A stretch of 55,386 nucleotides of DNA from an uncultured Clostridia bacterium (GTDB lineage Bacteria; Bacillota; Clostridia; Oscillospirales; Ruminococcaceae). Below, in pieces: positions 1 through 55,386 of this stretch. The position numbers and the translations under genes were made by a program. The notes below the pieces were generated by a model. It saw only the letters and a program-made list of their open reading frames with translations, was not told where the DNA came from and searched no databases. Each line of letters starts with the position of its first letter. The stretch's first letter is position 1. The DNA lies in assembly GCA_947589215.1 (NCBI GenBank), contig CANQCL010000014.1, positions 1-55,386 of the forward strand, read 5' to 3'.

Positions 1-46
1 TTGAACCTTTAGTTCTACGCAAAATTTTTATATATTATCAGATATA

Positions 47-84
47 AAACAAATCCCCCTGGCATAGCTAGGGGGATTTGTTTT
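47..84. terminator. Bidirectional rho-independent terminator
   Basis: A perfect 14-bp inverted repeat (47-60 against 70-83) with a 9-nt loop, GC-rich at the loop end and ending in A- and T-rich arms, so it can terminate in either direction. The gene it serves must lie left of the window or be the remnants to the right. Confidence 0.75.
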
Positions 85-506
85 GCGGATAGTCTTTTTT
101 ATTGTTTAGACCCCACAAATCTGCTTTTAGTATGTCACTTGGTTTTCTATTTTAGATTATATGATTTTTATTTTTGCTTCTTAAAGTTTATTTGGTACTA
201 ATTATATTATTTTTTACAAGCTTTTTTATTAACTTTAAATTTTTTTATGAATCTACTAATCATGCAATAATGTTATACTTTATTTTAACACGATATATTA
301 CAAATACAACAAATTTACGTATATTCCTTGATTTTTTGCTTAAAATAAAAAAACTACTATTTCTTTTCGAAAAATAACAATTAAAGAATTTAATTATGTA
401 ACACCTTCTTAAAATGGAAGTAATATAAGTATTATTTTCCTTTGTATTATAAAAATTTTATTTACATATTACTTCACACTGCTTATCATGTTTCAAAGCA
501 AAAAGT
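85..506. other. AT-rich non-coding stretch
   Basis: No supported gene. The only sizeable open frame (174-377) is a low-complexity product of A/T-rich DNA with no convincing ribosome-binding site. No repeat or RNA fold stands out. Confidence 0.5.
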
Positions 507-549
507 AAGAACCGCGATATGATACACTTTGTATCTTATTGTGGTTCTT
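507..549 (-). terminator. Hairpin after the kinase fragment
   Basis: Imperfect 20-bp inverted repeat (507-526 with 530-549, loop of 3). Read on the minus strand it sits just beyond the stop of the kinase fragment and is followed by ACTTTTTGC, so it probably terminates that transcript. The right arm is also one copy of a repeated sequence (see 520-551). Confidence 0.5.
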
Positions 550-551
550 AT
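520..551. repeat. Direct repeat, copy 1
   Basis: A 32-bp block that matches 891-922 at 28 of 32 positions. Each copy has an internal 6-bp palindrome (GATACA/TGTATC). The two copies flank the truncated kinase fragment and another small coding remnant. Confidence 0.6.
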
Positions 552-556
552 TATAA

Positions 557-772
557 TTATCTTCTTATTAACTTCTCAATTTCACCAATCGTTGAAGGGT
601 TTAACTGTAAAGGGTATATTGAAATCGCAACTGCCGAACAAGTGCTAGCAAATCTTACAAGCTCATCATCACTCATACATTTTAAAATTCTGTATGTATA
701 GCCTGCCTTAAACGTATCTCCTGCGCCTAACGTGCTAACGACATCTAACTTATACGGTTCAAAGCTTTTCAT
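557..772 (-). pseudogene. C-terminal fragment of a PfkB-family sugar kinase
   Basis: Encodes 71 residues matching only the end of a ribokinase/PfkB-family carbohydrate kinase. The diagnostic PfkB signature is visible near residues 13-20 (STLGAGDTFKAGY), where GAGD carries the catalytic Asp and the anion hole. Intact family members have about 300 residues, so the substrate-binding N-terminal two thirds is missing. An ATG with a plausible AAAGGGTG upstream is present, so the fragment may be translated, but it cannot be a working kinase. The flanking direct repeats and the AT-rich surroundings suggest a deletion or recombination event. Confidence 0.75.
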
Positions 773-816
773 TTTTTCACCCTTTCTGCCATAGAAAAAC
801 CTTTCTCGCCATTGGT

Positions 817-908
817 TTAACAGTCAGGTCGCGCCGCCATTTCCTGATACAATGTGAAAAGCTCCTCACGGGTTTTATCAGGATCAATACTGATACATTT
901 TGTATCTT
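817..908 (-). pseudogene. Short remnant of an unidentified protein C-terminus
   Basis: A minus-strand frame reading IDPDKTREELFTLYQEMAAR and ending in a stop at 817-819 looks protein-like in composition (charged amphipathic helix), unlike the A/T noise around it. It is closed by a stop just upstream and has no start codon, so it is a tail of a lost gene. The family is not recognised. It lies between the kinase fragment and repeat copy 2. Confidence 0.3.
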
Positions 909-922
909 ATTACGGTTGTTAT
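891..922. repeat. Direct repeat, copy 2
   Basis: Second copy of the 32-bp block at 520-551 (four mismatches). It lies just beyond the 3' end of the hypothetical gene at 951-1892 and lacks the extended left arm that makes copy 1 a long hairpin. Confidence 0.6.
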
Positions 923-950
923 ACTTATTTACATAACTTCTTCAAAATAA

Positions 951-1892
951 CTATTTTGTATTTGCCATAAGCATATATGTATCAATTATTCGCGGAACAT
1001 ACTTTTTATTAAAAATAGTTTTGTCTTTATTGTAAATTGCTTTGGTTAATAAATATTCTCTTACACAATGTTTTTTATACAAAGCCTCTTTATCTTTCTC
1101 CACATCAGTTTCCTTGTAATTTTTATCAAACTGAAAAGTATCTATTAGAATACTTCTTACTTCTTGTTTCACAACAGTTATACAGCTTTCCGTTATATCA
1201 TCTTTATTATTGAATTTAAATTTTAATTCTTTACCCCTTCCCTTAAAATGGTCTTTTGTTATATTGTCCATTATGAAAACTGTATTAGGATAATGAAAAT
1301 GTAAAAACTTACTGCAAAAGGAAAGAGCATTTGTTTGACAATCTTTGTAATTATCATATACAAACATATTTTTTCCTAAATACGTTTTTATATCCTCTTC
1401 ATCTATTGCATATCTTATATCTTTTAGTAACTTGTTTAATCCTAAAACCGCTTCGACTGATGCTATCAAAATATCTGCATCTTTTTCGAAATTATTATCA
1501 AAATTATATTTCTTTTCATTTAACTTCTTTAACACATTTATAAAATCATTGTCACTCTTTATTTTTTCCAATAATTCATTTGATAATAAATCAAAATATG
1601 TATCAAGACCATCTCCACTACTGCTAAGTTTAAGTTTTTCATCATTATTTTTGTTATTTTCTATCTTATAATATCTGCGTTCAGGTGATGCAGCATAAGA
1701 ACGACCTATAAGCCACATTTGTGCGGCTAAAGCTTCCTTTGCTGAATATTCATTATTGTACTTTGAAAAAATTTTTCCGTTACTGTTAATAATTTTCCCT
1801 AAAGGCATATCATTACATAGATTGTAAAGAATATCATTGCCAAGACCATAGTTTTTATTAAATATTTTTATTTCATCGTCCGTAAATCCCAT
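951..1892 (-). CDS. Uncharacterised 313-aa protein
   Basis: Not recognised. The product is soluble-looking, with no signal peptide or membrane segment, rich in Lys, Asn, Ile and Asp, and encoded with much stronger A/T codon bias than the housekeeping genes to its right. Notable patches are MWLIGRSYAASPERR near residues 59-73, a low-complexity Asn/Lys linker around 77-90, and a Cys/His/aromatic patch (FCSKFLHFHYPNTVFIMDN) near residues 191-209, which could be a structural or catalytic core. An upstream AAAGGTTG could serve as ribosome-binding site for the ATG at 1892. The gene stands alone between repeat remnants and the tRNA-Leu gene, a setting typical of acquired accessory genes. A defence or mobile-element role is possible but unsupported. 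Confidence 0.7.
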   Translation of the reverse strand: MGFTDDEIKIFNKNYGLGNDILYNLCNDMPLGKIINSNGKIFSKYNNEYSAKEALAAQMWLIGRSYAASPERRYYKIENNKNNDEKLKLSSSGDGLDTYFDLLSNELLEKIKSDNDFINVLKKLNEKKYNFDNNFEKDADILIASVEAVLGLNKLLKDIRYAIDEEDIKTYLGKNMFVYDNYKDCQTNALSFCSKFLHFHYPNTVFIMDNITKDHFKGRGKELKFKFNNKDDITESCITVVKQEVRSILIDTFQFDKNYKETDVEKDKEALYKKHCVREYLLTKAIYNKDKTIFNKKYVPRIIDTYMLMANTK

Positions 1893-2051
1893 TTAATTTC
1901 AACCTTTCTGCAATATTATGTAAATAATATAACATACTAGGATAAATTTGTCAATAAAAAATTTACGTTCCGTAAAATACGAAACGCGAACTGCCTTCGG
2001 CGACTCTCTAATATAAAAACTTAGCAAAAAGATGTAACTACTCACGCTAAA

Positions 2052-2085
2052 ACAAAAAAATCCACGCACTAACTTAGTACGCGGA
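2052..2085 (-). terminator. Second terminator downstream of tRNA-Leu
   Basis: On the minus strand a 10-bp stem (2061-2070 with 2076-2085, two G-U pairs) with a 5-nt loop is followed by a run of seven T. It resembles the hairpin at 2152-2178 in stem and loop, suggesting duplication. Confidence 0.65.
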
Positions 2086-2141
2086 CTGGATGCAACGTCA
2101 CCATTTCATATTTTGATATACAACAAAATATGAACGCGAGA

Positions 2142-2178
2142 ACAAAATAAAAATCGCATACTAATTCAGTACGCGATT
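2142..2178 (-). terminator. Terminator of the tRNA-Leu transcript
   Basis: On the minus strand an 11-bp stem (2152-2162 with 2168-2178, one G-U pair) with a 5-nt loop is followed by TTTATTTTG. It starts about 20 nt after the tRNA CCA end, the expected place for its terminator. Confidence 0.7.
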
Positions 2179-2198
2179 CGCCTGCGGCGGCTCGCCGC

Positions 2199-2285
2199 TG
2201 GTGCGGATAACAGGACTTGAACCTGCACCGAGTTGCCCCGACTAGAACCTGAATCTAGCGCGTCTGCCAATTCCGCCATATCCGC
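2199..2285 (-). tRNA. tRNA-Leu (anticodon CAG)
   Basis: An 87-nt sequence with an encoded CCA folds as a long-variable-arm tRNA: 7-bp acceptor stem (GCGGATA with TATCCGC), D arm, a CTAGA/TCTAG anticodon stem with loop TTCAGGT giving anticodon CAG, a variable arm around CGGGGCAACTCG, and a T arm with GGTTCAAGTCC. Loop and variable-arm form fit tRNA-Leu. The 3' end faces the AT-rich remnant region at 1-2 kb, the side on which tRNA-targeting integrases place elements. Confidence 0.95.
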
Positions 2286-2380
2286 ATGTGGATCTGATAT
2301 TTTTACACGGGTCAAATCCAATCCCGAGGTGGGTGCTTTTCACACTTGTCCACATATATTAAAACGGTTTCCCGTCTTAA
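2286..2380 (-). ncRNA. Candidate structured RNA element abutting tRNA-Leu
   Basis: On the minus strand, between the end of the membrane-protein gene and the first base of tRNA-Leu, two structures follow each other. The first is a 9-bp hairpin with a GAAA loop (2359-2367 with 2372-2380). The second is a 70-nt domain closed by a perfect 7-bp helix (2286-2292 with 2349-2355) enclosing two small hairpins (2308-2311 with 2323-2326; 2333-2335 with 2341-2343). The closing helix ends exactly at the mature tRNA 5' end. No U-tract follows the GAAA hairpin, so it is not an ordinary terminator. The family is unknown; it could be a leader, a processing element or a separate small RNA. Confidence 0.4.
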
Positions 2381-2389
2381 CCAAATTAA

Positions 2390-2896
2390 TCAGAACAGCC
2401 TTATTACCCAAGGTATTCCGTAGGTTATAAAGCACATTATCGCCGTAGCAAGGAACAATCCCAGCAGTATCGCCGGAACAGCTTTTTTCAGCTTAACCCC
2501 CAACAGTGCAGCAATCAAAGCGCCTGTCCATGCTCCAGTTCCCGGAAGAGGTATTCCGACAAACAGCAAAAGACCTAAAAACTCGACCTCTTTGATTTTG
2601 TCGGCTTTTGGAGAGTTTTGCTTTTCTTCCAGCCATAAAGCGCATCGCCTTGTGTATTTCCACCTTTTCATAAGCTCGAGTATCTTTTTAATAAAAAGCA
2701 AGATAAACGGAATAGGCAAAATGTTTCCCGCAATGCAGAACAGTATCGCCTTTCCCATAGAAATGTGTAAAAGCGGTGCGACGATCAATCCGCCTCGAAG
2801 CTCAACAATCGGTATCATAGAAACGAAAAATAAAATCATTTCTTTTGGCAAAAACGGAAAAGTAGATGTAAACCAATTTGTTATCGTCTCAGCCAA
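2390..2896 (-). CDS. Small multidrug-export family membrane protein
   Basis: The 168-residue product matches the COG2426 / Sm_multidrug_ex family of small integral membrane proteins. Hydrophobic segments lie around residues 20-45, 48-72, 105-130 and 135-165. The PIVELRGGLIVA motif near residues 29-40 and the IPLPGTGAWTGALIA loop near 114-128 are the family's conserved Arg-Gly and Pro-Gly motifs. The family name comes from early annotation; the transported substrate is not established. The ATG at 2896 is preceded by AGGAGTGG. The gene is followed by the structured element and tRNA-Leu on the same strand. Confidence 0.85.
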   Translation of the reverse strand: MAETITNWFTSTFPFLPKEMILFFVSMIPIVELRGGLIVAPLLHISMGKAILFCIAGNILPIPFILLFIKKILELMKRWKYTRRCALWLEEKQNSPKADKIKEVEFLGLLLFVGIPLPGTGAWTGALIAALLGVKLKKAVPAILLGLFLATAIMCFITYGIPWVIRLF

Positions 2897-3004
2897 AAAA
2901 CCACTCCTTATGTTGCCAATGCGCTTATAATTGGTAACCTAAAAACCAACCTTGATAATGATACCACATTTGAATAAAATAATCAAGTGAAAATTATCAT
3001 TTTT

Positions 3005-3646
3005 CTATCTGAGCTTTGTAAAACCAAGTATTATTAAGAGGATTCCGCTCAAAAAGGATAAATCAAGTCTGTTTGATAACTTAAGCGAAATTAACCTTCC
3101 TATCCTAGCACCAAGCGTTATTCCGACAAGACCTAAAAAGAAACAAAGAAGTATCCCATATATAAAATACCCCTGACATATTCCCAAGCCCCCTGAAAAT
3201 CCGCTTGCCAATGAATCTACCGACAACGCCACCCCCAAAAAGCAAGCCTCTTTCACAGACAAGCTCTTTGACTTATCTAAATCAGCCTTTGTCTCGTCTA
3301 AAAATATCGCAAGAAGTATTGATTTTTTTACAAGCGCAAAATTAGTCAGTTCTTTGCCCTTGCAGTGTGTGAAAATGCTCTTTATAAACGGAAAAAATAA
3401 ATTGACCGCACCCATTATAAATAAAAGTCCGCCGCTTAAAATTTTAATCGAATTTATCGAAATTCTGTCGGAAATAAAATCAGCCAGCATCAGTGACGCC
3501 GCAAGCATTGCCGCTCCGATAATGTTTATCAAAAGCGTGCAGTGAAACGGTATTTTTATTTTTCCTATACCATAGGTTATCGACGTCGCAAAGCTGTCAA
3601 TACATACCGCAAGTACTAATAAGGTTATTACGAGCATTATATTCAC
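3005..3646 (-). CDS. ytaF: Sporulation membrane protein YtaF (MntP superfamily)
   Basis: The 213-residue polytopic membrane protein has about six hydrophobic segments in two halves. Each half carries a DS-A motif: CIDSFATSITYG near residue 16 and SVDSLASGFSGG near residue 142. These paired acidic motifs are the hallmark of the MntP/YtaF superfamily, whose MntP branch exports manganese. The extra central loop with LDETKADLDKSKSLS is typical of the YtaF branch, linked to sporulation. Length and start (GAGGGTGAATATA before ATG) are normal. It is divergent from birA, with the BirA operator in the gap, but a regulatory link to biotin is not implied. Confidence 0.85.
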   Translation of the reverse strand: MNIMLVITLLVLAVCIDSFATSITYGIGKIKIPFHCTLLINIIGAAMLAASLMLADFISDRISINSIKILSGGLLFIMGAVNLFFPFIKSIFTHCKGKELTNFALVKKSILLAIFLDETKADLDKSKSLSVKEACFLGVALSVDSLASGFSGGLGICQGYFIYGILLCFFLGLVGITLGARIGRLISLKLSNRLDLSFLSGILLIILGFTKLR

Positions 3647-3699
3647 CCTCTTAAATCATCGTATGATTGTGAGTGATTTTGTGTGAATATAATAATCCT

Positions 3700-3733
3700 A
3701 TTGTCGACTTATTTGCTAAAAACGGTTGACAAT
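3700..3733. promoter_or_regulatory. BirA operator overlapping the birA-bioY promoter
   Basis: The inverted repeat ATTGTCGAC (3700-3708) and GTTGACAAT (3725-3733) is separated by exactly 16 bp. This 9-16-9 architecture and TTGT..AC/GT..ACAA core is that of BirA repressor operators in Gram-positive bacteria. The right half-site contains TTGACA (3726-3731), which with TACCAT (3749-3754) at 17-bp spacing forms a plausible promoter, so BirA binding would block the -35. Downstream genes are birA and bioY, the expected targets. Confidence 0.85.
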
Positions 3734-3794
3734 CAAGCGGCTATCTGATACCATAAAACACAATAGAAAATTCAAAAGAAATTGGAGTATTGAA

Positions 3795-4799
3795 ATGACA
3801 CTTAAAGAACAGGTTTTAAATGAGCTTGAACTAAATAGAGGCAAGAGCATTTCAGGTACAGCTTTGGCTGAAAAATTATATGTTTCTAGGGGAGCAGTAT
3901 GGAAAGTGATCAAGTCTTTGAGAAACGACGGCTACAAAATCAATGCTGTAACTAACAAAGGTTATATGCTGTCTGAAAACAGTAATATTCTTTCAAAGGC
4001 AGGTATAATGCCATTTCTCAATGATAAAACTAAAAACATAGTAACCCTTGACATTCGCAAAACCGTGACATCAACTAATACCGTACTAAAAGAAATTGCC
4101 CTTAACGGAGGCAAACAAGGATACGTTTTAATTTCTGAACAGCAAACCGCAGGGAAAGGACGTCTTGGACGATCGTTTTATTCTCCAAACGATACGGGAA
4201 TTTATATGTCTGTTTTGCTAAAACCGAAAATGACGATAGAGGATTCTCTGCTTATAACTACTTCGACAGCAGTTGCAGTTTCAAGAGCTATTGAAAAGCT
4301 CTGCGATAAAAAGGCAAGAATTAAATGGGTAAACGATATTTTCGTAGACGGTAGAAAGGTTTGCGGAATTTTAACAGAGTCCTCGCTGGATACCGAGTCG
4401 GGCAGGCTTGAATATGCCGTTGTCGGAATAGGAGTTAATATTTCTAAGCCGAAAGACGGCTTTCCTGATGGTATAAAAAACACCGCCGGCGGTTTTCTTG
4501 ATAACGTCAAAGGAAATGTGCAGTGCAGGCTTATTGCAGAAATACTAAATCAGCTTGCAGAACAGATGGAAAATCTGAGTTCAAAATACTATCTTGAAGA
4601 GTATAAAAAGCGTTGCTTTCTTATAGGCAAAAATATAACAGTTATAAAGCCAAGCGGAAATAAAACGGCAAAAGCTATTGGAATTGATGATAAGGTTCGT
4701 CTTGTTGTCGAATACCAAGATAAAACTGTTGAACACCTTTCAAGCGGAGAGGTCAGTATAAATATTGATAACCTGAATCAGGTTAATGATTGCAAATAA
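3795..4799 (+). CDS. birA: Bifunctional biotin-protein ligase and biotin operon repressor
   Basis: BirA joins biotin to AMP and transfers it to the acceptor lysine of biotin-carrier proteins, here AccB (46178-46627). With bound biotinyl-AMP it represses biotin genes. The product (334 aa from this ATG) starts with a winged helix-turn-helix (about residues 5-60, SISGTALAEKLYVSRGAVW), showing it is the repressor type. The catalytic domain follows, with the biotinyl-AMP loop AGKGRLGRSFYSP near residues 117-129 and KWVNDIF near 178-184, and then a C-terminal SH3-like domain. An in-frame ATG at 3726 lies inside the operator; 3795, preceded by TTGGAGT, is preferred. bioY follows after about 27 nt. 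Confidence 0.95.
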   Translation: MTLKEQVLNELELNRGKSISGTALAEKLYVSRGAVWKVIKSLRNDGYKINAVTNKGYMLSENSNILSKAGIMPFLNDKTKNIVTLDIRKTVTSTNTVLKEIALNGGKQGYVLISEQQTAGKGRLGRSFYSPNDTGIYMSVLLKPKMTIEDSLLITTSTAVAVSRAIEKLCDKKARIKWVNDIFVDGRKVCGILTESSLDTESGRLEYAVVGIGVNISKPKDGFPDGIKNTAGGFLDNVKGNVQCRLIAEILNQLAEQMENLSSKYYLEEYKKRCFLIGKNITVIKPSGNKTAKAIGIDDKVRLVVEYQDKTVEHLSSGEVSINIDNLNQVNDCK

Positions 4800-4826
4800 T
4801 ATTAAAATGTGAAAGGAAACGAAACT

Positions 4827-5369
4827 ATGAAAATCACTGTAAAAGAACTATCTATCGCCGCAGTATTAACTGCCATAACCTGCGTATTAGCTCCAATATC
4901 TATACCCATAGGACCTGTACCAATCTCATTGGGAGTATTTTGTATTTTTCTTGTTGGCGCAATGCTTCCGCCTCATTTAGCTTTTTTGTCTGTTCTTGTT
5001 TACATAATGCTTGGCTCAATTGGCGTACCCGTTTTTTCAAACTTCGAGGGCGGATTTCAAAAGCTGATAGGACCAACAGGCGGCTTTCTCTTTGCTTATC
5101 CGTTTATGGTATTGATAATCTCATTTGCGGCTGTTTTATTTAAAAGAAAAAAAGTAATTTCATTATGTATCGGAATGATTTTATCTCTTGTCGTTATGTA
5201 TATTTTCGGCACAGCTTGGTTTGTAATCTCAACAGGAAACACAGTGAAAAACGCTCTGCTTCTGTGCGTTACTCCGTTTATATTAGTAGATTTGCTGAAA
5301 ATGGTTTGTGCAACGGCATTTTCTTTTGTGATAAGCAAAGCACTGTCAAAAGCAAATATTAAAGTATAG
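4827..5369 (+). CDS. bioY: Biotin transporter substrate-binding (S) component BioY
   Basis: BioY is the membrane S-component that binds biotin and works alone or with the shared ECF energy-coupling module. The 180-residue product has six hydrophobic helices and the family motifs PIPIGPVPISLG (near residues 23-34) and the GPTGGFLFAYP biotin-binding segment near residues 82-92. No ecfA/ecfT genes are in the window, so it would use a module encoded elsewhere. ATG 4827 follows AAAGGAAAC; an upstream in-frame GTG (4809) lacks a ribosome-binding site. It is co-transcribed with birA and ends in a strong terminator, so it falls under the same operator. Confidence 0.95.
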   Translation: MKITVKELSIAAVLTAITCVLAPISIPIGPVPISLGVFCIFLVGAMLPPHLAFLSVLVYIMLGSIGVPVFSNFEGGFQKLIGPTGGFLFAYPFMVLIISFAAVLFKRKKVISLCIGMILSLVVMYIFGTAWFVISTGNTVKNALLLCVTPFILVDLLKMVCATAFSFVISKALSKANIKV

Positions 5370-5385
5370 TTGATATCGAGGCACA

Positions 5386-5424
5386 AAAAGCGGCATAGCG
5401 TTTGATTTTCGCTATGCCGCTTTT
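5386..5424. terminator. Bidirectional terminator between bioY and guaB
   Basis: A perfect 15-bp inverted repeat (5386-5400 with 5410-5424), GC-rich in the middle and flanked by A and T runs. It serves the convergent birA-bioY and guaB units. Confidence 0.9.
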
Positions 5425-5449
5425 AAATTATATAAATCTAATCCTGTGC

Positions 5450-7019
<1,570 letters not shown>

Positions 7020-7170
7020 CTGTTTTAACTCTTTTATTCATTAATATTTTGTAAACTTTGCAAATGCCTTCTTTAAAACGTTTTTATCCGATAAAAACAG
7101 ATTAAATATGCCTTTTCTCACTGTTTCTTTGACTCTGTTTTTAGAGAATATATTAATATTACTATATAAT

Positions 7171-7200
7171 TAAGCAGGTGTTCATATGAACGCCTGCTTA
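7171..7200 (-). terminator. Terminator-like palindrome after glyS
   Basis: A 30-bp near-perfect palindrome (TAAGCAGGTG...CGCCTGCTTA) 24 nt beyond the glyS stop. Another CCTGCTTAA copy lies at 7202-7210. The run after it on the minus strand is A/T-rich rather than a clean U-tract. Confidence 0.55.
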
Positions 7201-7224
7201 ACCTGCTTAAAAAATCAAACTACT

Positions 7225-8604
7225 TTAAAACTCTATTTTCTCTTTAATGTAATTTTCCAGCTCGTCAATATTAATTCTTACCTGCTCCATTGAATCTCTG
7301 TCACGTACCGTAACACAGTTATCCTCAAGAGTGTCAAAATCATATGTTATACAGAATGGTGTTCCTATTTCGTCCTGTCTGCGGTAGCGCTTGCCTATTG
7401 AGCCTGTAACGTCAAAATCAACCATAAACGATTTTGAAAGCCTGTTATGAAGCTCTGACGCATTATCAGACAGTTTCTTAGACAGCGGTAATACCGCAGC
7501 CTTGTAAGGCGCAACAATAGGGCTTAGATGAAGTACCACTCTGGTGTCGTTCTTTTCTGCGTCTATAACTTCCTCGTCATAAGCCTCGCAGATAAGAGCA
7601 AGAACAGTACGGTCAAGACCATAAGTAGACTCAATAATATATGGTATAAACTTCTCGTTTGTTTCAGGGTCAAGATACTCCTGCTTTTGTCCGCTGTATT
7701 CCTGATGCCGTGTGAGGTCAAAATTTGTACGGTTATGAGTTCCGTTGATTTCTCCCCAGCCAAACGGGAACAAAAACTCAATATCACAAGCGGCTTTCGC
7801 ATAGTGCGCAAGCTTTTCGTGGTCGTGAAAACGAAGATGCTCGCCATCAATTCCTAAATCCTTGAAGTAACTCATTCCGTATTCCTTGAAATAATCATAC
7901 AAATCTGAATCCTCGCCCTCTTTGCAGAAGGTCTGGAACTCCATTTGCTCAAATTCAATTGTTCTAAAAGTAAAGTTACCCGGAGTTATCTCATTTCTGA
8001 AAGCTTTACCTATCTGACCGATAGAAAACGGCAGCTTTGCCCTCATTGAACGCTGAACATTGAGAAAGTTCACATACTCTCCCTGCGCATTCTCCGGACG
8101 CAGGTATATTATACTCTTGCTGTCATTTGTAACTCCTCTGAATGTTTGGAACATCAAATTAAACTCACGAATATCAGTAAAATTGTGCTTTCCGCAATGC
8201 GGACAGGGTATAGAATGTTCCTTTATATATTCAAACATCTCCTCTTTTGTCATACCGTCTGCGTGAGCGTTCGGGTCAAAATCGTCAATGAGATTGTCTG
8301 CACGGTGGCGCATTTTACATTCCTTGCAGTCAAGCAGCGGGTCAGAAAAGCTCGTAACGTGTCCACTTGCCTCCCAAACTCTTGGGTTCATAAGTATATC
8401 AGCGTCAACCTCAAAGCTGTTTGCTCTTTCCTGAATAAATCTTTTTCTCCATGTATCCTTTACATTGTTTTTCAGTCTTGTTCCTAGCGGACCGTAATCC
8501 CAAGTGTTTGCCAAGCCCCCGTAAATTTCGCTTCCCGGAAAGATAAATCCTCTGTGTTTGCAAAGGTTTACTATTGTCTCCATTGACTTATCTGTATTGT
8601 TCAT
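7225..8604 (-). CDS. glyS: Glycyl-tRNA synthetase (single-chain dimeric type)
   Basis: Charges tRNA-Gly with glycine. The 459-residue class II enzyme is the homodimeric form, not the alpha2-beta2 form. Evidence is the N-terminal [14 protein letters not shown], a zinc-binding region with Cys pairs (CKEC near 92 and CPHC near 135), class II motif 2 ([20 protein letters not shown] near residues 202-221) and motif 3 ([11 protein letters not shown] near 328-338), plus a C-terminal anticodon-binding domain. The start has AAGGAGAAC upstream. No T-box leader is visible in the 350 nt before it; a plain sigma-A promoter is. Confidence 0.97.
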
Positions 8605-8641
8605 ATGTGTTCTCCTTATTTTCTCATAATAGTTACTATTT

Positions 8642-8670
8642 ATTTTATATGATTATCTGTTATAAGTCAA
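8642..8670 (-). promoter_or_regulatory. Probable glyS promoter
   Basis: On the minus strand TTGACT (8665-8670) and TAAAAT (8642-8647) are 17 bp apart, about 38 nt before the glyS start codon. Confidence 0.7.
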
Positions 8671-8850
8671 GAAAATTTAAGTCGTTTTGTATTTTTATTC
8701 CTTAAATAAACAAAATTAAAAGTTATTAGCTTAATACGACAATGTAATCTTATATTTTATTAAGATTATAAAACTTTCACAAAATATACTGCTTAATAGT
8801 ATATAAACATAGTGACTTTACATAAAATTAATAAAAGTTAATAAAATCAC

Positions 8851-8879
8851 TTGACATTTAAAACATTTTGGAATATAAT
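8851..8879 (+). promoter_or_regulatory. Consensus sigma-A promoter of cysK
   Basis: TTGACA (8851-8856) and TATAAT (8874-8879) are separated by exactly 17 bp, a perfect consensus. The leader to the cysK start is about 70 nt. Confidence 0.85.
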
Positions 8880-8957
8880 ACATAACATAGTAAACAGATA
8901 GGAATTAGGGAATTAATCAAAAACCTAATCAATTATTTATGAAAAGGAGAAATTATT

Positions 8958-9887
8958 ATGGCTATTGCAAAAAAAATCACAGATTTAATAGGAGGAACTC
9001 CATTATTGGAGCTTTCAAACTATGAAAAGAAAAATGGTCTTGAAGCAAAAATTGTAGGAAAGCTAGAATACTTCAATCCCGCTGGAAGCGTTAAAGACAG
9101 AATTGCTAAGGGAATGGTTGAGGACGCTGAACAAAAGGGTCTTTTAAAGGCAGGCTCGGTAATTATTGAGCCTACAAGCGGAAACACGGGTATAGGTCTG
9201 GCTTCTGTGGCTACGGCTAAAGGATACAGAATAATTATTACAATGCCCGAAACTATGAGCGTTGAAAGACGAAATCTACTTAAAGCATTCGGCGCAGAAC
9301 TTGTACTAACCGACGGCTCTAAGGGAATGAAGGGTGCAATCGAAAAAGCTGATGAACTTGCAAAGGAGATACCGAACAGCTTTATCCCGGGGCAGTTTGT
9401 AAACCCTGCCAACCCTGCTGTACATTTCGCAACAACAGGTCCCGAAATTTGGGAGGACACAAACGGTAAGGTTGATATTTTTGTTGCAGGTATAGGAACG
9501 GGCGGAACAATAAGCGGAGCAGGCAAGTATCTGAAGTCAAAAAATCCAAACATAAAGGTTATAGCTGTTGAGCCAGCTTCATCACCTGTTCTATCAAAGG
9601 GCGAGAGCGGTCCTCACAAAATTCAGGGTATAGGCGCTGGATTTGTTCCCGATACCCTTGACACAGACATATACGATGAAATTATAGCAGTCGAGAACGA
9701 CGACGCATTCAAAACGGGTAAAGAAATTGCAAGAGCTGAGGGCTTTCTCGTAGGAATTTCCTCAGGTGCGGCTGTATGGGCAGCAACCGAGCTGGCAAAG
9801 CGCCCCGAAAACAAGGGAAAAACTATTGTAGCACTTCTTCCCGATACGGGAGACCGTTACTTATCAACGCCTTTGTTTGCTGACTAA
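8958..9887 (+). CDS. cysK: Cysteine synthase A (O-acetylserine sulfhydrylase)
   Basis: PLP enzyme making cysteine from O-acetylserine and sulfide. The 309-residue protein has the PLP lysine in GSVKDR (K46), the substrate loop [12 protein letters not shown] (about 71-82) and the phosphate-binding GTGGTISG (about 176-183). Full length, with AAGGAG before ATG. It stands alone between a perfect promoter and a terminator, close to the serine-synthesis genes serC and serA but on the other strand. Confidence 0.96.
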
Positions 9888-9899
9888 GATTTTAATTGG

Positions 9900-9929
9900 G
9901 CAACGGACATACGTCCGTTGCTTTTTTAT
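9900..9929 (+). terminator. cysK terminator
   Basis: A 9-bp stem (GCAACGGAC with GTCCGTTGC), 4-nt loop and TTTTTTATT tail, 12 nt after the cysK stop. Confidence 0.9.
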
Positions 9930-9957
9930 TGCAAAATCGGTATCTTTATGATAGAAT
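9929..9957 (+). promoter_or_regulatory. Probable tatD promoter
   Basis: TTGCAA (9929-9934) and TAGAAT (9952-9957) are 17 bp apart, about 33 nt before the tatD start. Confidence 0.5.
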
Positions 9958-9990
9958 ATATTAGAAAATTTTAATAAAGAGGAAAATAAA

Positions 9991-10785
9991 ATGCTGAATA
10001 ATATTTTTGACTCACACTGTCATTATGATGACTATAAGTTTAAGTCTGACTGCGAAGATGTAATAGCAAATGCGCTAAACAGCACCGTAGTAGGTATGAT
10101 CCACGCCGCCACCGACCTTGAATCTGCCGACTTCGGATTAAAGATGTCTGAAAAATTTAAAAACTTCTATACAAGCGTCGGTTTTCACCCCGATCCGAAC
10201 TGCATAATCAAGGCAGACAGAGACTATATAAAAAAGCTCCAAAATCTGGTTAAAAAGGACAAAAAGCAAGGCAGAAACAAAATCGTCGCAATAGGCGAGA
10301 TAGGTCTTGATTATCACTATGAGAATTACGATAAGGTTCGTCAGATAGAGGTTTTTACACAGCAAGTCTTGCTTGCTAATGAGTTAGGGCTTCCTGTTAT
10401 TGTGCATCTGCGTGACGCAACTGAGGACGGTATGAATATCTTAAAACAGCTTAAACCAAAGGGCGTAGTGCATTGTTTTTCGGGTTCTGCCGAAACCGCA
10501 AAAGAAGTTCTGGCAATAGGAATGTATATCAGCTTCACAGGGGCGCTAACCTTTAAAAATGCAAAGAAGGCTAACAAAGCTCTCGAGGTAATTCCGATAG
10601 ACAAACTCCTGCTTGAAACTGACGCACCTTATATGGCTCCCGAGCCTTATCGCGGACGCCGCTGCGATTCGACAATGATAAGCGAGATTGCAAAGAAGGT
10701 CGCAGAATCTAAAGGGATTACACCACAAGAAGTGCTGGATATTACGACAAAAAATGTGTGTGAGTTGTTTAAAATAAAACTGTAA
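9991..10785 (+). CDS. tatD: TatD-family metal-dependent DNase
   Basis: TatD proteins are Mg-dependent 3'-5' exonucleases/deoxyribonucleases of the amidohydrolase fold. The 264-residue protein shows the ordered metal ligands: HCH in FDSHCHYDD near residue 10, Glu in GEIGLDYH (about 96), His in VIVHLRD (about 134), His in VVHCFSG (about 158) and Asp in ETDAPYM (about 210). Length is typical. AAGAGG precedes the ATG. It is a single-gene unit with its own promoter. Confidence 0.95.
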   Translation: MLNNIFDSHCHYDDYKFKSDCEDVIANALNSTVVGMIHAATDLESADFGLKMSEKFKNFYTSVGFHPDPNCIIKADRDYIKKLQNLVKKDKKQGRNKIVAIGEIGLDYHYENYDKVRQIEVFTQQVLLANELGLPVIVHLRDATEDGMNILKQLKPKGVVHCFSGSAETAKEVLAIGMYISFTGALTFKNAKKANKALEVIPIDKLLLETDAPYMAPEPYRGRRCDSTMISEIAKKVAESKGITPQEVLDITTKNVCELFKIKL

Positions 10786-10830
10786 AAATAAAGGACTGTC
10801 AACCAAAGATGGCTGGCAGTCCTATTTTTA
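10786..10830. terminator. Bidirectional terminator between tatD and serA
   Basis: AGGACTG...CAGTCCT arms (10792-10798 with 10817-10823), extended by imperfect inner pairs and flanked by A-rich and T-rich tails. It lies between convergent genes. Confidence 0.8.
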
Positions 10831-10857
10831 TACTTATAATATTTTAACCAAAGAGAA

Positions 10858-12012
10858 TTAAAGCACTCTTACCTTTGTAATTCCCTCAATGTCCTTAAAC
10901 TCGTCAGCGTCAACCTTGCCTGTAACATCAAGCATTGTGTATGACCAGTCTTTCTTTGACTTGTTTACAAGGTTCTCTATATTTCCGCCGTTCTCTGAAA
11001 CCTTTGTGGTGATCTGCGAAATAATTGACGGAATATTCTTGTGAATTATGCAAACAAGAGCGTCACCTGTCTTTGTAAGCTCAGCGTTAGGAAGATTAAC
11101 CGAGTTTGTGATGTTTCCGTTCTCGATGTAATCAATAAGCTCAACTGCCGCCATATATGCACAGTTGTCCTCTGATTCAGGAGTTGAAGCTCCTAAGTGA
11201 GGAATACAAACAACATTTTCCTCGCACAAAACCTTATCTCCCGGGAAATCAGTTACATATCTTGCAACCTTACCGCTTGAAAGAGCTTTTAGAATATCAT
11301 CATAGTCAACAAGAGGACCTCTTGCAAAGTTGAGGATTCTTACTCCGTCCTTCATCTTTGCAAATGCGTCAGCGTTGATAGAACCCTTTGTCTCAGAATT
11401 AAACGGGAGATGGAGCGACAGATAATCAGCATTAGCATATACCTCGTCAAGATGAGGTGTTACCTTAACCTGTGGTTTTAAGTCAAGAGCTGCACTTACT
11501 GACAAATAAGGATCGTAGCCGATTACGTTCATACCCAGAGAAACCGCAATGTTAGCCAGCCTTCCGCCGATAGCTCCAAGACCTACCAGACCGAGAGTTT
11601 TTCCTAAAATCTCAGGACCTACAAACTGTCCCTTTCCTTTTTCTACAAGCTTTTCAACCTCGTCGCCCTTGCCTTTTAATGTCTTTGCCCAATCCATAGC
11701 CTCAGGCACTTTTCTCGAAGCTAAAAGCAATCCGCATACAGCAAGCTCTTTTACAGCGTTTGCATTTGCACCGGGTGTGTTAAATACACAGATTCCGTTT
11801 TCCACACACTTGTCAACAGGAATATTGTTTGTTCCTGCCCCTGCTCTTGCAATAGCAAGAAGATTGTCGCCGAGTTCCATCTCGTGCATTGATGCAGAAC
11901 GCACCATTATTGCATCAGGATTTTCTACATCGTCAGCAACATTGTATTTCGACTTATCAAAGTTATCTACCCCTACGGCAGATATTTTGTTCAGTGTTTT
12001 AATATTATACAT
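10858..12012 (-). CDS. serA: D-3-phosphoglycerate dehydrogenase
   Basis: First step of serine synthesis: 3-phosphoglycerate to 3-phosphohydroxypyruvate with NAD+. The 384-residue protein has the NAD fold motif GLVGLGAIGGRLA near residue 141, Arg in NFARGPLVD (about 228-236) and the catalytic His in CIPHLGAST (about 268-276). A C-terminal ACT domain (about 315-384) suggests control by an amino acid. It lies 47 nt after serC on the same strand, forming a serC-serA operon that ends at a bidirectional terminator. Length fits the short SerA type with an ACT domain but no intervening domain. Confidence 0.95.
   Translation of the reverse strand: MYNIKTLNKISAVGVDNFDKSKYNVADDVENPDAIMVRSASMHEMELGDNLLAIARAGAGTNNIPVDKCVENGICVFNTPGANANAVKELAVCGLLLASRKVPEAMDWAKTLKGKGDEVEKLVEKGKGQFVGPEILGKTLGLVGLGAIGGRLANIAVSLGMNVIGYDPYLSVSAALDLKPQVKVTPHLDEVYANADYLSLHLPFNSETKGSINADAFAKMKDGVRILNFARGPLVDYDDILKALSSGKVARYVTDFPGDKVLCEENVVCIPHLGASTPESEDNCAYMAAVELIDYIENGNITNSVNLPNAELTKTGDALVCIIHKNIPSIISQITTKVSENGGNIENLVNKSKKDWSYTMLDVTGKVDADEFKDIEGITKVRVL
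11236..11249. promoter_or_regulatory. Candidate Noc-binding site inside serA
   Basis: ATCTCCCGGGAAAT differs at one position from the Bacillus subtilis Noc-binding consensus ATTTCCCGGGAAAT. A Noc orthologue with the NBS-type residues is encoded at 16424-17254. The match could be coincidental codon usage. Confidence 0.4.
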
Positions 12013-12059
12013 TTCAACTAACCCCTTAATTATTTGTTATGTAATATAACATATGATGT

Positions 12060-13142
12060 CTACTTGTTTTTTGCCTCAAAATCCTTCATAAATTCAACGA
12101 GTTTTTCAACGCCCTCTATAGGCATTGCGTTGTAAATTGAAGCTCTCATTCCGCCTACCGTTCTGTGACCCTTGAGGTTTTCAAAGCCTGCTGCCTTTGC
12201 CTCTGCAACAAACTTAGCGTCTAAATCAGCGTCGCCTGTTACAAAAGGTACATTCATAAGCGAACGGTCTTTCTTCTCAACAGTTCCCTTGAATAATTCG
12301 CTTTGATCCAAGAAATCATAAAGAATTTTTGCCTTCTTTTCGTTGTGAGCCTTCATAGCCTCAAGTCCGCCCATTTTCTTTATCCACTTAAATACCTTAC
12401 CGCAAATGTAAATTCCGTAACAAGGAGGTGTGTTGTAAAGAGAATCAGCGTCTGCTTGAGTTTTATAAGTAAGCATTGTCGGCGTTCCCTCTAATGGAGT
12501 ATCAGTGATAAGATCCTCACGGATAATTACAATTACAACTCCGGCAGGTCCTACGTTCTTCTGAACTCCACCGTAAATCACGCCGTACTTTGTTACATCT
12601 ACCGGCTCTGATAAAAAGCATGATGATACGTCTGCTACAAGAGTCTTGCCCTTTGTGTTAGGAAGCTCTTTATACTTTGTTCCGTAAATCGTGTTATTCT
12701 CACAGATATACACATAATCTGCTGCGTCGTCGATGTCCAAATCACTGCAATCTGGAATATAAGAATATGTCTTATCCTCAGATGAAGCAACTGCCTTTAC
12801 ATTACCGTATTTCTTTGCCTCTTGGAAAGCCTTCTTAGCCCACTGACCTGTGATAATATAATCTGCAACCTTATTCTTCATAAGATTCATTGGGATAGCC
12901 GCAAACTGCTGCGAAGCTCCTCCCTGTAAAAATAATACCTTGTAATTGTCAGGAATATTCATAAGCTCACGAAGATCCTGTTCAGCCTCTTTGATTATGG
13001 TATCAAAAGCCTTTGAACGGTGTGACATCTCCATTACAGACATTCCTGTTCCCCTGTAATCTAACATTTCATCTGCTGCTTCTTTTAAAACTTCCTCAGG
13101 AAGCACAGCAGGACCGGCACTGAAATTATATACCCTTGCCAT
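12060..13142 (-). CDS. serC: Phosphoserine aminotransferase
   Basis: Second step of serine synthesis: transfers the amino group of glutamate to 3-phosphohydroxypyruvate, using PLP. The 360-residue class V aminotransferase starts YNFSAGPAVLPEEVL, has the FLQGGASQQF loop near residues 71-80, and the PLP lysine in GGVQKNVGPAG near residues 191-201. GGAGGG precedes ATG. It is the first gene of serC-serA, with its own promoter. Phosphoserine phosphatase, the third step, is not in the window. Confidence 0.96.
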   Translation of the reverse strand: MARVYNFSAGPAVLPEEVLKEAADEMLDYRGTGMSVMEMSHRSKAFDTIIKEAEQDLRELMNIPDNYKVLFLQGGASQQFAAIPMNLMKNKVADYIITGQWAKKAFQEAKKYGNVKAVASSEDKTYSYIPDCSDLDIDDAADYVYICENNTIYGTKYKELPNTKGKTLVADVSSCFLSEPVDVTKYGVIYGGVQKNVGPAGVVIVIIREDLITDTPLEGTPTMLTYKTQADADSLYNTPPCYGIYICGKVFKWIKKMGGLEAMKAHNEKKAKILYDFLDQSELFKGTVEKKDRSLMNVPFVTGDADLDAKFVAEAKAAGFENLKGHRTVGGMRASIYNAMPIEGVEKLVEFMKDFEAKNK

Positions 13143-13188
13143 TTTTAATACCCTCCATATAAATTAATTTGTAAGTAATTACTTAATT

Positions 13189-13217
13189 ATTATATAACTT
13201 TATCCCACTAAAGTCAA
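13189..13217 (-). promoter_or_regulatory. serC-serA promoter
   Basis: On the minus strand TTGACT (13212-13217) and TATAAT (13189-13194) are 17 bp apart, about 47 nt before the serC start. Confidence 0.75.
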
Positions 13218-13275
13218 CAGTAAGCAGAATAAAACTCATTACATTTATTTTTATTAAAAACTTTATTTTAAGTTG

Positions 13276-14556
13276 CTATTTTATCAAGTCTTTTCCTCCC
13301 ATATACATTCTCAAAACCTCAGGAATTCTCACCGAGCCGTCCTCATTGAGATTATTTTCAAGAAATGCTATCAACATTCTCGGAGGAGCAACGACTGTGT
13401 TGTTAAGCGTATGTGCAAAATACTTGTTCCCGTCTGCACCTTTGACCCTTATTCCGAGACGTCTTGCCTGAGCGTCTCCAAGATTCGAGCAGGAACCCAC
13501 CTCAAAATACTTCTTCTGACGGGGACTCCAAGCCTCAACATCTATACTCTTTACCTTTAAGTCTGCCAAATCGCCCGAACAGCATTCCAACGTTCTAACA
13601 GGAATATCAAGCGTTCTGAAAAAGTCAACAGTATTATGATAAAGTTTATCAAACCAACTCATACTCTCCTCCGGCTTGCAGACAACTATCATCTCCTGCT
13701 TTTCAAACTGATGAATACGGTAAACTCCTCTTTCCTCAATTCCGTGAGCGCCGACCTCTTTTCTAAAACACGGCGAATAGCTTGTCAGCGTCTTAGGAAG
13801 CTCGTCCTCTTTTAAAATAGTGTCAATAAACTTGCCTATCATTGAATGCTCACTGGTACCGATAAGATAAAGGTCCTCTCCCTCAATTTTATACATCATA
13901 CCTTCCATTTCAGCAAATGACATTACTCCTGTAACAACACTGCTTCTTATCATAAATGGAGGAATATAATATGTGAAACCCCTGTCTATCATAAAATCCC
14001 TTGCATAAGAAAGTATTGCAGAGTGAAGTCTCGCAATATCTCCGCAAAGATAGTAAAATCCGTTGCCCGAAGTCTTTCTGGCACTGTCTATATCGATTCC
14101 GTTTAGCTTCTCCATTATATCAACGTGATAAGGAACTTCAAAATCAGGAACGAGTGGCTCGCCGAACTTCTCAATCTCAACATTTTCACTATCGTCCTTA
14201 CCGATTGGCACACTGTCGTCGATAATGTTCGGAATAACCAACATTCTTTCTCTTATCTGCTGCGAAAGCTCGTCCTCGCTGACCTCCAAAGTAGAAAGCT
14301 CGTTGTTTATCTCTCCGACCTGAGCCTTTACTTTCTCGGCTTCTTCCTTTTCGCCCTTTGCCATTAGTCCGCCGATTTGCTTGCTTATCTTGTTCCTCTG
14401 ACTTCGTAAATTATCACAGCGGGTTTTTGCCGCTCTGTACTTCTCGTCAAGCTCGATAACCTCGTCAACCAACTTAATTTTTTCGTCCTGAAACTTCTTT
14501 TTTATATTTTCTTTCACGATTTCAGGATTTTCTCTTAGAAATTTGATGTCTAACAT
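13276..14556 (-). CDS. serS: Seryl-tRNA synthetase
   Basis: Charges tRNA-Ser with serine. The 426-residue class II enzyme has an N-terminal helical coiled-coil arm (about residues 25-105, Lys/Glu-rich) that grips the tRNA variable arm, motif 2 (FRKEVGAHGIEERGVYRIHQ, about 268-287) and motif 3 (NNTVVAPPRMLIAFLENN, about 388-405). It follows parB by 27 nt on the same strand, so it is probably read from the noc-parA-parB unit. No T-box leader is present. Confidence 0.96.
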   Translation of the reverse strand: MLDIKFLRENPEIVKENIKKKFQDEKIKLVDEVIELDEKYRAAKTRCDNLRSQRNKISKQIGGLMAKGEKEEAEKVKAQVGEINNELSTLEVSEDELSQQIRERMLVIPNIIDDSVPIGKDDSENVEIEKFGEPLVPDFEVPYHVDIMEKLNGIDIDSARKTSGNGFYYLCGDIARLHSAILSYARDFMIDRGFTYYIPPFMIRSSVVTGVMSFAEMEGMMYKIEGEDLYLIGTSEHSMIGKFIDTILKEDELPKTLTSYSPCFRKEVGAHGIEERGVYRIHQFEKQEMIVVCKPEESMSWFDKLYHNTVDFFRTLDIPVRTLECCSGDLADLKVKSIDVEAWSPRQKKYFEVGSCSNLGDAQARRLGIRVKGADGNKYFAHTLNNTVVAPPRMLIAFLENNLNEDGSVRIPEVLRMYMGGKDLIK

Positions 14557-14583
14557 AAATATTTTCTCCTCAATTACAGATGT

Positions 14584-15453
14584 TTATTTCTCAAGACCAG
14601 CCGAGCAGTTTTTTATAAACTCATCTAGCTCGTCTTTGTTTTTGACCTTTATTTTTATAGTGTAGCTTCCGTCAGCCTTTGCAGAAACTTCTGTTTTCTG
14701 ACCAAACACCGACTGCAATGCGGCTTCAAGCTCCGCAGCGTAAGTGTTTTCATATCGAATCGACGCCTTAGACTTTTTCGATTTTTTTTCTCCCATTGAA
14801 ATAATTTTCTCAAGCTGTCTAACAGAAAGCTTGTCCAAAGCTGTTTTTTTTGCAAGCTCCTGTCTAAGCTTAATATCGTCAATTCCTGCTAATGCCTTTG
14901 CGTGACCTGCCGTTAAATCACCGTTTTTTACCATTTCTTGGGTCTCATCATCAAGCTTTAAAAGCCTGAGTGAATTTGCAATAGCAGGTCGGGATTTCCC
15001 CATTGCTTCTGCGACCTGCTCCTGAGTCATACTGTATTTACTCATCAGCTTTTCGTAGCCCTGCGCTTCTTCGATAGGGTTCAAGTCCTCACGCTGGAGG
15101 TTTTCTATCAAAGCGACCTGCATTGTTTCAAAATCGCTCATTTCCCTTATAAGAACAGGAACCTCGCTCAATCCGACCATTCTCGCCGCTCTCCAACGGC
15201 GTTCCCCTGCAACTATCTGATAACCGCCTGTTGGTAACGGTCTTACGAGAATGGGCTGTAAAACCCCGTGCTGACGAATAGATTCTGCCAGACTTAATAT
15301 TGCGTCGTCGTCAAACTCTGTTCTCGGCTGAGATTTGTTCGGCTCAATTTCCGAGATCCTTAAAGTATTAGCCGTCGAGGAGAACGAAACCTTTTCCTCA
15401 TCACTATCGTAAAACAGAGCGTCCATACCTTTTCCTAGCCTTTTTTTCGCCAT
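14584..15453 (-). CDS. parB: Chromosome-partitioning protein ParB (Spo0J)
   Basis: CTP-dependent clamp that loads at parS, spreads along DNA and recruits SMC near the origin. The 289-residue protein has an N-terminal LGKGMDALF peptide of the type that contacts ParA, the CTP-binding GERRWRAARM (about 83-92) and ENLQRED (about 117-123), and the HTH around 148-190. The discriminating positions are R155, S161 and G183, of parS-reading type. A C-terminal dimerisation domain closes it. It lies between parA and serS. Two parS-type sites are 0.9-1 kb upstream. Confidence 0.95.
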   Translation of the reverse strand: MAKKRLGKGMDALFYDSDEEKVSFSSTANTLRISEIEPNKSQPRTEFDDDAILSLAESIRQHGVLQPILVRPLPTGGYQIVAGERRWRAARMVGLSEVPVLIREMSDFETMQVALIENLQREDLNPIEEAQGYEKLMSKYSMTQEQVAEAMGKSRPAIANSLRLLKLDDETQEMVKNGDLTAGHAKALAGIDDIKLRQELAKKTALDKLSVRQLEKIISMGEKKSKKSKASIRYENTYAAELEAALQSVFGQKTEVSAKADGSYTIKIKVKNKDELDEFIKNCSAGLEK

Positions 15454-15486
15454 AATTCCTCCTTATCTGCTATTCTCTATATGATA

Positions 15487-16266
15487 CTAGCTTTTATCCC
15501 TCTTTTTCTGACGCTTCAAGAACTCATCAGCAAACTCCTCATAAGCCTTTGCGCCCTTGCACTTCGGATTATAATACATTATCGGCTGACCAAAGCTGGG
15601 CGCTTCGGAAAGCGCAACATTTCTCGGAATAACCGTTTTATAAACCGTCTTGGGGAAGTGAGCCTTGACCTCTTCAACAACCTGAGCCGTCAGATTGTAC
15701 CTTTTCATATACATAGTAAAAAGTATTCCGTCAATAGTGATTTTCGGATTAAAGCTATTTTTAACCTTTTTTATTGCCTCTGTCAGTTCAACAAGACCTT
15801 CTAGCGACAAAAATTCACACTGTATAGGAATAATGACGCTGTCACAGGCAGCAAGAGCATTAATAGTTATCAAATCCAAAGTCGGGGGGCAGTCAATAAA
15901 AATATAGTCGTAATCGTCTTTTACCGTTAAAATCTGCATTTTAAGCCTTAACGACCGCCTGTCAAGCTCCAAAAACTCAACCGCCGCACCTGAAAGTGTC
16001 TGAGTAGCAGGAACTACAGATACTCCTCTGAAATTTGTAGCAACTATTGCTTCTACCATACGGCAGTTTCCTATAACAGCCTCATAAATTGTATTTCTTA
16101 TACGCCTTTTTTCTATCCCAAAGCTGGTTGTAGTATTCCCCTGAGGGTCAAAATCTATAACAAGAACTTTCTTTCCTTTTAATCCGAGCGCAGCAGCTAA
16201 ATTAACCGCCGTAGTGGACTTTCCCACACCGCCCTTTTGGTTGGAAACCGCAATTATTTTTCCCAT
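15487..16266 (-). CDS. parA: Chromosome-partitioning ATPase ParA (Soj)
   Basis: Deviant Walker-type ATPase that binds DNA non-specifically and positions ParB-parS complexes; in Bacillus it also regulates DnaA. The 259-residue protein opens with the family P-loop, SNQKGGVGKSTTAVN (residues 7-21, signature Lys at 11), then DFDPQGN (about 39-45) and FIDCPPTLDLIT (about 122-133). It lies 33 nt upstream of parB in the same unit and is separated from noc by the two palindromic sites. Confidence 0.96.
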   Translation of the reverse strand: MGKIIAVSNQKGGVGKSTTAVNLAAALGLKGKKVLVIDFDPQGNTTTSFGIEKRRIRNTIYEAVIGNCRMVEAIVATNFRGVSVVPATQTLSGAAVEFLELDRRSLRLKMQILTVKDDYDYIFIDCPPTLDLITINALAACDSVIIPIQCEFLSLEGLVELTEAIKKVKNSFNPKITIDGILFTMYMKRYNLTAQVVEEVKAHFPKTVYKTVIPRNVALSEAPSFGQPIMYYNPKCKGAKAYEEFADEFLKRQKKRDKS

Positions 16267-16371
16267 TGCTTATCATTTCCCATTCTTCAATAAATAAAAA
16301 TAGCTAAGCCGATTACTCGACTTAACTATTATAACAATGTTTATATGTTTTTGCAAGACGTATTTAAAAAA

Positions 16372-16387
16372 TGTTTCACGTGAAACA
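16372..16387. promoter_or_regulatory. parS: parS centromere site
   Basis: TGTTTCACGTGAAACA is an exact match to the 16-bp parS consensus bound by ParB/Spo0J. It lies in the 157-nt gap between parA and noc. Confidence 0.95.
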
Positions 16388-16406
16388 ATACGCGTCAAAA
16401 TATTTT

Positions 16407-16422
16407 TGTTCCACGTGGAACA
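16407..16422. promoter_or_regulatory. Second parS-type palindrome (variant)
   Basis: TGTTCCACGTGGAACA is a perfect 16-bp palindrome that differs from the canonical parS at two symmetric positions. It is 19 bp beyond the first site and directly touches the noc stop. It may be a second ParB site, or a site shared with or preferred by Noc. Confidence 0.8.
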
Positions 16423-16423
16423 T

Positions 16424-17254
16424 TCAATAATTAAAAGAATTATTTTCGTTTATCGGTATTGTTATTGTATAGGTAATTTCGTTTTCTGTTTGTGTTTTTT
16501 TAGAGTTTGCTTCAACTCCAGATAGCCGCATAACTTCGATAGCCTTGTTGATTGTATTTACAAAAAGCCTAACATCCTTTAAAACAGGGGAACGCTTTTT
16601 GTAAGACTCCTTCTTTTGTCTGCCCTCCAGAAGTTTTGAAATGTATGCTTCGGTCATCTCAACATTAAGCTTGTACTTATGTATGCGCTCCAGAACATCC
16701 ACTCTGTCGCTCTTTGATTTAAGCCTAAGCAACGCTCTTGCGTGTCTTTCGCTTAAACCCATATCCATAATTACCTGCTGTTCATCACCGGGAATCTTGA
16801 GAAGTCTTAGCTTGTTAGCAACAGTCGACTGCGCTATCCCTAAACGAATTGCCGCGTCTTCCTGCGTCATACCGTAAACAGAGATAAGCGACTGAATCGC
16901 TCCTGCTTCTTCAAAAAAGGACAGATCCTCCCTTTGAATGTTCTCCACCAGCGCCATAAGCGCCGAGTTTCGCTCCGTCATATTAACAATTATGCAAGGG
17001 ACAGTTTTCAAGCCTGCGATTTTAGCGGCTCTGAGCCTGCGTTCACCGGAGACAAGCTGGTATTCGCCATCGTTCATTCTTATAATCAACGGCTGGAGAA
17101 TCCCCTCCTGCGAAATGCTTTTCGCAAGCTTGGTAAGCTCATCCGAATAAAAATGCTTTCTCGGCTGGCTGGGATTGGGCTTGATTACCGATACACTTAT
17201 TTCAAGCACCTTGTTTATTTCTTTTTCTCTTTGTTTTGTTGCAAAATTAACCAT
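16424..17254 (-). CDS. noc: Nucleoid occlusion protein Noc (ParB paralogue)
   Basis: Noc binds its own sites on the chromosome and the membrane and stops division over DNA. The 276-residue protein has the ParB/Noc CTP-binding motifs GERRLRAAKIAGL (about 70-82) and ENIQREDLSFFEE (about 104-116) and an HTH at about 128-175. The four positions known to switch ParB to Noc specificity carry the Noc set: Q142 (AQST), K148 (ANK), K153 (RLLK) and R170 (ERHAR). The start is very short of residues before the CTPase domain, so the amphipathic membrane-targeting helix seen in Bacillus Noc is only weakly represented by MVNFATKQREKEINKV. It is first of noc-parA-parB-serS. Confidence 0.88.
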   Translation of the reverse strand: MVNFATKQREKEINKVLEISVSVIKPNPSQPRKHFYSDELTKLAKSISQEGILQPLIIRMNDGEYQLVSGERRLRAAKIAGLKTVPCIIVNMTERNSALMALVENIQREDLSFFEEAGAIQSLISVYGMTQEDAAIRLGIAQSTVANKLRLLKIPGDEQQVIMDMGLSERHARALLRLKSKSDRVDVLERIHKYKLNVEMTEAYISKLLEGRQKKESYKKRSPVLKDVRLFVNTINKAIEVMRLSGVEANSKKTQTENEITYTITIPINENNSFNY

Positions 17255-17370
17255 ATTGTTGTCCTCCCCAAAGCGGTATTTTTATCTTCCGCTTATATCT
17301 CTGTTTCTACACAACAATATTGTAACATTGAATATGCACAAATTCCACTGGTATTCATCGTGTATAAATT

Positions 17371-17422
17371 ACAAAAGCCGTCTCCAATCTACTTTAAAAA
17401 GTAAATTAAAGCGGCTTTTTTG
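17371..17422 (-). terminator. Terminator overlapping the rsmG 3' end
   Basis: AAAAGCCG and CGGCTTTT arms flank an inner ACTTT/AAAGT hairpin. On the minus strand the structure begins in the last codons of rsmG and ends in TTTTG, separating mnmE-mnmG-rsmG from noc. Confidence 0.65.
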
Positions 17423-18119
17423 TCATTTGACCCTTGTTTCTCGGATATTTGCTCGCTGTTTGCGATATTTTTTTAATTGCTATTAACGCTCGTTTATCGC
17501 CGTTGGGCAGTGAATAATCAATTATTTTGTCAATTTTTCCTCCCAAAATTTTAACAGCGTTTTGCGACGCAGATATTTCCTCCTCGCTGTTTTTACCCTT
17601 TAACGCCACAAAATAACCGCCAACCTTAACAAAAGGCAAACAATATTCGCAAAGCACTGGCAAAAACGCAACCGCCCTTGCCGTTGCTATGTCGTAAACC
17701 TCTCTGTAGCCCTCTTTATGGGCGATATCCTCAGCCCGTCCGTGAATACACTCTGCGTGCAAATCAAGTTCACTCGACAAAGTCTCTAAAAATTTTATTC
17801 GCTTATTCAAACTGTCAAGCAGGGTAATTTGAATATCATCTCTGAATATTTTCAGCGGACAGGCGGGAAACCCCGCACCTGTGCCGACGTCTATCAGTTT
17901 TGCACCTTTTTTGATTTCAAAAAGCGAAAAGGGAAGTATACTATCCAAAAAATGCTTTTGAGAAATATCCTCAGGCGATAGAAGCGCCGTCAAATTTACC
18001 TTTTTATTCCATTCAATAAGCATTTGAGCATAATTATCAAGCCTTTGATATTGCTTATCATTTACAAATAGCTTTGCCCGTGCAAACAATTTATCAAGCA
18101 TTGATTTTTCTATTATCAT
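17406..18119 (-). CDS. rsmG: 16S rRNA (guanine-527-N7) methyltransferase
   Basis: Methylates N7 of G527 of 16S rRNA in the 530 loop using SAM. The 237-residue Rossmann-fold methyltransferase has the SAM motif LIDVGTGAGFPACPLKI near residues 70-86 and ATARAVAFLPVL near 139-150. Length is normal. It follows mnmG by 34 nt in the conserved mnmE-mnmG-rsmG order. Loss of this enzyme is a known route to low-level streptomycin resistance in other bacteria. Confidence 0.95.
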   Translation of the reverse strand: MIIEKSMLDKLFARAKLFVNDKQYQRLDNYAQMLIEWNKKVNLTALLSPEDISQKHFLDSILPFSLFEIKKGAKLIDVGTGAGFPACPLKIFRDDIQITLLDSLNKRIKFLETLSSELDLHAECIHGRAEDIAHKEGYREVYDIATARAVAFLPVLCEYCLPFVKVGGYFVALKGKNSEEEISASQNAVKILGGKIDKIIDYSLPNGDKRALIAIKKISQTASKYPRNKGQMTKKPL

Positions 18120-18153
18120 AAATTCGCCCTTTCTTAGAGCATTTTACATAAAA

Positions 18154-20034
18154 TTATTTCTTGTTGTTTTCCTTCTTGCGGTTTTGCTCCAGCCACACAA
18201 GAAGCACCGAAACATCAGCAGGATTTACTCCAGATATACGGCTTGCCTGTCCGACGCTTAGCGGCTTTATCTTATTCAGCTTTTCAATAGCCTCAAGTCT
18301 AAGCCCACGAATCTGTGAGTAGTCAATATTATCGGGCAAAGTCTTTTTTTCCAGCTTTCTCATCTGTTCGACCTGCTCAAGCTGGATTTTGATATAGCCT
18401 TCATATTTAATGGACAGCTCTACCTGTTCTCTTACCTCTTTAGACAGTGCGGGACGCTCTTTGTCTAAGAAATCCGTGCCTTCATAAGAGCATTGGGGAC
18501 GTCTTATTATCTGAGCAAGCTTTGCGCCTGTCTGCAAAGGTTCAGTACCGCATTTTTCAAGATATTCATTTGCGTCTTTAGGGGATATGTTTACCCTCCA
18601 AAGACGTTTGATTTCTGTCTCTATTTGGGAAACCTTTTCTAAAAGCCGGTCATAGCGTTCTTTGCTTATCAAACCTACCTCATAGCCTATTGGCGTAAGC
18701 CTTTGGTCGGCATTATCCTGACGAAGAAGCAAACGGTATTCACTTCTTGATGTAAGCATTCTGTATGGATCCATACAGCCTTTTGTAACAAGGTCATCAA
18801 TAAGCGTGCCGATATATGAGCTTGCTCTGTCGAGTACAAGCCCGTCTTGCCCCGATATTTTTCTCACAGCGTTTATCCCTGCTATCAACCCTTGTGCGGC
18901 AGCCTCCTCATAGCCTGACGTGCCGTTAAACTGACCTGCGCCGAAAAGCCCCGAAACCTGTTTAAATTCAAGGGTGGGGAGCAGCTCCGTAGGGTCACAG
19001 CAGTCATATTCGATAGCATAGGCATTTCTCATAATTTCGATATGCTCTAAGCCCTCGATAGTTCTTAAAAACTCTATTTGAACGTCCTCCGGCAACGATG
19101 TAGACATACCCTGCAAATAATACTCGTCAGTATCTAAGCCCATAGGCTCAATGAAAAGCTGGTGACGAGGCTTGTCGGAAAAACGCATTATTTTGTCCTC
19201 AATAGAGGGGCAGTATCTCGGTCCGATACCCTCTATCTGACCGCCGTACATTGCCGAACGCTTTATGTTCTTTCTTATAACCTCGTGCGTTTTTTCATTT
19301 GTGTAAGCAATATAACAGGAAACCTTGTTTTCAAGCTTTTCGTGGTTTTCAAATGAAAACGGCACTATCTCATCGTCGCCGTCCTGCTTTTGGAGCTTAT
19401 CAAAATCAATAGAGCGGCGGTGTACTCTTGCAGGAGTTCCTGTTTTAAATCTTCTCAGCGTAACGCCAAGCTCTGCGAGGCTTTCTGACAAAAGATTAGC
19501 AGGAGATACAGCATCAGGACCGCTTTCGTAAGCTTTCTCTCCTACAAAAACCTTTCCCTTTAGGTACGTTCCCGAACAAATGATAACTGCCTTTGCAGAA
19601 AACTCGCTTCCTATTCTTGTTTTAACTCCTGTGATTCTGCCGTTTTCTGACAGTATTTTAACTACCTCACCTTGTTTTAAATCGAGATTTTCGCATCTTT
19701 CTACTGCCTTTTTCATATACTCGTGATATCGTGTTCTATCCGCCTGAACTCTAAGGCTGTGAACAGCGGGACCTCGCCCTCTGTTGAGTATACGGCTTTG
19801 TAAAAATGTTGCGTCCGCCGCCTTTCCCATTTCTCCGCCAAGAGCGTCTATTTCTCTAACCAAATGACCTTTGGCAGTTCCGCCGATGGACGGGTTACAA
19901 GGCATATTTGCCAAAGCGTCAAGAGTAAGGGTAAAAAGCGCAGTTTTTGCCCCTAACCGAGCTGAGGCAAGAGCAGCCTCGCAGCCAGCGTGACCAGCGC
20001 CGACAACTATTATATCATAATCTTCTAAAAACAT
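18154..20034 (-). CDS. mnmG: tRNA U34 carboxymethylaminomethyl-modifying enzyme MnmG (GidA)
   Basis: With MnmE it installs the cmnm5 group on wobble U34 of certain tRNAs, using methylene-THF, glycine, FAD and NADH. The 626-residue protein has the N-terminal FAD motif [19 protein letters not shown] (about 10-28), the [17 protein letters not shown] signature near 51-67 and the second conserved block near 350-380 ([13 protein letters not shown] ... [21 protein letters not shown]). A C-terminal helical domain binds MnmE and tRNA. It lies 18 nt after mnmE. Confidence 0.97.
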
Positions 20035-20052
20035 AAGCTACCTCTGTTATTG

Positions 20053-21414
20053 TTATTTTCCTACACAGAAATTATGGAAAACCTCATCTACGACCGTTTC
20101 TGTCACCTTTTCTCCGGTAAGCTCCAACAGGAAGTCACACGCCTTTGAAACCGTCACCGTTACAGCATCAAGCGTTTCGCCCATATCAAGAGCGTTTAAA
20201 GCAAGCTCTAGGCTGTTCTTAGCCTTTTCAACACAATTTTTTTGCCGCTCGTTTGCAAAAACGGTAGTGTCTGAGTTTATATTATCAAGCTTGAGAAGCG
20301 ACAAAACCGCATCTTCCAAATCCTTCTTACCCTTTTGCTCTTTCGCAGAAAGAAGAACTACAGGCTTTTTATATTCTGAGAGATCCTCGACCGAAATTTT
20401 TGCCTTTAAATCTGTTTTATTTAATACGATTACGCACTGCTTGTCCTTAATTTCAGCTAAAAGTCTTTTATCCTCGTGAGTTAATTCCTCGCTTGCATCA
20501 AAAACAGCAATTACTAACCTTGCGTTTTCAAGCTTTTTCTTAGCCAAGTCAACGCCCATACTTTCTACCAAATCGTTAGTCTGTCGAATACCTGCGGTAT
20601 CGGAAAGCTTTAAAACCACCTCGCCCAACCTTGCAGATTCTTCAATAACATCTCGTGTTGTTCCTGCAATATCGGTCACTATAGAGCGGTCGAAGCCTAA
20701 AAGCATATTCATCAAAGACGATTTGCCTACATTTGCCCGTCCGACAATAGCCGTATCTACGCCATTTCTGAAAATCAATCCGCTGTCATAGTCAGAAAGT
20801 ATTTGATCAAGCTGTGAAATGGCAGTATTAAGAGATGCCGCTAACGTATCATTTTCAACAGACGGCAGATCTTCTTCAGGATAATCGACCCAAGCCGCAA
20901 GCCCTGCCAAAATTTTGACCAAATCGTCAGTTGTGCTTTTTATCTTTTTGAAAAGCACACCTTCGTGTGCAAGATTCGCACTGTTTAAAGCTTGCTTTCC
21001 CTCAGCCGATATCACGTCCATAACCGCTTCTGCCTGAGTTAGAGAAAGCTTTCCGTTCAAAAATGCCCGCTTTGTAAATTCTCCCGGTTCAGCAGGCTCC
21101 GCACCGTTTGCTATGCAAGCTCTTAACACCTCTTTTGTTACAAAAATCCCTCCGTGACAGGATATCTCGGCAACATTTTCTCCTGTATAACTTTTAGGCG
21201 CAAGAAAAACAGTCAGCAAAGCGTCGTCGATAGTTCTGCCATTAAAGATGATTTTTCCGTAAGCACAGGTGTGTCCGCACATTTGCGAAACAGGTTTTTT
21301 TGAAAAAGGAACAAAAATCTTCTCAGCAATATTTACAGCGTCATTACCGCTTATTCTAATAACAGAAATCCCTCCGACAGCATTCGGAGTTGATATTGCG
21401 CAAATTGTACTCAT
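20053..21414 (-). CDS. mnmE: tRNA modification GTPase MnmE (TrmE)
   Basis: Potassium-activated GTPase partner of MnmG. The 453-residue protein has an N-terminal folate-binding domain (about 1-118), a helical domain with the GTPase inserted (about 215-375; G1 GRANVGKSSLMN, G3 DTAGI, G4 NKTD), and the C-terminal catalytic FCVGK. ATG 21414 follows GGAGGAG; the in-frame TTG at 21432 overlaps that site and is rejected. An extended -10 (TGTTATAAT, core 21438-21443) lies just upstream, so mnmE-mnmG-rsmG seems to have its own promoter. Confidence 0.96.
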   Translation of the reverse strand: MSTICAISTPNAVGGISVIRISGNDAVNIAEKIFVPFSKKPVSQMCGHTCAYGKIIFNGRTIDDALLTVFLAPKSYTGENVAEISCHGGIFVTKEVLRACIANGAEPAEPGEFTKRAFLNGKLSLTQAEAVMDVISAEGKQALNSANLAHEGVLFKKIKSTTDDLVKILAGLAAWVDYPEEDLPSVENDTLAASLNTAISQLDQILSDYDSGLIFRNGVDTAIVGRANVGKSSLMNMLLGFDRSIVTDIAGTTRDVIEESARLGEVVLKLSDTAGIRQTNDLVESMGVDLAKKKLENARLVIAVFDASEELTHEDKRLLAEIKDKQCVIVLNKTDLKAKISVEDLSEYKKPVVLLSAKEQKGKKDLEDAVLSLLKLDNINSDTTVFANERQKNCVEKAKNSLELALNALDMGETLDAVTVTVSKACDFLLELTGEKVTETVVDEVFHNFCVGK

Positions 21415-21507
21415 TATTTGTTTCTCCTCCAAAATATATTATAACACAAAACAGCGCACACTTAAAGTTGATATTAACTCAATCATTAATAAGTTCAAAT
21501 TTAAATA

Positions 21508-21540
21508 GGGGACAAGACCTAGAGAGGTCTGCCCCCTTAT
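21508..21540 (-). terminator. Terminator-like hairpin after jag
   Basis: On the minus strand GGGGGCAGACC pairs with GGTCTTGTCCCC around a 6-nt loop, just past the jag stop and followed by TATTTAAATTTG. It is strong as a stem but has a poor U-tract. Confidence 0.65.
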
Positions 21541-21546
21541 TGTTTA

Positions 21547-22314
21547 TTACAAATCAATTTTTGTGTAAAGCCCGCTAGAACCCATATCGTCCTCCGGTTT
21601 TGGCTTTTTGTATTCCTTTTCAAAGGAGCTTACAATATCATATCCCTTATTGTTATTAAAACGTTTGTTGTTTCTGCGTCCTTTGTTATCGTATCGCCTT
21701 TTTTCGGTTGAACTGATAATTACTTTTCTGTATGGCTCCTCACCCTTCGAATGTGAAGTCACACCTTCAATATCGGTAATAACAGAGTGAATAATCCTTC
21801 TATCATATGGGTTCATCGGTTCAAGAGCGGCAGATCTTCCGCTTTTTTTTACATTGTTTCCTATTTTTCTGGCAAGACGCTCAAGCTGAGCTTTTCTTCT
21901 TTCCCTAAAGCCGTTGCAGTCTATTGAAATTCTGTAATACTCTCTGTCTATTCTGTTGCAAACCAAAGATGAAAGGTATTGCAAGGAATCTAAAACCTCG
22001 CCCTTTTTACCGATAATTTCTTCTACGTTATCTCCCGAAATATCTAAAACGGCTCCGTTATCGTCCTCTTTAATATCAATAGAAACTTCATAGCCCATCT
22101 TAGAAAACACTTCTTTAATATAGCTTGCGGCTAACTGCGGCTTGCTGTCCTCAATGGTAGCCTCAAGCTTTGCTTCGCCTTTTAACTTGCCAAATAAAGA
22201 CTTCTTCGGTTCTTCTAAAACTACAAACTGAATCTTATCCTGCGATATTCCGAACTCTTTTTCTGCAAGAGCCTTTGCTTCTTCAATTGTTGCTGCTGTA
22301 AATGTCTTTGTCAT
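21547..22314 (-). CDS. jag: RNA-binding protein Jag / KhpB
   Basis: Jag (KhpB, EloR) is an RNA-binding protein linked to cell elongation and sporulation control in Firmicutes. The 255-residue product has the Jag_N domain (about 1-50, with KSLFGKLKGEAKLEA), a KH domain (about 80-145, with IIGKKGEVLDSLQYL) and an R3H domain (about 150-212, ending GVTSHSKGEEPYRKVIIS). A basic, Asn/Arg-rich tail of about 40 residues follows. It is next to yidC as in most Firmicutes. Confidence 0.93.
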   Translation of the reverse strand: MTKTFTAATIEEAKALAEKEFGISQDKIQFVVLEEPKKSLFGKLKGEAKLEATIEDSKPQLAASYIKEVFSKMGYEVSIDIKEDDNGAVLDISGDNVEEIIGKKGEVLDSLQYLSSLVCNRIDREYYRISIDCNGFRERRKAQLERLARKIGNNVKKSGRSAALEPMNPYDRRIIHSVITDIEGVTSHSKGEEPYRKVIISSTEKRRYDNKGRRNNKRFNNNKGYDIVSSFEKEYKKPKPEDDMGSSGLYTKIDL

Positions 22315-22346
22315 GATTTTTCTCCTTCTTTCTATTAAAACATATT

Positions 22347-23687
22347 TTAATCTTCTTTGTATTCATCGCCGTATTTTTCAGCCATTCTTCTTCTTGCCTC
22401 TTGAAGTCTTTTCAGTTCTGCCTGCTTTCTCTCAGCTTTTGTGAGCTTTTTATTCTCATCAGCATCATCGTCATCTGAGGTTTTGCTTGACGCACCCATC
22501 TGATTTTGCTGCATTTCAAGAGCCCTTTGGTAAAAGCCTTTTTTCTTCTTCTTTTTCTTAGCGTCCTTCTCCGCCATTGCCTCAACTCTTTCAGGCGTAT
22601 AAATCTTGTTCAGTACTATCGTCTGAATCAATGAATAGAAAGATGTCAGAGTCCAGTATAAACCTAATCCAACAGGGAAGCTGAACGCAATATAGAAAGA
22701 AAATACAGGCATTATATACAGAACGAGATTCATACCCATTCCCGCTGAGTTTGCCGTCGGGTTGTTCTTTTTCTGATAACGCTGTGAAATGAAAGTCAAA
22801 ATAAGCTGGAATAAGAACGAGCTTACTGGTATAAGCAAATAAAGAGACGACCAGCTTGGCATTTCACTAAGAGGGATTCCGAAGAAGGTATAGTCTACTC
22901 GTTTTAATTCCTCGCTGATTTTTTTGTCAACGTCAACTACATCAAACATTTGTCCGTAGCCGTTGTCCGATATTTTAAACATCAAAAGCTGGGGTCTGGA
23001 ATATAGACGGTTTGAAATCTTTTTCTCATCCAATAAAAATTCAGAAAAGTTTTTATCATTAGGAAAATACTCAGAAAAAACCTTTTCCACGTATGCTAAT
23101 GACTCTCCGTAATCGTCTGAAACGCTTTTTAACTTTACTCCGTTAATTTTTCCGCCGTCCTCTAAAGTTTTTTCTCTGAATATCTTCTCTTTTTCAGCAT
23201 CTGTAAGTTCATTGTAGGTCTTTCCGTCCATTTTGTCTGCAATAATTATGGTATCGGTAACAAGGGCTTCCGCTTCACTTATATCTTTGCTTGCAGAGCT
23301 AGTAAGATTAAATGATTTTCCGTCTATGTTAGAAACATATTTTAACGGAGCATAAACTACACCTATAATGGAAAACAGAATTACCATTGTAATGATCATC
23401 GGCAGACAGCTTCCCATAGGGTTTATACCCTCTTCAGAGTAAAGCTTCATCATTTCTTCCTGATATTTTTCCTTGTTGTTGCCATATTTATTCTGAAGCT
23501 TTTTAAGCTGCGGCTGGAACTTAGCTAATCTTGCAGTGTTTTTCTGTTGTTTTATCTGAAACGGTACAGTTATCAGCTTTGTAATAAGGGTAAAAACAAT
23601 TAACGCTAAACCATAATTCTTAAAAATTATATAAAGCAGCTTCATTAAGTAGCCGAGTAACGGGGTAACTATAGGTATATTCAACAT
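22347..23687 (-). CDS. yidC: Membrane protein insertase YidC/Oxa1
   Basis: Inserts and folds inner-membrane proteins. The 446-residue protein has the core helices (about residues 20-45, 92-115, 270-295, 320-345, 350-375) and the cytoplasmic hairpin between the first two (QQKNTARLAKFQPQLKKLQ). It lacks the lipobox cysteine of many Gram-positive YidC proteins. Between the second and third core helices there is an unusually long hydrophilic segment (about 120-270), so the protein is larger than the usual 260-290-residue Gram-positive form. The tail is highly charged (Lys/Glu/Asp), as in ribosome-contacting tails. Neighbours are yidD (upstream) and jag (downstream). Confidence 0.93.
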   Translation of the reverse strand: MLNIPIVTPLLGYLMKLLYIIFKNYGLALIVFTLITKLITVPFQIKQQKNTARLAKFQPQLKKLQNKYGNNKEKYQEEMMKLYSEEGINPMGSCLPMIITMVILFSIIGVVYAPLKYVSNIDGKSFNLTSSASKDISEAEALVTDTIIIADKMDGKTYNELTDAEKEKIFREKTLEDGGKINGVKLKSVSDDYGESLAYVEKVFSEYFPNDKNFSEFLLDEKKISNRLYSRPQLLMFKISDNGYGQMFDVVDVDKKISEELKRVDYTFFGIPLSEMPSWSSLYLLIPVSSFLFQLILTFISQRYQKKNNPTANSAGMGMNLVLYIMPVFSFYIAFSFPVGLGLYWTLTSFYSLIQTIVLNKIYTPERVEAMAEKDAKKKKKKKGFYQRALEMQQNQMGASSKTSDDDDADENKKLTKAERKQAELKRLQEARRRMAEKYGDEYKED

Positions 23688-23702
23688 AAAACTTGTTCTC
23701 CT

Positions 23703-23954
23703 TTATTTTTCTTTTCCGTTTTTAAGCGAATAAATACAAAAGCTCTCAGGAACATTATCCACTCCGCCATTGCTCCATGGATTGCACCTTAAAAGACGCC
23801 ATACTGCTAAAATCATTCCCTTAAATAATCCGTGCTTTTTGATTGCACGCCTTGCATATTCCGAACATGTCGGATAATACTTGCAGCAGGCAGGCTTTAA
23901 CGGAGATATACATTTTTGATAAATAAGTATGAGAAAATCGGAAACTCTTTTCAT
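23703..23954 (-). CDS. yidD: Membrane protein insertion efficiency factor YidD
   Basis: A small (83 aa) Cys-containing, peripheral membrane protein that aids YidC-dependent insertion. The family core is clear: [20 protein letters not shown] (about 16-35) and [18 protein letters not shown] (about 52-69). It sits between rnpA and yidC with spacings of 12 and 15 nt, the classic arrangement. Confidence 0.95.
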
Positions 23955-23966
23955 TTGTTTTTCCTG

Positions 23967-24341
23967 CTATCTCTTGTTTTTAAAATTATGTTTGTTATCT
24001 TGCTTAAAAGGCTTATTCATTTCCTTTAAAACTCTCTTTTTGATAAAAACCTCTATATTTGTAGACTTAGCATTTAAAATATCAGTTCTTGCCACGAATA
24101 CGATATCAAAACCTATAGGAAATAACTCTTCTGTATTTCTGTAAGCCGCTCTTATAATTCTTCTTGCTCTGTTTCTTTGAACGGCATTGCCTATTTTCTT
24201 TGAAGTCGTTATGCCTATCCTATTGTAAGGACTTCTGTTAGGCAAAAAGTAAACAACAGCAAGGTTATTAGCTGAAAATTTTCCCTTTCTATAGACCTTC
24301 ATAAAATTCTTATTAGATTTGATAATTGTAGTAAAAAGCAT
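23967..24341 (-). CDS. rnpA: Ribonuclease P protein component
   Basis: Basic protein subunit of RNase P, which matures tRNA 5' ends. The 124-residue product has the central RNR motif (GNAVQRNRARRIIRAAYR, about 56-73) and the N-terminal FMKVYRKGKFSANN region. The ATG at 24341 has TGAGGT eight nucleotides upstream and gives normal length. The longer frame from 24386 would start inside the hairpin at 24381-24426 and is rejected. The gene follows rpmH as usual, but with a hairpin in between. Confidence 0.93.
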   Translation of the reverse strand: MLFTTIIKSNKNFMKVYRKGKFSANNLAVVYFLPNRSPYNRIGITTSKKIGNAVQRNRARRIIRAAYRNTEELFPIGFDIVFVARTDILNAKSTNIEVFIKKRVLKEMNKPFKQDNKHNFKNKR

Positions 24342-24373
24342 AAATAACCTCAGATGTGATACTTTTTTGCAAA

Positions 24374-24426
24374 AACAAAAGACCACTTTAATACTAGGCT
24401 AATTCAAATTAGTAGTATCAGTGGTC
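24374..24426 (-). terminator. Hairpin between rpmH and rnpA
   Basis: On the minus strand GACCACTGATACTA pairs with TAGTATTAAAGTGGTC (small internal loop) around a TAATTTGAATTA top, followed by TTTTGTTTTTGC. It starts six nucleotides after the rpmH stop and looks like a terminator or partial terminator that lowers rnpA relative to rpmH. Confidence 0.7.
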
Positions 24427-24432
24427 AACGAA

Positions 24433-24567
24433 TTAGTAGCTGATTTTTTTTCTGCCCTTTTGTCTCCTGCGAGATAGAATTTTACGTCCGTTTCTTGTAG
24501 ACATTCTTTTTCTAAAGCCATGTTCTTTTTGAGCATGTCTCTTTTTCGGCTGAAATGTTCTTTTCAT
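24433..24567 (-). CDS. rpmH: 50S ribosomal protein L34
   Basis: 44-residue, very basic ribosomal protein: starts [18 protein letters not shown] and ends GRKKISY, the standard L34 form. The ATG at 24567 follows GGGAGGATGTAAGG, a strong ribosome-binding site. It is the first gene of the minus-strand arm of the origin and has its own promoter at 24658-24687. Confidence 0.97.
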
Positions 24568-24657
24568 CCTTACATCCTCCCTTCTGCGAGCTATTAATTA
24601 TATATAACAACTCTGTTGATATATTCAAAATTTAAAGTAAAAGCCTTTCGAGTTAAT

Positions 24658-24687
24658 ATTATAGTACAAATGCCGTTACCTTGTCAA
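24658..24687 (-). promoter_or_regulatory. rpmH promoter
   Basis: On the minus strand TTGACA (24682-24687) and TATAAT (24658-24663) are 18 bp apart, about 90 nt before the rpmH start. Both hexamers are perfect. Confidence 0.8.
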
Positions 24688-24870
24688 GCAGTTTAAGATA
24701 TTTTTACAATTATTTTTTATAAAAATTAAAAAAACACAATATGTAGTATTTACTAAATTTACAAACACTATTTTTTTCTTATAAAATAAAAAAATAGACA
24801 ATATGTTTCACTCATATAATTATACTATATATAATATATGTGTGATATTAAAAATTTCTGAAGAATTTGC
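24688..24870. other. rpmH-dnaA intergenic A/T-rich region
   Basis: Almost pure A/T with no coding potential. No TTATCCACA-type DnaA box is seen. The 9-mer ACAATATGT occurs twice (24736-24744 and 24798-24806). It could form part of a bipartite origin, but nothing here is diagnostic. Confidence 0.5.
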
Positions 24871-24899
24871 TTGTATTTTTATTTAAAATATGCTATAAT
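24871..24899 (+). promoter_or_regulatory. Probable dnaA promoter
   Basis: TTGTAT (24871-24876) and TATAAT (24894-24899) with a 17-bp spacer, about 58 nt before the dnaA start. Confidence 0.65.
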
Positions 24900-24963
24900 T
24901 ACCTTAATATTTTTAAATGGGTTTATATGCTCTGAAACAATAAAACAGAGGAGGATTTTAATA

Positions 24964-26325
24964 GTGGATTCTTTTTCGGAAGTTTTTGAAGATGTAAAAA
25001 AACATTGTCTTGCAGACCCGAATGTCAGCCAGATAGGCTTTGATAAATGGATAAAGCCTCTTGAAGCTGACAGACTTGAAAATAAAACCGCATATTTATA
25101 CGCACAAAGTGAATTTGCAAAACAAACAGTAATGGATTTTTACTATGACTTAATAAAAAAATCGTTTTTTGAAGTTTTGGGAATAGAGGTTGAGGTAAGC
25201 ATTTCTAACAAAGCAGAAGACCTCGACGACAGCAGACAATTTAATTATGTAATTGAAAATGAAAAGCATTTAGAACGCTCTTTAAACGACGGTCTTTATG
25301 ACCTTACCTTTGACAACTTTATCAAGGGTAAATCCAACGAACTTGCATATGCATTCTGTACAGCCGTTGCCGGATTAAACGATTCAGGCAACATAGGAAA
25401 TAAGGCTGTATTTAATCCTTTGTTTATATATGGAGACTCGGGTCTTGGAAAAACTCACTTACTTAAAGCTATTGAACACGAGGTCAAAAAAAGAAGTCCT
25501 GAAAAGAATGTTATGTATGTAACCTGTGAAACCTTTGCAAACGAGCTTATAACTTCTATTACAAACAGAGACACTGAATCTTTCCATCAAAAATACAGAA
25601 ACGTAGACTTTCTTTTAATGGATGATATTCAGTTTTTATCTAAAAAAGAACAGACCCAAGAGGAATTTTTTCATACCTTTAATGAGCTTTACAATCACGG
25701 AAAACAAATTGTACTTACATCAGATATTTCACCCACTAAAATCTCAAAGCTGGAGGACAGAATAAAAAGCAGATTTGTAAGAGGTGTACAAGCAGACATT
25801 CAGCCTCCTGATTTTGAAACGAGAATGGCTATCATAAAAAGAAAAGCAGAACTTTTAAACATTGAGATACCTGATCCTGTTTCAAGAGTCATTGCAGAGA
25901 AAATTAAAACTAATATCAGACAGCTTGAAGGTGCTGTAAACAAAATAACAGCTCTTACAATGTTTTCAAATGAAAAGCCTTCAATAGCTATGGCACAGAA
26001 GGTTATAAGAGAAAACCTCATTGAAAATCAGCCAGCCGATATAACCGTCGACAGAATTTTAGCTGATGTTTCAACAGCATTTAATGTTACTCCCGACGAT
26101 ATTCGTTCTCCGAGCAGAAACGCTCCCATTTCTCTTGCCAGAAAAATTTCTATATATGTCATCAGAGAAGTCAAAGGGTTAAGTTATACAGAGATTGGTG
26201 ATGAACTCAAGCGTGATCACTCTACTATGACTATTAATTACAAAGACGTAAAGAAAATGCTTGATTCAAATTCTGATTTAAAAGAAACAGTAAACGATAT
26301 TATCAAAAATCTAAAAGAATTATAA
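24964..26325 (+). CDS. dnaA: Chromosomal replication initiator DnaA
   Basis: AAA+ protein that binds and melts the origin. The 453-residue product starts at a GTG after AGAGGAGG (the open frame extends further upstream without a site). Domain I about 1-85, short linker, AAA+ domain III about 115-330 (Walker A GDSGLGKT at 157-164; Walker B LLMDDIQF), domain IV about 345-453. The domain IV signature reads KRDHSTMTINY (residues 416-426) where most bacteria have GGRDHTTVLHA. The Asp-His-Ser/Thr-Thr core is kept, but the Gly-Gly before it and the DNA-contacting His after it are replaced. This may fit the lack of canonical DnaA boxes nearby. Confidence 0.97.
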   Translation: MDSFSEVFEDVKKHCLADPNVSQIGFDKWIKPLEADRLENKTAYLYAQSEFAKQTVMDFYYDLIKKSFFEVLGIEVEVSISNKAEDLDDSRQFNYVIENEKHLERSLNDGLYDLTFDNFIKGKSNELAYAFCTAVAGLNDSGNIGNKAVFNPLFIYGDSGLGKTHLLKAIEHEVKKRSPEKNVMYVTCETFANELITSITNRDTESFHQKYRNVDFLLMDDIQFLSKKEQTQEEFFHTFNELYNHGKQIVLTSDISPTKISKLEDRIKSRFVRGVQADIQPPDFETRMAIIKRKAELLNIEIPDPVSRVIAEKIKTNIRQLEGAVNKITALTMFSNEKPSIAMAQKVIRENLIENQPADITVDRILADVSTAFNVTPDDIRSPSRNAPISLARKISIYVIREVKGLSYTEIGDELKRDHSTMTINYKDVKKMLDSNSDLKETVNDIIKNLKEL

Positions 26326-26693
26326 TTTAATCTTTTTCAACATATTTTTTAACAATAAAAATACCGTCAAGTTACTTATTTTATTTACTTATTATATTCT
26401 ATTTAATATTTTAACATACATCAATTTAACTTTTTAAACCATTGTATTTATTCATTATGTAATTTTCAATCAAATTTATTATAATTTTTCATTTTCAACT
26501 GTTAAAAGCAGTTTAAAAATGTTAGTAATATTTTTTGATTGTTGATATAAATATATTCTTTTTGAAAGCTTGTTTATAAATAAACCTAGCAGCAGACGGC
26601 GTTTGATGTAGTTTTTCTAGTTTTAAACACCCCCTACTACTGCTACTAATAATTATTATTTATATTATTTATTTTTTTAAGGAGAAATTTGTT
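26326..26693. other. Probable oriC (dnaA-dnaN gap)
   Basis: A 368-nt A/T-rich gap at the switch of gene orientation. At its right end lie a TTTTAAACA nonamer (26621-26629), a C run (26629-26634), five trinucleotides CTA CTA CTG CTA CTA (26634-26648), which read 3'-GAT-5' on the other strand as DnaA-trios, and then 32 nt of pure A/T. This order of box, GC patch, trios and A/T tract matches the basal unwinding element described for bacterial origins. TTTTAAAC occurs three times (26432, 26511 inverted, 26621). No TTATCCACA is present. An imperfect long-range repeat TAGCAGCAG/CTACTGCTA (26587 with 26637) is also seen. Confidence 0.75.
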
Positions 26694-27800
26694 ATGAAAT
26701 TAGTATGTAATAAACAAACCTTGTTTGAAGCTGTTATAAATGTTTCAAAAGCATCTTCTGATAAATCTTCTATTCCTGCATTAGAAGGAATAAAGATGAA
26801 ACTTCAGAATAATATTTTAGAGCTGACAGGCTATGATTTAGAAATAGGTATCAGAACTGAGATATCGGTAAAATCTGAAGATGTCGGAGAATTTATAGTT
26901 AATTCAAGATTGCTTTCTGATATTATAAAGAGAATGCCAACAGATGAAATACTTATTGAAGTAAGTTCAAATATGCAGGTAAAAATTTCGGGAGGAGTTA
27001 CTGAATATACAGTTAACGCAATGACTGCAGATGAATATCCTGAACTTCCTGAAGCTGATAGTGAAGAAAAATTTGCAATCGCGCAGGGCGTTTTAAAGGA
27101 TATGATAAGACAGACTATATTTGCAGTAGCCGTTGTTGATACTAAACCGATTTTAAAGGGAGAGCTTTTTGAAATTCAAGACGGAATTTTCAATATGGTT
27201 TCGCTTGACGGATATAGGCTTGCTGTAAGAACTGAAAATATCAATACTACAAATGATTATAAGTTTGTAGTACCTTCAAACGCTTTGAGAGAAGTTATAA
27301 AGCTTCTTAATGAAGAAGATGATGAAAATTGTATAGTTTATATTTCTAAAAAGCATATAATTTTTGATATATCGGGTTATTTGGTATATTCGAGACTCAT
27401 TGAAGGAGAATTTCATAATTATAAAGGCTCTATTCCTAAAAGCTGTAACACAGAAGTTATTGTAAATACGAAGGATATGATCGAATGTTTGGAAAGAGCA
27501 TCGCTGTTGATAAATGAAAGAGTTAAAAGTCCTGTAAGATGTATTTTTGATAATGGGCAGTTAAGTCTTTCTTGTTCAACTTCTATAGGCAAAATAAGCG
27601 ATGAAATAAGCGTTGATATAACTGGACCAATGATTGAAATTGGTTTTAACTGCAAGTTTTTGCTAGATCCGCTCAAAACTATTACAGATGATAAGGTCAA
27701 ACTTCAAATGAACGGCGGTAATCTTCCTATGAAGATTGTGCCTTTAAATTCAGAAAACTATACATTTTTAGTTTTGCCTGTTAGATTAAAAAGTGAATAA
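26694..27800 (+). CDS. dnaN: DNA polymerase III beta sliding clamp
   Basis: Ring-shaped processivity clamp. The 368-residue protein is full length with the three repeated clamp domains (about 1-120, 125-245, 248-368) and the C-terminal MPMKI-V-Y-FLVLPVRL ending (residues about 346-366), including the canonical M(P)(V/M)R(L)-type tail. AAGGAG precedes ATG. It lies directly after the origin and before yaaA and recF, in the standard order. Confidence 0.97.
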   Translation: MKLVCNKQTLFEAVINVSKASSDKSSIPALEGIKMKLQNNILELTGYDLEIGIRTEISVKSEDVGEFIVNSRLLSDIIKRMPTDEILIEVSSNMQVKISGGVTEYTVNAMTADEYPELPEADSEEKFAIAQGVLKDMIRQTIFAVAVVDTKPILKGELFEIQDGIFNMVSLDGYRLAVRTENINTTNDYKFVVPSNALREVIKLLNEEDDENCIVYISKKHIIFDISGYLVYSRLIEGEFHNYKGSIPKSCNTEVIVNTKDMIECLERASLLINERVKSPVRCIFDNGQLSLSCSTSIGKISDEISVDITGPMIEIGFNCKFLLDPLKTITDDKVKLQMNGGNLPMKIVPLNSENYTFLVLPVRLKSE

Positions 27801-27812
27801 AAGCTGAGAAAG

Positions 27813-28031
27813 ATGAAAAGAGAAAAAATAAAAATCAAAACCGAATTTATAAAGCTTGATTCTCTTTTAAAATATTCCGGCGTTGTTGAGACGGGCGGTA
27901 TTGCAAAAGAGATAATAAAAGACGGCGCTGTTAAGTTTAACGGTGAGGTTTGTACTATGAGAGGTAAAAAAGTGCGAACAGGAGATATTGTCACTATTGA
28001 AGAATTAGATGTGGAGATTGAAATTATTTAA
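27813..28031 (+). CDS. yaaA: S4-domain protein YaaA/RlbA
   Basis: A 72-residue protein made of one S4-type RNA-binding fold: [20 protein letters not shown] (about 13-32), then [22 protein letters not shown] (about 37-58). The family is conserved between dnaN and recF in Firmicutes and is implicated in ribosome assembly. GAAAGAT-type ribosome-binding site; it ends 3 nt before recF, suggesting translational coupling. Confidence 0.93.
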
Positions 28032-28034
28032 TTT

Positions 28035-29159
28035 ATGTTTATTTCAAATATTAAAATTGATGGGTTTAAAAATTTATCTTCTATAAATATTGACGCCGAT
28101 AAACACATAAATGTAATTTGCGGCGACAATGCTCAGGGAAAGACAAATTTAATTGAGGCAATATGGCTTTGCAGCGGTCTTAAAAGCTTTAGAAATTCAA
28201 AGGATAAGGATTTAATAAATTTATATAAGCAAAGCTTTAGTATTGATTTGCTATTTAAAAACAGTTTTAGAAATCAAAAGATAGAATACAGACTGGCAAA
28301 ACCAAATATAAAAGATAGACATATTAAATTAAACGGTGTTACTCTTAGAAATCCGTCTGATTTGTTTGGAAATCTGTGCTGTGTTGTTTTTACGCCTGAA
28401 GATTTATTTATTTCAAAGGGTTTTCCTGAAAACAGGAGAAAATTTATAGACGTTTGCGCTTCGCAGATAAAGAATTCTTACAGAAGAGTTTTAATTCAAT
28501 ACGACGAAATATTAAATCAGAGGAATGTTCTTTTAAAAAATATAGGTATAGGTAAATCATCAGCTGATGAGCTTGACGTTTGGGATGAACAGATGGCAAG
28601 GCTCGGCTCTTATATTTCTGTTATAAGATATGCTTATACAAAGAAGTTAAATATATTTGCAGAAAAGCTTTATAATGAAATTTCTCAAGGAAAAGAAAAG
28701 CTTGATGTTTTTTATAAATCAACAGTTTTTGAAAGTTTAGAAAACAGAAGCGACTATAACGGAGAAATGGCAGATGAATATTTGTTAAAGTTAAGAAATT
28801 CAAGGCATGAGGATATAAAAGCCGGATTTACTACAATAGGTGTTCAAAGAGATGATTTGATATCATCTATAAACGGTCTTAACTGCCGTGAGTTTGGTTC
28901 TCAGGGGCAATGCAGATCGGTTGCCTTAGTTTTTAAAATAGCTCAGGCTTACATTTTGTTTGAAGAAACAAAAGAAGCGCCAATTATTTTGCTTGATGAT
29001 GTTTTGTCAGAGCTCGACGCTAAACGGCAGGAGTTTGTTTTATCGAGAATTTCAGATATGCAGGTTTTTATTACCTGCTGTGAGGATATAAAACTTCAAG
29101 AAAACACGGGCAAGACCTTTTATATAAAAAGCGGTAAGATTATAAACAACAAGCAGTAA
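28035..29159 (+). CDS. recF: DNA replication and repair protein RecF
   Basis: SMC-like ATPase that helps load RecA on gapped DNA. The 374-residue protein has Walker A GDNAQGKTNLIEA near residues 32-44, the ABC-type signature region (EFGSQGQCRSVAL, about 285-297) and Walker B IILLDDVLSELD near 317-328. The start overlaps the stop region of yaaA without a strong separate ribosome-binding site, so translation is likely coupled. Confidence 0.96.
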   Translation: MFISNIKIDGFKNLSSINIDADKHINVICGDNAQGKTNLIEAIWLCSGLKSFRNSKDKDLINLYKQSFSIDLLFKNSFRNQKIEYRLAKPNIKDRHIKLNGVTLRNPSDLFGNLCCVVFTPEDLFISKGFPENRRKFIDVCASQIKNSYRRVLIQYDEILNQRNVLLKNIGIGKSSADELDVWDEQMARLGSYISVIRYAYTKKLNIFAEKLYNEISQGKEKLDVFYKSTVFESLENRSDYNGEMADEYLLKLRNSRHEDIKAGFTTIGVQRDDLISSINGLNCREFGSQGQCRSVALVFKIAQAYILFEETKEAPIILLDDVLSELDAKRQEFVLSRISDMQVFITCCEDIKLQENTGKTFYIKSGKIINNKQ

Positions 29160-29185
29160 AATTGTTGATAATAGAAAGGATAAAT

Positions 29186-29446
29186 ATGTTTTTGCATCTT
29201 GGCAATGACGTTTTAATAAATGCTAAAAACCTTATCGGTATTTTTGATATAGAAAAGTCGTCAATATCAAAGTTTACGAAAGAGTTTTTAGGTAATGCGG
29301 AGAAAAACAAAAGAATTGTTAATGTTTCTTATGAACTGCCTAAGAGTTTTATCATTTGCTTAGATGATGATTATAACGAAACAGTTTATATTTCTCAGAT
29401 TTCAACAGCTACGTTAAAAAAGCGGTTTATGAAAAAAGAAATTTAA
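29186..29446 (+). CDS. remB: Extracellular matrix regulator RemB-like protein
   Basis: 86-residue protein of the RemB (YaaB, DUF370-type) family, known between recF and gyrB in Firmicutes; in Bacillus RemB affects biofilm matrix gene expression. The typical start MFLHLGNDVLINAKNLIGIFDIE is present. ATG 29186 follows GAAAGGA; an in-frame TTG at 29162 is less likely. Its exact role here is unknown. Confidence 0.88.
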   Translation: MFLHLGNDVLINAKNLIGIFDIEKSSISKFTKEFLGNAEKNKRIVNVSYELPKSFIICLDDDYNETVYISQISTATLKKRFMKKEI

Positions 29447-31480
<2,034 letters not shown>

Positions 31481-31516
31481 CAGAGAGGAGACAATACTTT
31501 AATTTTGAACAATTCA

Positions 31517-31570
31517 ATGTTTAATCGTGTAAAAATTTTAGAGGGAGGAATATCCCATACGGGGTACTAA
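31517..31570 (+). CDS. Possible 17-codon leader peptide before the YcxB-like gene
   Basis: ATG TTT AAT ... TAC TAA encodes MFNRVKILEGGISHTGY and ends 6 nt before the next gene. The strong GAGGGAGG sequence lies inside it and is about 26 nt from the next ATG, too far to serve it. Either this is a translated leader that couples to the following gene, or the match is chance. Confidence 0.25.
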   Translation: MFNRVKILEGGISHTGY

Positions 31571-31576
31571 TTTAGT

Positions 31577-32266
31577 ATGAGCAAAGAAAATAACACAGAA
31601 AAATCAACGCTTGATAAACAGCTTAATGAGTTAAAAAAACAAACGGCTGAAGAAATTAATGAGTCGTTTGAGGAGGTAAACCCAAATCTTTCGATAGCTT
31701 ACGATATAAAAAACACTGAGGAAGAGGAGGCATTTGTCACCTTTCAGAAAAAATATATTTTAAAATCCAACATATTAAAAACAGTTGCTTTCGGAATTTT
31801 GGCGCTTTTGTTTATTTATCAAATAATAAATGCGCCGGACAATTTTGCTTCTTGGCTTTGTTTTGTGGTATGTTTCGCGGTAATTTTTATCGTTTGGTAC
31901 AACCCGATAAAGATAAGAAAAACACTTATGCAGTCTTTGAAGCCGCTTGAGGACGACAGGTATATTTTTAAGCTTTACGAAAACAAGTTTACAATCGAAA
32001 CGGTTATTCCTCAGGAGGAAATAGACGAAGCTATAAAAGAGGGAGAAGAACCCGTAAAAATTCCGCCGAAAGTGGTTGACTTTAGTGACACTGGTTTGTC
32101 GGTTTTGGAAAAAGAAAATATGTTTGTTATATTTTTGAAAAAAGAATCAATTTACGTTCTGCCAAAAAGATGTATGACAGAAAAAGAAATAAAACAGCTT
32201 TCATATATGTTTGATTTAAAGCTGGGCGATGATTTTGAAATAGAAGAAAATAAACCAAACGGATAA
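31577..32266 (+). CDS. YcxB-like membrane protein
   Basis: 229-residue protein with a charged N-terminus (about 1-60), two adjacent transmembrane helices (about 67-85 and 91-108) and a C-terminal domain with YIFKLYENKFTIET and VDFSDTGLSVLEKENMFVIF, the pattern of the YcxB-like domain family. Function unknown. It lies between gyrB and gyrA, where most Firmicutes have nothing. The ATG has no close ribosome-binding site; see the upstream mini-frame. Confidence 0.75.
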   Translation: MSKENNTEKSTLDKQLNELKKQTAEEINESFEEVNPNLSIAYDIKNTEEEEAFVTFQKKYILKSNILKTVAFGILALLFIYQIINAPDNFASWLCFVVCFAVIFIVWYNPIKIRKTLMQSLKPLEDDRYIFKLYENKFTIETVIPQEEIDEAIKEGEEPVKIPPKVVDFSDTGLSVLEKENMFVIFLKKESIYVLPKRCMTEKEIKQLSYMFDLKLGDDFEIEENKPNG

Positions 32267-32291
32267 AAATTTATGAAAAGAGAGTGATATT

Positions 32292-34925
32292 GTGTCAGAG
32301 AGCGAAACACAAGATAAAGCTTTTATAGATAACGGTAATTTTGATAATAAACTGATCGTTAGGGATATTGAAAAGGAAATGAAAAGTTCGTTTATTCAGT
32401 ATTCTATGGCGGTTATTGTTTCCCGTGCGCTGCCTGATGTTCGTGACGGATTAAAGCCGGTTCACAGGAGAATTTTATACACCTTGCACGAAAACGGAAT
32501 AACTCCCGATAAGGCTTACAGAAAATGTGCCGATACAGTCGGAGCGGTTTTGGGTAGATACCATCCACACGGAGACGCGTCTGTCTACGACGCTCTTGTG
32601 CGTATGGCGCAAAGTTTCTCTTTGCGTTATCCGTTGGTTGACGGTCACGGAAACTTCGGTTCTGTAGACGGCGATCCGCCTGCTGCTTATCGTTATACCG
32701 AAGCAAAAATGGCAAAGATGTCTGTTCATATGCTTACCGACATAAACAAGGAAACCGTACCGTTTATGCCGAACTATGACGACAGACTGAAAGAACCGCA
32801 GGTTTTGCCTAGCCGTTTTCCGCAGCTTTTGGTAAACGGTTCAACGGGTATTGCTGTCGGAATGGCGACAAACATACCTCCTCATAATTTGAGCGAGGTA
32901 GTTGACGCTTTGAGTCTGCTTGTTGAAAATCCCGATTGTACCCTTGACGACCTTATGGGTTGTATTCAGGGACCTGATTTCCCGACCGGCGGAATAATTA
33001 TGGGCAGAGCGGGAATTCGTGCCGCTTATGCAACTGGTAGGGGAAAAATTATCCTCAGAGCTAAGACCTCAATAGAAGAAATAAAGGGAAGAAACTGTAT
33101 TATTGTACACGAGATCCCTTATATGGTAAACAAGTCGAGGCTGTTAGAGAGTATTGCCAACCTTGTTAAGGATAAGAGAATTGACGGAATTCACGATTTG
33201 CGTGACGAATCGGACAGAAATGGTATGAGAATTGTCGTTGAGCTTAAAAAAGACGCAATTCCGCAGGTCGTTTTGAATAAGCTGTTTTCATACACTCAGC
33301 TTCAGGACACCGTAGGCGCAATTATGCTTGCGCTTGTTGACGGCGTACCGAAAATACTTACTCTTAAGCAGATGCTTGAGCATTATCTTGATTTTCAGGT
33401 CGAGGTTATTGAAAACAGAACACGCTTTGATTTGAAAAAGGCGAAGGACAGAGCCCACATTTTGCAGGGTTATTGTCTGGCTATTGATAATATCGATGAA
33501 GTCATTAACATTCTTCGCTCTTCAAAAACTATTCAAGAGGGTAAGCAAAGGCTATTGGAGCGTTTTAAAGATGAGGATATGGCAATACTTTTAGGAGATA
33601 CCGAGCTTACCGAGCATACTAAGGGTCTTACTGAGGTTCAGGCAGACGAAATCGTAAAAATGCGTTTAGGACAGCTCACAGGCTTAGAGAGACAGAAAAT
33701 TGTCGACGAGTTTAACGCTCTTAAAGAAAAGATTGCCGATTATGAGGATATACTCGCAAATCACGACAGAGTTCTTCAGATTATCCTTGACGAGGTAAAT
33801 GAGATTAAGAACAAGTTCGGCGATGAAAGGCGAACAACGATTGAAAATGTCAGCGGAGAGGTTGATATTGAGGATCTTATCCCTGTTGAGGACAATGTTG
33901 TTACGCTCACAAACAACGGTTATATAAAGAGAATGCCTGTTTCGGTATATAAGGCTCAGAATAGAGGAGGACGAGGCGTTTCGGGAATGAAGCAAAGAGA
34001 AGACGATTTTGTTTCCGAGATGTTTATCTGCTCTACTCACGACCACGTTTTATTTATCACGAACAAGGGCATTATGTACAAGCTTAAATGCTATGAAATA
34101 CCTGAGGGTACAAAGGCTTCAAGGGGTACAAACATTATAAATATTCTGCCGTTGACTGAGGGCGAGCATATCGCTCAGATGATAAAGACCGAAGATTTTG
34201 ACGAGGGCAAGTACATCATAATGGTAACCAAAAACGGCAAAATCAAGCGAACGGCGCTATCGCAGTATAAAAACGTCAGAAAGAACGGGCTTATTGCTAT
34301 TGGTATTGATGACGGCGACGAAATTATGGGCGTTAGAATGACAGACGGTTCTAACGAGGTTATTGTCGCAACGCACGAGGGTAAGGCTATTAGGATAAAC
34401 GAGGGTCAGATGCGTCCGATGTCGAGAACGGCTCACGGTGTACGTGCTATCAAGCTTCGTGAAGGAGACTATGTTGTTTCAATGGCGAGAGTTCGTGAAG
34501 GAGCAACTGTTCTTACTGTTTCCGATAAGGGATTAGGAAGACGCTCCAGCCTGGATAGCTACAGGATTCAGAATCGAGGCGGTTACGGAATGCTTAACTA
34601 CAAGGTTTCTGATAAAAAGGGTTATGTCTGCGGAATTAAGGTTGTTGACGACGATGACGATATTATTATGATCTCAAGCGACGGCATTGTTATAAGGCTT
34701 CGTGCTAATGATATAAGAGTTATGGGCAGATATGCGACTGGAGTAAGGCTTATGAAACTGAAAGAAGATACTCACGTTGTTACGTTTACTCGTGCTGAGC
34801 ATGATGATTCGGCTGAAATTTCTGAGGTTGAACAGCCCAGCGAGGAGGAATTAAAGGCTCAGGAGCAGGAAGCTAAAGACGCAGAACTTAATGAAGCAGT
34901 TAATGCAGAAAACGAAGAGGAATAA
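32292..34925 (+). CDS. gyrA: DNA gyrase subunit A
   Basis: Breakage-reunion subunit. The 877-residue protein starts at GTG after AGAGAGTG. It has the winged-helix/tower core with the catalytic Tyr135 (YRYTEAK), Ser97 in HPHGDASVYDALVRM (the usual quinolone-sensitive residue), a coiled-coil tower (about 380-520) and a six-blade C-terminal wrapping domain with GyrA-box variant QNRGGRG near 556-562. A strongly acidic tail (about 845-877, Glu-rich) ends the protein. It is followed by two hairpins, the second a clear terminator. Confidence 0.97.
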   Translation: MSESETQDKAFIDNGNFDNKLIVRDIEKEMKSSFIQYSMAVIVSRALPDVRDGLKPVHRRILYTLHENGITPDKAYRKCADTVGAVLGRYHPHGDASVYDALVRMAQSFSLRYPLVDGHGNFGSVDGDPPAAYRYTEAKMAKMSVHMLTDINKETVPFMPNYDDRLKEPQVLPSRFPQLLVNGSTGIAVGMATNIPPHNLSEVVDALSLLVENPDCTLDDLMGCIQGPDFPTGGIIMGRAGIRAAYATGRGKIILRAKTSIEEIKGRNCIIVHEIPYMVNKSRLLESIANLVKDKRIDGIHDLRDESDRNGMRIVVELKKDAIPQVVLNKLFSYTQLQDTVGAIMLALVDGVPKILTLKQMLEHYLDFQVEVIENRTRFDLKKAKDRAHILQGYCLAIDNIDEVINILRSSKTIQEGKQRLLERFKDEDMAILLGDTELTEHTKGLTEVQADEIVKMRLGQLTGLERQKIVDEFNALKEKIADYEDILANHDRVLQIILDEVNEIKNKFGDERRTTIENVSGEVDIEDLIPVEDNVVTLTNNGYIKRMPVSVYKAQNRGGRGVSGMKQREDDFVSEMFICSTHDHVLFITNKGIMYKLKCYEIPEGTKASRGTNIINILPLTEGEHIAQMIKTEDFDEGKYIIMVTKNGKIKRTALSQYKNVRKNGLIAIGIDDGDEIMGVRMTDGSNEVIVATHEGKAIRINEGQMRPMSRTAHGVRAIKLREGDYVVSMARVREGATVLTVSDKGLGRRSSLDSYRIQNRGGYGMLNYKVSDKKGYVCGIKVVDDDDDIIMISSDGIVIRLRANDIRVMGRYATGVRLMKLKEDTHVVTFTRAEHDDSAEISEVEQPSEEELKAQEQEAKDAELNEAVNAENEEE

Positions 34926-34934
34926 ATAAATTAA

Positions 34935-35012
34935 AGCTGTCGGCATTGCGCTGACAGCTATTGCTTTATACAATAATAGAACTCCTATGGTTGTTGCCAT
35001 AGGAGTTTTTTG
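34935..35012 (+). terminator. gyrA terminator region
   Basis: Two hairpins: AGCTGTC/GACAGCT (34935-34959) and an 11-bp stem AACTCCTATGG/CCATAGGAGTT (34980-34990 with 34997-35007) followed by TTTTTG. The second is a strong terminator and may act for both convergent genes. Confidence 0.85.
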
Positions 35013-35037
35013 TGTATATTTAGGTTAAATTTCAGAA

Positions 35038-35901
35038 TTATTCAACAAGCGAAGTTATATCCTCTATAGATAAATTGGGCTGAAACGCACGGTTTATTCC
35101 CATTGCGATAAGCCTTGAGACCCGCATTATTAGCTTGTCTATAGAACGCGGAGTTACCATCATATTGTTCATTTCCTTGTTTGGTGCTGGTGTTCCGAAC
35201 ACATACTCCGATATAGTCTGCATATCAACAACTGTTGGCACTCCGATAGCAATGACTTTTGCGCCGAGAGTTTTTTCTGAAAGCTCCTTGCGTGCGTTTT
35301 CAACTCCGCTGCCGGGAGAGATTCCCGTATCGCAAAGCTGAATCGTTGTGCCAAGATTTGTTATTTCCGAGCAGGCAAGAGCGTCGATAGCTATCACGAC
35401 AGTAGGCTTGAGCATATCGCAGATGGCACGGACAGTTTCGCTCGATTCTATTCCCGTATCACCCAAAACTCCGGTTTTTATAACAGAAACGGTTGATAAG
35501 TCAGATGTGTCAACATCCTTTGCAAGCTGTTTTATATGTCGGGTCGCAAAGGTCTGGTCGGCAACGTCAGGACCTAAGCTGTCCGGAGTTATGCTTTTGT
35601 TGCCAAGACCGATAACAAGTATATTTTCTTTGTTGCCGCACAGCTTATTTATTTCCTCAGCTAGAATGTCTACACGCTCGTTGAAATTATCAGGGTGGTT
35701 TTCAAGCGAAAGTTCGCTTTGAATAGTTATATATTTTCCTTTGGGCTTGTCGAGATTTTGTGCGGCAGAGTCGGTTTCAACAATGATTTCAGTTATGTTG
35801 AGATTGGCTTTTTGATACTCGTTTTTTGTTATTCCCTCAACAGGAGTTGTTTTAGTAAGCTGCTGCGTTGCTTCAAGCGCAAGGTCGGTTCGTATACCCA
35901 T
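35038..35901 (-). CDS. gpr: Germination protease GPR
   Basis: Spore-specific aspartate-type endopeptidase that degrades small acid-soluble proteins during germination. The 287-residue product has MGIRTDLALEA at the start (the site near which the zymogen is processed), GLGNKSITPDSLGPDVAD (about 98-115), TGVLGDTGIESSE (about 143-155), VVIAIDALACSE (about 168-179) and GAKVIAIGVPTVVD (about 209-222). It is shorter than the Bacillus enzyme (about 370), typical of some clostridia. It indicates a spore-forming lineage. Confidence 0.95.
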   Translation of the reverse strand: MGIRTDLALEATQQLTKTTPVEGITKNEYQKANLNITEIIVETDSAAQNLDKPKGKYITIQSELSLENHPDNFNERVDILAEEINKLCGNKENILVIGLGNKSITPDSLGPDVADQTFATRHIKQLAKDVDTSDLSTVSVIKTGVLGDTGIESSETVRAICDMLKPTVVIAIDALACSEITNLGTTIQLCDTGISPGSGVENARKELSEKTLGAKVIAIGVPTVVDMQTISEYVFGTPAPNKEMNNMMVTPRSIDKLIMRVSRLIAMGINRAFQPNLSIEDITSLVE

Positions 35902-36165
35902 AGTTTTCTCCCTTCTGAAAAGACATATCTTGTAAGATAATAAAACAATGAGAAGTTCGCTTATTACTGTAAATTAAGCATTTAAAAAAATTCCTTAAAA
36001 TGCTTGCAATTTTATTTTCATTGTGTTATTATATCACTTGAGACTTGTTTTATAAAATAATTGCATTTTCCTCTCAGTCATGCAATTAGCTTATGCAAAT
36101 AAGTGCAAATTATTACAGAGGTCTTAAAAACAGATTTTTGTAAATTTTTCAGAGGAGGTGTAAAA

Positions 36166-36417
36166 ATGCCGAACATTAAATCAGCAAAGAAAAGAGTTAA
36201 GGTCATAAACACTAAAACTGCCAGAAACAAAGCTATAAAGTCAGAGATAAAGACAGTTTTAAAGAAGGCTCAGACGGCTGTTGCCAACGGCGATGCAAAC
36301 GCTAAGGAAGCAGTCACCTATGCGATAAAGAAGGTTGATCAGGCTGCTGCAAAAGGCATTATGCACAAGAATAAGGCTGCAAGAAAGAAGTCACAGCTTG
36401 CGAAGTTAGTTAAGTAA
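36166..36417 (+). CDS. rpsT: 30S ribosomal protein S20
   Basis: 83-residue basic helical ribosomal protein starting MPNIKSAKKRVKV, with the usual NKAIKSEIKTVLKKA helix and HKNKAARKKSQLAK end. ATG 36166 is preceded by GAGGAGGTG; the longer frame from 36103 runs over that site and is rejected. Confidence 0.97.
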   Translation: MPNIKSAKKRVKVINTKTARNKAIKSEIKTVLKKAQTAVANGDANAKEAVTYAIKKVDQAAAKGIMHKNKAARKKSQLAKLVK

Positions 36418-36432
36418 TTTTTATTTAATAAG

Positions 36433-36470
36433 AGAGCGGACTCGTAATAGGTCTTGCTCTTTTTATTTTG
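36433..36470 (+). terminator. rpsT terminator
   Basis: AGAGC/GCTCT stem with inner imperfect pairs (36433-36460) followed by TTTTTATTTTG. Confidence 0.65.
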
Positions 36471-36478
36471 CAAAAATC

Positions 36479-36510
36479 AAACCCTCAGAAGTTTTATCTT
36501 CTGAGGGTTT
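36479..36510. terminator. lexA terminator (bidirectional)
   Basis: A perfect 13-bp stem AAACCCTCAGAAG/CTTCTGAGGGTTT with a 6-nt loop, 25 nt beyond the lexA stop. Confidence 0.9.
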
Positions 36511-36534
36511 ATGTATGTTGTATATTAGTTTACA

Positions 36535-37125
36535 TCAATCATAGTATCTTACAACAGCGACAACCTTTCCTAAGATTTTTGCCTCATCAACGATAATTGG
36601 CTCCATTGTATCGTTTTCAGGCTGAAGCCGGAAGTGTCCGTTTTCTTTGTAGAACCTTTTAACGGTCGCCTCCTCGTCGTTGACAAGAGCAACGACAATT
36701 TCGCCGTTTTCTGCAACAGGAACCTGCTCGACAATTACAATATCACCGTCTAAGATAGCGGCGTTTATCATACTTTCTCCTCGAACCTTTAGTGCAAAGA
36801 GCTGGTTAGAATAGTGTCTGTCGGGCTGAAAGCTGATGTAATCGGTTATATCCTCAATGGCTGTGATCGGTTTTCCTGCGGTAACTGTGCCAACCAGCGG
36901 AATACTCATACCACGTTTACCTGTCAGCTTTATCGCACGGTTTTGATTTGTTCCCTTTTCTAAAAGTCCGGCTTCCTTTAGCGATTCTATACAGCGAAAT
37001 CCTGTAGATGAAGATTTAAAGCCGAATTCGGCGCATATTTCTCTGACTGTAGGGGCATAACCGTCCTCAATGCGCTCTTTGATGTATTTGTAGACAAGCT
37101 TGTCTCTTTCGCTGAGAGTTTTCAT
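36535..37125 (-). CDS. lexA: SOS repressor LexA
   Basis: Represses DNA-damage genes and cleaves itself when RecA is activated. The 196-residue protein has an N-terminal winged helix (about 1-65), the Ala-Gly cleavage site in VTAGKP (A83-G84), the catalytic Ser118 (VRGESM) and Lys156 (EATVKRF). The ATG at 37125 has AAAGGA 11 nt upstream; another at 37134 is only 2 nt from it. No clear GAAC-N4-GTTC SOS box is seen just upstream, so the promoter may lie before murC. It follows murC by 53 nt. Confidence 0.94.
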   Translation of the reverse strand: MKTLSERDKLVYKYIKERIEDGYAPTVREICAEFGFKSSSTGFRCIESLKEAGLLEKGTNQNRAIKLTGKRGMSIPLVGTVTAGKPITAIEDITDYISFQPDRHYSNQLFALKVRGESMINAAILDGDIVIVEQVPVAENGEIVVALVNDEEATVKRFYKENGHFRLQPENDTMEPIIVDEAKILGKVVAVVRYYD

Positions 37126-37178
37126 TTCTATCATCTTCCTTTCGTTTCCGCAGGATTATAAAATACTTATGACCATTA

Positions 37179-38621
37179 TTATTTATCAGTTTGTTTTAAC
37201 TTTTGCACTAGCTTTTTTGCGACCTTGTAAACGTCTCCGCAGCCTAGAGTGATAACTAAATCGCCTTCTTTTGCGTTTTTAGAGATATAATCAACAACTT
37301 GGTCGAAATTTTTTTCCTTTTGCTCTGCTGTTTGAGCGTCCTGAACCTCTTTAGGAGAATCAAACCATATAGATTCCGGAATTTTTTCGCCCAAGTCCTT
37401 TGTGTAAACACCTTGCGTGTTCTTCTCACGGCTTCCCATTATATCTGTTAGAACTGTGTAGTCGGCGATTTGAAGCGCTTTTACGAAATCGTCCATTAGC
37501 ATTGAGGTTCTTGAATATGTGAACGGCTGGAATACTGCCCAAACGTTTTTGAAGTCGAGAGACTTGGCGGCTTTGAGTGTAACTTCTATCTCGGCAGGGT
37601 GATGAGCATAATCGTCAACGACAGTTATGCCGTTTACCTCGTCTATTTTCTGAAAACGTCTTATTGCGCCGCGAAAGGTTTGAAGTCCCATCGCTATACC
37701 GTCATATGAAACGCCTGAATATCTGGCGGCGGCAATAGCGGCAAGCGCATTCAATACGTTATGAATGCCCGGAACGTGTATTGCAAGTGTACATTCCTTT
37801 GCACCCTTGTAATAAAGTTCAAATGCAGTTTCAAGACCTTTTATTTGTGTAATTTCAGCAGAGTAATCGTTCTTTTTGTCAAAGCCGAAGGTTATTACTT
37901 CCTTGTCTATTCCCTTAATGGAGTCGAGAGTGTTTTGGTCGTCGCCGTTTACAATAAGAGCCTTTGTAGCCTTTGAGGCAAATTTGTGAAATGATTTTTT
38001 TATGTTGTCAAGCGTTCCGAAATAGTCCAAGTGGTCAGCGTCGACATTTAATATAACGGCAACATCAGGAGACAGCTTTAAAAATGTATCTACAAACTCG
38101 CACGCCTCGCAGACCATTATATCGCTGCTGCCTGCCCGTCCGCTTCCGCCGATAGACGGGAGCTTTCCGCCGATTACGCAGGAGAGGTCTATTCCTTCTT
38201 CAATGAAAATCTGTGTTAGCATTGAGCTTGTTGTTGTCTTTCCGTGAGTGCCTGAAATACAGATTGCGTTATTATACCACTCTGTAACAATACCCAAAAG
38301 CTCGCTTCTTTCCAAAACAGGAACACCGCTTTGGTGTGAGGCAATAAGCTCGGGGTTGTCGTCCATTATAGCCGCTGTGTGTACTATTAAATCTGCGCCT
38401 TTTATATTTTCGGCTCTTTGCCCCATAAAAACAGGTATACCCATTTTCCTTACTGCGTCGAGTGTTTCAGTTTCGTTATTGTCAGAGCCTGTGAGATAAT
38501 ACCCTTTTGTGTGAAGGATCTGAGCAAGCGGATACATACCGCTTCCTCCTATCCCTATGAAGTGGATATGTTTTTTCCCCTCTAAGATATCTGAATTTAC
38601 TTTTGTGTTCTGTTCTGACAT
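37179..38621 (-). CDS. murC: UDP-N-acetylmuramate-L-alanine ligase
   Basis: Cytoplasmic ATP-dependent ligase adding L-Ala to UDP-MurNAc, the first peptide step of peptidoglycan. The 480-residue protein has HFIGIGGSGMYPLA (about 20-33), the ATP loop ISGTHGKTTTSSML (about 121-134), VDDYAHHPAEIE (about 335-346) and DVYKVAKKLVQ at the end. Spacing suggests murC-lexA is one transcript. Confidence 0.96.
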   Translation of the reverse strand: MSEQNTKVNSDILEGKKHIHFIGIGGSGMYPLAQILHTKGYYLTGSDNNETETLDAVRKMGIPVFMGQRAENIKGADLIVHTAAIMDDNPELIASHQSGVPVLERSELLGIVTEWYNNAICISGTHGKTTTSSMLTQIFIEEGIDLSCVIGGKLPSIGGSGRAGSSDIMVCEACEFVDTFLKLSPDVAVILNVDADHLDYFGTLDNIKKSFHKFASKATKALIVNGDDQNTLDSIKGIDKEVITFGFDKKNDYSAEITQIKGLETAFELYYKGAKECTLAIHVPGIHNVLNALAAIAAARYSGVSYDGIAMGLQTFRGAIRRFQKIDEVNGITVVDDYAHHPAEIEVTLKAAKSLDFKNVWAVFQPFTYSRTSMLMDDFVKALQIADYTVLTDIMGSREKNTQGVYTKDLGEKIPESIWFDSPKEVQDAQTAEQKEKNFDQVVDYISKNAKEGDLVITLGCGDVYKVAKKLVQKLKQTDK

Positions 38622-38706
38622 TAGTCAGTGCCCCCATTTTCATTTATCTTGTTTCTATTAGAGAGTATAAAATGTAATTTTGATTACACAATAAAAACAA
38701 GGAGAG

Positions 38707-39837
38707 TTATGTATTTTCTTTTTTATTATATAATGGCTTAGTTAGAAATTCAATCTTACCCAGCGCACGGAATAAAGGCGCTTCTATCAATTTTTGCCGA
38801 AGCAGGTCAATAATGACGCAGCATACATAAATAATTGCTACAACACAAACTGCCCGCAATACAATATCTATATGCGAAACGTTGAACCATGATGTATTCT
38901 GAAATACATCGACCCATAAAAAGTGACGCATAGTGTCACTGTTTCCGTGTATAAGCAAAACGCCGAATGTTGCGGAAGACACCGTGTTGATGAAACGGCT
39001 GTGACCGATATTGAGATTTTTGAAAAGAATAAAAAGTGAAATAGCAGTTAATACTGCTAAAATTTTATTACAGCCAAAAACCCAATGAGTAGCTGCAAAA
39101 AATGTAGGCTCTTTTATCTTGATAATGTCAAATACGTAAATGCTTGTGCAAATGAGAATTGCTGAAACTACAGTCATAATCAGTCCTGTACGTGCTGTAT
39201 CCCACTTTTTAGATAAATGCAGCCTTATATAACCACCCATCAAATAAGCGGTTACGAACCAGCCTAAGCCTTCCCAGTTATTAGAAAAATACCAGTAACC
39301 GTCTACGCTTTTTCTCATATAAAAACTGCTGATGACTGTAAAAAAGAATAACAAGACCCCTAACAAAATGCGATACTCTCTTCGGCTCATTGTTAAAATA
39401 AGCTTATTGATAAAAGGAGAGACTAATAGCAAAAATAAAAACAAAGAGATAAAAGAATCTTTGCCTGCGCCCAGCTGATCGAACAGAGGAAAATATCCGT
39501 CAAGCAGAGTTCTTGTACCAAGAGGGGTGTACCCAACAATAAGAAAAATACTGTTGATAACAATATTATAAAACATAATTTCAAAAAATAATTTTAACCA
39601 CTTCAAAAGAGTTGTATTTGAAGTACACATAAAATAACCGGAAATAAGCAAAAACCCGTTAATTGCAATTTTTCCGCCGGAACTGAATATTTGCATAAAC
39701 AGCATATTTGCACCGATTTTTCCGTCAAAGGTATAAAGGGATTCTATTCCGGAATTAACTACATAATGATGACAGGTCACCATCAGTATCATTATAATTC
39801 TGAGCAACTCTATATTCGACTTTCTCTCTTTAACCAT
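38707..39837 (-). CDS. Membrane O-acyltransferase (Acyltransf_3 family)
   Basis: 376-residue polytopic membrane protein with about ten hydrophobic segments. The start, RKSNIELLRIIMILMVTCHHY, carries the family Arg plus the HH active-site residues (about 22-23), and YFMCTSN and WYF/GWFVTAYLMGGYI match the acetyltransferase-3 pattern. Such enzymes add acetyl or succinyl groups to cell-surface sugars, peptidoglycan or lipids; the substrate cannot be told. Single-gene unit, no polysaccharide genes nearby. Confidence 0.82.
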   Translation of the reverse strand: MVKERKSNIELLRIIMILMVTCHHYVVNSGIESLYTFDGKIGANMLFMQIFSSGGKIAINGFLLISGYFMCTSNTTLLKWLKLFFEIMFYNIVINSIFLIVGYTPLGTRTLLDGYFPLFDQLGAGKDSFISLFLFLLLVSPFINKLILTMSRREYRILLGVLLFFFTVISSFYMRKSVDGYWYFSNNWEGLGWFVTAYLMGGYIRLHLSKKWDTARTGLIMTVVSAILICTSIYVFDIIKIKEPTFFAATHWVFGCNKILAVLTAISLFILFKNLNIGHSRFINTVSSATFGVLLIHGNSDTMRHFLWVDVFQNTSWFNVSHIDIVLRAVCVVAIIYVCCVIIDLLRQKLIEAPLFRALGKIEFLTKPLYNKKENT

Positions 39838-40210
39838 ATTTTCAAAACCTCCGCAGTATTACCTTTATAGTAGAAAAGCACTGTTATCTGTTCTATTGCC
39901 GATGTCTTTTATATCTTGAATATACAAAATATAAATTAAACGGTATGCTCTGCTTGCTTAAAGGCACTGCTATTTTTAACATTGGTGAATATTTTTGTTT
40001 TACAGTGTAAGTAATAAGCGAGATTTTTGTGATGAACATATATTCTTTAAGATATTATATAACATTTTTTCATAAAAATAAAGTCTTTTTGAATAAAAAT
40101 ATAGCTTTGGTCAAAAATATTTTTAAATAAAGGTGTGCATAAGGAGACTTTATTTATTATAAAAAAACTATAAAAGTCGTTTAAATTTGCACAGGAAAGG
40201 TTAAGGACAT
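39838..40210. other. Acyltransferase-spoVG intergenic region
   Basis: A/T-rich 373-nt gap. It holds the ribosome-binding sites of both divergent genes and the promoter region of spoVG. No clear sigma-H or sigma-A promoter, terminator or RNA fold could be assigned with confidence. Confidence 0.45.
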
Positions 40211-40507
40211 ATGAAAATAACAGACATTAAAATAAGAAAACTATTAGATTCGGGCAAGCTAAGAGGAGTTGTAAGCATTACTCTTGATGATGTTTTTGCC
40301 GTACATGACATTAAAGTCATTCAAGGCGAAAACAGACTTTTTGTTGCAATGCCAAGCAGGCGCGACGAAAAAGGTACGTTCAGAGACGTCGTTCACCCGA
40401 TAAACAGCGAGGTAAGAACCGAGTTTGAAACACAGATATTGTCGACTTACAAGAAAGAACTTGAAAATCAAAACGCTGAACGTGAAAAAAATAACCCAAG
40501 CATATAG
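40211..40507 (+). CDS. spoVG: Septation/regulatory protein SpoVG
   Basis: 98-residue nucleic-acid-binding protein that affects asymmetric septation in Bacillus and broad gene control in other Firmicutes. The conserved core MKITDIKIRKLLDSGKLRG, SITLDDVFAVHDIKVI and FVAMPSRRDEKGTFRDVVHP is complete. AGGAAAGGTTAAGG lies before ATG. It is a monocistronic unit between a divergent acyltransferase and a convergent Nudix gene. Confidence 0.95.
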   Translation: MKITDIKIRKLLDSGKLRGVVSITLDDVFAVHDIKVIQGENRLFVAMPSRRDEKGTFRDVVHPINSEVRTEFETQILSTYKKELENQNAEREKNNPSI

Positions 40508-40522
40508 CTTGAGTCATTCAGC

Positions 40523-40927
40523 TTAACCTAAAAAGCTTTTTGCCTTATTAACAATACCTTTATCGTTATCATAAGAGAGTACCGAACACGCACGGTCAAT
40601 TTCTATCCATCTAATATCGGAGATTTCTTCCTTCTGAGGAACAAAATTTGTGTTTTTAGCTTTTGCAATAAAATACACAACTATTTTGTAAGTGTCCTTT
40701 TTAGGAGAATATGAAACCGTTTCTCTGAAGGTAGGATCAATTATCGTATCGATGCTTGTTTCTTCAAGAATTTCACGATGCGCAGTTTGAACTTCGGTTT
40801 CTCCGGCTTCAACATGACCTTTCGGAAATGACCAATGACCGCTGTTAACGTGTTTTATCAGTAGAATTTCAGTATTTCCATGATATTTTCGATAAACGAT
40901 CGCCCCACAGGATTTTTCATTTATCAT
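40523..40927 (-). CDS. Nudix hydrolase
   Basis: 134-residue protein with a complete Nudix box beginning at G37 (GHVEAGETEVQTAHREILEE), which binds Mg and cleaves nucleoside diphosphates linked to other moieties. The sequence around it (CGAIVYRK, WSFPKGHVE) resembles the diadenosine-tetraphosphate hydrolase branch. The real substrate is not deducible. It is convergent with spoVG, only 15 nt away. Confidence 0.88.
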   Translation of the reverse strand: MINEKSCGAIVYRKYHGNTEILLIKHVNSGHWSFPKGHVEAGETEVQTAHREILEETSIDTIIDPTFRETVSYSPKKDTYKIVVYFIAKAKNTNFVPQKEEISDIRWIEIDRACSVLSYDNDKGIVNKAKSFLG

Positions 40928-41035
40928 GAATATTATCCTTTCTAAAGTAGTATTGATATATTAAATATATTATAGCACAAAAAAATTCATTTGTCTTTAT
41001 TTTTATAAAAATTTTTTAAAAATCAGTAAAATTAA

Positions 41036-41066
41036 ACCCGAGAGCAAACTGTTTCTGCTCTCGAGT
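41036..41066 (-). terminator. Terminator of the XRE regulator gene
   Basis: An 11-bp stem (41036-41046 with 41056-41066, one mismatch) touching the stop of the XRE gene; on the minus strand it runs into TTTAATTTT. Confidence 0.7.
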
Positions 41067-41360
41067 TTATTTTATGTTTTCTATTAATCTTATAACCAGT
41101 CTTTTTTGTTCCTTGTTAAGCTGCGAAAATTTTGATATTAGTTGATTTTGTTCGCTTTTTTCTTTATCCTCTAAGAAAAATTCTGATAATGAAATGTTAA
41201 ATGCGTCGCAAATGTTTTCTAATGTTGGTATAGTTGGGAGCGTGTTACGTACAAACATATTTGATATAGTGGATTGAGAAAGCTTGCTTTCTTTAGCGAG
41301 TTTGTATTCTGTCCAATCGGCTTTTTCCATCAGGCTTTTTATTCTACCCAATACATCCAA
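41067..41360 (-). CDS. XRE-family transcriptional regulator
   Basis: A small DNA-binding protein (97 aa from this TTG) with an HTH_XRE domain at about 7-62 (YKLAKESKLSQSTISNMF is helix-turn-helix), followed by a short helical tail (SKFSQLNKEQKRLVIRLIE) of the kind used for dimerisation. TTG 41360 follows AGAGGTG by 6 nt; the longer frame from 41432 has no clear site. It is divergent from the candidate RNA genes at 41.5-42.3 kb, whose promoters it may control, but this is only positional. Confidence 0.8.
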   Translation of the reverse strand: MDVLGRIKSLMEKADWTEYKLAKESKLSQSTISNMFVRNTLPTIPTLENICDAFNISLSEFFLEDKEKSEQNQLISKFSQLNKEQKRLVIRLIENIK

Positions 41361-41462
41361 GCTTAACACCTCTGTTTTCCTTGTATTTGCGTTTATCTTT
41401 GTAATTAAAAGTCTATTAGTATTATAAAACATTTTTTTTAATAAATATATTGCTCAGATGTA

Positions 41463-41491
41463 TTGACAAACACACTCTTTTGAGTTATAAT
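41463..41491 (+). promoter_or_regulatory. Consensus sigma-A promoter of candidate small RNA 1
   Basis: TTGACA (41463-41468) and TATAAT (41486-41491) with a 17-bp spacer, a perfect match. No coding sequence follows on this strand for 9 kb, so it should drive a non-coding or very small product. A weak palindrome CTATAT/ATATAG lies at 41505-41524, around the expected start of transcription. Confidence 0.8.
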
Positions 41492-41497
41492 AATAAA

Positions 41498-41666
41498 AAA
41501 TATCCTATATTTAGAATAATATAGAAAAACAAGGAAAAAACAAATGCGCAATTGACTTATGAAAGCACTATTTAATTATTAAACATGCTTTCTTCCTAAA
41601 TATTCCTATAAATGCCCGAAAGGGCGAATAACGCTTGAATCGGGGATGGTTCAAGCGTTATTTTTT
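41498..41666 (+). ncRNA. Candidate small structured RNA 1 (about 170 nt)
   Basis: A transcript from the perfect promoter at 41463 would end at a strong terminator (stem 41627-41639 with 41650-41662, then TTTTTT). Between them lie a two-part helix whose 3' arms are contiguous (41532-41536 with 41593-41597; 41561-41567 with 41586-41592) and a GCCC-GAAA-GGGC tetraloop hairpin (41614-41625). Two minute frames exist (ATG at 41544, three codons; ATG at 41559, seven codons MKALFNY); the first follows AAGGAA, which the outer helix would sequester. Function unknown; regulator, leader or peptide RNA are all possible. Confidence 0.55.
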
Positions 41667-41792
41667 AATGAAATTAATATAAAATTTTGTGAGTAATATG
41701 TGAGTAATAATAGTTTTTTTGGTTTAATATACAATAAGTCGGCATATATTGTTGAAATTTGACAAATCGTCCAAAAAATATTGTTATTAATT

Positions 41793-41833
41793 GTACAAAC
41801 TAAATAAAAATAGCAATTGATTACTGTTTGTAC
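41793..41833. repeat. Inverted repeat adjoining the promoter of candidate RNA 2
   Basis: GTACAAAC (41793-41800) and GTTTGTAC (41826-41833) with a 25-bp spacer; the right half touches the -35 hexamer at 41834. It is a reasonable operator for a dimeric repressor such as the adjacent XRE protein, or a small hairpin. Confidence 0.45.
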
Positions 41834-41863
41834 TTGACAGAAACTTTAATTTTGTTATATAAT
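41834..41863 (+). promoter_or_regulatory. Sigma-A promoter of candidate RNA 2
   Basis: TTGACA (41834-41839) and TATAAT (41858-41863) with an 18-bp spacer. Both hexamers are perfect. Nothing coding lies downstream on this strand before the terminator at 42246. Confidence 0.75.
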
Positions 41864-41869
41864 GTATAT

Positions 41870-42280
41870 ATCCCATAATCGTAAAACAAGTTGAGACTAT
41901 TCTGAAAACATCGAATTACAATTCCATAATTTGATTGCATTCAATATGACTCTAATTTAGGTACATATTGAAGTGTTTTATTTGGCGGGTTTAGGTATTT
42001 CTGTCATTTATTAATTTGACAGTCGTAGTTTGTGAGATAATTGGTTAATTATTAAGTAAGAAATTTAAAAATTATCAATTAGATTGCAATGTTAAGGGAT
42101 ATTTTAGGAAGAATGTTTTATTTGTTTGTGTAATAAAAAAGTATCTTAAATCCGCCAATAAAACACGATTAAATTATAAGAACGGTAATTCTTTATGATT
42201 TAATAATTCAAATAGTTTGTTTTTAATTATCAGATATGTTTATATAAAAAAACCCCGACGCTTAAGTTCGGGGTTTTTAT
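41870..42280 (+). ncRNA. Candidate large multi-branched RNA 2 (about 400 nt)
   Basis: Between the promoter and the terminator at 42246-42280 the sequence can form nested helices: end-pairing 41883-41889 with 42217-42223, 41896-41901 with 42211-42216, and 41913-41918 with 42204-42209. Inside are a perfect 9-bp hairpin (41940-41948 with 41964-41972), a 20-bp helix with one bulge and one G-U (41973-41993 with 42147-42166), an internal 6-bp hairpin (42001-42006 with 42017-42022) and a 15-bp hairpin with one U-G (42168-42182 with 42189-42203). Hairpins abut with 0-1 nt gaps. Wobble pairs fit only the plus strand. Long reading frames are absent. It does not contain the conserved cores of tmRNA, RNase P RNA, SRP RNA or 6S RNA that I can recognise. 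Confidence 0.55.
42246..42280. terminator. Bidirectional terminator between candidate RNA 2 and acpP
   Basis: AAAAACCCCGA with TCGGGGTTTTT arms (42248-42258 with 42268-42278). On the minus strand it follows acpP by a few nucleotides; on the plus strand it ends the candidate RNA. Confidence 0.9.
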
Positions 42281-42284
42281 TAAA

Positions 42285-42515
42285 TTAATTATCTATTTCT
42301 TCAATAAACTTAACAATATCGCCGACGGTTTTCACATTTTCAACTTCTTCATCAGGAATTTTAATATCAAATTCTTCTTCAAGCGACATAATCAAATCGA
42401 CAACGTCGAGAGAATCTGCACCTAAATCCTCTGTAATGGAAGCTTCCAATGTAACCTCGTCTTCGTCAACATCAAGCTGATCTACGATAATATCCTTTAC
42501 CTTATCAAATACCAT
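42285..42515 (-). CDS. acpP: Acyl carrier protein
   Basis: Carries growing acyl chains on a 4'-phosphopantetheine arm. The 76-residue acidic helical protein has the attachment site Ser35 in [19 protein letters not shown] lies before ATG. It is the last gene of the fatty-acid cluster, 84 nt after accA, whereas in many Firmicutes it follows fabH near the front. Confidence 0.96.
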
Positions 42516-42599
42516 TTAAAAACAACCTCCTTTTTAAAGATATGTCTATTATTTCGGGAATTAGGCTGTTATATTCAGCTTTTCCCGTCATAACCGCTA

Positions 42600-43415
42600 T
42601 TAGCTATCCAAGTTTTCCTCAAATTCTCCGATTTTCCTAAACTTAGTATACCTATCATTAAGCAATTCGTCAATAGGTTTTTGCAAATTTCTTTTAAAAG
42701 CGTCGCATAAATAGCTGCTTATATTTTCCGCAACAAGGTCGGGATTATTATGCGCACCGCCTTCAGGCTCTTCAATAACATAATCACATATACCCAGACT
42801 TTGCAAATCCTCAGCAGTGATTTTCATTATATCGCACGCTTCACGTTCACGGGTTGCGTCCTTCCAGAGAATTGAGGCAAACCCTCTCGGCGAAATAACA
42901 GAATACAAGGCATTGGAAAGCATAGCCAGTTCGTCGCATACGCCCAGAGCTAATGCTCCTCCACTTCCTCCCTCGCCTAAAACTATAGAAAACACAGGAG
43001 TTTTCAGCGACATAAATTCCATTAGGTTTTTAGCAATAGCCTCTCCCTGACCGCGTTCCTCAGCCTCAACTCCGCAGAAAGCACCCGGAGTGTCAATAAG
43101 GCAAATAATCGGTCTGTGAAACTTTTCTGCCTGATGAGCAAGCCTTAATGCTTTTCTGTACCCCTCAGGATGAGGCATAGAAAAGTTTGAGGCTTTATTT
43201 TCTTCGAGATTACGTCCCTTGACCTGTGAAATCACAGTGACAGGTGTACCGTTAAAATATGCGATTCCGCCGATTATTGCACCGTCGTCGCCGTAGTATC
43301 TATCGCCATGCATTTCAAAGAAATCGTCAAAAAGCATCGGGATATAGTCACGCACAGTGGGGCGGAATTTGTTTCTTACAATGTCGAGGCGTTCGCTTGC
43401 TGGCAGGTTATTCAT
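42600..43415 (-). CDS. accA: Acetyl-CoA carboxylase, carboxyltransferase alpha subunit
   Basis: With AccD, transfers CO2 from carboxy-biotin to acetyl-CoA. The 271-residue protein shows the crotonase-like motifs GRNLEENKASNFSMPHPEGY (about 68-87), DTPGAFCGVEAEERGQGEAI and LGEGGSGGALALGV (about 147-160), the last forming the oxyanion hole. ATG 43415 follows AAGGGGGC; it overlaps the accD stop by 8 nt (ATGAATAA), showing translational coupling. A TTG at 43421 is a weaker option. Confidence 0.95.
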   Translation of the reverse strand: MNNLPASERLDIVRNKFRPTVRDYIPMLFDDFFEMHGDRYYGDDGAIIGGIAYFNGTPVTVISQVKGRNLEENKASNFSMPHPEGYRKALRLAHQAEKFHRPIICLIDTPGAFCGVEAEERGQGEAIAKNLMEFMSLKTPVFSIVLGEGGSGGALALGVCDELAMLSNALYSVISPRGFASILWKDATREREACDIMKITAEDLQSLGICDYVIEEPEGGAHNNPDLVAENISSYLCDAFKRNLQKPIDELLNDRYTKFRKIGEFEENLDS

Positions 43416-44295
43416 CGGCAACGCCCCCTTTGCTTTGGTGAAGCTTTAGTAAATGAGAGAGAGTTCGCCTTATTTTTTTTCTCTCAACTATCATATCTAC
43501 AAAGCCTTTTTCCATTAAAAATTCAGCGGACTGAAAATCATCGGGAAGTCTTTGTTTTATCGTGCCCTCAATAACCCGTCTTCCGGCAAAGCCTATAAGC
43601 ACCTTCGGTTCGGCGATTATAATGTCGCCAAGAGACGCAAAAGACGCTGTTACGCCGCCTGTTGTTGGGTCGGTCATAACTGTGATGTATAGAAGTCCGG
43701 CTTCGTTATGGCGGGCTACAGCACCGCTTGTTTTTGCCATCTGCATAAGAGAAACCGTACCCTCCTGCATTCTAGCCCCGCCGGACGCTGTAAACACTAT
43801 TATAGGAAGTTTGTTTTCTGTAGCAAATTCAAAGGCTCTGGTCAGCTTTTCTCCGACTACGCTTCCCATAGAAGCCATCATATATCTGGAATCCATTACT
43901 GCAATTACAACTCGGTCGCCCCGTATGGTTGCTTCACCTGTTATAATCGCATCTTTTAAACCTGTTTTTTCACGAATACTTTCCTGCTTATTATCATAAT
44001 CTTGAAAATCAATAGGGTTTTTGGAGATCATATTTTTATCAAATTCAATTAAACTGTCCTTGTCAAAAGTTATATCAATACGCTCTTTAGCTGAAATTCT
44101 TGAATGATAATTGCATTTCGGACAAACCTTTGCATTACCTGTAAAATCGTCCATAAAGGTAACATTGGAGCATCTTGGACACTTAAAAAGCAAGTCTTTT
44201 GGAATATCTGTTTTAACGTCTTTTTTTACATTTGAGGTATTTGGTTCAGCTCCGTTAAATCTTGTTCTTACAACTGAAAACAAATCTTCAAGCAT
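43408..44295 (-). CDS. accD: Acetyl-CoA carboxylase, carboxyltransferase beta subunit
   Basis: The 295-residue partner of AccA. It carries an N-terminal Cys4 zinc ribbon (CPRCSNVTFMDDFTGNAKVC split as CPRC near residues 39-42 and CPKC near 58-61) and a crotonase-type catalytic domain with VVIAVMDSRYMMASMGSVVGE (around 130-150) and SGGARMQEG (around 170-178). It is preceded by accC with a 53-nt gap and overlaps accA. Confidence 0.95.
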   Translation of the reverse strand: MLEDLFSVVRTRFNGAEPNTSNVKKDVKTDIPKDLLFKCPRCSNVTFMDDFTGNAKVCPKCNYHSRISAKERIDITFDKDSLIEFDKNMISKNPIDFQDYDNKQESIREKTGLKDAIITGEATIRGDRVVIAVMDSRYMMASMGSVVGEKLTRAFEFATENKLPIIVFTASGGARMQEGTVSLMQMAKTSGAVARHNEAGLLYITVMTDPTTGGVTASFASLGDIIIAEPKVLIGFAGRRVIEGTIKQRLPDDFQSAEFLMEKGFVDMIVERKKIRRTLSHLLKLHQSKGGVADE

Positions 44296-44348
44296 AAAAG
44301 AATCTCCCTTCTTCAGGTGAATTTAAACACATCCTAAGCTAAGCTGTG

Positions 44349-45698
44349 TTAATCCTTTAAAATATCAACTCTTCCTAAAAAGCCGTTATCATAATTACCG
44401 TCTAAAAACTCTTGTCTGCGGATAAGTCTAAGCTGAAAGTCGATATTAGTAGACACGCCGTCTACGATAAACTCAGAAAGCGCCCACTTCATTTTAGCAA
44501 TAGCGCTTTCTCTGTCAGGACCAAAGCAAATCAGTTTCGCTATCATAGAGTCATAATACGGCGGAATTTCATATCCTTGATAAACTGCGCTGTCTACTCT
44601 TATTCCGAGTCCGCCCGGAATATGTAATGAGTTTATTACTCCGGGTGACGGACGGAAATTCTGCTCAGGATTTTCTGCATTAATTCTACACTCTATTGCA
44701 TGACCTGTCAAGCGTATATCCTCTTGCTTTATGTCAAGCTCTTTTCCCGAAGCTATAAGAAGCTGCTGTTTAACTAAGTCAATGCCTGTAACAGCCTCAG
44801 TAATAGGATGTTCAACTTGAATTCGGGTATTCATCTCCATAAAGTAATAGTTTAAGTCTTTATCAACTAAAAATTCAATAGTTCCGGCGTTTCTGTAGCC
44901 GCAGGCTTTAGCCGCCGCAACAGCCGACGCTCCCATTTTTTCACGAAGCTCTTTAGTCATTACAGGAGACGGTGTTTCTTCTAACACCTTTTGGTTGCGT
45001 CTTTGCATAGAGCAGTCTCTCTCGCCTAGGTGAATTACGTTACCGTAATTATCAGCGAGAATCTGTATCTCAATATGCTTTGGGTTTTCTATAAACTTTT
45101 CTATATAAATCTCGTCGCAGCCAAAGCAAGCCATTGCCTCAGTTTTTGCGGCGGTTATCTGAGCCTCAAGCTCGGATTCGTCTCTAACTATGCGTATACC
45201 CCTTCCGCCGCCGCCGGCAGAAGCTTTGACCATAACAGGATATCCTATTTCTTTTGCAAGGCTTACAGCTGATCCTATATCCTTAACAGCACCGTTTGAA
45301 CCTAAGATTACAGGAACTCCTGCGTTTTTCATAGTTTCCTTTGCCTGAGCCTTATCGCCCAGCATTTCTATAGATTCGGGTTTAGGACCTATAAAGGTGA
45401 TTCCGCATTTTTCACAGGTTCTTGCAAAGTTTGCGTTTTCAGATAAAAAGCCAAAGCCGGGATGAATTGCGTCAGCGCCTGTAATTTCGCAGGCGGATAT
45501 TATAGCACGCATATTCAGATAGCTTTCTGCGCTTGACGCAGGTCCTATACATACCGCCTCGTCAGCGATCTTTGCGTGCAGTGCGTTAGAATCGCCTGTT
45601 GAATAAACCGCAACAGTCGCTATTCCAAGCTCTCTGCAAGCCCGGATTATCCTAACGGCAATTTCTCCTCTGTTTGCAATTAAAACTTTCTTTAGCAT
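44349..45698 (-). CDS. accC: Acetyl-CoA carboxylase, biotin carboxylase subunit
   Basis: ATP-grasp enzyme that carboxylates the biotin on AccB. The 449-residue protein starts KKVLIANRGEIAVRIIRACRE, has the ATP-binding lid VKASAGGGGRGIRIVR (about 158-173), the MEMNTRIQVEHPITEAVTG active site (about 287-305) and the C-terminal biotin carboxylase domain. It is single-function (no fused carrier). Confidence 0.97.
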   Translation of the reverse strand: MLKKVLIANRGEIAVRIIRACRELGIATVAVYSTGDSNALHAKIADEAVCIGPASSAESYLNMRAIISACEITGADAIHPGFGFLSENANFARTCEKCGITFIGPKPESIEMLGDKAQAKETMKNAGVPVILGSNGAVKDIGSAVSLAKEIGYPVMVKASAGGGGRGIRIVRDESELEAQITAAKTEAMACFGCDEIYIEKFIENPKHIEIQILADNYGNVIHLGERDCSMQRRNQKVLEETPSPVMTKELREKMGASAVAAAKACGYRNAGTIEFLVDKDLNYYFMEMNTRIQVEHPITEAVTGIDLVKQQLLIASGKELDIKQEDIRLTGHAIECRINAENPEQNFRPSPGVINSLHIPGGLGIRVDSAVYQGYEIPPYYDSMIAKLICFGPDRESAIAKMKWALSEFIVDGVSTNIDFQLRLIRRQEFLDGNYDNGFLGRVDILKD

Positions 45699-45717
45699 AT
45701 AAAGTCTCCAATAAACA

Positions 45718-46149
45718 TTATTTTATAGCAAAGGTAATTTCACAGGAAACAGCCTTCTTGCCGTTTACTGTTGCAAGTCCTTTTCCAACACCCAAAGGTC
45801 CCCTTACCTTGATGATTTCTACCTCAAGCTCCAAAGTATCTCCCGGAACGACCTGCTGTCGGAACTTGCAGTTGTTTATACCTCCGAACAGACCGATTTT
45901 TCCTTTATTTTCTGGAAGAGATAATAGTGCAACAGCTCCTGCCTGAGCGAGCATCTCGACCATCAAAACACCCGGTGTAACAGGGTATTCGGGGAAATGT
46001 CCCTTAAACCAGAAGTCGTCTTCTTTGATATGTTTTGTGGCTTTAACTTTTTTTCCTACCTCAAGCTCGTTTACTTCATCAATAAGCAAAAACGGATCTC
46101 TGTGAGGTATAATTTCTTTTATCTGCTCTTTGTTTAATACTACTGCCAT
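45718..46149 (-). CDS. fabZ: 3-hydroxyacyl-ACP dehydratase
   Basis: Dehydrates 3-hydroxyacyl-ACP to the trans-2-enoyl form. The 143-residue hotdog-fold protein has the catalytic His in IIPHRDPFLLIDEV (about 13-26) and Glu in GHFPEYPVTPGVLMVEMLAQ (about 49-68). No FabA, FabM or FabN-like second enzyme is in the cluster, so the route to unsaturated chains is not shown here. Confidence 0.96.
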   Translation of the reverse strand: MAVVLNKEQIKEIIPHRDPFLLIDEVNELEVGKKVKATKHIKEDDFWFKGHFPEYPVTPGVLMVEMLAQAGAVALLSLPENKGKIGLFGGINNCKFRQQVVPGDTLELEVEIIKVRGPLGVGKGLATVNGKKAVSCEITFAIK

Positions 46150-46177
46150 AATATTTCCTTTCAGCTAAAATGTATAG

Positions 46178-46627
46178 CTATTCGATTATCATTATCGGCT
46201 GGCCGTATTCAACAGCGTCGCCGTTGTTTACGCAAATCTCTTTAACCTTGCCGTCGAATTCGCTTGTTACCTCGCTCATAACCTTCATTGATTCGATAAT
46301 ATAAATAACGTCGCCTTTGTGGACCTGACTGCCGACTGATACAAATGGCTCTTTGTCGGGAGCAGAAGCCGCATAAAATGTTCCAACGATAGGTGATGTG
46401 CATATATTTCCGCTTTCAGCGGTTTTTGTTTCATCAGATATTTCCTCAGGTACAATAACTGACGGGGCGGTGTTTACGATTGGCGTAGCAGCACAAGCTT
46501 TTGCTTCAACACAAATCTCGCAGTCTCCGTTTTTTATTTTTATTTTACCTAAATCGTTATCTTTGATTATCTTTGCAATGGCGTTTAAGTCGTTAATTTC
46601 AAAGCCGTTGCCTATTTGCTTACTCAT
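46178..46627 (-). CDS. accB: Biotin carboxyl carrier protein of acetyl-CoA carboxylase
   Basis: 149-residue carrier: N-terminal dimer segment (1-40), a Pro/Ala/Thr/Val linker (about 43-72) and the biotinyl domain (about 75-149). The acceptor lysine is K115 in IIESMKVMSE, where Ser replaces the usual Ala of the EAMKM motif, a variant known in some clostridia. It is the presumed substrate of BirA encoded at 3795-4799. Confidence 0.96.
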   Translation of the reverse strand: MSKQIGNGFEINDLNAIAKIIKDNDLGKIKIKNGDCEICVEAKACAATPIVNTAPSVIVPEEISDETKTAESGNICTSPIVGTFYAASAPDKEPFVSVGSQVHKGDVIYIIESMKVMSEVTSEFDGKVKEICVNNGDAVEYGQPIMIIE

Positions 46628-46684
46628 TATTTTATCCTCCGTTCTTTTTATAGGATTACGCCTGTTGGCTATACTTTTATATGA

Positions 46685-47920
46685 TTACTCTTTATACTTC
46701 TTTATACAAATTGTTGCGTTATGTCCGCCGAAGCCAAGTGAGTTTGAAAGAGCAGCGTCAACGGTCATCTTTTTATTTTCGTCAACGGCGTAATTCAAAT
46801 CACACTCAGGGTCAGGGGTGTTATATCCCATTGTTCTGTGAACAAAATTATCACGAACAGACAACGCTGTGATAATAGCTTCAACAGCACCTGCCGCACC
46901 CAGCAGGTGGCCTATCATTGACTTCGTCGAGTTTATTACTACTTTATCAGCGTTTTCGCCAAGCGCCTTTTTGATAGCTTTTGTTTCGTATTTATCATTA
47001 AGACCTGTTGACGTTCCGTGAGCGTTGATATAGTCAATGTCAGAAGCCGTCAAGCCTGCCTCATTAAAGCTGTTTACCATTGCCCTTGCGGCACCCTCGC
47101 CCTCAGGGTCGGGGCTTGTCATATGATAAGCGTCTCCCGTTGCTCCGTAGCCTGCGATCTCAGCGTAGATTTTAGCGCCTCTTGCCTTTGCGTGTTCAAG
47201 CTCCTCAAGAACTAAAATTCCGCAGCCTTCGCCTAAAACAAAGCCCTGTCTTTCGGCGTCAAAAGGTGTGGAAGCCTTGTCAAGCTCGGTTGCCTTTGAA
47301 AGTGCTTTCATATTGTTAAAGCCGGCAAGTGAGAACTGCGTAATGCAAGCCTCTGTACCTCCGCATATACAAGCGTCAAGATAGCCGTCTTTTACCTTTC
47401 TGAATGCCTCTCCGATAGCGTGTGTTGATGATGCACAGGCGGTCGTTGTGCAGAAGTTATCGCCCTTAAATCCTGTTCGCATTGCGACTTCTCCTGCCGC
47501 CATATTCCCAATCATCATAGGAACATAGAACACGGAAATTCGGTCAGAGCCTTTTTCTAAAAATCTTTGGTGCTGTTTTTCGGTTTCCTCAAGACCGCCT
47601 ATACCTGCACCGATAATAACTCCCACTCTAAAAGGGTCTAAGTCTTTAAAGTCGGTGTTTGCATCAGTAAGAGCGTCTTTGGTTGAAGTAACGGCAAACT
47701 GAGTAAATCTGCAAAGCTTTCTTGCTTCCTTTTTCTCAAAATAATCGAGGGGGTCAAAGTTTTTTACTGCTCCGACAACCTTGATAGGAAAATCAGTCGC
47801 ATCAAACTGATCGACAAAAGAAAAGCCAAGCTTGTTTGCCTTGATGTTGCTCCAGAACTCTTCAACGCTTAGACCAAGCGGATTTTTTGTTCCCATTCCT
47901 GTGATAACTACTCGTCTCAT
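46685..47920 (-). CDS. fabF: 3-oxoacyl-ACP synthase II
   Basis: Elongating condensing enzyme. The 411-residue thiolase-fold protein has the Cys-His-His triad: C162 in TTACASSTHAIG, His in INAHGTSTGLND (about 297) and His in STKSMIGHLLGAAG (about 334). It stands between fabG and accB and is the only fabF/fabB gene in the window. Confidence 0.96.
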   Translation of the reverse strand: MRRVVITGMGTKNPLGLSVEEFWSNIKANKLGFSFVDQFDATDFPIKVVGAVKNFDPLDYFEKKEARKLCRFTQFAVTSTKDALTDANTDFKDLDPFRVGVIIGAGIGGLEETEKQHQRFLEKGSDRISVFYVPMMIGNMAAGEVAMRTGFKGDNFCTTTACASSTHAIGEAFRKVKDGYLDACICGGTEACITQFSLAGFNNMKALSKATELDKASTPFDAERQGFVLGEGCGILVLEELEHAKARGAKIYAEIAGYGATGDAYHMTSPDPEGEGAARAMVNSFNEAGLTASDIDYINAHGTSTGLNDKYETKAIKKALGENADKVVINSTKSMIGHLLGAAGAVEAIITALSVRDNFVHRTMGYNTPDPECDLNYAVDENKKMTVDAALSNSLGFGGHNATICIKKYKE

Positions 47921-47965
47921 TTATTTATAGATCCTTTCTCTGCAAACTTCATATGGCGGTTCGCA

Positions 47966-48706
47966 CTACATTGAAAGTCCGCCGCTTATTTCAATGACTT
48001 GTCCTGTGACGTAGCTTGCGTCATCTGAAACTAAGAAAGACACAACTCCTGCGATTTCGTCAACAGTTCCGTATCTTTTCATAGCAATCACCGAAAGCAT
48101 AGCGTTTCGCTGTTCGTCTGTCAACGTGTCGGTCATTGGTGTTTTTATAAATCCGGGTGCAACGGCGTTTACATTAACACCTCTTGAGCCAAGCTCTTTA
48201 GCGGCGGTTTTTGTCATACCGATAATAGCCGCCTTTGAAGCTGAATAATTAAACTGTCCCGGATTTCCGTATACGCCCGCAACAGAAGCAAGGTTTACGA
48301 CCTTTCCGCTTCTTTGTCTCATCATAACCGAGCCGACGTGCTTCATCATATTGAATACGCTTTTTTGGTTTACCGCAATTACAGCATCATACTGTTCTTC
48401 GCTCATTCTGGCAAGAAGTCCGTCTTTTGTTATGCCTGCGTTGTTTACTAAAACGTCTATCGAGCCGAACTCGGCTTTTATATCCTTGACCATTTTTTCG
48501 CAGTCGTCATACTTTGAAACGTCGCATGGGTAAACTATTGCCTTAACGCCGAAGCTTTCACATTCTGCTTTTACAGCCTCTGCATTTTCTTTGTCGCTAT
48601 CGCTCGGATAGCAGTTTACTACACAGTCATAGCCGTCCTTTGCAAGTCTTTTTATAATGCAGGCGCCTATTCCCTGAGACGCGCCCGTAACTATTGCTGT
48701 TGCCAT
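47966..48706 (-). CDS. fabG: 3-oxoacyl-ACP reductase
   Basis: NADPH-dependent reductase of the SDR family. The 246-residue protein has the cofactor motif TGASQGIGACI (about 7-17), NNAGI (about 88-92) and the catalytic Ser and YSASK (S139 region, Y152 and K156). Normal length. Confidence 0.96.
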   Translation of the reverse strand: MATAIVTGASQGIGACIIKRLAKDGYDCVVNCYPSDSDKENAEAVKAECESFGVKAIVYPCDVSKYDDCEKMVKDIKAEFGSIDVLVNNAGITKDGLLARMSEEQYDAVIAVNQKSVFNMMKHVGSVMMRQRSGKVVNLASVAGVYGNPGQFNYSASKAAIIGMTKTAAKELGSRGVNVNAVAPGFIKTPMTDTLTDEQRNAMLSVIAMKRYGTVDEIAGVVSFLVSDDASYVTGQVIEISGGLSM

Positions 48707-48747
48707 ATATTTAACCTCCGTTATTATAGGTTTTTTAAAAAGTTTGA

Positions 48748-49677
48748 TTATTTGTTCAGAAGACCTTCAGCCTGTGCGAACATCTCCTCAATAATATCCT
48801 TGCAGGGTTTGACATCTGTTATCATACCCGCAATCGCTCCGCACAAGAACGAGCCTTCTTCAAGGTTTCCGTCCTGAACGGCTTTTCTCAGTGAGCCGAG
48901 AGTGATCTCCTCAAACTCTTCAGGGGTAATACTGCCGTCCTTTTCGCCAGAGGCGAGCTTCTTTGAAAACTTTGTTTTAACATTTCTGCAAGGGTGGCCT
49001 GTTGTCCGTCCCGTAACGATACTGTCGGTGTCTTTAGCCTTTACGACAAGCTCTTTATATGTCGGGTGAATTTGACATTCCTCTGCGGCTAGAAAACGAG
49101 TTCCCAGCTGAACGCCCTCAGCGCCAAGCATAAATGATGCTGCAATCCCTCTGCCGTCGGCAATACCGCCTGCCGCAATAACCGGTATTTCAAGAGCGTC
49201 AACGACCTGCGGAACGAGACACATTGTTGTGTTCTCTCCGATATGTCCGCCTGATTCTGTACCCTCCGCAACAACGGCGTCTGCTCCGGCTCTTTCCATT
49301 CTTTTTGCAAGCGCAACCGACGGAACAACTGGTATGACCTTTATTCCAGCCTCTTTCCAAGCGTCCATAAACTTGCCCGGATTTCCTGCGCCTGTCGTTA
49401 CTACAGGAACTTTCTCCTCAATAATAAGCTTAGCCAGATCCTCCGCGTTAGGAGACATAAGCATAACATTAACTCCGAACGGTTTGCCGTTTACAGCTTC
49501 TTTGGTTTTTCTTATCTGCTCTCTTAGATAATCGATAGGGGCAGAACCGCCTGCTATAAGTCCCAAACCTCCTGCGTTTGATACAGCAGATGCAAGTGTT
49601 GATTCTGCTATCCAAGCCATACCGCCCTGAATGATAGGGTATTTTATTCCTAAAAGCTCAGTTATTTTAGTGTTCAT
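48748..49677 (-). CDS. fabK: Enoyl-ACP reductase II (FabK)
   Basis: FMN-dependent reductase of the last elongation step; it is the triclosan-insensitive alternative to FabI. The 309-residue TIM-barrel protein has IQGGMAWIAESTLASAVSNAGGLG (split around residues 16-39), VVAEGTESGGHIGENTT (about 134-150), IPVIAAGGIADGRG (about 163-176) and GVQLGTRFLA (about 186-195). The nitronate monooxygenase branch is related, but context between fabH and fabG decides for FabK. Confidence 0.93.
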   Translation of the reverse strand: MNTKITELLGIKYPIIQGGMAWIAESTLASAVSNAGGLGLIAGGSAPIDYLREQIRKTKEAVNGKPFGVNVMLMSPNAEDLAKLIIEEKVPVVTTGAGNPGKFMDAWKEAGIKVIPVVPSVALAKRMERAGADAVVAEGTESGGHIGENTTMCLVPQVVDALEIPVIAAGGIADGRGIAASFMLGAEGVQLGTRFLAAEECQIHPTYKELVVKAKDTDSIVTGRTTGHPCRNVKTKFSKKLASGEKDGSITPEEFEEITLGSLRKAVQDGNLEEGSFLCGAIAGMITDVKPCKDIIEEMFAQAEGLLNK

Positions 49678-49716
49678 AAATTTCCTCTTTTCCGTTAGTT
49701 TATAAATAACACAAAA

Positions 49717-50712
49717 TTAAAACTCAAATACAACTCCGCCATATGTAAGTCCTGCGCCAAAGCCTACAATGCAGGCTTTATCCCCCTTTTTCAGACTTCC
49801 GTCCTTTACAGCGTCATATAAAGCAAGAGGGATAGATGCGCTGGAGGTGTTTCCGTGATTATGGAGGTTCAGATAAAACTTGTCCATAGAAATACCGAGA
49901 TTTTTAGCGGCGGTCTCAATTATCCTTACATTTGCCTGATGCGGAATTATAACGTCCAGCTCATCAGGAGTTATTCCGATTTGTCTGCAAGCATTTTCAA
50001 TAGCCAAAGGCAGGGTCTTTGTAGCAAATTTATAAACCTCTTTGCCGTTTTGGAACAGATAATGACTGTTGCCGTCAGGCATTTTATCGTCAAATCTATC
50101 AAAGTTTGTGGTGAACGGAGTTTCTGAATGATAGCTTCTCGCAAGCAGGTATTCAGCGCCTGTTCCGTCTGCGCCGAGATAGCTTGAGAACATTTTGCTT
50201 TCGTTACGCTCTAAAACAACTGCCGCCGCACCGTCGCCGAACAAAACACAGGTTGAACGGTCGGTGTAATCGGTGATTTTTGAAAGCTCTTCAGCAGAAA
50301 CCACCAAAACGAACTTCAAATTTTTATCTGTTTCTAAATACCGTTTTGCCATATCAAAGGCATACACAAAACCTGCACACGCGCAGTTGATGTCAATAGC
50401 CATTGAACCTACAGCGTCTATTTCCCTTTGAATAAGACAGGCAATAGATGGGGTTGAAAAATCATTTGTAATGGTTGTGCAGATTATAAGTCCGATGTCT
50501 TTTGGATCAATATCTGCGTCTTGTATAGCTTCTTTAGCGGCCATTGCGCCAAGATGAAAAGTAGGTTCGCCGTTTGTGATGTGCCTTGACTTTATTCCTG
50601 TTCTTGTTGTGATCCATTCGTCATTGGTTTCAACAATTTCTGATAACATATCGTTTGTCACAACCAAATCGGGAACATATTTACCTACGCCGACGATATT
50701 TACACCGCTCAT
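49717..50712 (-). CDS. fabH: 3-oxoacyl-ACP synthase III
   Basis: Initiates fatty acid synthesis by condensing acyl-CoA with malonyl-ACP. The 331-residue protein has the catalytic C112 in INCACAGFVYA, His in IPHQANVRI (about 254-262) and Asn in NHGNTSSAS (about 283-291). First gene of the operon, with a leader of nearly 200 nt that contains inverted repeats. No FabT-like MarR regulator gene precedes it. Confidence 0.96.
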   Translation of the reverse strand: MSGVNIVGVGKYVPDLVVTNDMLSEIVETNDEWITTRTGIKSRHITNGEPTFHLGAMAAKEAIQDADIDPKDIGLIICTTITNDFSTPSIACLIQREIDAVGSMAIDINCACAGFVYAFDMAKRYLETDKNLKFVLVVSAEELSKITDYTDRSTCVLFGDGAAAVVLERNESKMFSSYLGADGTGAEYLLARSYHSETPFTTNFDRFDDKMPDGNSHYLFQNGKEVYKFATKTLPLAIENACRQIGITPDELDVIIPHQANVRIIETAAKNLGISMDKFYLNLHNHGNTSSASIPLALYDAVKDGSLKKGDKACIVGFGAGLTYGGVVFEF

Positions 50713-50812
50713 AAATGGAGTCCTCTCTCTTTCATATTGAAAAATATAAAGAATAGTGATATAATTTTGCTGTACAATAAATTAAATAACAAAGTTTTCG
50801 TTAAAAAACATC

Positions 50813-50827
50813 AATTTGATACAAATT
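50813..50827. promoter_or_regulatory. Palindrome in the fabH leader (FabT-like half sites)
   Basis: AATTTGATACAAATT has perfect 6-bp arms around ATA. Its arms resemble those of the FabT operator (ANTTTGATTATCAAATT) but the centre is two bases shorter. It lies about 100 nt before fabH, within the transcribed leader, so it may be a repressor site or chance. Confidence 0.35.
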
Positions 50828-50900
50828 CCCCTTAGATTATAACATATAATTTATGCTGTATAAAGTCAGAATTATAGTTTTATATAAAGAAGGGGAAATT
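50824..50900. repeat. Long inverted repeat in the fabH-fabD gap
   Basis: AATTCCCCTT (50824-50833) and AAGGGGAAATT (50890-50900) are complementary apart from one extra base, with an inner TATAAA/TTTATA pair. In fabH leader RNA this forms a hairpin beginning close to the expected 5' end. Confidence 0.5.
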
Positions 50901-50913
50901 ATTGATGTTACTT

Positions 50914-50942
50914 ATTATACTATTTTTATGAAAAAAGGTCAA
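50914..50942 (-). promoter_or_regulatory. Probable promoter of the fab operon
   Basis: On the minus strand TTGACC (50937-50942) and TATAAT (50914-50919) with a 17-bp spacer. Transcription would start near 50907, giving a leader of about 195 nt before fabH. Confidence 0.65.
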
Positions 50943-51001
50943 CAATAAATTGTTAATAACTATTGTACGATTACTTATATATTGAGATAAGGAGTAAATT
51001 T

Positions 51002-51928
51002 ATGTCTGAAAATGTATTTATGTTCTCCGGGCAGGGTTCGCAGTATGTAGGAATGGCAAAGGAACTGTATGATAATTTCGACGGTGCAAAGAAGGTTTTT
51101 TCAGTTGCTAAAGAAATTTTAGGCTATGACCTTGCAAAAATCGTTTTTGAGGGACCAGATACTGAGCTTAACAAAACTGCCGTTTCACAACCCGCAATTA
51201 TGGCGACGTCGCTTTGCGCTTTGGAGGCAATGAAAGCAAACGGAATTGAGTGCGGGGCAGTTGCAGGACACTCTCTCGGTGAATATGCGGCAATGGTATG
51301 CTCGGGTATGCTGAGTATGGAAGACGGTTTCAGAGTAATCAAAGCCAGAGCAGAAGCAATGCAGAAAGCGGCAGAGAGTACAAACGGCGCTATGTGTGCA
51401 ATTATCGGTCTGCCGGCAGGAGAAGTTGAAAAGGTTTGTGATGAGATCGACGGTTATGTTGTGCCTGTAAATTATAATTCCGCTGTTCAGACAGTAATAG
51501 CAGGTGATACCGACGCGGTTGATAAGGCAATAGAGATATTCACTGAGAAAAAGGCAAGAGCAATGAAGCTGAATGTTGCGTCAGCTTTTCACTCAAAGCT
51601 AATGCAGTCTGCCGCAGACGAGTTTAAAGAAGCAATAAAAGATGTTGAGTTTAAGTCTCCGTCGGTTGATTTTTACAGCAATGTTTTAGGAGACAAGCTG
51701 ACAGATTTTTCAGATATGACTGAGCTTTTAGCTAAGCATATTGTGTCTCCTGTTAAGTTTACAAGCGAGCTTGAAAAGATGAAAAGCGCAGGCTTTGATA
51801 CGTTTATTGAGCTTGGACCTAACAAGGTGCTGACGGGGCTTGTGAGAAAAACACTGACTGACGTTGAATTCGCAAATGTGGAGAATATGAAAACACTGGA
51901 GAAAGCTCTTGAAAAGATAAATGCGTAA
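51002..51928 (+). CDS. fabD: Malonyl-CoA:ACP transacylase
   Basis: Charges ACP with malonate. The 308-residue protein has the Ser91 nucleophile in AGHSLGEYAAM, the early QGSQYVGMAKELY oxyanion motif, the catalytic His in SAFHSKLMQ (about 193-201) and GPNKVLTGL near the end. ATG 51002 follows AAGGAG; a longer frame from 50963 is unneeded. Unlike most Firmicutes, where fabD sits inside the fab operon between fabK and fabG, here it is divergent from fabH. Confidence 0.96.
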   Translation: MSENVFMFSGQGSQYVGMAKELYDNFDGAKKVFSVAKEILGYDLAKIVFEGPDTELNKTAVSQPAIMATSLCALEAMKANGIECGAVAGHSLGEYAAMVCSGMLSMEDGFRVIKARAEAMQKAAESTNGAMCAIIGLPAGEVEKVCDEIDGYVVPVNYNSAVQTVIAGDTDAVDKAIEIFTEKKARAMKLNVASAFHSKLMQSAADEFKEAIKDVEFKSPSVDFYSNVLGDKLTDFSDMTELLAKHIVSPVKFTSELEKMKSAGFDTFIELGPNKVLTGLVRKTLTDVEFANVENMKTLEKALEKINA

Positions 51929-51947
51929 TTTAAAACTTAATTAAGCA

Positions 51948-51990
51948 AAAAAAAACCATACCGACTGAATAAGTCAGTATGGTTTTTTGT
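51948..51990. terminator. Bidirectional terminator after fabD
   Basis: AAAACCATACCGACT pairs with AGTCAGTATGGTTTT (one mismatch) around GAATA, with A and T runs on both sides. It serves the convergent fabD and oxidoreductase genes. Confidence 0.9.
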
Positions 51991-51998
51991 TATAAGCC

Positions 51999-53294
51999 TT
52001 ATTTTAGATTCCCTGTTGAGGGATTTTCAAGCAGAACACCGTCTTTAGAAAAGCGAGAGCCATGACAAGGACAGTCCCATGAATGTTCTGCGCTGTTCCA
52101 CTTTAATGCACAGCCGAGATGCGGACAGCGTTTAGTCGTTGGTGTAAGCAGGTTTACTGTTGCCTCGAATGCGTTTAATGCAAGCTGAGGCTTCCATATA
52201 CTTCTCGACGGATTGAAAACCTCCGCCCAGTCGGGCTTTTTGCCTGTTACCATATTACTCAAAAGAATAGCAGATACCATTGATGAAGTCATTCCCCACT
52301 TGTTAAAGCCTGTTGCAACATAAAGGTCACGCATACGCTTTGAATAATGCCCAATGTAAGGTATACCGTCCAAGCTCATACAATCCTGCGCCGCCCAATG
52401 ATATTTTTCTTTGGCGTTTGGATAGTATCTTGCGGCGAAGTTTCTAAGCTCTGTCCAGTTTCCGCCATTTTTGCCTGTTCGGTGAGAACCGCCGCCTAAA
52501 AGAAGATATTCTCCGTAATTTCTGAAAGATAACCCTTTTTTGCTTTCGTCCACATACATACCGTTAAGCTGAGGCGCATTTTTCAGCGCAATTTCATAGG
52601 AGCGGTGCTGGTACATCTTTAAGAAATAACTGCCGTGCTTATTCATAAACGGAAAATGCGTTGCGGTAATTATTTTTTTAGTCTCTATTTCTCCGCTGTC
52701 GGTGAGGGCTTTGTTATTTCTTATTTCACGCACAAAGGTGTTTTCGAGTATGTTTAAATCTTTGCAAATTGCAGATGCGAATTTCAGTGGGTTAAACTGC
52801 GCCTGATTTGAAAACTTTACCGCTCCTGCTGTTTTGAACGGCAGAGAAACATTCTTTACAAGATACGCTTTATAGCCGATTTTTGATAGTGCTGAAAACT
52901 CATTTTCAAGCAGGGATAAATCATCTAGCGAGTAGACGTAATTATCCTTGATTTCAAAGTCGCAGTCAATATCTTTACACAGCTTGTTGTATTCACGCAA
53001 AGCGGTCAGGTTGGCTTTAAGGTACATAGCGGCTTGTTCTTTCCCCGAAGATTTAAGCAGCTTGTGATAAATCAACCCGTGCTGTGCGGTTATTTTTGCG
53101 GTGGTGTCTGCGGTTGTTCCCGAGCAGACCTTTCCTCCTTCGGCAAGGATATAGTCAACGCCTTTTTGTTTGAGAAAATATGCGCACAGTATTCCTGCCA
53201 GCCCTCCGCCTATGATCAGAACATCGGTTTTTCTTTTGCCATTAAGTCTTGGAAAAGACGGAAACTGCACATTTTCACTCCATAAAGAACTCAT
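51999..53294 (-). CDS. FAD-dependent oxidoreductase with C-terminal Rieske domain
   Basis: 431-residue protein with two parts. A D-amino-acid-oxidase-like FAD domain has VLIIGGGLAGILCAYFL near residues 25-41 and a C-terminal FAD/substrate loop (YVATGFNKWGMTSS, about 334-347). A Rieske [2Fe-2S] domain at about 385-431 has C390-P-H392 and C408-P-C-H411, the two Cys and two His ligands. The same architecture is found in Bacillus YhfW-type proteins, whose substrates are not known. A disulfide-forming Cys pair (C394, C410) typical of stable Rieske domains is present. Monocistronic. Confidence 0.88.
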   Translation of the reverse strand: MSSLWSENVQFPSFPRLNGKRKTDVLIIGGGLAGILCAYFLKQKGVDYILAEGGKVCSGTTADTTAKITAQHGLIYHKLLKSSGKEQAAMYLKANLTALREYNKLCKDIDCDFEIKDNYVYSLDDLSLLENEFSALSKIGYKAYLVKNVSLPFKTAGAVKFSNQAQFNPLKFASAICKDLNILENTFVREIRNNKALTDSGEIETKKIITATHFPFMNKHGSYFLKMYQHRSYEIALKNAPQLNGMYVDESKKGLSFRNYGEYLLLGGGSHRTGKNGGNWTELRNFAARYYPNAKEKYHWAAQDCMSLDGIPYIGHYSKRMRDLYVATGFNKWGMTSSMVSAILLSNMVTGKKPDWAEVFNPSRSIWKPQLALNAFEATVNLLTPTTKRCPHLGCALKWNSAEHSWDCPCHGSRFSKDGVLLENPSTGNLK

Positions 53295-53391
53295 AATATT
53301 CCTCCGTTTTTCAGATTCTTAATATTATTATTTACAGAGAATGTTATGTTATCAGTCAAATAAGAAAAAAATCAAATAGAGCTCAGGTAAC

Positions 53392-53416
53392 ACAAAAACT
53401 TATAAAATCATACAAT
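53392..53416 (+). promoter_or_regulatory. Sporulation-like promoter before the glycosyltransferase gene
   Basis: CATACAAT (53409-53416) equals the -10 pattern CATAnnnT of the mother-cell sigma factors sigma-E and sigma-K, and AC (53392-53393) lies 15 bp upstream, as in sigma-K promoters. The sigma-E -35 pattern is not seen. This is motif matching only. Confidence 0.35.
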
Positions 53417-53457
53417 TATTTAGGGGCTGTTGTAAATTACAGTAGGAGGTCTGTTAA

Positions 53458-55386
<1,929 letters not shown>

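Follow-up and report, generated by a model that had tools for sequence, protein, structure and literature searches.

Based on searches of Rfam, conserved synteny, compensatory base changes and its non-repetitive nature, we propose that a stretch of about 410 nt beside acpP, here termed RNA1, is probably an undescribed non-coding RNA gene, which bears out the suggestion of an earlier note that this DNA holds a lineage-specific class of structured RNA not described before. It lies in a window of 55,386 nt (the whole stretch of DNA analysed, positions 1 to 55,386 of contig CANQCL010000014.1, assembly GCA_947589215.1, from an uncultured Clostridia bacterium of the Ruminococcaceae). By its sequence traits RNA1 is a new family of a familiar sort, a predicted intergenic structured RNA gene, and it fits no named family. 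As an explanation of the whole we favor, with somewhat better than even confidence, a clade-specific stand-alone non-coding RNA gene whose strands would be bound in trans by a partner. RNA1 would thus be one among many orphan bacterial structured RNAs, adding a well-bounded family for which promoter, terminator, phylogeny and a working covariance model are at hand, and would offer a clear case, within the reach of our searches, of a structured RNA gene limited to part of one genus.

Anatomy of the predicted RNA1 gene

The putative gene (Table 1) opens with a promoter in which the -35 and -10 hexamers are perfect and separated by an 18-bp spacer, just as the earlier note had described it (TTGACA at 41834-41839 and TATAAT at 41858-41863, 12/12 positions), and all nine homologues, judged from their DNA, bear TTGACA-17/18-TATAAT at the matching place. 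The start of the predicted transcript was set from the -10 box and its end was placed at the terminator. The observation that about 400 nt here are free of genes also stands, with no ORF of at least 50 aa listed between 41432 and 42285. Downstream, the strong terminator claimed before was recovered as a stem of CCCCGA (42253-42258) with TCGGGG (42268-42273) followed by five T residues; a terminator stem is present in 9/9 homologues, the patterns for G000 and G013 having been written to fit. An automatic terminator scan reported zero sites at the RNA1 terminator because it takes loops of 3-8 nt and the loop here has 9. Across the homologues the length of RNA1 varies freely from 336 to 505 nt, and that of the core including the P1 arms from 170 to 267 nt; as seen in the alignments, conservation is found at the promoter, the P1 arms, the interior strand and the terminator.

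The placement of RNA1 "before acpP" had to be corrected, as it runs convergently towards acpP, which is coded on the minus strand, and is not an acpP leader. Likewise, we rejected a cis-regulatory leader or riboswitch, since the next downstream gene, acpP, lies on the other strand both here and in the loci of the relatives.

Table 1. Positions of the predicted RNA1 gene, its helices and strands, and the features upstream of it (window coordinates)
Feature	Position	Strand	Remarks
RNA2, second candidate transcript, neighbour of RNA1	41463..41668	+	12/12 promoter match
RNA2 promoter	41463-41491	+	
RNA2 hairpin GCCCGAAAGGGC		+	
RNA2 terminator stem	41627-41662	+	
Upstream double site, GTCGGCATA with TTTGACAAA at a distance of 20 bp	41738..41766	.	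possible regulator site
RNA1 promoter TTGACA-18-TATAAT	41834..41863	+	12/12 hexamer match
RNA1 predicted transcript, ~410 nt	41870..42279	+	z -6.7; 9 homologues including its own genome's
P0, 9-bp hairpin immediately 5' of P1	41940..41972	+	
P1 5' arm GTGTTTTATTTGGCGGGTTTAGGTAT	41973..41998	+	in 9/9 homologues with at most 3 mismatches
P2 hairpin CTGTCA...TGACAG	42001..42022	+	paired cells 88.6% on A4, 71.4% on A1; compensatory changes
Junction strand TCGTAGTTTG	42023..42032	+	from alignments and motif table
P3 GATAATT...AATTATC	42036..42076	+	paired cells 91.5%; both sides changed in two pairs
Conserved interior strand GTTAAGGGATATTTTAGGAAGAATGTTTTATTTGTTTG with weak hairpin P4	42091..42128	+	from alignments
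P1 3' arm TATCTTAAATCCGCCAATAAAACAC	42142..42166	+	in 9/9 homologues with at most 4 mismatches
P5 hairpin, 15 pairs, one bulge	42168..42204	+	predicted fold
RNA1 intrinsic terminator	42246..42279	+	shared with convergent acpP; terminator on either strand

Predicted fold and compensatory changes

The center of the predicted structure is P1, a helix of UUUAUUUGGCGGAUUU with AAAUCCGCCNNAUAAA, which encloses P2, the junction strand UUAGUUUGGU, P3 and a conserved strand with the weak hairpin P4. The 20-bp helix with one bulge that had been noticed at 41973-41993 with 42147-42166 was found at that place, and compensatory changes in P1 fall mainly in the inner part of the helix. The consensus of the junction strand, AGTTTGG, is exact in six of the nine homologues, the copy of the window's own genome not being among them, and the interior strand is reduced to fragments in G003 and G013.

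The predicted fold of 41870-42235 reaches -90.5 kcal/mol as against -61.1 kcal/mol (sd 4.4) for shuffled sequences (z -6.7), with 0/100 shuffles as good. For the homologues, each scored against 60 shuffles with the terminator left out, plus-strand z scores are -6.31 in G000, -4.33 in G012, -6.30 in G009, -5.17 in G010, -1.50 in G005, -1.19 in G011, -1.84 in G004, -3.91 in G013 and -1.93 in G003. Minus-strand values across the nine range from -6.6 to -0.6, and the minus strand folds more stably than the plus strand in G010, G013 and, marginally, G011, which weakens any argument on strand from folding alone; the strand of the predicted gene is set by its promoter and terminator.

Compensatory changes were scored on two alignments, A4, which was fitted to the model, and A1, a plain MAFFT alignment that was not fitted to structure and on which a hand-written structure lacking P4 and the outer P1 pairs was scored. 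Each takes seven of the nine homologues, G003 and G013 being left out with their unalignable interiors. A4 has 91.6% of its cells paired and 13 of them compensatory, where shuffling gives a mean of 4.8 (sd 1.8) and slid structures give 1-4; on A1, 84.4% pair and the compensatory cells number 15 against 6.2 (sd 2.0) when shuffled, with 2-7 for slid structures. Counting pairs with double changes gives a less striking result than counting cells (7 vs 3.8 on A4, reached by 9/500 shuffles; 8 vs 5.1 on A1, reached by 31/500). The compensatory changes found on both alignments lie in P1-P3, with none in P4, where zero pairs on A4 show a change on both sides. As a prediction from seven sequences, the covariation of P1-P3 is good but not final evidence.

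The elements outside this core are more labile. A perfect 9-bp hairpin had been reported just 5' of P1, and P0 is indeed formed by TTCAATATG (41940-41948) with CATATTGAA (41964-41972); it is strong in G000, G012 and G009, and the remaining six homologues have a weaker or different hairpin there, or none. The 15-bp hairpin noticed on the other side of P1 also exists, with 15 pairs and one bulge, except that its end as folded is 42204 and not 42203. P5 is strong in G000; at its place, hairpins of other sequence are predicted in G003 (-13.2) and G012 (-10.0), both counted as strong, with a weaker one in G009 (-5.9), and those in the other five are weak. Thus, both hairpins (41940-41972 and 42168-42204) are present in the window but are not kept across the clade, being well kept only in near relatives. 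Pairing of the two transcript ends (41883-41901 with 42211-42223), also claimed before, did not hold up: it appears in the predicted fold, but 6/40 shuffles pair as much. Pairing from end to end is predicted in 5/9 homologues, at differing places and with 21-27 expected pairs; the shuffles matching it, out of 40, number 6 in G000, 2 in G010, 0 in G005, 3 in G011 and 3 in G004. In the remaining four homologues it falls below the shuffle mean. We did not accept it as a conserved feature, the predicted pairing being suggestive in G005 and G010.

Distribution among relatives and comparison with known RNAs

Of the 15 genus genomes, nine keep RNA1 with its synteny, counting that of the window. A DNA search gave matches in 10/15 (again including its own), some of them only to promoter or terminator pieces, and the covariance model R1 finds RNA1 in G000, G004, G005, G009, G010, G011 and G012. 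In G013 it was recovered by a second covariance model (19 chosen sources) at an E value of 3.7e-4; since a reverse-strand echo in the same search reaches 0.0012, the score alone is weak and it is position that decides the case. G003, where no model match is convincing, was counted because it has the promoter, the terminator and the two P1 arms at the expected position. Both copies have diverged so far that alignment is confined to P1, the flanks and short stretches of motif. In all nine loci RNA1 is adjoined by a convergent acpP, and nudix and spoVG lie beyond it in 8/8 loci tested by tblastn.

G006 has a matching neighbourhood without RNA1, which indicates that RNA1 is not needed by every member of the clade. 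The more distant G001, G002, G007, G008 and G014 have no RNA1 in the approximately 1000 nt beside acpP. Genome-wide searches of the six RNA1-lacking genomes with R1 gave one match in G007 (E 0.76), one in G014 (E 0.49) and none up to E 1 in the other four. In a midpoint-rooted tree of accA-acpP DNA, G013 is the outermost branch of the RNA1 clade, with G006 beside it (support 0.65 and 0.86); on this topology, loss of RNA1 in G006 would be the simpler, if weakly supported, reading. Over 81 loci (the window and 80 acpP loci), R1 gave nine matches up to E 1, which are the seven core members and two reverse-strand echoes of the palindromic P1. In a search of the family, 3/297 genomes matched, namely two of the genus and G209 (E 0.007), the last of which was rejected because its match, as we read it, falls on the last part of a protein-coding gene and on the terminator of that gene; the family set holds five genus genomes (G000, G001, G005, G008, G013), of which both that are visible to R1 were recovered. 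A search of the order matched 1/394 genomes, the window's own. Both searches used strict filters, with 9 and 7 candidates scored per genome, through which a diverged homologue could escape; as far as they reach, RNA1 appears restricted to the genus.

No Rfam family reaches its gathering score at RNA1; in the window as a whole, only a tRNA (2202-2285) does. When 41700-42300 was searched permissively, up to E 10, there were 27 weaker matches, of which 26 fall on the terminator hairpin; the lowest E value among the 27, 0.0029, belongs to a 5'-UTR family on the minus strand (18.5 bits vs a gathering score of 88), and the top score, 28.6 bits vs 60, to sRNA ncr1015 at 42174-42283. 6S RNA, tmRNA and RNase P RNA resemble RNA1 in size range or in having a long closing helix. 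The earlier reading that RNA1 lacks the cores of tmRNA, RNase P, SRP and 6S RNA agrees with the searches, none of the four being among the Rfam matches at RNA1, strong or weak, and each was rejected as an identity for it. Moreover, unlike RNA1, which sits on contig 14, the 6S RNA (RF00013) of this genome lies on contig 17, its tmRNA (RF00023) on contig 11 (E 1.4e-71) and a class B RNase P RNA candidate, below the cut-off, on contig 6 (E 2.2e-11).

Among the larger structured RNAs, ROOL and GOLLD are described in PMC12286853 as phage- or prophage-encoded RNAs of unknown function, often near tRNA islands, with many GOLLD members exceeding 800 nt; the same source states that ROOL, GOLLD and OLE have Rfam profiles. 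RNA1 is like these three in its predicted extended multi-helix fold and unlike ROOL and GOLLD, as portrayed there, in its fixed chromosomal place. We rejected all three identities, none being among the Rfam matches to RNA1, strong or weak. PMC8040213 reports 3161 intergenic structured-RNA candidates of 27-219 bp from one human-gut screen, a number which makes a new orphan family unsurprising by itself. RNA1 is akin to those candidates, as presented there, in that intergenic conservation and covariation serve as evidence and function is mostly unknown; it differs in its longer predicted transcript, a comparison made by size range alone.

Intergenic trans-acting sRNAs commonly carry their own promoter and intrinsic terminator. 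To the extent that it can be read from sequence, RNA1 has such sRNA-gene traits, with its own promoter, its own terminator and no conserved reading frame. SpoX and SpoY of Clostridioides difficile are intergenic trans-acting sRNAs according to PMC10267692; like RNAs of that type, as characterized there, RNA1 is a predicted regulatory RNA without a protein product, and unlike them it has a length of 336-505 nt, a long closing helix and a branched core. Among the titles and abstract openings listed in searches of the PMC literature, none describes RNA1.

Alternative readings, candidate partners and upstream sites

In the reading that we favor, the consensus sigma-70-type promoter would drive strong transcription of RNA1, which would fold as drawn, with P1 closing a junction that carries P2 and P3, and would be ended by the intrinsic terminator. 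The long P1 would hold open the conserved strands, with the consensus AGUUUGG and GUUUUGGGAUAAUUURGGAAGAAUG, and these might then engage a partner in trans, for which pairing to other RNAs is likelier than catalysis. Such a partner, if found, would show how lineage-specific RNAs take on work.

The convergent orientation and the terminator shared with acpP in the RNA1-bearing loci would also suit an antisense or transcription-interference regulator of acpP, in which read-through past that terminator covers the acpP mRNA. We regard this as unlikely, given that the conserved terminator stands between the two genes and that acpP occurs in G006 and five other genomes without a neighbouring RNA1; further, the longest perfect complement between the acpP mRNA and RNA1 without its terminator is 9 nt in the window's own genome, a length reached by 122/200 random sequences, and antisense action by complementarity was rejected as being at chance level. 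That the main product could instead be a short peptide, from a dual-function or small-protein mRNA, is hinted at by a frame through P1 that opens with GTG in six of the nine homologues and reads FYLA[G/D] or near it, and by a short frame after GGGAAGA reading MFSCS* in three homologues (by eye, in the alignment). However, no ORF of at least 20 aa is common to the nine, in G005, G011 and G003 the P1 frame lacks a start codon and runs into a stop within 2-8 codons, and in the other homologues its length (12-28) and its sequence vary past the shared first residues, as would be expected from the P1 DNA by itself, so that we deem a peptide product very unlikely. The least likely of the readings, to our mind, is a mobile-element relic in which P1 represents terminal inverted repeats round a variable interior and the promoter is incidental. 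The P1 arms are indeed among the best-conserved sequence while the core varies in length, as such a relic would have it, but the interior helices P2 and P3 covary and the place of RNA1 relative to promoter, terminator and acpP is constant in nine genomes. RNA1 is moreover a single copy in its own genome, whose only four other matches are weak and short (25-29 nt, E 0.03-0.63), none of them covering a P1 arm and one overlapping the first 10 nt of the P1 3' arm; the dispersed MITE family that the earlier note had wished checked is thus ruled out on copy number. Plasmids searched with RNA1 gave zero matches and phages only one, of 49 nt at 82% in a Pelagibacter phage, and a 20-letter interior pattern had zero exact matches in IMG/VR. 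A 17-letter P1 pattern occurs on 26 viral stretches; these do not carry RNA1, model R2 giving there a single match up to E 1, at E 0.23. As none of the plasmid, phage and IMG/VR searches gave RNA1, we rejected a phage or plasmid origin.

A further reading takes the neighbouring candidate transcript RNA2 as a target, with RNA1 acting as a sponge or regulator and pairing, via UUUAGGAAGAA and UUCUUCCUAAA, both with RNA2 and with a 3' element of other mRNAs. Counterparts of RNA2 with a promoter exist at the locus in G009, G012 and G004, as does one without a promoter match in G011; its hairpin is absent at the locus in G003, G005, G010, G013 and G006. In G000, G012 and G009, UUCUUCCUAAA of RNA2 is perfectly complementary over 11-12 nt to the RNA1 interior strand, and the RNA2 3' part recurs elsewhere in G004, G005, G009, G010 and G011, both of which favor pairing. 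Against it, match length alone is weak, as the fraction of 300 random sequences reaching it is 0.133 for G000, 0.017 for G012 and 0.057 for G009, the longest match falls elsewhere in G011 and G004, RNA2 is missing or changed in several genomes, and the window's own genome holds a single copy of it. RNA duplex energies gave no information, as the duplexes extended along the greater part of both RNAs. On balance we consider this pairing improbable. Still less probable, in our estimate, is that RNA1 founds a new class of multibranch RNA, with a closing helix that is conserved in sequence and presents two conserved strands to a clade-shared partner, possibly the UUCUUCC-bearing RNA2 and a related mRNA 3' element, under a sporulation-type regulator; if true, that class would constitute a clade-specific RNA hub and not a simple antisense sRNA. 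For the stand-alone gene that we prefer, the RNA2 complement and the upstream double site may serve as leads only on function.

The 3' part of RNA2 is itself dispersed in relatives: G004, G005, G010 and G011 each have several copies and G009 has two, and the window's own genome has one; in L152, L161, L162 and L163 the copies sit, by eye, after an apparent reading-frame end, and the element looks like a kind of shared terminator. Beside RNA2 lies a Cro/C1-type HTH gene (41067-41432, minus strand), which turned up in just two of the 8 loci tested, those of G000 and G009.

The approximately 95 bp upstream of the RNA1 promoter (41738-41833) are conserved in the homologues. In 8/9 homologues they contain a TTGACA-like site, located at -74 to -76 relative to the -35 box, and in six of the nine a TCGACA-like site at -94/-95, the first site of the window's own genome missing the pattern. 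Mean column conservation is 0.69 at the double site, 0.51 further upstream and 0.76 in the 66 bp up to the promoter, so that the double site is not distinct from its downstream side. The pair resembles degenerate 0A boxes, for which PMC7643835 gives TGNCGAA, but matches to the 0A box with at most one mismatch number 554 in the window vs 541 expected. Spo0A is present in 15/15 genomes of the genus; that it might regulate RNA1 is only a guess. As a separate observation, matches to the Spo0A C-terminal domain number nine in G001 and six in G002 vs one in each of the nine RNA1-bearing genomes.
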